Program-made: the position numbers and the translations under genes
The notes under the pieces: model-generated
What the model saw: the letters and a program-made list of their open reading frames with translations, nothing else
What the model was told of the DNA's origin: nothing
Databases searched by the model: none
Source: an uncultured Lachnospiraceae bacterium
Lineage (GTDB): Bacteria > Bacillota > Clostridia > Lachnospirales > Lachnospiraceae
DNA length: 40,459 nt
Direction of reading: 5' to 3'
NCBI GenBank assembly: GCA_946631935.1
Contig: CAMPAP010000110.1
Span: 1-40,459 of the forward strand
Shown: positions 1 through 40,459 of the stretch, one piece after another
Numbering within the stretch: the first letter of the stretch is position 1
Layout: the number at the start of each line of letters is the position of its first letter

Positions 1-147
1 CCTGAACAGAGTCATGGGCCCCGTGATGATCTGATTTACAAGTTCATCGTTGCTGTCCTTACTAAGATAGCCCACCAATGCAAGCCTGCAGACCTCTTCC
101 ATTATTGTATGTTTAAAACGTACTATTCCTTCGTCGTTAGTAACCAT
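1..147 (-). CDS. Partial CDS (N-terminus only, continues off the window): MVTNDEGIVRFKHTIMEEVCRLALVGYLSKDSNDELVNQIITGPMTLFR...; function not assigned
   Basis: Open minus-strand frame from ATG at 147 to the window edge with a weak upstream AGGT; coding-like composition. Confidence 0.5.
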   Translation of the reverse strand, partial: MVTNDEGIVRFKHTIMEEVCRLALVGYLSKDSNDELVNQIITGPMTLFR

Positions 148-301
148 CCCAGTACCTATTGTTAAATAAATATCAAACCATAATGATTATACCATGAATC
201 CATATTACAGGCATCTTTTTCATGACTCTTATTTCTGAGAGTTTTACATCCTTTTCTCCGGAGGTATTAATAGTCACCGGTTATGAAAGTCTTATATGCC
301 G

Positions 302-1984
302 TCAGTCCAGATAGCTTTGCATCTGAAGATAATCCATGCCGCCCTCTGTCATGCTCAGATAAAAATCCCCGATCTTCTCAAGATCGCCATCTGATATTCC
401 CACGGGGGCAGTCTCTGAAACATATTCAAAATATCCGTAATCAAGGTAATACGGACTACTCATACTATAATACCCCACAGGACAGCCATATGTTTCCTCT
501 TCATAGTACATATATCCGCTTCGGGGTATATAATAAGCTGTTTCGCAATATATCCGGAAAACCTCATACACACCGCGTTTCCGGTCATAGGATAAAATTG
601 CAAAATTGTCTTCATAACTGCGCTCTTTTAAAACTATCTCAGGAACATTATCATCATTTAAATAGATCAGTCTGAATTCCGACTCTTCGTTAACACCATA
701 TACATTTTCATCAAATAAATATTCAAGGTATGCGTTTTTCCACTCATTTTCATCTATAATCGCATCGCCGGTTTCTTCAGTTATGTATTTCATGGTCTTT
801 CCGTTATAGCCAAGAGATTCATCCCTCGTAAGCCAGAAGCCGAAGGTGAATATCTTACCGCTTAAGTTGCCGCGGTCGTCTTCGTCTATTGTAAGAACGG
901 AAGATGCGTCCCCATCCCATCCGGGCTTTATCACATATCCGTTATCAACATCCCCGTAAAAGATATCCCTGGGGTCTTCATCAAGCAGCTTATCACCTTC
1001 AGAATACCGGGTGCTTCCCTTCCAGAGAAGGGTAATGGTTCCGGCAGGGGATGAAGCTGATGATGATTCACCTCTTTCAAGCCATACATAATAATAAGTA
1101 CCATTATCAGAACCGCTGTAAAGTCCTCCCCAGCTTTCATAAGGCAAAGGTACGAATTCCTCATCTTCGGCCTCTTCTGTAATATCTGCCACTTCCGGTT
1201 CGGTTTCATCAAGATCGCTCACTTCAAGAAGATATGCATATACTTCATCGGGGAGTGTAACATCAAGATCCTGAGCGGCGAGGATAATGTCATATCCATC
1301 CCATCCGGTTTCATCCAGCACTGTTTTTAAAAGATCAAGATTCTTTGTTATTTCTTCCAGAAGTACTTTAGGCATGACCTCAGGCAAAAATTCTTCTTTT
1401 ACAACCACAAGCTCATCACCTGAATAGTCGCATTTAAGAACTTCTCCAGGCATCAGATCGTACTCATCCGTTTTTTTACCTTCCAGTTCCGAAACAATGA
1501 TCTCTACTTTTCCGGAGGTCAGATAAAGTGCCTCTTTCTTATTATTAACTGTGGCAAGTCCGGATGTGCCTCTTATTCCGATACTCATGGTGACCGTATC
1601 AAAGGTCAGTTTCTCATTCGACTCAAGCTTTTTTCTTATATGAAAAAATACATCGCCATCTTCAACCGTCAGATGTATTTTTTTACCCTTCTGGTCAAAA
1701 CGGACATCGCTCTTTTCCCGTACGACCACAAGTCTGTCACTGTCAAGCAGGACATCGGCAAGGCCGTCGGAACCCGTCTTAATACTGTTTCCGCCACGGA
1801 TACGCATTCCGTCAAATATCTCAACTTCCCTGTCATTTTTATCCAAAAGACTTACTTTTCCGTCAGTGCTTTCCAGACTCACTGTGGTTGCCGAAAAATT
1901 TTTGTACGCAACAAAAAACAAAACCGCATCTATAACGGCAACCAAAGCCACAACACCGTATATGATCTTTAACTTCCTGCTCAT
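302..1984 (-). CDS. FecR-domain membrane-anchored protein with a large unassigned C-terminal region
   Basis: N-terminal TM helix, then FecR-like segment (DGMRIRGGNSIKTGSDGLADVLLDSDRLVVVREKSDVRF...GIRGTSGLATV). Confidence 0.75.
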   Translation of the reverse strand: MSRKLKIIYGVVALVAVIDAVLFFVAYKNFSATTVSLESTDGKVSLLDKNDREVEIFDGMRIRGGNSIKTGSDGLADVLLDSDRLVVVREKSDVRFDQKGKKIHLTVEDGDVFFHIRKKLESNEKLTFDTVTMSIGIRGTSGLATVNNKKEALYLTSGKVEIIVSELEGKKTDEYDLMPGEVLKCDYSGDELVVVKEEFLPEVMPKVLLEEITKNLDLLKTVLDETGWDGYDIILAAQDLDVTLPDEVYAYLLEVSDLDETEPEVADITEEAEDEEFVPLPYESWGGLYSGSDNGTYYYVWLERGESSSASSPAGTITLLWKGSTRYSEGDKLLDEDPRDIFYGDVDNGYVIKPGWDGDASSVLTIDEDDRGNLSGKIFTFGFWLTRDESLGYNGKTMKYITEETGDAIIDENEWKNAYLEYLFDENVYGVNEESEFRLIYLNDDNVPEIVLKERSYEDNFAILSYDRKRGVYEVFRIYCETAYYIPRSGYMYYEEETYGCPVGYYSMSSPYYLDYGYFEYVSETAPVGISDGDLEKIGDFYLSMTEGGMDYLQMQSYLD

Positions 1985-2035
1985 TTACATACCTCTTTCA
2001 TCAGAATTCAACCACATTATTATAATACAAATAAT

Positions 2036-2060
2036 GCATATTCGTAATATACGAATATGC
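2036..2060. promoter_or_regulatory. Perfect inverted repeat GCATATTCGT-AATAT-ACGAATATGC in the divergent intergenic region (candidate operator)
   Basis: 10-bp perfect arms, 5-nt spacer, between divergent FecR-like and pepD genes. Confidence 0.6.
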
Positions 2061-2190
2061 GCTTCTCATAATGCTTCGAAATAACAATATGAAACAATAG
2101 CAAAAATGAATATCCAACAATATGATGCTGCGTGTTATAATTTATCAAAGCGAAACACGAATCCTTGCATGGAACCAGAGGAATATGAAA

Positions 2191-3645
2191 ATGAAAGCAT
2201 TAGAAGGAATTGAACCCAAAAAGGTATTTGGTTTTTTTGAAGAGATCACACAGATCCCCCATGGGTCTTATAATCTTGAAGGCATCAGAAAGTATCTGAC
2301 AGATTTTGCTGAAAAAAGAAATCTTGAATATATCGCTGATGATGCAGGAAATGTGATCATAAAAAAGCCCGCAACTAACGGGTATGAAAATGAACCCGGC
2401 GTCATACTGCAGGGACATATGGATATGGTCGCAGTGTGCGAAGAAGGATCCGGGATCGATATGAAGACCCATCCGCTCGATATTTTCATAGACGGAGATC
2501 TTATAGGCGCGAAGAAAACCTCTCTTGGAGGGGACGACGGAATAGCCGTTGCCATGGCTCTTGCAATACTTGATTCAAAAGACATTCCCCACCCTGCTCT
2601 TGAGGTTGTCATAACTGCCAATGAAGAAACAGGTATGGAGGGAGCCTCAGGGCTTGACATCTCAAATATCAGTTTCCGCAGGCTCATAAATATCGACTCC
2701 GAAGATGAAGGCATATTCACAGTCGGATGCGCAGGCGGTGCAAGGGTATATTGCAGCCTGGAAACATATGATACTCCGTATGCTCTCAATAAGACATATG
2801 AACTGAAGATAAAAGGTCTGATCGGAGGCCATTCCGGGCAGATGATAAACAAGGGACGCATGAACGCGTGCAAAGCCATGGGCAGGATCCTTGCAAAAGC
2901 ATGTGACCCGGAAGGGTATTCCACTCTGAACAGCATCTTAGGCGGAAGCGCCGATAATGTAATACCTTCAGAATGCACTGCCAATGTCACGATCCCTTTA
3001 TTTTATGCCACTGAATTTGAAAAAAAAGTAATTAAGGAAGCCGAATTATTAAAAAAAGAATTTTCGGAAACCGATCCGGACTTTGAGTTCACCATACATG
3101 AAACCGATGCAGATGAAGAAGATAACGACATCAGTATCTCCCTGCAAAAAGTCGCAAATCTTATTGATGCATTTCCAAACGGCGTTATCAAAATGAGCGA
3201 GGATGTGGAGGGACTCGTACAGACATCCCTTAATCTTGGTATTGTAAAATGTGATAACGGCGCGGTAACATGCGAATTTTCAGTTCGAAGCAGCATAGCC
3301 GAAGAAAAAGAACAGCTCATAGACAGACTGACAGACATTACGGAAGAAAACAACGGAACATACAGCATATCCGGCGATTACCCCGGATGGAAATATGCTG
3401 TGGAATCACCTCTCAGGGATAAGATGGTAAAAGTATTCAGGGATATGTACGCAAAGGAACCCAAGGTTGAAGCGATCCATGCAGGTCTTGAATGCGGATT
3501 CTTTATTGACAAGGCTCCTGATATGGACGCCGTATCATTCGGTCCCGACATGCAGGATATACACTCACCATCAGAGCGCCTGTCCATATCATCAACCGCC
3601 AGAACATACGAGTATCTCCTTAAAGTCCTTGCAACCAAAGACTGA
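2191..3645 (+). CDS. pepD: Aminoacyl-histidine dipeptidase (PepD, M20 family)
   Basis: QGHMDMV, GGDDGIAVAMALAIL, ANEETGMEGA, GGHSG motifs. Start moved from 2122 to 2191 because AGAGGA lies at a suitable spacing. Confidence 0.92.
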   Translation: MKALEGIEPKKVFGFFEEITQIPHGSYNLEGIRKYLTDFAEKRNLEYIADDAGNVIIKKPATNGYENEPGVILQGHMDMVAVCEEGSGIDMKTHPLDIFIDGDLIGAKKTSLGGDDGIAVAMALAILDSKDIPHPALEVVITANEETGMEGASGLDISNISFRRLINIDSEDEGIFTVGCAGGARVYCSLETYDTPYALNKTYELKIKGLIGGHSGQMINKGRMNACKAMGRILAKACDPEGYSTLNSILGGSADNVIPSECTANVTIPLFYATEFEKKVIKEAELLKKEFSETDPDFEFTIHETDADEEDNDISISLQKVANLIDAFPNGVIKMSEDVEGLVQTSLNLGIVKCDNGAVTCEFSVRSSIAEEKEQLIDRLTDITEENNGTYSISGDYPGWKYAVESPLRDKMVKVFRDMYAKEPKVEAIHAGLECGFFIDKAPDMDAVSFGPDMQDIHSPSERLSISSTARTYEYLLKVLATKD

Positions 3646-3667
3646 TCCTTATACGAAGCACAACCCT

Positions 3668-3883
3668 CCGGCACCACAGTATATATTAGTTTGCTTGCCT
3701 GTGCCTTCGCTTTCGGTGCTTCGTTTATCCTCGCAAAGTACAAAATCGCCCTCGGGCAACTCGCAACGTTCGCGCTAATATGCGCGAACTGCTCGAACAA
3801 TGCCCTCGGGAACCGATTTATGCTCGGATACTCCGCACCTGCTCAGGCGGGCAGCGCAAACTTAATATATACAGCGGTGCCGG
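3668..3883. repeat. MITE-like / long imperfect hairpin element with ~27-bp terminal inverted repeats
   Basis: Left CCGGCACCACAGTATATATTAGTTTGC (3668-3694) pairs with right GCAAACTTAATATATACAGCGGTGCCGG (3856-3883); central GTTCGCGC-TAATAT-GCGCGAAC; interior arms partly complementary. Confidence 0.6.
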
Positions 3884-3898
3884 GGACAGTTCATCGCA

Positions 3899-3928
3899 GC
3901 AAAAAGGCAGCCATTACGACTGCCTTTG
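3899..3928 (-). terminator. Rho-independent terminator downstream of rplT
   Basis: Minus strand AAAGGCAG-tcgtaatgg-CTGCCTTTTT. Confidence 0.8.
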
Positions 3929-3960
3929 ATTTTCGCGTTATGACTTTCAAGCGACCGCTA

Positions 3961-4317
3961 TTATGCGATCTCCTTCTTTGCCATCTCAGCAAGTGCTGCA
4001 AAACCCTCAGCATCATTAACTGCAAGCTCAGCGAGCATCTTTCTGTTCATGTCAACTCCTGCCTTCTTAAGACCGAACATGAACTTGCTGTATGAAAGTC
4101 CATTGATACGAGCTGCTGCATTGATCCTGGTGATCCAAAGCTTTCTGAACTCTCTCTTTCTCTCCTTACGTCCTGAGTAAGCAGAGGTAAGTGCTCTCAT
4201 AACAGACTGCTTGGCAACTCTGTACTGATTACTTCTGGCGCCTCTGTAGCCCTTTGCAAGCTTCAGAACGCGATTGTGTTTTTTCTTGGCGTTTAAGCCA
4301 CCCTTAATTCTAGCCAT
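3961..4317 (-). CDS. rplT: 50S ribosomal protein L20
   Basis: [37 protein letters not shown]. Confidence 0.98.
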
Positions 4318-4369
4318 TTTATTTCCTCCAATCTAACCGAAAGCGTATTGCCTTTCGGGTGCGTCTGCC

Positions 4370-4567
4370 TTACAGATAGGGCAGGATCTTCTTCATATTC
4401 TTTACGTTGGTAGCATCGGTCATTGCTGACTTACGAAGATTTCTCTTCCTCTTGGTGCTCTTCTTGGTAAGAATGTGGCTCTTATAAGCCTTGTTTCTCT
4501 TAAGCTTTCCGGTGCCGGTAGCCTTAAAACGCTTAGCTGCGGAACTGCTTGATTTCATCTTGGGCAT
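4370..4567 (-). CDS. rpmI: 50S ribosomal protein L35
   Basis: [46 protein letters not shown]. Confidence 0.98.
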
Positions 4568-4609
4568 AATACCTTCCTCCTAACAATATTACTATTATTT
4601 TGACGGCTG

Positions 4610-5119
4610 TTAATCCTTCTTTGCCGTTAAAAACATTATCATGCTTCTGCCTTCGAGCTTTGCGGGCTTCTCGATGGTCGCTACATCCGAAAGTGCCTCG
4701 GCAAAATCATCAAGAACATGCTTCGTGGTGTTGATGTGGGCCATCTCACGTCCTCTGAAACGAAGAGTTACCTTAACCTTATCACCCTTTGCAAGGAACT
4801 TCCTTGCGGCATTGATCTTGGTATTAACATCATTGGTGTCGATATTGGGTGAGATACGGATCTCTTTAATATCAACCTGATGCTGCTTCTTACGCGCCTC
4901 CTTCTCCTTACGGAGCTGATCGTACTGGTACTTTCCGTAATCAGCGATCTTGCATACCGGCGGATTAGCGGTGGGGGCGATCTTTATAAGATCAAGTCCT
5001 GCTTCCTGTGCCATTGCAAGAGCTTCCTTTGTAGGCATAACACCTATCTGGTTTCCTGCTTCACCGATTACTCTGACTTCCTTGTCTCTGATCTGTTCGT
5101 TGATAAATAAAGTGTTAAT
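4610..5119 (-). CDS. infC: Translation initiation factor IF-3, probable AUU start codon
   Basis: ORF from ATG 5038 lacks the conserved IF3 N-terminus. In-frame extension reads (M)NTLFINEQIRDKEVRVIGEAGNQIGVM, beginning at ATT (5119-5117) with AGGAAGG upstream. Confidence 0.92.
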   Translation of the reverse strand: MNTLFINEQIRDKEVRVIGEAGNQIGVMPTKEALAMAQEAGLDLIKIAPTANPPVCKIADYGKYQYDQLRKEKEARKKQHQVDIKEIRISPNIDTNDVNTKINAARKFLAKGDKVKVTLRFRGREMAHINTTKHVLDDFAEALSDVATIEKPAKLEGRSMIMFLTAKKD

Positions 5120-5138
5120 ACTTTTTTCCTTCCTGTAG

Positions 5139-5164
5139 GAAACAGGGGACGGTTCCGCTGTTTC
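5139..5164 (+). repeat. Dispersed 27-nt repeat, copy A (GAAACAGGGGACGGTTCCGCTGTTTC)
   Basis: Matches copies at 5181-5207 (-), 19298-19324 (+) and 39168-39194 (-). Confidence 0.85.
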
Positions 5165-5180
5165 TTATCATTTTTTATCC

Positions 5181-5207
5181 GAAACAGAAGAACCGTCCTT
5201 CTGTTTC
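5181..5207 (-). repeat. Dispersed 27-nt repeat, copy B (minus strand GAAACAGAAGGACGGTTCTTCTGTTTC)
   Basis: Inverted relative to copy A; the pair can form a long hairpin. Confidence 0.8.
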
Positions 5208-5239
5208 AAAAAAAATAAGCGACCCAGATAAGCCGCTTA
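5208..5239 (-). terminator. Intrinsic terminator inside the infC leader (attenuator)
   Basis: Minus strand GTAAGCGGCTTATCTGGGTCGCTTATTTTTTTT: AAGCG/CGCTT stem plus U-tract, upstream of infC. Confidence 0.75.
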
Positions 5240-5338
5240 CAGAAAACACACTGATCCATAGATCTGAATATCTGTACCTGTTTGGCGAAGCCTGCAGGTG
5301 AGAGCGGCTGCTCTGCTTTGTTGTTGCGCTTACACGCA
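5208..5338 (-). ncRNA. Structured infC-rpmI-rplT 5' leader, L20-leader-type attenuator
   Basis: Nested stems CUCUUUG/CAAAG-AGAG and UUGCG/CGCAA. AGCCGCU (minus, 5309-5303) is complementary to AGCGGCU in the terminator arm (5237-5231). Confidence 0.65.
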
Positions 5339-5344
5339 AAGAGC

Positions 5345-5373
5345 ATATTATCACAAGAAAAATATTATGTCAA
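5345..5373 (-). promoter_or_regulatory. SigA-type promoter for infC operon: TTGACA-17-TAATAT
   Basis: Minus strand TTGACATAATATTTTTCTTGTGATAATAT. Confidence 0.8.
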
Positions 5374-5388
5374 TACACACTTCAGCCT

Positions 5389-5886
5389 TTACTTGGAAAT
5401 GGTATTGTCGATATAGCCTTCGACCTCTTCCCTGGGAATGTTAAGGCTGATGGCGAGCTCTCCGTAAAGATAATCTCCGGCCATCCTCATATATTTTGCA
5501 TCAAGGGCAGTTTCCTTACGGCCTGCTGCAAAACGCGCTTCTCTTCTCTGATAAATGGTCTTAAGAAGCTTAACAAGATCTGCCGCGTCATTGGAACGGA
5601 TGCAGCTCTTATATTCTCCTTCAAGCTGCTTGTCATTGTCCACGATGATCACATTTACTTTGGGAATGGACTTTACAAGCTTGTCGGCTTCCTTCTTGGA
5701 AAGAACTGCGCGAAGCTTCTCATCGGCAGAATCAATGGAGATGTAAACAGTGCTGCCCTGGCTGTATACCGGTTTAAGAATATAATAATCTTCAGGCTCG
5801 GGACCTGCTATGTCAAGAGATGCGATATTATCGACTCTGCATACGCCCTTGTTACCACAGACTACATAATCTCCTACACTGTACAT
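5389..5886 (-). CDS. CarD/CdnL-family transcriptional regulator
   Basis: MYSVGDYVVCGNKGVCRVDNIASLDI...DYYILKPVYSQGSTVYISID. Confidence 0.9.
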   Translation of the reverse strand: MYSVGDYVVCGNKGVCRVDNIASLDIAGPEPEDYYILKPVYSQGSTVYISIDSADEKLRAVLSKKEADKLVKSIPKVNVIIVDNDKQLEGEYKSCIRSNDAADLVKLLKTIYQRREARFAAGRKETALDAKYMRMAGDYLYGELAISLNIPREEVEGYIDNTISK

Positions 5887-6057
5887 AAAAACTCCTTTTT
5901 TTGGGGGAAAATCCCCATATTGACTGTTTACATAATGTAAGATGATTATAGCACCAAAATTTATAAAATGTCATGGGACATTTTGATAAAATTTCTCTTA
6001 ATTTACGGGAAATTTATGATAAAAAATGACGGAGAGCGGAATTTATCCCTGCCCCGG

Positions 6058-7134
6058 TTATTCCTGCTCCATCTTAGAAAGCTTTGCGGAACGGTCTGCT
6101 GCAATACAGCCGTCTATGATCTCGGTAAGATCACCGTTCATCACCTTATCAAGCTTGTATAATGTCAGATCTATCCTGTGATCCGTAACCCTTCCCTGAG
6201 GGAAATTGTAGGTTCTTATCTTCTCGGAACGGTCTCCGGTACCTATCTGGGAACGTCTCATTTCAGCTTCCGCATCATGCTTTTCTCTCTGCTGGATATC
6301 GTAGAGCTTTGATTTTAAAAGTGCAAACGCCTTAGCCTTGTTCTGGATCTGGCTTTTTTCCGTCTGTGAATATATAACTATGCCCGTGGGAAAATGGGTA
6401 AGCCTTACGGCAGAGTCAGTGGTATTGACGCACTGTCCTCCGTTACCGGACGCCCTCATTACATCGATCCTGATATCATTAGGGTCTATCTCTATCTCCA
6501 CATCTTCATCGGCTTCAGGCATTACGGCAACCGATGCTGTCGAAGTGTGTATCCTTCCTCCGCTTTCCGTCTCAGGAACTCTCTGTACTCTGTGGACACC
6601 GCTTTCATACTTGAATCTTGAATATGCGCCGTTTCCGCTAATGATGGCGGTACACTCCTTGAATCCTCCGATACCGGTCTCATCAGCAGATACAAGCTGA
6701 ACCTTATAACCAAGGCTTTCGGCATAATGGACATACATCCTGTAAAGCTCTGCGGCAAAAAGAGCAGCTTCGTCGCCCCCGGCAGCGCCTTTGATCTCAA
6801 GTATGACGTTTTTGGAATCATTGGGATCCTGAGGAAGAAGAAGGATCTTGATCTCCTCTTCAAGTTCCGCGATACGCTTTTTTTCATCGGATACCGTTTC
6901 CTTGAGCATTGTGCGCATCTCCTCGTCATTTTCGGAAGAAAGCATCTCAAGGGCGTCCGTAAGGTCCTCATTACATTTTTTATATTCCGTATAAGCGTTA
7001 ACAAGAGGAGTGATGGCTCCCTGCTCTTTCATTATCTTCTGAAAGCGTGCGCCGTCACTGATTATGGCAGGATCCTGAAGCTGCCTGTTCATCTCCTCAT
7101 ATTTGCTTATAAGTTCGTCTAATTTTTCAAACAT
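6058..7134 (-). CDS. prfA: Peptide chain release factor 1
   Basis: [26 protein letters not shown] and [22 protein letters not shown]. Confidence 0.97.
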
Positions 7135-7212
7135 TTATTTCTCCTTTAACCATGCAAAACCATTAACTCACCGGCTCACAGTAAAAACGCCGGTCTGAAA
7201 AAAGCTGCACAG

Positions 7213-8088
7213 CTAAAGCACGGGACTGACCGCTCTTACGACCCTGTTGTTTCCCGAATAATCCTTTATCACTTTGGTGTATTTAAATCCGTTTGCTTCA
7301 AGAAGCCCGGTGACATCAGATGCCTGATCGAATCCGATCTCAAGGAAGATCTCTCCTCCCTTTATCATATGTGCTCTTGCACCGGATATTATCCTTTTGT
7401 AAAAATCAAGACCGTCACTGCCTCCGTCAAGAGCGATAAGAGGGTCATGATCTTTGACTTCAGGCATAAGATTTTCTATATCGCCGCTTTTTATATACGG
7501 AGGGTTCGAAACAATGATGTCGTAAAGGATCCCGTCATCAAGAGCTTCGTAAAGGTCTCCTTTTCTGAAATCCGGCAGTTTCTTTTTATCTTCAAGGATC
7601 AGATGTGCATTTTCACGGGCTATGGCAAGGGCATCCTCTGAAATGTCCGTTCCGGTACCAATGCAGTCCCCTGTAAGGGCCATGAGACTTATTATGATGC
7701 ACCCGGTACCGGTACAAAGATCAAGGATCTTACAGCCCTCGTGATAATCCCTTAATACCTCTTCAACCAGGATCTCGGTGTCCGGTCTTGGAATAAGAGC
7801 TCCGGGGGGAGAATTAAAATCAAAGCCCATAAAGCAGGTTTTTCCGAGGATATGCTGAAGAGGAATATGCCTGCATCTTTTATCAAGGGCTTCATTTATT
7901 GATATAAGAGCTTCTTCGGAAGGCATCAGAATATCAGGGTCTGCATAGATATCAGCCTCTGTTATTCCTGCATATGCCTTAAGAAGAAGCCTTACTTCAG
8001 CATCAGCATCCTGAATTCCGGCTTCTTCAAGTTTTTCTTTTATGTTCTTTTTCAGATCGGCAGCCTTCAAAAAATGTCCCTCAGTCAT
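7213..8088 (-). CDS. prmC: Peptide chain release factor N5-glutamine methyltransferase
   Basis: ILDLCTGTGCIIISLM, VSNPPYIKSGDI (NPPY), downstream of DUF1385 and upstream of prfA; start taken at MTEGHFL. Confidence 0.95.
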   Translation of the reverse strand: MTEGHFLKAADLKKNIKEKLEEAGIQDADAEVRLLLKAYAGITEADIYADPDILMPSEEALISINEALDKRCRHIPLQHILGKTCFMGFDFNSPPGALIPRPDTEILVEEVLRDYHEGCKILDLCTGTGCIIISLMALTGDCIGTGTDISEDALAIARENAHLILEDKKKLPDFRKGDLYEALDDGILYDIIVSNPPYIKSGDIENLMPEVKDHDPLIALDGGSDGLDFYKRIISGARAHMIKGGEIFLEIGFDQASDVTGLLEANGFKYTKVIKDYSGNNRVVRAVSPVL

Positions 8089-9268
8089 CATCCGACTCAT
8101 CACCGAAAAATTCTTCCGGATCTACAATGCCGTCATCTTCATAGTCATCTTCACGATCACCGTTTTCATCATATGTAATACGGTCATCGTCTTCGCTTAC
8201 AACTCCGTCAGTACCTGCATCTTCTGCGGATGACTCATCATAATAGTCATCGTATTCTTCGTCTTCATAATACTCTTCGGGTTCATCACCCCATCCGGGA
8301 ACGGTTCCCACGACCTCTCCGTTTTCATCGATATCAAATCCGAAATTGTCTGCCAGATATTTTTTCCAGTCAAAAACCGCATTAACCGAGGTGATTGCAA
8401 CCTCGATCATCTTTTCATCGGGCTCTCTTGTAGTAAGCCTCTGAAACCACATTCCGGGCGCGGTTAAGATCAGCACGGGAAGACTCTCGGTCTTTCCGGC
8501 AAGAGACAGTATCTCGTAAGAGATTCCCAGGACAACAGGCACAAGAAGAAGTCTGATGAGCATTCTCATGGCTATATTGTCTGTTCTTATGAAAAAGAAG
8601 ATGATTATGCTTATGAATACGGAAATATACATAAAGCTGGTTCCGCATCTTCTGTGGAATCTTGAACTTCTTTTAACATTCTCAATTGTAAGGGTCCTTC
8701 CGCGTTCGATGCAGTTGATGCATTTATGCTCGGCGCCGTGGTATCTGTAGATAGTCCTCATATCCTTCATGAAGCCTATGACGGTCATATACAGGATCAG
8801 AACCACGATCCTTATTGCTCCTTCGATTATGGATATAAGGGACTCATTCCTTACGCTTTTTTCAAATATGGATGCAAGATATGTGGGCAGCAGGATAAAA
8901 AGACCGATGGATATGGCAAAAGCGATGACCATGACAACAGCACTGAAGATCTTGTCACCTGAACCGGAGGATCCGGAAGTTCCCGAATCTTTAGCTTCTT
9001 CCTTATCAAGGACATCGGCTGAATAATTGATGGACCTTGAACCGATGATAAGGGAATCTGCAAAAACGAACATTCCCCTGATAAAAGGTATCTTAAGTAT
9101 GGGGCTTCCCGCAAGCAGCTGCTTGTGGTTCTGTGTTTCGGTTTCGATCTTACCGTCGCTGCGTCTTACCGAAACGGCATATTTTTCACCGTTTCTCATC
9201 ATTACGCCCTCAATGACAGCCTGGCCGCCTATTCCGGAATAAACTTTTTTTCTCTTATATCCTGCCAT
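8081..9268 (-). CDS. DUF1385 (YqhQ-like) membrane protein with long acidic C-terminal tail
   Basis: GGQAVIEGVMMRNGEKYAVSVR, YHGAEHKCINCIE; multiple TM helices; D/E/Y-rich tail. Confidence 0.9.
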   Translation of the reverse strand: MAGYKRKKVYSGIGGQAVIEGVMMRNGEKYAVSVRRSDGKIETETQNHKQLLAGSPILKIPFIRGMFVFADSLIIGSRSINYSADVLDKEEAKDSGTSGSSGSGDKIFSAVVMVIAFAISIGLFILLPTYLASIFEKSVRNESLISIIEGAIRIVVLILYMTVIGFMKDMRTIYRYHGAEHKCINCIERGRTLTIENVKRSSRFHRRCGTSFMYISVFISIIIFFFIRTDNIAMRMLIRLLLVPVVLGISYEILSLAGKTESLPVLILTAPGMWFQRLTTREPDEKMIEVAITSVNAVFDWKKYLADNFGFDIDENGEVVGTVPGWGDEPEEYYEDEEYDDYYDESSAEDAGTDGVVSEDDDRITYDENGDREDDYEDDGIVDPEEFFGDESDDD

Positions 9269-9370
9269 ATATTCTCCAATATCTGCTGTGTGTGCGGTAT
9301 CAGTTCATATTGCAAATATTTTGCGCACCTGACGTAAATCGCACATCTGTCATTTCCTATGCCGGGTAAA

Positions 9371-9402
9371 AGAAAAGGGCTGAGGCAAGGCCTCAACCCT
9401 TC
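9371..9402 (-). terminator. Rho-independent terminator downstream of rpmE
   Basis: Minus strand AAGGGTTGAGGCcttGCCTCAGCCCTTTTCTTTT. Confidence 0.85.
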
Positions 9403-9410
9403 GGAACATC

Positions 9411-9617
9411 TTACTTATTATTAAGACCATACTTCCTATTGAACTTGTCGATCCTTCCATCGGCTCTGACGCTCTTCTGCTGGCCGGTGTAGAATGAATG
9501 ACATTTGGAGCAAACCTCGACGTGGATCTCAGGTCTTGTAGATCCTGTAACAAAAGTGTTGCCGCAGTTACAAGTAACCGTTGCCTGATAGTACTCAGGA
9601 TGAATTCCTTCCTTCAT
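9411..9617 (-). CDS. rpmE: 50S ribosomal protein L31 (Cys-containing type)
   Basis: [45 protein letters not shown]. Confidence 0.97.
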
Positions 9618-9690
9618 TTTCTTACCTCTCTATATAAATGTAAATTGTGTCTGTTCTCATCCGCACTGCTTATGCAGCCACAAACAGCTT
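9618..9690 (-). ncRNA. Candidate L31 leader (autoregulatory 5' UTR)
   Basis: Nested stems CTGTT...AACAG (9651-9655/9683-9687) and CTGC-ATAA-GCAG within the short leader. Confidence 0.4.
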
Positions 9691-9694
9691 TACT

Positions 9695-9723
9695 ACTATA
9701 TCATGAGACGAAAAGGATTGCAA
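9695..9723 (-). promoter_or_regulatory. Promoter for rpmE: TTGCAA-17-TATAGT
   Basis: Hexamers with 17-nt spacing upstream of rpmE. Confidence 0.6.
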
Positions 9724-9742
9724 GTCCATTTTTCTCATATTA

Positions 9743-11218
9743 TCAGATATAGTTGCGGATATTGATATTTCTGACAAGTTCCGCATTTGAGCGGGTGTTC
9801 TTAAATTCCTCCAAAAGCCTGTCTGCCGCATCATCTGATTTAAGTCCGTTAAGAGCCCTTCTTGCTATCTCCATGGCACGGAGCTCGTCTCTTGAAAGGA
9901 GCAGATCCTCACGCCTTGTTCCTGATTTTGCAAGGTCGATAGCGGGGAAGATCCTCTTTTCGGAAAGCTTTCTGTCAAGGACCATCTCCATATTACCGGT
10001 TCCCTTGAATTCCTCGTATACAACATCATCCATCTTAGAACCCGTCTCAACAAGAGCTGTGGCAAGGATCGTAAGGGATCCGCCTTCTCTCATGTTTCTT
10101 GCGGCGCCGAAGAATCTTTTGGGCATGTGCAGAGCCGCAGGATCAAGACCTCCTGAAAGGGTACGGCCCGAAGGAGGAATGACCTGGTTATACGCTCTTG
10201 CAAGTCTTGTGATGGAGTCAAGAAGAATGACCACATCCTCCCTGTGTTCAACAAGGCGTCTTGCCCTTTCTATTACCATCTCGGAAACCCTTGCATGGTG
10301 CTCGGGCATCTCATCAAAGGTTGAATATATGACTTCAACATTGTTTCCCTTGATGGCTTCCTTCATATCGGTAACTTCCTCGGGACGCTCATCGATAAGA
10401 AGGATGATGATATGGGCATTTCTGTTATTGTAAAGAATGGACTGGGCAACGGATTTTAAAAGAGTTGTCTTACCTGCCTTGGGAGGGGATACGATCATTC
10501 CTCTCTGTCCCTTACCCACAGGGCTTACAAGATCCATGACACGCATGGCGATGTTCTTATGGTCGTCAGTCTCCATCCTGATCCTCTCATCGGGAAAGAT
10601 GGGAGTCAGGTTCTCAAAAGCGACTCTCTTCATTGCATCCGAGAGCGCATAGCCGTTTACATTGTTAAGGAAAACAAGGGGTGAGAATTTTTCGGAAGGA
10701 GTTCTGGCTTTTTTTACGCCGGAAAGCATGTCACCGGTCCTTAACCCGAACTTCCTTATCTGTGCAGGTGAAACGTATACATCATTTTCACCGGGAAGAT
10801 AATTATCACATCTTATAAATCCGTAACCTTCCGGCATTACTTCGAGTATGCCGTTTGCGGGTTCATCCCCTTCCTGGGGAGTGTAGGCGTTTTCAGGGCC
10901 CTTGGATGATTCTTCGGATGTATTCTTATCTGAAGCATTCTTTTCAGTATCGTTTTTTTCGGAAGTCTTCTTCTGAGGTTTTTTTCTGCCTTCGTTTCCT
11001 GACTGTTCACGGTCTGAGCCGGAAGTTTTTTCTTCGGATGCTTTTTCTCCGGATGCTTTTTCCTCTTCTTCTTTCTTTGCAGCCTTCATCTGCTCGTCAA
11101 CTTCAACAAGCTTGTCGATGAGTTCCTCTTTCTTCAGGCCGGCAATACCTTTAAGTCCGGCCGACTTTGCAAATTCCTTAAGCTGCGCAAGAGTAAATGT
11201 TTTTAATTTTTCTCTCAT
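9743..11218 (-). CDS. rho: Transcription termination factor Rho with low-complexity N-terminal insertion
   Basis: [58 protein letters not shown]. Start 11218 ([16 protein letters not shown]) follows AAAGGATC. Confidence 0.97.
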
Positions 11219-11327
11219 ATAAAAATATGATCCTTTCAAACTACAAATCTGTCTAAATGGGAAACTGTGTGTTTCGAAATAATTCTTTTCAGAAACAAAA
11301 TGAATAAAGAACAAAGAAACTAAAAAT

Positions 11328-11356
11328 TTTATATCACTTTATTTTTTCGTAGTCAA
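11328..11356 (-). promoter_or_regulatory. Promoter for rho: TTGACT-17-TATAAA
   Basis: Minus strand TTGACTACGAAAAAATAAAGTGATATAAA. Confidence 0.6.
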
Positions 11357-11377
11357 CAACTTTAAGTTATAATCACA

Positions 11378-11406
11378 AGAAAAACACCTTCCCCGAAGGG
11401 AAGGCA
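11378..11406 (-). terminator. Rho-independent terminator downstream of the 11412-12158 gene
   Basis: Minus strand GCCTTCCC-ttcg-GGGAAGGTGTTTTTC. Confidence 0.8.
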
Positions 11407-11411
11407 TATTA

Positions 11412-12158
11412 TCAGAATTTAAAAGTCAGATTCATTTCTATGACAGGTGAATCCTTATCACCGTAAACCTTGGGCACATCAAAGGTCATCTTCTTAACGC
11501 CGTATACATTCTTCATATATGCGATCTGCGTGTTTGCAAGCAATGTCATATCCTCAGCAGACATCACACCGTGCCACCTTGACTGAATCTGGAGCTTGGG
11601 GATCCTGTACTTTCCGGCCTGTCTTATGGCATAGATAAATTCATTCTGGTTCGAAGGATCTGCAATGGCTAAAGCTGTCGTAAAGGTAAGGGACATGTCA
11701 TCCGGATCATAACCTTCGTATGGAAGTCTTCCTTCATTGATCCCAAGATAGTAATAATGATTATAAAGATTCAGGGGAACATTTCCGTATACGCTTACGA
11801 CATCGGGATACTTCTTTGCGTAGAACACAGGATCGAAGCGTGTTCCGTCCGGCATGGTAAGAACGGTATCCTGTTCTTTTTTTGAAGAGGAAGAATCCTT
11901 TTCTTTATCTTTATATTCATATCCGGCATAGGGAAGCCTTTTTTCCTTTATACCGCAGAGAAGGTAATGCTGATACAAAAGTGCTTCGTTCATGCCGAAA
12001 GCCTTGTACACATCATTATATGTTGCGGCGTAAAAAGAAGGGTCGAAAAGCATACCGTCAGGCATGGTCTTAACTGCAGCCCTGCTTTCAAATGAAGGGA
12101 TCATCAAAAAGACCAGAAAGACGGATAAGGTGATCATTATTTTTTTTATACTGTTCAT
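11412..12158 (-). CDS. Secreted protein with two 'MPDG..FDPxFYA..Y.DV....G....L..HY...GI.E.RLPY.GY' repeats
   Basis: Signal peptide (MNSIKKIMITLSVFLVFLMIPSFESRAA) and two ~50-aa repeats; C-terminal region unassigned. Confidence 0.75.
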   Translation of the reverse strand: MNSIKKIMITLSVFLVFLMIPSFESRAAVKTMPDGMLFDPSFYAATYNDVYKAFGMNEALLYQHYLLCGIKEKRLPYAGYEYKDKEKDSSSSKKEQDTVLTMPDGTRFDPVFYAKKYPDVVSVYGNVPLNLYNHYYYLGINEGRLPYEGYDPDDMSLTFTTALAIADPSNQNEFIYAIRQAGKYRIPKLQIQSRWHGVMSAEDMTLLANTQIAYMKNVYGVKKMTFDVPKVYGDKDSPVIEMNLTFKF

Positions 12159-12235
12159 CATCTTTAATCGTAAGTCCATATACTTTAATAAAACCCTTAA
12201 TAATCTCCTTTAAATATTCCGTTATCTGTCAAGTA

Positions 12236-15200
12236 TTAAGCCTTTTGAGCCTTCAGATCATTCTTATTCGCATACATGATCTTGTCTGCTTTTTCAAATA
12301 CAAGGCTTACCTTTCGCTCGTTATTGAATCTGTACATACCCGATGCTATAACGGGTCTGCCTTCGGAACCGTTCTTTATATTGATCTTTTCAAGTTCCGA
12401 AAGAATACCATCCGCATTATCATAGTCGCTGCCCTGGATTATTGCAACAAATTCGTCACCGCCTATCCTGAAAACGGGACTGTGGGAAAACAGATCGCAG
12501 ATGATACCGCATCCTTCTTTTATATAATCATCACCTGCATTATGTCCTTTAGTATCATTTATGTTCTTAAGACCGTTGATATCAAAGACAACTATGGCAA
12601 ATTTGGGAGCAGCACCACCATCAATAAGCTCATTCAGCTGTGTCTCCACATCTATATATGCATGCTTATTTTTGACACCGGTAAGAGGGTCTATATTTGC
12701 GGCATCACGCGCCGCAGACAGATTCTTTGCATACATCTGGTCACGCTTTACCTGATCGTCGATATTACTTACACCAACGATAAGCCTGGGACCGTCTTTT
12801 TCATCGATCATTACAGCCTTAAGGCATACAAAAACAGGTTCGTCACCAAATATTATGCGGTAATTCATTATAAATATACCGCTCTGCTCAATAGTCTGTA
12901 AAACTCTCTGCCTTGTGAACATTGTCCTGAACATCACAAGATCTTCGAAATAAATGGCCTTGCTGCTGTCCCTTACCGAATTGTCAAAGAAGTTGTCTCC
13001 TTCCTTGCTCATTCCAAGCAAGTCATATTCGGCTTTTGAACTGTATTCGGAATAATGACCGGTACTGGGATCTACTGTATAGATACAGATATAATTTCCG
13101 GAAAGTGCATTTATCCTGGAAAAAGTGATCCTCTCTTCCTTGATCCTTTCATACTCTATCTGCTTCCTCATTTCGGTATCAACATTGTTGATGCCAATGA
13201 CCGCCTTATTGCCGGGCACATGAAGCTTTACTGCTTTAAGGCTTACATATATCGGATTACCGCCATTAAGGAATCTGCATGTCAGTGTAAATGTTCCGTT
13301 ATCTTTAAAACTGTCAAGGACATTTTCCTTCGTAAATGCTCCAAGGAATTTTTCAATATCATCGGGATAAAGATATTTTTTCGATTCCCTTTTGCATGTA
13401 TCAAAGAAATGTTTTCCGTGTCTTTCAATCGAAAGGTCACCGTTTCCGTCATCGGGAGAATACTCGATATACTTTTCATCATCAAGATCCACATAGTAGA
13501 GATTAATGTAGTCCGATGAAAGTGCTCTTGCTATATAGGTATAATTCAGTCCCTTGGATTTATCATTTTTTTCGGTAAATTCAAGAAGCGTAACAACAAC
13601 CGAAGTTGAACCCGTCACGGGATTATCCGATATCTTGCGGATAAGCAGATGCATGGAATGGCCTGTGGAAGTCCTCTCATCCACAACAGCCCTCTTCCCG
13701 TCCTCGGCACACTGTCTTACGGCCTTCACGAATAACGCACCGGGGCCTTTAAGATAATCCTTAAAAAGAACGCCTTCTTTCAGGGCCGGGAAATGATTAT
13801 CCACAAATTCGCGATAGGTCTTATTTCCCCTTATCGTCCTCAGGCCGTCCTTGTACACTTCAAGAATGACCATGGGCATGGTATCAAAATATCCGCCAAG
13901 CTCGGTCTGATCATCGGCAGAAAGGGTGAAATCATACAGATTGACCTTTCCCATCTCACTGTAATATCCGGTCTCATCGGGATTTTCAAAACCGATCTGC
14001 ACCCCGTCTTCATACCTGTTCCAAATTTCTTCCTTTGGAACGGGCTTGCAGTAATAATATCCCTGGAGCTTGGTGCATCCGATCTCCTTTAAAAAATCCA
14101 CCTGTTCAGGCTTTTCAACGCCTTCAGAGACAGTATCAAGCCCCAGCGCCATGGCCATTTTGACCATCTCGGTAAGAATGATCCTCCTGTTTTCGTCCTC
14201 ATCAAACTCCTTCATAAAGACCATATCGAGTTTAAGAAGGTCAAAACTGATCTTCTGCAGCATATCGGGGGAAGAATAACCGCTGCCGAAATCATCGAGC
14301 CAGACCCTGAATCCCAGATCCTTGAACCTTCCGATCTGGTATTTCATGAAATCAAAATCAAAACAGATGGCGCTCTCCGTTATCTCGACAGTTATCTTGT
14401 CCCTTGCAATGCCCGCATCATCAACTCTGGATCTGATTTCTTCAACGATGTCACAGGAATCAAAATCCCCCCTGGATACATTTATTGAAACGGGGACGAG
14501 GAACAATCCTCTCTCAGTCTGTTCCTTCATCTTTTCAAGGACACTCTCAAGCATATACAGATCCAGCTTGTATATAAGCCTTGTATCTTCAAGGATGGGA
14601 ATAAAGTCTGCAGGTGAGAGCATGCCTTTTACGGGATCCATCCATCTTGCAAGTGCTTCTTCATCACATACTCTGCCGTTTGCGGCTCTTATTATTGGCT
14701 GGTAATAAACCTGGATCCATTTTTCTTCAAGCGCCTTATCGATATTATCAATGATGTACTGTCTGTTCTGGAATTTTTTCAAAAGCTTTGCATTGAAATA
14801 TTCAATACGGGATTTATATACATCCTTCTTCTGGTCGCTTGCCATCTTGGCTCTGTCACATGCTATCGATGCGGAAACATCCTCAATGGAATTGGAATAT
14901 ATGCCTACTCTTAACGGTACGTTTTTACCGTCATTGACATTTTTATACAGGTTGAAGAAATCTCTCAGCCTATTATCGATACCCACAGATACCGTATAAA
15001 CAGCAAAATGATCGCCGCCTACTCTTCCGCAGCTCTCCTTGCCAAAATACGTTGCCAAAAGATTTGCCGTTGCCTTGATCAGCTCATCTCCCTCGGTAAG
15101 ACCGTACTTCTGGTTGAAATGCTTCATTCCGTTCATGTCAATAAAGAGCATGACAGGATCGTAGCCTTCCTTGATATATCTTTTTCTTCCGTGCTCCGCA

Positions 15201-15715
15201 AGTTCAAAGAAATAGAACATGGTAGGAAGTCCTGTCAGATTATCATAACTTGCATTTCTGACCTGATGCCTCTCATCGATCATCCTGTTAAGATACTGGT
15301 TGATGCCGGTTTCATCGGGATAAAGTCCCTTACGATACGGACCTTCATCCGAATACCATACTATAGCCAGTTTTACGCCGCCTTCTTTGTATTCATGTAT
15401 TCCGTGGGAATGGATAATGTGATACTGACCGTCTATCTTGATACGGAAAAAAACACTGTAACGGGCATCTTTTTCCATAAAATCACGGGCTACATCCTGG
15501 GCTGCTTTTATGTCTGCGGGATGGGTATCACGATAGGTATCATTATTCAGAAGTTCTATGGCATCCTCTCTGCTTTTGTGATGAAAAAGAGAGATCATGC
15601 CGTCAGAAACCAGTATGGTGACGATCTTGCCGTCAACATACTGGAAAACAGAAAATGGCATTTCCATGGCCTCAAGGAGCTTTCGTTCCTCAGGACTGTA
15701 CTGATATATTTCCAA
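12236..15715 (-). CDS. Multidomain cyclic-di-GMP protein: GGDEF(degenerate GGDHF)-EAL-PAS-like x2-GGDEF
   Basis: GRVGGDHFAVY; DEEALARWMDP, DDFGSGYSS, KLDMVFM, SEGVEKPEQ; C-terminal FRIGGDEFVAII. Probable TTG start at 15715 after a GGGGGG SD-like run. Confidence 0.9.
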   Translation of the reverse strand: MEIYQYSPEERKLLEAMEMPFSVFQYVDGKIVTILVSDGMISLFHHKSREDAIELLNNDTYRDTHPADIKAAQDVARDFMEKDARYSVFFRIKIDGQYHIIHSHGIHEYKEGGVKLAIVWYSDEGPYRKGLYPDETGINQYLNRMIDERHQVRNASYDNLTGLPTMFYFFELAEHGRKRYIKEGYDPVMLFIDMNGMKHFNQKYGLTEGDELIKATANLLATYFGKESCGRVGGDHFAVYTVSVGIDNRLRDFFNLYKNVNDGKNVPLRVGIYSNSIEDVSASIACDRAKMASDQKKDVYKSRIEYFNAKLLKKFQNRQYIIDNIDKALEEKWIQVYYQPIIRAANGRVCDEEALARWMDPVKGMLSPADFIPILEDTRLIYKLDLYMLESVLEKMKEQTERGLFLVPVSINVSRGDFDSCDIVEEIRSRVDDAGIARDKITVEITESAICFDFDFMKYQIGRFKDLGFRVWLDDFGSGYSSPDMLQKISFDLLKLDMVFMKEFDEDENRRIILTEMVKMAMALGLDTVSEGVEKPEQVDFLKEIGCTKLQGYYYCKPVPKEEIWNRYEDGVQIGFENPDETGYYSEMGKVNLYDFTLSADDQTELGGYFDTMPMVILEVYKDGLRTIRGNKTYREFVDNHFPALKEGVLFKDYLKGPGALFVKAVRQCAEDGKRAVVDERTSTGHSMHLLIRKISDNPVTGSTSVVVTLLEFTEKNDKSKGLNYTYIARALSSDYINLYYVDLDDEKYIEYSPDDGNGDLSIERHGKHFFDTCKRESKKYLYPDDIEKFLGAFTKENVLDSFKDNGTFTLTCRFLNGGNPIYVSLKAVKLHVPGNKAVIGINNVDTEMRKQIEYERIKEERITFSRINALSGNYICIYTVDPSTGHYSEYSSKAEYDLLGMSKEGDNFFDNSVRDSSKAIYFEDLVMFRTMFTRQRVLQTIEQSGIFIMNYRIIFGDEPVFVCLKAVMIDEKDGPRLIVGVSNIDDQVKRDQMYAKNLSAARDAANIDPLTGVKNKHAYIDVETQLNELIDGGAAPKFAIVVFDINGLKNINDTKGHNAGDDYIKEGCGIICDLFSHSPVFRIGGDEFVAIIQGSDYDNADGILSELEKINIKNGSEGRPVIASGMYRFNNERKVSLVFEKADKIMYANKNDLKAQKA

Positions 15716-15821
15716 AAGTATCCCCCCCTTATGTGAATGCTTTGTCTTCACATCATACGTTCAGAAAACAGTGCCATTTCAATTATACTTTATATTTTGG
15801 AAAAATAACAGAAAAAAAGCC

Positions 15822-16472
15822 TCAAAGAGACTCTTTTTTTATCGATGTCTTCAGTTTCGTACGTGCTCTCAGGATCGCATTTTCAGCGCTTTTTTCACTG
15901 ATGTTCATACTCCTTGCGATCTCTTTTACGGAATTGCCGCTGAGCCTTAAAAGAAGAGACCTTCTCTCGGTCTCGGAGAGTTCATTTTCCATGAGATGAT
16001 ACAGTCTGCCGATCAGTTCATCAAGAATGGCTTTTTCTTCGGGAGTCATATCCGATGAAGGAAGACTGAAAAGATTTTGATCGGAAGGAACATAGTCCTT
16101 CAGAGGAAGGCTGGAAAGCTTGTTACGTGAAGCAGCGGCATTTAAGATATTGCCCCTGATCTCGAAGGTGACATATGTCTTAAAAGAAGCCCCTTTGGAC
16201 GGATCATATTTTTCTATGGCATCATAGATACCTATGATACCTTCCTGGATGATATCGTCCTTGTCGGGGGAATGGATATTCATGACCGAATACAGATATC
16301 TTACATAATCCGAGTATTTGGCAATAAGAAAATTAACGATCTCGGGATACTCGACAGATCTTTCGTGCATGCGCTCTATCAGTTCTTCATCCGACATTTC
16401 CCTGTAATCGGGCCTGTCGCCTGATCTGCTTTTTTTATTGGGGATGTTTTTTCCGGATGTCCTTTTTGTCAT
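15822..16472 (-). CDS. sigH: Sigma-70 family factor, SigH (Spo0H)-like
   Basis: DDIIQEGIIGIYDAIEKYDPSKGASFKTYVTFEIRGNILNA; C-terminal HTH; downstream of rlmB and cysS as in many Clostridia. Confidence 0.8.
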   Translation of the reverse strand: MTKRTSGKNIPNKKSRSGDRPDYREMSDEELIERMHERSVEYPEIVNFLIAKYSDYVRYLYSVMNIHSPDKDDIIQEGIIGIYDAIEKYDPSKGASFKTYVTFEIRGNILNAAASRNKLSSLPLKDYVPSDQNLFSLPSSDMTPEEKAILDELIGRLYHLMENELSETERRSLLLRLSGNSVKEIARSMNISEKSAENAILRARTKLKTSIKKESL

Positions 16473-17206
16473 CCCTTCATTCGCCTTCTGACAATCTCAT
16501 AGCAGAGAATACCGCACGCAACGGATGCATTGAGGGAATCGATCTCACCCTTCATCGGTATCGATGCAGCCATATCGCATTTTTCACTGACAAGTCTTGA
16601 AACGCCTTTTCCTTCATTTCCGATGACAAGACCGACGGGACCGGTAAGATTCAGATCATACATAAGAGTTCCGTCCATATCCGCACAAACAAACCAAAGT
16701 CCCTTACTCTTCAGTTCTTCTATGGTCCTTGATATGTTTTTTACCTTGGCAACGGGAAGATAATTGATGGCTCCTGCGCTGGCTCTTGCCACGGATGCAT
16801 TAAGGGAAACAGCCCTGTCCTCTCTGATGATGACTCCGTGAGCTCCCGCCTGGTCCGCGGTCCTTATTATCGCTCCGAGGTTATGGGGATCTTCTATTCC
16901 GTCAAGCACTATGACAAAGGGATCCTCATTTTTTTCTTCAGCCCTTTTTAATATATCGGAAACCTCACTGTACTTATATGCGGCGATAACGGCTATAATG
17001 CCCTGGTGGTGTCCGGTCTCTGACATATGGTCAAGCCTTTCCTTATCCACATACTTTATCATGCAGCCCGCCTTTGCTGCCTCTCTTTTGATGGTAAGTA
17101 TGGCTCCGTCCTTACAGCCGTCAAGAACATAAAGCCTGTCGACTGTTTTGCCTGCACGGAATGCTTCCGTTACCGGATTTCTGCCTTCTATCAGATTCTC
17201 TTCCAC
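16469..17206 (-). CDS. rlmB: 23S rRNA (guanosine-2'-O)-methyltransferase RlmB (SpoU family)
   Basis: GRNPVTEAFRAG, DGIEDPHNLGAIIRTADQAGAHGVII, LVIGNEGKGVSRLV. Confidence 0.93.
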   Translation of the reverse strand: MEENLIEGRNPVTEAFRAGKTVDRLYVLDGCKDGAILTIKREAAKAGCMIKYVDKERLDHMSETGHHQGIIAVIAAYKYSEVSDILKRAEEKNEDPFVIVLDGIEDPHNLGAIIRTADQAGAHGVIIREDRAVSLNASVARASAGAINYLPVAKVKNISRTIEELKSKGLWFVCADMDGTLMYDLNLTGPVGLVIGNEGKGVSRLVSEKCDMAASIPMKGEIDSLNASVACGILCYEIVRRRMKG

Positions 17207-18624
17207 TTGGTTCCCTCTCTGGTATCTTCAAGTACGATGCCTCTTTCAAGAAGCTCGTTACGTATGCTGTCAGCAAGTGCAAAATCCTTGTTTTTCTTTG
17301 CTTCCTTACGCTTTGCGATAAGCCCCTCGATCTCTCCTGCTTCAGGATCTTCTCCTGCATCATCTTCCTTAAGAACGATGAGGCCGAGTATGTCGCTGAG
17401 GGTCACAAGTGTATCAAGGTATGCTTTAACAAGCTTTGCAGGTGCCTTTTTTCCGTCAGATAATCTTACGGATGAATTAGCCGCCCTTACAAGTTCAAAT
17501 ATCGCGGTGATGGCATCTGCGGTATTAAGGTCATCATCCATGGCATCTTCGAACATTTTAACAAAGGATGGTATCTCATCCAGAGAATTCTGCTCACCGG
17601 TATCGGGCTCTGCATCCGGCGCATCCTTAAGGGCATCCTCAAGCATACGGGCACATGTTCGTATCCTTTCAAGAGAAGCCTTAGCCTGCTCCATAAGCTC
17701 TGCGGAAAAATTAAGCGGTCCTCTGTACTGCGCAGTCTGCATGAAAAATCTGAGAACCTGAAGATCGTATTTTTCAGAAATCTCCCTTACCGTAAAAAAG
17801 TTTCCGAGAGACTTGCTCATCTTGCGATTATCGATATTAAGGAATCCGTTATGCATCCAGTAGTGGCTGAAGGGCTTTCCGGATGTACATTCTGACTGTG
17901 CTATCTCATTTTCGTGATGGGGGAAGATAAGATCCTCTCCTCCCGCATGGATATCGATGGTCTCTCCAAGATATTTCTTACTCATGACAGAGCACTCTAT
18001 ATGCCAGCCGGGACGTCCGTCACACCAGGGTGAGGGCCATGAGGGCTCGCCTTCTTTCTTGGGTTTCCAAAGGACGAAATCAAGGGGATCTTCCTTCTGG
18101 TCCTCTCCGCTTACCTTAAGTTCTCTTTCGCCGGTCCTTAAGTCATCGAGATTTTTATGTGAAAGCTTTCCGTATTCGTCAAAGGATCTTGTCCTGAAAT
18201 AAACGGTTCCGTCTGCCGCGACATATGCGTGACCCTTTTCGATAAGAGTTGAGATCATGTCGATCATGCCGTCAATCTCTTTTGTTGCCTGGGGATGGGT
18301 GGTGGCAGGACGGACATTGAGAGCCTGCATGTCTTTTTTGCATTCTTCTATATAACGCTCGGAGATCTCGGAAGGAGCCACGCCTTCTTCATTCGCCTTC
18401 TTTATGATCTTGTCATCCACGTCCGTGAAATTGGATACATAATTAACATCGTATCCCTTGTATTCCATGTATCTTCTGAAGGTATCAAAGACGATCATGG
18501 GGCGGGCGTTTCCGATATGAATGAAGTTGTATACGGTGGGACCGCAGACATACATGGTAAGTTTGCCCGGCTCGATGGGAACGAATTCTTCTTTCCTGCG
18601 GGTTAATGTGTTGAAAATTTTCAT
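17191..18624 (-). CDS. cysS: Cysteine--tRNA ligase
   Basis: TMYVCGPTVYNFIHIGNARP, PGWHIECSVMS, DLIFPHHENEIAQSE, KMSKSLGNF. Confidence 0.98.
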   Translation of the reverse strand: MKIFNTLTRRKEEFVPIEPGKLTMYVCGPTVYNFIHIGNARPMIVFDTFRRYMEYKGYDVNYVSNFTDVDDKIIKKANEEGVAPSEISERYIEECKKDMQALNVRPATTHPQATKEIDGMIDMISTLIEKGHAYVAADGTVYFRTRSFDEYGKLSHKNLDDLRTGERELKVSGEDQKEDPLDFVLWKPKKEGEPSWPSPWCDGRPGWHIECSVMSKKYLGETIDIHAGGEDLIFPHHENEIAQSECTSGKPFSHYWMHNGFLNIDNRKMSKSLGNFFTVREISEKYDLQVLRFFMQTAQYRGPLNFSAELMEQAKASLERIRTCARMLEDALKDAPDAEPDTGEQNSLDEIPSFVKMFEDAMDDDLNTADAITAIFELVRAANSSVRLSDGKKAPAKLVKAYLDTLVTLSDILGLIVLKEDDAGEDPEAGEIEGLIAKRKEAKKNKDFALADSIRNELLERGIVLEDTREGTKWKRI

Positions 18625-18649
18625 TTTTATAAACCTTTCATTAATCGAC

Positions 18650-18735
18650 GGTTCACACTCATTAAATATGGTTTCAAAGTTGCTCGCGCTCTCGTTTCCA
18701 AGAGCTTTGAAACCATATATTAATGATCGTGAACC
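18650..18735. repeat. Long near-perfect inverted repeat (~30-bp arms) between ispF and cysS
   Basis: GGTTCACACTCATTAAATATGGTTTCAAAG (18650-18679) vs reverse complement of 18705-18735 (GGTTCACGATCATTAATATATGGTTTCAAAG); loop 18680-18704 has nested GCTCT/AGAGC. Confidence 0.8.
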
Positions 18736-19272
18736 TTATTTTTTCGGACATCCTCCCGGACAGGACGAACATCCGGGGCTCATATAACTGCCCTCATCGT
18801 AGACGGAATTAATGAGTGCCACAGCCTGGGAAGCGATACCCTCGCCGGAACCTGTAAAGCCGAGACCTTCTTCTGTGGTCGCCTTGACACTTACTCTGGA
18901 AACATCAAGATCAAGGGCTCTTGCGATGTTTACTCTCATTTCATCAATATGGGGCTTCATCTTGGGAGCCTGGGCGATTATTGTAGAATCTATATTTTCA
19001 ATAACATAGCCTTCTTCAAAAAGGATCTCTTTAACTCGTTTGAGAAGTTCTATAGAATCGGCCCCTTTATATCTTTCGTCGGTATCGGGAAAATGCTTCC
19101 CGATATCTCCAAGAGCCGCAGCTCCAAGAAGTGCATCCATTATGGCATGTGTAAGGACATCCGCATCCGAATGCCCAAGAAGCCCTTTTTCACAGGGGAT
19201 CTTCACTCCGCCTATTATAAGGTTCCTTCCCTCACACAGCTTATGTACATCGTATCCTGTACCTACTCTCAT
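18736..19272 (-). CDS. ispF: 2-C-methyl-D-erythritol 2,4-cyclodiphosphate synthase with Cys-rich C-terminal tail
   Basis: [43 protein letters not shown]; tail ...[16 protein letters not shown]. Confidence 0.96.
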
Positions 19273-19297
19273 AATCCAATCCTTTTAAAACAATGGT

Positions 19298-19324
19298 GAA
19301 ACAGGGGGACGATTCCGCCGTTTC
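19298..19324 (+). repeat. Dispersed 27-nt repeat, copy C (GAAACAGGGGGACGATTCCGCCGTTTC)
   Basis: One substitution from copy D. Confidence 0.85.
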
Positions 19325-19325
19325 A

Positions 19326-19847
19326 TTAAAACAATTCGTTGGTGATGTACTGGAAAACATCGCTTGCTTTTTCTTTCCATACATCGACTATATGCTCTGC
19401 GATCTCTTCGGTGGGGACAGAGAGAGTCATATCAAGTGTCGTCACATCACGGTCCTTGATGATAAGTCTGGTCTCATATTCTCCGGTGACACTGTTCTGC
19501 AGGTAATCACCCTTTACCGCCAGTTCATTTCTGAGTTCAAAAGCCTTATCGGTAAAATAGTTTTCGATATCATTTTTGATGAAATCTGGAAGCCTGGAAC
19601 TGAAATACTTAATGGTATCACGTCCCTCTGTAGTGATGGAAAGCTCCGTGGCGTTATGGGAATGCGGAGCCTGGGAAATGAGACCGTTCTCTATCAGTTC
19701 TCCCTGTGCCTGTGTTAAGAGCATATAATCCGCATAATCCCTTCCCAGGACAAAATCGGATATCTGTGCGGCAGTCATAAGGAAATCGACTCTTCCCAGC
19801 ATATACAGGATTATTAATTTTACCTGGGCAAGCTTATCGGAATCCAT
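19326..19847 (-). CDS. DUF4364-family protein
   Basis: KLIILYMLGRVDFLMTAAQISDFVLGRDYADYMLLTQAQGELIENGLI. Confidence 0.75.
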   Translation of the reverse strand: MDSDKLAQVKLIILYMLGRVDFLMTAAQISDFVLGRDYADYMLLTQAQGELIENGLISQAPHSHNATELSITTEGRDTIKYFSSRLPDFIKNDIENYFTDKAFELRNELAVKGDYLQNSVTGEYETRLIIKDRDVTTLDMTLSVPTEEIAEHIVDVWKEKASDVFQYITNELF

Positions 19848-20998
19848 TATTTAACAAGCCTCTTAACTGCCTCTGCCACTGAATCGGCAACTCCGGGATC
19901 GAATGCTTCGGGCATGATGTAATCCTCACAAAGCTTATCTGCAGGAACTGCATCCGCTATAGCCTCTGCAGCCGCAAGCTTCATCTCCTCGGTGATCTGG
20001 GGAGCTCTGGCTTCAAGCGCACCGCGGAATATACCGGGGAATGCCACAACATTGTTGATCTGGTTGGGAAAATCGCTTCTTCCGGTTCCGACTATCCTTG
20101 CTCCTGCCTTCTTTGCAAGATCGGGCATGATCTCGGGAGTGGGATTTGCCATTGCGAAGATGATCGGATCGGGATTCATGGTCTTTATCATCTCTTCGGT
20201 AAGAACTCCAGGTGCAGACACACCTACGAAAATATCAGTCTTTACAACGGCATCCGCAAGGCTTCCGGATCTGTTCTCGGGATTTGTGATCTTCAGCATT
20301 TCCTTTTTGGTGGAATTAAGATCCGTCCTGTCTGCGGAAACGATGCCTTTGGAATCGCAGAGAGTCACAGAGCCGAAGCCGTACTTAAGGAGGAGCTTAC
20401 TGATGGCCACGCCTGCTGCCCCCGCTCCGTTAACTACAATACTGCATTCTTCCTTCTTTTTACCCGTAACCTTCATTGCATTGATGGATGCCGCAAGAAC
20501 AACTATGGCCGTTCCGTGCTGGTCATCGTGGAAAACAGGGATATCAAGCTCTTTTTTAAGTCTTTCTTCTATCTCAAAACATCTCGGAGCAGATATATCC
20601 TCAAGATTGATACCGCCAAAGCCCGGTGCTATCTGTTTTACCGCTTTTATTATCTCCTCGGTATCCTGGGTATCAAGGCAGATGGGAACCGCATTTACTC
20701 CTCCGAACTCCTTAAAAAGGACTGCCTTTCCTTCCATAACGGGCATTGCTGCATAAGGTCCTATATTACCGAGACCAAGTACAGCAGATCCGTCAGATAC
20801 AACGGCAATGGTATTTGCTTTCCATGTGTATTTATATGCAAGTTCCTTATCTTCCGCGATCTTTCTGCAGGGCTCCGCAACACCGGGAGTATAGGCTATT
20901 GCCAGATCCTCCCTTGTATTAACTTTGCTCTTAGCCTCCGTAGAAAGCTTTCCGTTCCATTTTTCATGTGCCTTGAGGGCTTCCTCATTGATTCCCAT
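19847..20998 (-). CDS. NAD(P)-dependent malic enzyme
   Basis: AYTPGVAEPCRKIAED, DGSAVLGLGNIGPYAAMPVMEGKAVLFKEF, VFHDDQHGTAIVVLAA, VVNGAGAAGVAI. Confidence 0.96.
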   Translation of the reverse strand: MGINEEALKAHEKWNGKLSTEAKSKVNTREDLAIAYTPGVAEPCRKIAEDKELAYKYTWKANTIAVVSDGSAVLGLGNIGPYAAMPVMEGKAVLFKEFGGVNAVPICLDTQDTEEIIKAVKQIAPGFGGINLEDISAPRCFEIEERLKKELDIPVFHDDQHGTAIVVLAASINAMKVTGKKKEECSIVVNGAGAAGVAISKLLLKYGFGSVTLCDSKGIVSADRTDLNSTKKEMLKITNPENRSGSLADAVVKTDIFVGVSAPGVLTEEMIKTMNPDPIIFAMANPTPEIMPDLAKKAGARIVGTGRSDFPNQINNVVAFPGIFRGALEARAPQITEEMKLAAAEAIADAVPADKLCEDYIMPEAFDPGVADSVAEAVKRLVK

Positions 20999-22393
20999 TT
21001 ACTGATTCTCCTTATTTTTTATCTTTTTAAAATGATCCTTTATCTTTACTTCATAACCCTGTCCGTCCGGCCTGAAGAACTCCCTGCCGTCAAGCTCATA
21101 GGGAAGATACTGTTGCTCAACATAGTGGTTCGGGAAGTCATGTGCGTATTTATATCCCGTTCCCCTGCCAAGCTTTGCCGCTCCCTTATAATGGGCATCC
21201 TGAAGATGTGGCGGAACAGGTAAAGACCCGCTTGTCCTTACTTCACTTAAAGCCTCGTCTATTGCAAGATATGCCGAATTGGATTTAGGGGCTGTTGCAA
21301 CATATATGGCCGCTTCGGAAAGAATGATCCTTGCTTCCGGAAGCCCCACTTTTATCACGGCTTCAAAAGCTGCATTTGCAATCACCAGCGCATTGGGATC
21401 TGCCATACCCACATCCTCTGCGGCACAAATAACGATCCTTCTTGCTATAAAGCTGACTTCCTCACCGCCGTCAAGCATCCTTGCAAGATAATATACGGCA
21501 GCGTCGGGATCCGACCCTCTCATGCTCTTGATAAAAGCAGAGATCGTATCGTAATGTGAATCCCCGCCCTTATCATATCTGACTGCTTTTCTCTGAATGC
21601 TTTCCTTTGCAACTTCAAGAGTTATATGTATACCGGGCTTTGTAAGGTCTGCAGGGCCTGTTACAGCGCCTTTAACACTTTCTTCCGAAAACGGCTTTTC
21701 ATCCGGATCCGTTGTCAGGATCGAAAGCTCTAAAGCGTTAAGTGCATGTCTTGCATCTCCTCCGGATATATCAGCAATAAGCTCTAAGGCTTCATTATCC
21801 GCATAGGGGTTATATGCACCCATTCCCCTTTCTGTATCCGTTACTGCGGTCTTTAAAAGCTTTATCACATCTTCACGGGAAAGAGGCTTTAATTCAAATA
21901 TCATGGAACGGCTTATAAGAGCGCCATTAACCTCAAAATAGGGATTTTCCGTAGTTGCTCCGATAAGAGTTACTGTACCGTCCTCCACAAACGGAAGAAG
22001 ATAATCCTGCTGCCCCTTATTAAAGCGGTGTATCTCGTCTATAAAAAGGATGGTCTTACGATTACTCATAGCGTAAGTATCCTTAGCTTCCTTTACGGCA
22101 TCCTCCATATCCTTCTTGCCGGCGGTTGTGGCATTTATGGAAATGAAGCGGGCACTGGTAGCTCCGGCTATGACCTTTGCAATGGTGGTCTTACCGGTTC
22201 CGGGAGGACCGTAAAGGATAAGGGAACTTATCTTATCCGCCATTATGGCACGGTAAAGAAGCTTGCCCGGTCCAATGATATCCTCCTGACCTACTATCTC
22301 ATCGGGGGTCCTTGGTCTCATCCTTGAAGCAAGCGGACTTTCAGATTCTTTATTCTTTTCAGACATATAGTCAAAAAAATTAATCTGATCCAT
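20999..22393 (-). CDS. rarA: Replication-associated recombination protein A (RarA/MgsA AAA ATPase)
   Basis: SRMRPRTPDEIVGQEDIIG, LYGPPGTGKTTIAKVIA, FIDEIHRFNKGQQDYLLPFVEDG. Start at MDQINFFDYMSEKN (22393), overlapping the murD end by 14 nt. Confidence 0.95.
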   Translation of the reverse strand: MDQINFFDYMSEKNKESESPLASRMRPRTPDEIVGQEDIIGPGKLLYRAIMADKISSLILYGPPGTGKTTIAKVIAGATSARFISINATTAGKKDMEDAVKEAKDTYAMSNRKTILFIDEIHRFNKGQQDYLLPFVEDGTVTLIGATTENPYFEVNGALISRSMIFELKPLSREDVIKLLKTAVTDTERGMGAYNPYADNEALELIADISGGDARHALNALELSILTTDPDEKPFSEESVKGAVTGPADLTKPGIHITLEVAKESIQRKAVRYDKGGDSHYDTISAFIKSMRGSDPDAAVYYLARMLDGGEEVSFIARRIVICAAEDVGMADPNALVIANAAFEAVIKVGLPEARIILSEAAIYVATAPKSNSAYLAIDEALSEVRTSGSLPVPPHLQDAHYKGAAKLGRGTGYKYAHDFPNHYVEQQYLPYELDGREFFRPDGQGYEVKIKDHFKKIKNKENQ

Positions 22394-23627
22394 GTTCTTT
22401 AACGAGCCGGGCGAAAGCATCGCCTCTTTCCTCGAAATTCTTAAAATATCCGTATGACGCGGCTGCAGGAGACAGTACGCATCCTTTTCCTTCATCCGTC
22501 ATCTCAAAGGCTTTGTCCACAGCCTCTTTAAGATCTTCAACAAGGCAGACATTTGTAAGCCCCATAAGACCTTCTTCCACTATCCTTTTGCCCGTAGCAT
22601 ACATACAGATGAACCTGTACTCCTTATGCTCCTTTATGTAGTCCTCAAGAACCTTGTATGAAATGCCTCTGTCCATACCGCCTATAAGGATCACCTGGGC
22701 ATCGGGAATGCTCTCGCAGGCACTTATCGCAGCCTCGGGGATCGTGGAGATGGAATCGTCATACCAGTTGATGCCTGAATATGTTCCGATCTTCTTCATT
22801 CTGTGTGGAAGTGCTTCAAAGCTTTTTAAGGCTTCAAGGATCTTATCCTCCGGTATGCCGAACTCATCCATGCAGATCTTTTTTACAAAAAATGCATTTA
22901 CCCTGTTGTGCTCTCCGAAAAGCTCCGTTTCTATGCCTTCAAGTTCTGAAGGCGCAGGCACAACCCTTATCTGTGTGGATTCAGATGCGATTTCGGGAAC
23001 ATTCTCCCCGATATAAGCCCTGTCTCCTTTTTTCTGATTGCTGACTATATGGCTCTTTGCCATAAAGTAGGCTTCAAGACTTCCGTAATAATCAAGATGC
23101 TCTTCGTAAAGATCTAAGAATACGGATATCTTAGGGGAAGTCCGGGCATTTTTCAGCTGATGGCAGCTAAGCTCCAAGACCACCACCGCACCGCTTTTTG
23201 CGTCATCATAATAATCAAGGCACGGAAGTCCGATATTTCCCGCAAGGATGACTTTCCTGTCAAGGCACTTTGAAAGAACGTGGGCAAGCATCGAGGAAGT
23301 GGTGGACTTTCCCTTAGTGCCAGTAATACCCACAATACTCTCACGGAACTCAGAGATGAAGATTTCTGTCTGTGATGTCATTTTTTGAGAAAGACTCTCA
23401 ATGCCCGGATCATTTTCCATTCCGGAAGGCGGCCAGACTATGCCGGGGCTTTTTACGATAATGTCATATTCTCTGCCCCTGCCTGAAGCCATCTCCCCGG
23501 GAGTTCCTTCAAAAATATCCGTGCATGCGGGAAGGGTATGTGTTTTAAGCCACTTTTCAGTGGACTTTCCCTCTCTTCCGTATCCCCAGATAAGTATTTT
23601 TTTATCTTTGAAATTATCAGTGATCAC
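22380..23627 (-). CDS. MurD-type ligase (UDP-MurNAc-L-Ala--glutamate ligase), MurD2-like variant
   Basis: KDKKILIWGYGREGKSTEKWL, VGITGTKGKSTTSSMLAHVL, GNIGLPCLDYYDD, LELSCHQL, WYDDSISTIPEAAISA. Confidence 0.85.
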   Translation of the reverse strand: MITDNFKDKKILIWGYGREGKSTEKWLKTHTLPACTDIFEGTPGEMASGRGREYDIIVKSPGIVWPPSGMENDPGIESLSQKMTSQTEIFISEFRESIVGITGTKGKSTTSSMLAHVLSKCLDRKVILAGNIGLPCLDYYDDAKSGAVVVLELSCHQLKNARTSPKISVFLDLYEEHLDYYGSLEAYFMAKSHIVSNQKKGDRAYIGENVPEIASESTQIRVVPAPSELEGIETELFGEHNRVNAFFVKKICMDEFGIPEDKILEALKSFEALPHRMKKIGTYSGINWYDDSISTIPEAAISACESIPDAQVILIGGMDRGISYKVLEDYIKEHKEYRFICMYATGKRIVEEGLMGLTNVCLVEDLKEAVDKAFEMTDEGKGCVLSPAAASYGYFKNFEERGDAFARLVKEHGSD

Positions 23628-23697
23628 TTTTTACTCTTATTTATGTTAAAAAAGCCCATAAGCTAAAATATTATACCCTAATGAGTGCCTGTTTTAC

Positions 23698-23735
23698 AAT
23701 AAAAAGAACGACCTTCAAAGGCCGTTCTTTCTCAT
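23698..23735 (-). terminator. Rho-independent terminator downstream of the L,D-transpeptidase-like gene
   Basis: Minus strand GAACGGCCTTTGAAGGTCGTTCTTTTTATT. Confidence 0.85.
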
Positions 23736-23753
23736 AAGTCCGTTTACTGTCTG

Positions 23754-24458
23754 TCAGTTTCCGACAGTCACAAGCGTGCCGTCCGGCACTGTATTATAAA
23801 GCCACATTGCATCAGGTACGGAAAGCCTTACGCAGCCAAGGGATGCGGGGCTTCCGAGAGCTGCAACTTCTTCGGGAATGGGCTGGGCATCTCCCTTATT
23901 TTTGAAGCATACGGTATGGAACATATATCCTCCTGTCCTGAATCTCATGGACCAGATAGCATAGGTTCCGTCAGCCATATATACCCATCCGCCCTTAGCG
24001 GTATGCTCATAGATCTTAAAGGTTCCTGTGGGAGTCCTGTGTCCCTCTCTTCCCACCGAGCAGATCATGGTCTTTATAAGATGGGAATATGTACCGTCCT
24101 CACCGGCTTCAAAAACATAAGTAAGGCATCCTGTGCGGTCGACCATAATGTAATAGGGAGAACCGTTAAACCGGACCCCTGTGGGAAGATAGATATACGC
24201 ATTTCCGTTTCCGGATATATTGTATGCGGCGCTGGGGGACCTGCCTTCATTTTTTCCAAAATGAATGTAATGCCAGTAAAGAGCATCCTTGTCATCCCCG
24301 GCAGAAGCATAAACATCCGGATTATTCCGGGCATAATATGCGGGATCGAACCAGTCAGGGATCGTCCCGGCGGGTTCGGCCGCATTAACCTGTGACCTGA
24401 AGAAAAGCACGCTAAATGCCAAAGCTGCGACTGTAAGTACTATTTTTATCTTTTTCAT
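23754..24458 (-). CDS. Secreted L,D-transpeptidase (YkuD)-like protein with N-terminal FDPxYYA repeat
   Basis: Signal peptide; WFDPAYYARNNPDVYASAGDDKDALYWHYIHFGKNEGRSP; YkuD-like segment ending SPASLGCVRLSVPDAMWLYNTVPDGTLV. Confidence 0.88.
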   Translation of the reverse strand: MKKIKIVLTVAALAFSVLFFRSQVNAAEPAGTIPDWFDPAYYARNNPDVYASAGDDKDALYWHYIHFGKNEGRSPSAAYNISGNGNAYIYLPTGVRFNGSPYYIMVDRTGCLTYVFEAGEDGTYSHLIKTMICSVGREGHRTPTGTFKIYEHTAKGGWVYMADGTYAIWSMRFRTGGYMFHTVCFKNKGDAQPIPEEVAALGSPASLGCVRLSVPDAMWLYNTVPDGTLVTVGN

Positions 24459-24471
24459 TATCTATACCTGC

Positions 24472-24486
24472 ATGGCCTAAGGCCAT
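24472..24486. promoter_or_regulatory. 15-bp palindrome ATGGCCT-A-AGGCCAT in the 5' region of the L,D-transpeptidase-like gene
   Basis: Perfect 7-bp arms, 13 nt upstream of the start codon. Confidence 0.5.
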
Positions 24487-24647
24487 TATCCGTCCTTATT
24501 TTTTCCGACTTTTTTCGTCAGTTCGTCCACTTTAACATACTTTGATGCAGGGAACAATCGAATATATGTTTCCGGAAAAAGCTTGTTTACGTAATCTGAA
24601 AAAGAACAACAATATGTTGTATGAAACGAGTCAAAGTATTCTATACC

Positions 24648-24676
24648 TTGTAAAAAAAAAATAAATATTTTATAAT
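24648..24676 (+). promoter_or_regulatory. Promoter for the DUF3048 lipoprotein gene: TTGTAA-17-TATAAT
   Basis: Hexamers with 17-nt spacing. Confidence 0.65.
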
Positions 24677-24772
24677 ACTCTTGTATGTCAATATGTTGGT
24701 GTTATTAACGCTGACAGGACAAATTACTGAGGCGCGTTTTTTACGCCAAAGCTACAAAAACTGGAGGATATT

Positions 24773-25975
24773 ATGAAATCAAAGAAAGTTATCGCAATGA
24801 TCGCGATCGCAGCAATGACGGCATCTCTTACCGCCGGCTGCGGAAAAGAAGAGGCTGAGTCTCCTGCAGGCAACGCATTTGATTCACAGCCCATTGTCAC
24901 TGTTGACGACACTGCACCTGCTTCTACTGACACAGAGCCTGCTGAAGAGCCCGGTCTTGAGATGCCTGAAGGATGCTATGCTTCAGAGCTTACCGGTCTC
25001 CCCACTCCCAATGAGATCAAGGACCAGCGTCCCATTGCCGTAATGGTGGACAATGAGAAAACAGCTCTTCCCCACTACGAAGTTGCCGATGCCGACATCG
25101 TCTATGAGATCATGAACTCTACCGCAAACGACAGAGTCACCAGACTGATGTGCGTACGCAAGGACTGGAAGAACATCAAGCAGATGGGATCCATCCGTTC
25201 CACACGTCCCACCAACATTCCCCTTGCAGGTGAGTACAATGCGATCCTCATCCACGACGGTGGCCCCATCTATATCAATGACTATATCGCAAAAGCTTAC
25301 TGCGACCACCTTTCCAGCGGCTTCTGCCGTTTTGACAACGGAAAGAGCTGGGAGTACAAGGAGTATGTAACCGCTGAACCAACCCAGGGTGTAACCCTTA
25401 ACGGCGGAACAGCTACTTACGACGGACTTATCCAGCGTATCTCACAAGCTAACATCTCTCCCACCTACAATTCATATGCACCCAAGAGAGATACCCACTT
25501 TATCTTAAGAGATTACGGTGTTGACATGACTCCCACTGAAATGGGATACAAGGATGTAAAAGCAGCAAACGAGGTTTCCATCGGAACCTTTAAGCACACC
25601 CAGTCAACACTTAAGTACAATCCCGAGACCTCAACATATGATTATTATCTCTACGGAGAGCTTCAGAAGGATGCTGAGGACGGCGAGGTTGTAACCTTCA
25701 ACAACGTATTCCTTCAGAGCTGTGATTTCCATCAGTTCGATGAGCACGGATATCTTGTTTACTTCTACATGAGTGAAGAGCTTCAGGAAGGCTGGTATAT
25801 CACCAACGGAGAAGCTACCAAGGTTCACTGGCAGAGACAGATGCCCGATCCTTATCTTGATTATGACATCACCAAGTTCTATGACGAGAACGGCGATGAA
25901 GTCAAGATCAACCCCGGTAAGACCTATATCTCAATGGTTCCCAAGGACGGATGGAGCACCGTTAACATCAAGTGA
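24773..25975 (+). CDS. DUF3048-domain lipoprotein (YerB-like)
   Basis: Lipobox LTAGC; LTGLPTPNEIKDQRPIAVMVDNEKTALPHYEVADADIVYEIM. Confidence 0.9.
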   Translation: MKSKKVIAMIAIAAMTASLTAGCGKEEAESPAGNAFDSQPIVTVDDTAPASTDTEPAEEPGLEMPEGCYASELTGLPTPNEIKDQRPIAVMVDNEKTALPHYEVADADIVYEIMNSTANDRVTRLMCVRKDWKNIKQMGSIRSTRPTNIPLAGEYNAILIHDGGPIYINDYIAKAYCDHLSSGFCRFDNGKSWEYKEYVTAEPTQGVTLNGGTATYDGLIQRISQANISPTYNSYAPKRDTHFILRDYGVDMTPTEMGYKDVKAANEVSIGTFKHTQSTLKYNPETSTYDYYLYGELQKDAEDGEVVTFNNVFLQSCDFHQFDEHGYLVYFYMSEELQEGWYITNGEATKVHWQRQMPDPYLDYDITKFYDENGDEVKINPGKTYISMVPKDGWSTVNIK

Positions 25976-26000
25976 TCTGAAGATAGTTAAAAGGTAATGC

Positions 26001-26034
26001 AAAAGACCGCAGCGTGCGCTGCGGTCTTTTTTTC
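26001..26034 (+). terminator. Rho-independent terminator downstream of DUF3048 gene
   Basis: AAAAGACCGCAGC-GTGC-GCTGCGGTCTTTTTTT. Confidence 0.92.
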
Positions 26035-26078
26035 CTGATACGGACAGCTACCAGAATTCAATTTTTGCTCCATAAACC

Positions 26079-27428
26079 TTAAACTTCCTCGATGGCTTTT
26101 CTTAACCTGCTCTTAAAGACCGGAGGAACACTGTTTTCATCACACCATTCCTTCATCAGAACGCTCAAGGGATGTGAATTTAAGGAAGTGATCTCCTTTT
26201 TATATCTTTCGGTAAGAAGGCTCTTGCCGCCGGTTGCGATATAATTCTCCAGGCAGCTTACAACTTCACGCCTTGTTCCTACGCATTCAAAGGGTTTGTT
26301 TTCATTAAGCCCCACAAGCTCCCTGAAGTCCTCATCAAAGGATTCCTTATCAAGAAGCTTCTCACCAAAGATCCTTATAAGCTCATCTTCCGGAATAAAA
26401 GGACTGAGTATGATGTAGACAAAGAGGCACTTGGGACATGCACAGCACCATATGCCCTTCTTGCTTCCCCTGTTACAGGATCGGAACACATCAAAATATG
26501 CTTTTCCGCGCTTTGCAAAAATTCCCGCGATCTGAACCTCTGTGAAGGGACGGAGCAGTGAAAAATAGTGAATGTCCGAATCCGTAAGTCCCTCTATATA
26601 TTCATCAAAATCCTCTTCAAACTCATAGCTCTTGGAGTACTGATGATTGATCTTGGTTCCGGGTACGGTACTTTCATTTGCACTAGTCTCGTTGGAAAGT
26701 GCGATGTATTTGATTCCCTGGATATACGCGGTTATAACCGACGAAAAAGCAAATACCGCGGAAATGGGGATATGGCCGTTCATATACCCTTCCGCATTGA
26801 GCTCGATGATCTTTTGATCAAGGGTTCTTTTTGCGGTATAGACGCCTTTTTTGTGATCGCACTTATTTATTACATTAGTGGCGGTGTCGTTTTCGTTCAC
26901 CACATATGTAATGATATCCTCTCCTCTTAATATCTCAAGGCTCACTACAGAATCCTTGCCGCCTCCCACGGGAACAAGGCAGCCATCGTAAACCCTGTCA
27001 TCATGAAGAGGAACCGCTTCATCCACGGTCTCGCACTCAAATCTTACAAGCCTGTCCCTTGAAACATTGATGCCGTTCCTGTAGAGGAACTCTCCGAGAC
27101 CGTTGTAATAGAGTTTGCTCCACCAATCCTTCTGTGCGGAAGAAAGCTTGCCGCATTTTATCAGGACTCTCTCGGGGCAGACCGCCTTATAATAACTGAT
27201 GGTCTCAACAAGTCCCAGTGAAAAGATAAGGGATCTGAGTATGGGATCATTTATATCCACGCTTTTTCCCATAAGAGGAAATCTCCACTCAGGAGCAAAA
27301 TCCTTAAGTCCCGGGATGGAAAATCTGTATCTTATAAAAAGATCACCATCATCTATACGGCATTCGTATTTATTATATTCAAAGGTTGTATATAATTTTC
27401 TGAGATCATCAAACTGTTTCTGTGACAT
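26079..27428 (-). CDS. murL: MurL-like UDP-N-acetyl-alpha-D-muramoyl-L-alanyl-L-glutamate epimerase
   Basis: YYNGLGEFLYRNGI, VPVGGGKDSVVSLEIL, GYMNGHIPISAVFAFSSVITAYIQGIKYIALSNETSANESTV, INHQYSKSYEFE, YFSLLRPFTEVQIAGIFAK, CCACPKCLFVYIILSPF, KPFECVG, as recalled for Xanthomonas MurL. Start at MSQKQ. Confidence 0.82.
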   Translation of the reverse strand: MSQKQFDDLRKLYTTFEYNKYECRIDDGDLFIRYRFSIPGLKDFAPEWRFPLMGKSVDINDPILRSLIFSLGLVETISYYKAVCPERVLIKCGKLSSAQKDWWSKLYYNGLGEFLYRNGINVSRDRLVRFECETVDEAVPLHDDRVYDGCLVPVGGGKDSVVSLEILRGEDIITYVVNENDTATNVINKCDHKKGVYTAKRTLDQKIIELNAEGYMNGHIPISAVFAFSSVITAYIQGIKYIALSNETSANESTVPGTKINHQYSKSYEFEEDFDEYIEGLTDSDIHYFSLLRPFTEVQIAGIFAKRGKAYFDVFRSCNRGSKKGIWCCACPKCLFVYIILSPFIPEDELIRIFGEKLLDKESFDEDFRELVGLNENKPFECVGTRREVVSCLENYIATGGKSLLTERYKKEITSLNSHPLSVLMKEWCDENSVPPVFKSRLRKAIEEV

Positions 27429-27657
27429 ATATGCCTCTTTTTTATGAGTTTTAGTGCGTTTTCTACGAAAAAAAATCACTTAAACATTTTACCATAAATT
27501 TCAAAGTTCGGCACCTGCGCCTTTCTATTTCCCAAAAATTCCTTTTTCGGGATTTTTCAGTTTTCCGTAAAGACTTCCGATTTTTCACAAAGTATTCTTT
27601 GAGGTTTTCCGTATTTTAACATCGTGTAAATCCGGGATGCGTTGTATAATGATACTT

Positions 27658-28974
27658 ATGAAAAAAGGAACAAGATGCACAATCTGTACAGGATGCGGAA
27701 GATGTTTCGGAGAATTTGAAAAAAAGATCAACATTCTCTCTTTTTCGGATGCAGATATAAGGGATGCCAAAAAGCCTGATGCAGCAAAGAGCAAAGCAGC
27801 AAGCCTTCCGGCTCCTGTTATCTGTACGGATATCGGAACCACCACCATTGCAATGGTTCTTCTTGATAAAGACGGTAAAGCATTAGATTCATATACTGCC
27901 GTCAATCCTCAGGGAAAATACGGAGCAGATGTATTATCCAGGATAAAAGCCGCATCAGATCCCGGATCACTCGAAGATATGAAGCATCTTGTAAGAGATG
28001 TACTTAAAGATGGCGTGCGTAAGTTTGCAGGTTTTCTTAAAGTATCTGACCCTTCCACTGGTCATGCCACTGATCATACATCTGTATCTTTCGGCGATCC
28101 CGTCGGTGATAGGACCACTGATACAGGCTCTGATACGGTCGCTGATACGGTGGAAGATATGTGTGTTTCTCCCGAGATGTACATAGCGGCAAATACTACA
28201 ATGGTCTATCTTCTCATGGGGTATGACCCATCAGAACTGGGATCCGCGCCCTTTACGGCAAGCCATACAGATGGTGAGGATTTTCAGTTAGAAAGCCAGG
28301 GACTAAAGGTTAACTGCCACGTACTTCCGGGATTCTCAGCTTTTGTGGGACCGGACATCTACGCAGGCATACTGGCCACAGAAATGGCCGGATCCGAAGA
28401 TTACACGCTTCTTTGCGATCTTGGAACAAACGGAGAGATTGCTCTCGGAAACAGCGAAAAACTGTATGTCACGGCAACCGCCGCAGGCCCCGCATTTGAA
28501 GGCGGTCCCTTAAAGGGCATATGGGGTGCCGATATCATAAAGATCGCGGCCCTGATGTTAAAAGAAGGAAAAATGGACCGGACAGGACTTCTTTCTGATC
28601 CTTATTTTGAAAAAGGTATCACTGCGGGAAATGTAAACCTTACACAGGATTCCATCAGAGCTCTTCAGCTTGCCAAGGGCGCCATGAAAGCAGGCATAGA
28701 TATCATCTGCAAAAAAGCCGGGATTAATTTTCATGATATCTCCCGCTGCATCCTTTCCGGAGGATTCGGTTATTACCTTGACCCTGAGGATGCGGCAGAA
28801 ATAAACCTTTTACCTTCTGAACTTTTAGGCATCTGCACAGCCGGCGGAAATACGGCTCTTTCCGGCTGCCTTTACTATGCCCTGGGCAAAAGAGTAAATA
28901 AAAAAGCCGAAGTCATCAACTTAGCTGACGAATCCGGCTTTAACGATCTGTATATGAATTCTCTTAATTTCTGA
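27658..28974 (+). CDS. DUF4445 / RACo-like ASKHA-domain protein with short N-terminal Cys cluster
   Basis: TRCTICTGCGRC; CTDIGTTTIAMVLLD, CDLGTNGEIALGN, ATAAGPAFEGGPLKGI, ILSGGFGYYLDPEDAAEINLLP. Confidence 0.85.
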   Translation: MKKGTRCTICTGCGRCFGEFEKKINILSFSDADIRDAKKPDAAKSKAASLPAPVICTDIGTTTIAMVLLDKDGKALDSYTAVNPQGKYGADVLSRIKAASDPGSLEDMKHLVRDVLKDGVRKFAGFLKVSDPSTGHATDHTSVSFGDPVGDRTTDTGSDTVADTVEDMCVSPEMYIAANTTMVYLLMGYDPSELGSAPFTASHTDGEDFQLESQGLKVNCHVLPGFSAFVGPDIYAGILATEMAGSEDYTLLCDLGTNGEIALGNSEKLYVTATAAGPAFEGGPLKGIWGADIIKIAALMLKEGKMDRTGLLSDPYFEKGITAGNVNLTQDSIRALQLAKGAMKAGIDIICKKAGINFHDISRCILSGGFGYYLDPEDAAEINLLPSELLGICTAGGNTALSGCLYYALGKRVNKKAEVINLADESGFNDLYMNSLNF

Positions 28975-28976
28975 TA

Positions 28977-30128
28977 TCAGTATCCGCTGATGTAGATTGC
29001 AGGTCTTACTCCCACAGTATCTGACGTTACTGAAAGGGAATCTGCGCAGCCTGCAAGTCCGTCGGAATTTACCCTGCATGCATACTTTCCGTCAAACCCG
29101 GGAGTCCTCAGCCACCATGCACTGCCCTTTCTTCCAATGTATTTTTCATCATAACCAAGAAGCTCGTATTTTTCCGTAAATGCATCTTCATCAAATGCAT
29201 TATCGAAAACTCCTTTTTCCGAGGCATATTTGGTGGGCTTTACAATAAGAAGCTGACTGTATCCGAGGTCATATCTTCCCATGTCATCGGGCTCTTCTTC
29301 GCTGTACCAGGTATCAAATTCAAACCTTTCCTTAAGTTCGGAAACGCTGAGGCAAAAAACCTTGTCACCCGTCAGGCTTCCGGCAGGCGTGCCCCATCTT
29401 GTATTATCCTCATTCTGAAGGGATACTGTATTGATCCTTAACTTTTCTTCCGCTGTAAAGGCGGTATTCAGGAAATCATCATTGAGCCATTTTCTAATGG
29501 AACTGGTCTCCCAGGTTACTTCTTCATCAGTATCATTATACGGAACACAGTCTAAAACATACTTACTGATAAGAAGGATGCCTCTGTCCTCAGTCGAAAG
29601 CACAAGCCAGTCAATGGGCTCGGCGCCGTTACTTTCATCTCCGTCCTGTTCATAGCTTCCGAAGGTTATGGAAAAACCGTTGTCTTCTTCCGGAACCTCA
29701 TCCTCAAGAAACATTGCGATCTTTTTGTTTTCTTCCATCTGGGCCATGCGCCTTGCTTCATACTCGGCTTTGTCGGCATCGAGTCTGTCTCTTACTGAAG
29801 TAAGCTCCGCCAGATACTGCTGCGACAGATCGTTTTCTTTTTTTAGCTCGTAAAGAACATAACCGAATACAACAGTCAGGGTTATGATCACCATCAGGAT
29901 CAGTACCTCGGCAGCGATAAAAAGATCCGCGATCTTTGTAACCTTCTTCCTGTCGTCATCAAACGAGTTGCTTTCGATCATGTCATTTACAACGGCATCA
30001 TCAAAGGAGACTTCCTCTTCAGCGGAAAGCACTTCCTTATCCCCGTCCCCGTTCATCGCAGCTTCGTTTATCTCTTCTGCTTTTTCTTCAGTTTTTTCTT
30101 CTGTTGCCATATTTTTTTCTTCAGACAT
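28977..30128 (-). CDS. Membrane protein with C-terminal DUF6273-like domain
   Basis: TM helix; ITFGSYEQDGDESNGAEPIDWLVLSTEDRGILLISKYVLDCVPYN...SSIRKWLNDDFLNTAF...WWLRTPG. Confidence 0.8.
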   Translation of the reverse strand: MSEEKNMATEEKTEEKAEEINEAAMNGDGDKEVLSAEEEVSFDDAVVNDMIESNSFDDDRKKVTKIADLFIAAEVLILMVIITLTVVFGYVLYELKKENDLSQQYLAELTSVRDRLDADKAEYEARRMAQMEENKKIAMFLEDEVPEEDNGFSITFGSYEQDGDESNGAEPIDWLVLSTEDRGILLISKYVLDCVPYNDTDEEVTWETSSIRKWLNDDFLNTAFTAEEKLRINTVSLQNEDNTRWGTPAGSLTGDKVFCLSVSELKERFEFDTWYSEEEPDDMGRYDLGYSQLLIVKPTKYASEKGVFDNAFDEDAFTEKYELLGYDEKYIGRKGSAWWLRTPGFDGKYACRVNSDGLAGCADSLSVTSDTVGVRPAIYISGY

Positions 30129-30233
30129 GAGCTTCACCAAAAACACAGTCAAAATCCGTCTTATTATATCCAAAACAGTGTGACCATGCAAGTGATGAAA
30201 ATATGATAAAATGTGAAAGCCGGCGCAAAAATG

Positions 30234-30262
30234 TTGACAAGTGAAAAAGTCGGTGTTATATT
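30234..30262 (+). promoter_or_regulatory. SigA-type promoter for clpB: TTGACA-17-TATATT
   Basis: TTGACAAGTGAAAAAGTCGGTGTTATATT. Confidence 0.8.
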
Positions 30263-30332
30263 CCTAATAGAACAGACCGAACAATGCATTTTTTATTTTA
30301 CATGCATTCAACTCTGCAAAGGGAGGTGCCTT

Positions 30333-32930
30333 ATGAATATAGATAAATTTACAAAAAAATCACTTGAAGCCATCGAAGGCGTGGAAAGGCTTGCCACGGA
30401 ATACGGTAATCAGGAGTTATGCCAGGAACATCTTCTTGTGAGCCTTCTTAAGATAGATGACAGCCTTATATTGAAGCTCATAGAAAAAATGGAGATAAAT
30501 ACTGAGCACTTCTGCGCAAAAGCCGAGGAATACCTGTCAAAATGCATCAAGGTAACAGGCAGCGGTGCCTCCCAGATGCACATGAGCCAGGATCTTAACA
30601 AGGTCCTGACATTTGCAGGAGACGAAGCAAAGCAGATGGGTGATGAATACGTATCGGTAGAGCATCTTTTCCTTGCAATGATCAAGTACCCTTCAAGGAC
30701 CATGAAGGAGATGTTCAAGGAATACGGTATAAGCCGCGAAAGATTCCTTATGGCGCTCTCCCAGGTACGCGGCAATCAGAGAGTTACATCCGATAACCCT
30801 GAGGCTACCTATGACACACTTGAAAAATACGGAACAGACCTGGTTGAAAAAGCCCGCGACCAGAAGCTTGATCCCGTTATCGGCAGGGATAACGAGATCA
30901 GAAACGTGGTAAGGATACTTTCAAGAAAGACAAAAAATAACCCCGTTCTTATCGGTGAGCCCGGCGTAGGTAAGACCGCAGTTGTCGAGGGACTTGCACA
31001 GCGTATCGTAAGAGGCGATGTTCCCGAAAACCTCAAGGACAAGAAGATCTTCTCTCTTGATATGGGAGCCCTCATCGCAGGTGCAAAATACAGAGGCGAA
31101 TTCGAGGAAAGGTTAAAAGCTGTCCTTGATGATGTAAAGGGTTCAAACGGCCAGATCATACTCTTTATCGATGAGCTGCACACCATCGTGGGAGCCGGAA
31201 AGACTGACGGAGCGCTTGATGCCGGCAATATGCTAAAACCGATGCTTGCAAGGGGCGAGCTTCACTGTATCGGTGCCACGACACTTGACGAATACAGGGA
31301 ATACATAGAAAAAGACCAGGCACTTGAGAGACGTTTCCAGCCCGTAATGGTGAATGAACCTTCTGTGGAGGATACCATATCGATCTTAAGAGGTCTGAAA
31401 GAAAGGTACGAAGTCTACCACGGCGTCAAGATCATGGACAATGCCTTAGTATCCGCCGCTGTTCTTTCAAACAGATATATAAGCGACAGATTCCTTCCCG
31501 ATAAAGCCATAGACCTTGTGGATGAAGCCTGCGCACTGATCAAGACGGAAATGGATTCACTTCCTGCAGAACTTGATGAGATGAACAGAAAGATCCTCCA
31601 GCTGCAGATTGAAGAGACCGCTCTTAAAAAAGAGGAAGACAATCTTTCAAAGGAACGTCTCGAAGACCTTCAAAAAGAACTGGCAGAGCTTAAGGAAGAA
31701 TTTGAGACGCAAAAAGCACAGTGGGATAATGAAAAGAACGCAGCCGGACAGCTCAGCAAACTCCGTGAAGAAATAGATTCCGTCAATTCACAGATCGCAA
31801 TAGCTCAGACCAAGGGCGATCTTGAACAGGCGGCGCAGCTCTCCTACGGAACTCTTCCGGAACTTAAAAAACAGCTTCAGGAAGCCGAAGAAATCCAGGG
31901 AAAAAGCGAAAATAAGCTTGTAAGGGAAAAGGTATCAGATGAAGAGATCTCTAAGATAGTTTCAAAATGGACCGGCATCCCGGTTTCAAAACTTACTGAA
32001 GGCGAAAAATCAAAGGCTCTTCACCTTGATGAGGAACTGCATAAAAGAGTCTGCGGTCAGGACGATGCAGTTACAAAGGTTACGGAAGCCATCATCCGAT
32101 CCAAGGCAGGCATCAAAGATCCTTCAAAACCCATCGGTTCATTCCTTTTCCTGGGACCTACGGGTGTAGGTAAGACTGAGCTTGCAAAAGCACTTGCGGC
32201 TTCACTCTTCGACGACGAAAGCAATATGGTAAGGATCGATATGTCGGAATATATGGAGAAGCACTCCGTATCAAGACTCATAGGAGCTCCTCCCGGATAT
32301 GTAGGATATGACGAAGGCGGACAGCTTACGGAAGCGGTACGCAGAAAGCCCTACAGCGTCGTTCTTTTTGATGAGGTTGAAAAAGCTGCACCGGATGTAT
32401 TCAATGTACTGCTTCAGGTTCTCGATGACGGACGTATCACGGACTCACACGGAAAGACCGTTGACTTTAAAAACACCATCATCATCATGACCTCCAATAT
32501 CGGCGCAAGGAACCTTCTCGACGGTATCGATAATGAAGGAAATATTGAAGAGGATGCTGAAAATGCCGTTATGGACGAACTTCGTGCCCACTTCCGTCCT
32601 GAGTTTTTAAACAGACTTGATGAGATCATCATGTTCAAGCCTCTGACAAAGGACGATTTAAGAAGGATCATCAGACTCCTTACAGCGGATATCGATAACC
32701 GTCTTGCAGACAGGGATATAAACCTGGATATCACGGAAAAGGCAATGGACAGCATCATAGATGCAGCATACGATCCGGTATACGGAGCAAGGCCTTTAAA
32801 GAGATACCTTCAGAAGCATGTGGAGACCCTTGCCGCAAAATTCATCCTTGAAGGAAAGGTCAACGAGGGAGACACTATCCTCATCGACAAGGACGAAAAC
32901 GGATACTGTGCAAGCATTGCAGAGAAATAA
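30333..32930 (+). CDS. clpB: ATP-dependent chaperone ClpB
   Basis: Clp N-domain; [18 protein letters not shown]; coiled-coil middle domain; [29 protein letters not shown]. Start 30333 follows GGGAGGTG. Confidence 0.97.
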
Positions 32931-32959
32931 AAGCAGTTGCGATGCCGTCAGTTCACGAC

Positions 32960-32997
32960 AAAAAAAGACCCGCAGGTTTAACCTGCGGGCCTTTTGA
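32960..32997. terminator. Bidirectional terminator between clpB and the convergent zinc-ribbon gene
   Basis: AAAAAAAGACCCGCAGG-TTTAA-CCTGCGGGCCTTTT. Confidence 0.9.
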
Positions 32998-33022
32998 TGC
33001 AAAACCTGCATTCCGGAAACTA

Positions 33023-33496
33023 TCACTTAATGATCCTGAGAGTTCCGAAGAAAAGAACGGGCTTAGCTTCACCTTTACAAGCATTAACGATGGCGATTAT
33101 CTGGCATACAAACATGAACAGGCCCCAGAACCATCCGATAAAGGGAATAATGCTGATAAGTGAGAAAAGGAACATAACAAGTCCTTCATTTGCATAGAAC
33201 TTAAGATACTCTGAACGCTGTCCGTTAACATCTCCGCCCCAATACGCAAGGATAACACCAACGATGCTGAACCATACTGCAACGATTCCGAGAACCTTGT
33301 CGCAGGGATTAACAGGTGAAGGATAATTAACTACGGGAGGTGCCTGATATACCTGCTGGTACTGGGGAGCAGGACCTGCCTGAGCGCCCTGGGCAGGATC
33401 ACCCTGAGGTGCCGCTGCTGCAAAACTAAAACCACAAACTGTACAAAAAGCTGCTTCGTCAGCTATCTGTGCTCCGCATTTAGGACATGTCTTCAT
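33023..33496 (-). CDS. Zinc-ribbon small membrane protein
   Basis: MKTCPKCGAQIADEAAFCTVCGFSF, Pro/Gln-rich linker, TM helices. Confidence 0.8.
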   Translation of the reverse strand: MKTCPKCGAQIADEAAFCTVCGFSFAAAAPQGDPAQGAQAGPAPQYQQVYQAPPVVNYPSPVNPCDKVLGIVAVWFSIVGVILAYWGGDVNGQRSEYLKFYANEGLVMFLFSLISIIPFIGWFWGLFMFVCQIIAIVNACKGEAKPVLFFGTLRIIK

Positions 33497-33591
33497 CTTA
33501 ATTCCTCCTGAGAATAAATCGTTATTTGAAGGTTTTCACCCACGTAGGATATTATACCATACAGGCATCCTACATGCAAAAACTCAAAGCA

Positions 33592-33627
33592 CAAAAAAAG
33601 CGGATGACTTTCGTCATCCGCTTTTTG
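33592..33627. terminator. Terminator downstream of csp (bidirectional)
   Basis: AAAAAAAGCGGATGAC-TTTC-GTCATCCGCTTTTT. Confidence 0.9.
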
Positions 33628-33666
33628 GGCTTAGTCTTACTGAATATATTTATATATTCAAACGGT

Positions 33667-33879
33667 TTACTTCTGTACAGTAACGTTAACAGCGCGCTCC
33701 TTGCCCTTAGCTTCGTCAACTTCGATATCGAAGGTGACGGTAGCGCCCTCGTCGAGAGTCTTGTATCCATCAGAATTGATGCCGGAGAAGTGTACGAATA
33801 CATCCTTTCCTGAAGCCTCATCGGTGATGAAACCATAACCCTTCTGTGCGTTAAACCACTTGACAGTTCCCTTGTTCAT
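33667..33879 (-). CDS. Cold-shock protein (CspA family)
   Basis: [34 protein letters not shown]. Confidence 0.97.
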
Positions 33880-33963
33880 TTAGTGCCTCCTTGAAAAGCC
33901 GGGATTTTTCTCCCCTTTTTAAACCTGGGCATTATGCCCGTTATCAACTCAGTATGGATCTAA

Positions 33964-34023
33964 TAAAAAAATCACATACTTTTGTAAACCATCCGAGCCG
34001 AGGTGATTTACAAAAATATGTGA
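33964..34023 (-). terminator. Terminator-like hairpin within the csp 5' leader (candidate attenuator)
   Basis: Minus strand TCACATATTTTTGTAAA ... TTTACAAAAGTATGTGA followed by TTTTTTTATT; 17-bp arms with one mismatch. Confidence 0.6.
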
Positions 34024-34054
34024 GATCACGTCCGTACCTGAATTCAACGAAATT

Positions 34055-34084
34055 ATTCTATCATTTAACTGACCTTAATGTCAA
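34055..34084 (-). promoter_or_regulatory. Promoter for csp: TTGACA-18-TAGAAT
   Basis: Minus strand TTGACATTAAGGTCAGTTAAATGATAGAAT; implies a ~165-nt leader. Confidence 0.6.
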
Positions 34085-34146
34085 TATATGATAGTGTTTT
34101 GACATTGTTAACAGACTTTTCTTTTTTCGTCCGGTCAATCATAAGA

Positions 34147-35148
34147 TCAAACACCTATGAATAAATATCTCAGACAAAACAAAAGCGTCAGATGCGCAGG
34201 ATAGAAAATATAATACAGATACTTCATGTACTTTCCTTTTTCTCCGTTATAACGCTCTACAAGCAGCGCACTGAAAAAGCATGTGCATTCGGTATAATTC
34301 AGGGCAAAAAGCAAAATACAGCCCTTCATAACTCCATCCTTATTAGTCATTCCCATCTTTCTGCACAGCCAGATAACAGCTATGGCAAGCACTCCGTGAA
34401 CACTGTAATCGGTTTTCAGGACAAAAGCCAAAGCGCAGGTAATGAAAAGTACCAAAAGCACGCCGAATAATTCAGGTTTATTTTTGACATCCATTTTCTT
34501 TGTCAGGATAAAATATATCACAAGGCCCAAAGCAGCCCCGATAAGCGCCATTACCGCCATAACAACAGGAGACGAAAAATCCGCAGCGATACCGAACATA
34601 CTTGCAAAAAACATCAAAGATACGCAGTGGATCGTAGACAGCGCACCCGTGAGTGCCGCGGGTATGAAGGCAAGAGCTGACATCTTTTTAAAAAATAGCG
34701 GATCTCTGAGAACCTTTTCCGCAAAATACATAAAAAGCATTCCTATGAAAAGAGTCAGAAATACATTCTGACTTTCACTATAAACACCTCCGTAAAATGC
34801 ATAATCAAAGGGAAGTTCGGAGATGATTGAAAAAATAAAAAGGCGGATCAGATATCTGCCCACATTACGGGTGTGAAAAAATCCTTCCACCAAAAGAAAG
34901 CAAAAGATGGGAAACGAAACTCTTCCTATAAGTCTTAGCAAAGCATCGAAATCCCTGAGAAATGCCGGATCTCCCATAAAATCCATCCAAAGTCCGGGAT
35001 GGCGCGATTCCACCTCATATTTAACGGCATCAACGCCATTATGCTGAAGAAAAAGGATGTAGCGCTCAAAAAAAGCAGCACCTACATGATCCAGAAACAT
35101 GGTGATCATGGCCACTATCTTAAGAGTTCTTCCCGTGACAGTCTTCAT
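34147..35148 (-). CDS. TraX-family membrane protein
   Basis: MKTVTGRTLKIVAMITMFLDHVGAAFFE, GRVSFPIFCFLLVEGFFHTRNVGRYLIRLFIFSIISELPFDYAF. ATGA overlap with engB. Confidence 0.87.
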   Translation of the reverse strand: MKTVTGRTLKIVAMITMFLDHVGAAFFERYILFLQHNGVDAVKYEVESRHPGLWMDFMGDPAFLRDFDALLRLIGRVSFPIFCFLLVEGFFHTRNVGRYLIRLFIFSIISELPFDYAFYGGVYSESQNVFLTLFIGMLFMYFAEKVLRDPLFFKKMSALAFIPAALTGALSTIHCVSLMFFASMFGIAADFSSPVVMAVMALIGAALGLVIYFILTKKMDVKNKPELFGVLLVLFITCALAFVLKTDYSVHGVLAIAVIWLCRKMGMTNKDGVMKGCILLFALNYTECTCFFSALLVERYNGEKGKYMKYLYYIFYPAHLTLLFCLRYLFIGV

Positions 35149-35774
35149 GAGATAAATCCTTCGACAATATTAAGCAGCTCCTCTCTGCCCTGTTTTGTTT
35201 CCGACGAAAAAGCAAGGAGTTTTACGTCTTTTTCCATGCCAAGCTTAAGCTTAATGTTCTTAAGCTGTTTATCAAGCTGTGAACGCTTTATCTTATCCGC
35301 CTTGGTTGCAACCACAACAGGAGTCCTGCCGGCACTTACTATCCAGTCATACATCTGCCTGTCATCCGCCGTAGGATCGTGTCTTATATCCACAAGGAGC
35401 ACCACGCATTTAAGCTGCGCCGACGTATTAAGATATTTTTCGATCATCGGTCCCCACTTTGCTCTTTCAGCCATGGAAGTCTTTGCATAACCGTAACCGG
35501 GAAGATCGACCAGATAAAAAAATGCATCTGCTTCCAGGTCAGGGGGGGCAGTCTTGCCGCAGCGGACCTTAAAATAATTAACGGTCCTGGTCTTTCCGGG
35601 TTCTGCTGATGTCCTTGCCAGTTTTTTTCTGCATAAAAGAGCATTGATAAGAGACGACTTACCTACATTGCTCCTGCCCGCAAAGGCAAGCTCAGGAGAG
35701 TCGTTAAGAGGAAATTTACTGGTCACACCGCATACGGTTTCAAGTTCTGCATTTTTTACGGTAAGCATGTTCAC
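35145..35774 (-). CDS. engB: Ribosome biogenesis GTPase EngB/YsxC
   Basis: ELAFAGRSNVGKSSLINALL, GKTRTVNYF, VDLPGYGYAKTSMAERAKWG, TKADKI. Confidence 0.96.
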   Translation of the reverse strand: MNMLTVKNAELETVCGVTSKFPLNDSPELAFAGRSNVGKSSLINALLCRKKLARTSAEPGKTRTVNYFKVRCGKTAPPDLEADAFFYLVDLPGYGYAKTSMAERAKWGPMIEKYLNTSAQLKCVVLLVDIRHDPTADDRQMYDWIVSAGRTPVVVATKADKIKRSQLDKQLKNIKLKLGMEKDVKLLAFSSETKQGREELLNIVEGFIS

Positions 35775-35784
35775 CTCATATACT

Positions 35785-35821
35785 AAAAAAGTTGTCAGGA
35801 GATAAGCCCCCTGACAACCGT
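35785..35821 (-). terminator. Terminator between clpX and engB
   Basis: Minus strand GTTGTCAGGgggcttatctCCTGACAACTTTTTTAG. Confidence 0.85.
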
Positions 35822-35842
35822 TATTACATGATCATCCCCGTC

Positions 35843-37165
35843 TTACGATGTTGCCAGCCGGCCGTCACCTACCGCAACGGGCAATTCTTCTTTTTCACCG
35901 CTCTTCTTCTTTTTAATGAGCTTTGCAGCCTCGGGATTTCCGCCGTTTTCAACAGCTTCCTTAGTGACGATGCACTTTTCGATGGAATCATCTGAGGGAA
36001 TCTCATACATGACATTCATCATGGATTTTTCCATAATGGATCTGAGACCTCTTGCACCTGTCTTACGCTCATGAGCCTGATCGGCAACGGATTCAAGTGC
36101 TTCATCCTCAAAATCCAGTTCAACGCCATCCATATCAAAGAGCTTCTTGTACTGCTTGACCAGTGCGTTCTTGGGCTCCTTCAGGATCCTGATGAGTGCC
36201 TCTTTATCAAGTCCGTCAAGGCTTACCTCAATAGGAACACGTCCCACGAACTCAGGGATAAGTCCGAACTTGATGAGATCCTGAGGTTCGACCTTCTTTA
36301 AGATCTCTCCTATCTCCTTTTCATCCCTGGAAACAACCTCGCTGTTAAAACCGATGGCTTTGCGGTTAAGTCGGGTTTCGATTATATTTTCAAGACCGTC
36401 AAAGGCTCCACCGCAGATGAAAAGAATATTGGTGGTATCGATCTGCAAAAGCTCCTGATGAGGGTGTTTTCTGCCGCCCTGGGGAGGCACGGAAGCAACC
36501 GTCCCCTCTATTATCTTAAGAAGTGCCTGCTGAACGCCTTCTCCGGAAACATCACGTGTAATAGAGACATTTTCCGATTTCTTGGTTATCTTATCGATCT
36601 CGTCAATATAGACGATACCAAGGGATGCGCGCTTTATATCATAATCGGCAGCCTGGATAAGCTTAAGGAGGATGTTCTCAACATCTTCTCCCACATATCC
36701 GGCCTCGGTAAGAGTGGTTGCATCAGCTATGGCAAAAGGAACATTAATGATCTTTGCAAGTGTCTGTGCAAGATACGTCTTACCGCTTCCCGTAGGTCCC
36801 AGAAGCAGTATATTGCTCTTTTGGAGTTCAACATCACCTTCAACGGGCTTGCTGGTAACTCTCTTGTAATGATTGTAAACAGCAACGGAAAGAGCCTTCT
36901 TGGCCTCGTCCTGACCGATGACATAATCATCAAGGAACTCTTTGATCTGTCGGGGCTTGAGAAGACGGATATCTTCTTCAGACTGCAGCTCATGTCCTTT
37001 AAGATCGGTTTCCTCAAAATCATCCTCGATGATATCGGAACAGATGCTTATGCACTCATCACAGATATAAATTCCCGGAGGGCCCGCAACAAGCTTTCTG
37101 GTCTCTTTCTTGGGCTTTCCGCAAAAAGAACACTTAATTTCTCCCGGATCCTTTTTGTTTGCCAT
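35843..37165 (-). CDS. clpX: ATP-dependent Clp protease ATP-binding subunit ClpX
   Basis: [28 protein letters not shown] zinc finger; [27 protein letters not shown]. Confidence 0.98.
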
Positions 37166-37776
37166 TATTTCTTCTTATCCTTATCTCCGGTATCATGACT
37201 CTCTATAACAGAATCCACGATACCATACTCTAACGCTTCCTGAGCTGTCATCCAGAAATCCCTGTCAGTGTCCTTACACATCTGCTCATAGGTTTTTCCG
37301 GTATTTTCAGCAAGTATCCTGTTAAGTCTTTCCTTGGTACGAAGGATGTTCCTTGCAGCGATCTCAATCTCCGTAGCCTGACCCTTAGCTCCTCCGAGAG
37401 GCTGATGGATCATTACTTCGGCATTGGGAAGGATGTATCTTTTTCCTTTTGCTCCGCCTGCAAGAAGAAATGCACCCATGCTGGCTGCCATTCCGATACA
37501 AACGGTGGAAACATCACTCTTGATGTAATTCATGGTGTCAAAAATAGCCATACCTGCAGTTACGGATCCGCCGGGGCTGTTGATATAAAGATGGATATCC
37601 TTCTCGGGATCTTCGGCTTCAAGGAAAAGAAGCTGGGCGACTACAATGCTGGCAGTCACATCATTTACTTCATCCGAAAGGAAAATGATCCTGTCTTTTA
37701 AAAGTCTTGAATAAATATCATATGAGCGCTCTCCCTTGGAGGTCTGCTCTATGACGTAAGGAACCAAACTGGACAT
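37165..37776 (-). CDS. clpP: ATP-dependent Clp protease proteolytic subunit
   Basis: [55 protein letters not shown]. Confidence 0.98.
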
Positions 37777-37779
37777 TAT

Positions 37780-39060
37780 TTATACCTCCTTGGCATTATC
37801 GGTAATAAACTCCATGGCCTTCTTGATGATGATATCCTTCTCAAGCTCCTTGGAGCCCTGGGCTTCAAGCATTTCCTTAACCTTGTCGACCTCAAGCTGA
37901 TATGCCTCAGCCATGGTCTCATATTCCTTCTGACGATCCTCATCGGTAACGGTCATGCCTTCTGCTTCTGCTACAGCCTGAAGAACAAGGCGGCTCTTGA
38001 TACGATCCTCAGCCTGGGGTCTTACCTGCTCCATCATGCGGTCAAGAGTAAGTCCGGTATATTTTACGTAGTCGTCCCATTTAAGACCCTGCATTGCAAG
38101 TCTTTGCTGGTAATCCCTGATGATCATCTTCTGCTCTGTCTCGAAGATCTCCTCGGGAACTTCCATCTTGGCATTCTCAACAACCTTGGCGATGGCCTCA
38201 TCCTGCTTTTTGCCTCTTGCATCGTTGAGCTTGTCAACCTCAAGGTCGCTTCTTACAGATGCCTTGTAATCCTTAACAGTCTCGAAGCCCTTATCTGCGG
38301 CGTAGTCGTCATTAAGCTCGGGAACCTGCTTCTCTTCGATCTCATTTACCTTGCACTTGAATACGGAAGCTTTTCCGGCAAGTGATTCCTCATGATAATC
38401 CTCGGGGAAGGAAACATTAACCTCCTTCTCTGCGCCGATCTCGGCACCGATAAGCTGGTCTTCAAATCCGGGGATGAACTGGCCGGATCCGATGGTAAGA
38501 GTGTAATTCTCGCCCTTTCCGCCTTCAAAAGCTTCTCCGTCTACAAAACCTTCAAAATCAAGCTTTATCCTGTCACCGTCCTTAACAGGGCGCTCAACCT
38601 TCTCATATCTTGCATCCTTGTCAAGCTCTGACCGGATCTTCTTTTCAACATCCTCATCGGTAACGGTGGTATCAACTGCAGCGATCTCTACTCCCTTATA
38701 TTCTCCAAGGGTAACTTCAGGCCTTACGGCAACGGTTGCGGTAAATACAACACCCTTTCCGGCTTCCGCTGAAACAACCTCAAAGCTGGGGCTGGACATT
38801 ATCTCCTCATCAACCTCTTCATATGCCTTCTCATACTCGTCGGGAACAAGGTCATCAAGAGCGGTATTATAGAAAACCTCTTTTCCGTACATCTTCTCGA
38901 TGACATTTCTGGGAGCCTTGCCCTTTCTGAATCCGGGAATGGTGATCTTTCCTTTTTCCTTGCTATAGGCGGATGCAAGTGCCTTTTCAAAATCCTCGGC
39001 GCTTACTTCGATGGTCATCTTAATCCTGCTTCCTTCAAGCTTCTCGACACTAACACTCAT
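37780..39060 (-). CDS. tig: Trigger factor
   Basis: FRKGKAPRNVIEKMYG, PPIase-like DGDRIKLDFEGFVDGEAFEGGKGENYTLTIGSGQFIPGFE. Confidence 0.96.
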   Translation of the reverse strand: MSVSVEKLEGSRIKMTIEVSAEDFEKALASAYSKEKGKITIPGFRKGKAPRNVIEKMYGKEVFYNTALDDLVPDEYEKAYEEVDEEIMSSPSFEVVSAEAGKGVVFTATVAVRPEVTLGEYKGVEIAAVDTTVTDEDVEKKIRSELDKDARYEKVERPVKDGDRIKLDFEGFVDGEAFEGGKGENYTLTIGSGQFIPGFEDQLIGAEIGAEKEVNVSFPEDYHEESLAGKASVFKCKVNEIEEKQVPELNDDYAADKGFETVKDYKASVRSDLEVDKLNDARGKKQDEAIAKVVENAKMEVPEEIFETEQKMIIRDYQQRLAMQGLKWDDYVKYTGLTLDRMMEQVRPQAEDRIKSRLVLQAVAEAEGMTVTDEDRQKEYETMAEAYQLEVDKVKEMLEAQGSKELEKDIIIKKAMEFITDNAKEV

Positions 39061-39136
39061 TGTAAAAATCTCTCTTTCATTAAAATAATAACTATATGTG
39101 CTTTACGCTCAAAATACATAAGCGCACGGTCTGTAT

Positions 39137-39165
39137 ATTATAACCGATAAGTCCCAAACATTCAA
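39137..39165 (-). promoter_or_regulatory. Promoter for tig-clpP-clpX: TTGAAT-17-TATAAT
   Basis: Minus strand TTGAATGTTTGGGACTTATCGGTTATAAT. Confidence 0.7.
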
Positions 39166-39167
39166 GA

Positions 39168-39194
39168 GAAACGGCGGAACCGTCCCCCTGTTTC
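39168..39194 (-). repeat. Dispersed 27-nt repeat, copy D (minus strand GAAACAGGGGGACGGTTCCGCCGTTTC)
   Basis: Overlaps the kinase TGA stop and sits just upstream of the tig -35. Confidence 0.85.
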
Positions 39195-40020
39195 AGGACT
39201 GGATATTTCGTGAATATGTGACAGCTGCAGAGGCTTCTGAATCTTTCAGAAGCTTCTTTGCATTTTTTTCAAGTTTTTTATACTGCCGGGGAGTGCATGT
39301 GGCTATATCCACAAGTCTTTGAAGCACCGAATACATATCCGGTATTCTGAGTGACGGATCAGGTGAAGTGCACTGTTTTATGATAAGATCCAGACTTGCA
39401 GAAAAACCGCTGCCCCCCTCTGCAAGAGAAACACTTTTTCCGTTTACACCAGCCCTTTTTCCTGTAAGCATATGATACAAAAGCATTCCAAATGCATATA
39501 CATCGGAATACATTCCCTGACTCATACCCTTTTCAAACTGTTCGGGAGCACTTGCCCCAACTGTTCCCGCAACGGATGAAGAAGCATCTTCAAGAAAACA
39601 TGCTGACCCCAGATCCGCAAGCCTGATCTCTCCGTCAGGCTGCAGTATCAGGTTCTCTGCCTTAAGATCCCTGAAAAGGATATTACCGTCTGACTGCTGG
39701 AGATAAGCGATACCGTCCGCAATGCTTATGGCAAAACGCATGCATTCAGGCTGTGCAAAGCCTCCTCTTCTTTCGATGCATTCATCAAAAGGATTTCCCC
39801 AGATATATTCCTCAAGGATAAAGAATTTTCCTTCATCATACGAATCAATGAACTTCGGAAAAAGAGGATGATCCGAAAGCTTCAGAAAGGCTGCTTCCCT
39901 GTCCCTCATGGCTTTATCACTCATCTCTTTCAGGGCATAATACTTACCCTTGTCCTTAACTCTGTAAACCTTTCCGAAAGAGCCGCTTCCTATGAGTTTT
40001 TCTTCATCATATCCAAACAT
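39193..40020 (-). CDS. Compact Hanks-type Ser/Thr protein kinase (no TM or PASTA region)
   Basis: LIGSGSFGKVYRVKDKGKYYALKEM, ILFRDLKAENLIL, LADLGSA, SDVYAFGMLLYHMLTG. Confidence 0.9.
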   Translation of the reverse strand: MFGYDEEKLIGSGSFGKVYRVKDKGKYYALKEMSDKAMRDREAAFLKLSDHPLFPKFIDSYDEGKFFILEEYIWGNPFDECIERRGGFAQPECMRFAISIADGIAYLQQSDGNILFRDLKAENLILQPDGEIRLADLGSACFLEDASSSVAGTVGASAPEQFEKGMSQGMYSDVYAFGMLLYHMLTGKRAGVNGKSVSLAEGGSGFSASLDLIIKQCTSPDPSLRIPDMYSVLQRLVDIATCTPRQYKKLEKNAKKLLKDSEASAAVTYSRNIQS

Positions 40021-40032
40021 TTACAATTTCCT

Positions 40033-40459
40033 TTACTTTACGGCAACAGCTGCGATACAGCCGTCAAAGCCTTCACTTTTCAGCTCGGCAAGTCTCCTGT
40101 CAAAAGCTTCATCAGATAGTATCAGGTCAGGTTCAAACAGGGCTGTATAATCATCCAGAGTTCCTTTTATACCGCCCGGAAAGGATGCTGTGCTGCGGCC
40201 GTCAGCCGTCAGATTTCCTTCATTTTCTTTTACATATTCACTTGTCCAGCATTCCGGGCAGGCACAGATAACGCATCCGGGAGAAAGATCCAGCACATCC
40301 TCTCCTCCTTCGTATGAAGAAATGCATCTGACAAATCTGTTTTTTCCAAAGACTCTGGCAAGTCTTATGATGCACATTCCTGAGCCTTCGGTGACCCAGA
40401 CATAAGCAGATGAACCTGCAGCTAATATTCCGGCGCATCCCGAACCGAAAAAGCTTCCG
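40033..40459 (-). CDS. Partial CDS of unknown function, extends past window end; contains CVICACPEC
   Basis: Frame remains open upstream of ATG 40377 (GSFFGSGCAGILAAGSSAYVWVTEGSGMCIIRLARVFG...) to the window edge. Confidence 0.6.
   Translation of the reverse strand, partial: GSFFGSGCAGILAAGSSAYVWVTEGSGMCIIRLARVFGKNRFVRCISSYEGGEDVLDLSPGCVICACPECWTSEYVKENEGNLTADGRSTASFPGGIKGTLDDYTALFEPDLILSDEAFDRRLAELKSEGFDGCIAAVAVK

Follow-up and report, generated by a model that had tools for sequence, protein, structure and literature searches.

A predicted MurD2/MurL route to the D-glutamate of peptidoglycan in a Lachnospiraceae bacterium and its relatives

Genes of the locus

The window, by which we mean the whole stretch of 40,459 nucleotides analysed, lies on contig C110 of a MAG (G000) of 1.76 Mb that is 68% complete. 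Open reading frames for a 449-aa predicted MurL homologue (murL, 26079..27428) and for a 415-aa MurD-type ligase predicted to add L-Glu (murD2, 22380..23627) are both present on the minus strand, 2.45 kb apart. The murL frame could be extended upstream to a GTG at 27479, and the MurL start that is conserved across the genus, MSQKQFDDLRK, is at 27428. As an earlier note on this DNA had described, an L,D-transpeptidase-like gene and a DUF3048 gene lie between the pair. The former encodes a YkuD-domain protein (23754..24458, minus strand; PF03734, E 4e-20) and the latter a DUF3048 lipoprotein (24773..25975, plus strand; PF11258 and PF17479).

Just downstream of murD2, a RarA/MgsA-type AAA ATPase is encoded at 20999..22495 on the minus strand (PF12002, E 7e-72). 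This rarA/mgsA gene adjoins murD2 across the genus and in G144, as judged by synteny, and has no evident role in the pathway proposed below. The ligase gene thus stands outside the dcw cluster, as had been claimed, whereas canonical MurD genes in the related genomes inspected are found between MraY and FtsW. The assignment of the host to the Lachnospiraceae also held, since isolate AC2028 of this family encodes a MurL that is 79% identical to that of the window.

The MurL homologue

The sole NCBIfam match of the 449-aa protein was MurL (NF041275; 275 bits, E 7.6e-82, residues 63-443), and this profile search upheld its initial identification as MurL-like. The curated cut-off of the model is 700 bits, set for Xanthomonadales, and the window protein falls below it; therefore, MurL homologues of Bacillota and Bacteroidota get no name. 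Pfam holds no family for MurL, and weak matches to DUF6395, LPD34 and HD were not significant. Identity to the annotated MurL of Xanthomonas sacchari was 31% (135/435). When the window protein was aligned together with 57 Bacillota and Bacteroidota relatives, 67 columns were invariant, and 56 of these 67 residues are identical in X. sacchari MurL. Among the residues common to all are the PP-loop GGG-DS, NE-S, NHQ-SK, SCN, WC, KC and KPFEC-G. All five segments quoted in the earlier note as marks of MurL were found, and the majority of their positions do not vary among the 58 homologues.

MurL has been described as a protein with no known conserved domains that requires one ATP, with AMP as a product, and its reaction is hypothesised to proceed by adenylation of the alpha-carboxylate (reviews PMC8788868, PMC5808125). 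The AlphaFold2 model of the window protein was very confident, with a mean pLDDT of 95.3 and a pTM of 0.93. Its best PDB match by Foldseek was QatC in the QatB-QatC complex (9y02; E 1.1e-4, probability 1.00, 448 columns), with a modest TM of 0.37, followed by TtuA; argininosuccinate synthase ranked lower (E 0.04). The MurL family profile also matched TtuA, a PP-loop ATPase, across the GGGKDS stretch (E 1.3e-4). A Cys4 motif, C318-x9-C328-x2-C331-x2-C334, is spaced almost like the QueC site, for which E. coli QueC was used in the comparison (CYNGFKGDGCGHCAAC). This motif was all that the two proteins had in common in a single-sequence comparison, and the full-length match of MurL to E. coli QueC was not significant (hhalign E 0.008, probability 4.9%).

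The predicted fold of MurL appears to resemble those of the QatC/TtuA PP-loop enzymes and carries a QueC-like Cys4 motif. Judged from sequence and predicted structure, such a fold would fit an ATP-to-AMP activation of the glutamate carboxylate and, as a PP-loop fold, would be consistent with the adenylation hypothesis. MurL appears to be like QatC, QueC and TtuA (9y02, 5b4f; E. coli QueC) in the PP-loop GGGKDS, the predicted fold and an ATP to AMP chemistry, AMP having been published for Xanthomonas MurL, and like QueC in a C-x8/9-C-x2-C-x2-C motif. It differs from them in its substrates and in having no significant full-length sequence match. An anti-phage role of the QatC kind was rejected because no PADLOC defence model matched. 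The PP-loop/QueC-like fold may offer a structural frame for the unexplained use of ATP by MurL.

The MurD-type ligase and its linkage to MurL

The ligase scored 261 bits against the MurD model TIGR01087 (cut-off 212), and its overall identity was 28% to E. coli MurD and likewise 28% to X. sacchari MurD2. Overall identity alone would not have decided between MurD2 and canonical MurD. Published substitutions point to particular residues: the swap E197D/R358K in Xanthomonas MurD2 (D182 and K348 are the E. coli equivalents) changes specificity from L-Glu to D-Glu, and E. coli MurD with K319T accepts L-Glu (PMC8788868). We aligned 127 ligases and numbered positions as in E. coli MurD. The window ligase carries E182, I319 and R348, exactly the residues of X. 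sacchari MurD2, whereas all 25 canonical Lachnospiraceae MurD have D182, K319 and K348. Among MurL-linked ligases, R348 was present in 81 of 81 and I319 in 83 of 83; position 182 was E in 64 and D in 19 (n = 83), and E182 is therefore not universal among MurD2.

The P-loop of the window ligase is GITGTKGKSTT, and the departure from the usual GTNGK pointed out in the earlier note proved to be general. The GTKGK loop has K113 in each of the 86 MurL-linked ligases, as it does in X. sacchari MurD2, whereas each of the 30 canonical MurD from Lachnospiraceae has N here, as does E. coli MurD. On these alignments, the K is diagnostic for MurD2-type ligases. The signature K113, I319 and R348 provides a simple annotation test for MurD2, which the NCBI MurD model currently names as a D-Glu ligase.

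In a maximum-likelihood tree, 95 MurD2-type ligases were set apart from 31 canonical MurD, that of E. coli among them, by a split with an SH-aLRT of 99. The window ligase fell inside the MurD2 clade and X. sacchari MurD2 on the same side of the split. Long branches lead to both X. sacchari and E. coli, so that the exact place of X. sacchari MurD2 is unsure. By its residues and its position in the tree, the window ligase is predicted to be an L-Glu-adding ligase of the MurD2 type, in agreement with the original proposal that it is MurD2-like rather than canonical.

A distribution scan with one genome per species returned at least 574 MurL-encoding stretches; cultured carriers among the matches listed include Pseudobutyrivibrio xylanivorans and Ruminococcus flavefaciens. 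MurD2 was present in 75 of the best 80 of these loci. It directly followed MurL in 70 of the 75 loci holding both, the MurL frame being placed from a tblastn match only in 5 of the 70. Three further loci (L155, L158 and L161) carry a MurL-MurD2 fusion, confirmed by profile for L155 and L161. The remaining two loci, from close relatives of the window, have the genes 2.7 kb apart. The murL-murD pair of X. sacchari, which is on a plasmid, matches that of most relatives in gene order and overlap. As the genes are adjacent or fused in 73 of the 75 related loci, their separation is a peculiarity of the window genus. The YkuD and DUF3048 genes that lie between them here are confined to this genus, and both are probably bystanders rather than parts of the pathway, because MurL and MurD2 are directly adjacent outside the genus.

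A different account of the locus would have an ordinary D-Glu-adding MurD moved out of the dcw cluster, an unrecognised racemase supplying D-Glu, and MurL doing something else. The name murD that TIGR01087 gives above its cut-off agrees with this, as do the equal identities to MurD and MurD2 and the two genes of the Asp/Glu-racemase family in the window's MAG. Both of these genes, however, are of the aspartate/amino-acid type (TIGR00035) and not MurI, and the whole family is absent from six MurL genomes; G009, of the window genus, is among the MurL genomes that do without it. Moreover, the specificity residues, the P-loop K and the clade are all those of MurD2, and MurL is linked and fused to ligases of this type. 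We consider a relocated D-Glu ligase highly improbable and retain the assignment to MurD2.

Glutamate racemase content and comparison with known systems

Stem peptides almost always carry D-Glu at position 2, and MurI counts as an essential target for antibacterials. Checks for murI and for a second, dcw-type MurD had been suggested at the outset, and the window's MAG contained neither a MurI over the curated cut-off nor a second MurD over cut-off. As this MAG is 68% complete, the absence of MurI from the organism rests on nearly complete relatives. Of the 31 genomes available for the genus, 27 encode MurL, including 9 of the 10 good ones, and not one has a MurI over cut-off. Among 150 genomes of the family, representing 149 genera, 11 had MurL, 130 had MurI and none had both (Fisher p 1.1e-11, a value that ignores shared ancestry). 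MurI was likewise absent from 49 further MurL-bearing genomes of Bacillota and Bacteroidota, one of which, AC2028, is apparently the isolate also represented by G002. Of 53 genomes, 5 gave a strong match to D-amino-acid aminotransferase (about 200 bits or more); none of these 5 bears MurL, and no clear match was found in the MurL genomes tested.

In most MurL genomes, the MurL-associated ligase was the sole MurD over cut-off. G124 and G131 have a canonical MurD alongside MurL/MurD2, an arrangement that resembles a transitional stage of the replacement. The same two genomes would also suit an explanation in which MurL and MurD2 serve to build a secondary glycopeptide or natural product instead of the essential peptidoglycan precursor, as would the resemblance of MurL to QueC/QatC-type PP-loop enzymes of other modifications. 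Set against this are the lack of any other MurD over cut-off in most MurL genomes, the absence of MurI and the aminotransferase from them, the retention of MurL in nearly all good genomes of the genus, and surroundings with no natural-product genes. We judge such a role even less probable than a relocated D-Glu ligase.

The locus very likely encodes an alternative route to the D-Glu of peptidoglycan, as first proposed. In this route, MurD2 would attach ordinary L-Glu to UDP-MurNAc-L-Ala, and MurL would then flip the attached residue to D-Glu, using ATP. Across the genus, as in many other members of the Bacillota and Bacteroidota, the pair would take the place of both glutamate racemase and the MurD of the dcw cluster. 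We infer these activities, the adenylation step and the role in vivo from homology, specificity residues, phylogeny, linkage and fusion, mutual exclusion with MurI, and the predicted PP-loop fold.

Eight genomes encode a MurD2-type ligase (I319 and R348 in 8/8, E182 in 7/8) but no intact MurL detectable with a sensitive family profile; MurL is therefore not always the partner of MurD2. These eight had no MurI over cut-off and no clear D-amino-acid aminotransferase, and six of them wholly lacked the Asp/Glu racemase family. Their ligases occupy at least five separate places in the MurD2 tree (G003/G019/G020, G048, G062/G161, G101 and G104), and the flanks around the ligase gene are intact in most. 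G101, which is 100% complete, retains a 246-aa MurL remnant without GGGKDS directly upstream of the ligase. No shared replacement epimerase was seen by eye beside these genes, whose neighbours differ. It is possible, if somewhat doubtful, that at least five Lachnospiraceae lineages kept an L-Glu-type MurD2 and lost MurL while having neither MurI nor a D-amino-acid aminotransferase. Either another enzyme has taken over from MurL, or these lineages retain the L-residue, or several of the assemblies have a gap at the gene. A gap seems unlikely for G048, G101, G104 and G161, as these are 95-100% complete, and less so for G019 and G020 (80-81%).

The pathway itself is known from Xanthomonas oryzae, as MurD2/MurL (XOO_1320/XOO_1319; Feng et al. 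2017, reviewed in PMC8788868). That 2021 review names Gamma- and Alphaproteobacteria and actinobacteria as hosts, and not Bacillota or Bacteroidota; low-similarity MurL orthologues in cyanobacteria, a fungus and an amoeba are mentioned in one review. Searches of the open-access literature turned up no account of MurL from any member of the Bacillota or Bacteroidota, and as far as that literature shows, its presence in these phyla as the replacement for MurI is undescribed. The data indicate that a considerable number of Bacillota and Bacteroidota from gut and rumen use MurD2/MurL and do without MurI. MurI inhibitors should spare them. Inhibitors of MurD2/MurL should not be seen as acting on Xanthomonas and Stenotrophomonas alone.

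Compared with the X. oryzae pathway, the system described here has a homologous MurL, a ligase with matching specificity residues and P-loop, the same gene order with a small overlap in most relatives, and the same absence of MurI and D-amino-acid aminotransferase. It differs in its hosts, in the separation of the two genes in the window genus, and in that some relatives have MurL-MurD2 fusions and others MurD2 but no MurL. The canonical MurD and MurI system of E. coli and most Lachnospiraceae has N113, D182, K319 and K348 in a ligase encoded between MraY and FtsW, whereas in the window's genome, where no MurI was found, the ligase lies outside the dcw cluster and carries K113, E182, I319 and R348.

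MurD2-type ligases with and without MurL

MurD2-type ligases without an intact MurL were found in eight genomes (G048, G062, G101, G104, G161, G003, G019 and G020; loci L071-L072 and L074-L079), spread over at least five lineages, and neither MurI nor a D-amino-acid aminotransferase was found in any of the eight. At L074, which belongs to G101 (completeness rating 100%), a truncated MurL remnant of 246 aa (7286-8026, reverse strand) is missing the GGGKDS loop and has MurD2 immediately downstream. At three other loci, MurL and MurD2 are fused into a single protein of ~900 aa (L155, 1524-4226; L158, 5986-8679; L161, 5962-8682); two of the hosts are Bacteroidota and one is Bacillota.

Canonical MurD and an aspartate-type racemase

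Genome G131 encodes a canonical dcw MurD with D182/K319/K348 (L047) and, at a separate locus (L067), MurL and MurD2; MurI was not found in this genome. G124 likewise has two MurDs. A canonical-type MurD was also present in G063, G067 and G141, with no MurI above the cut-off and no clear D-amino-acid aminotransferase. In the window's own MAG, an aspartate-type racemase gene has a Mur ligase gene and one for an ATP-grasp-like protein as neighbours (L001, contig G000:C68), a gene group that perhaps serves a D-Asp or similar branch of the cell wall.

MurL homologues on plasmid and phage-labelled records

MurL has a divergent homologue on a plasmid of the actinobacterium Pseudonocardia alni (L180, 3764-5164), where no adjoining gene is annotated as MurD. 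A MurL 42% identical to that of the window was found in an 8.9 kb unverified record labelled 'Bacteriophage sp.' (L181, MT836755.1, 3881-5248), which is probably a bacterial contig.
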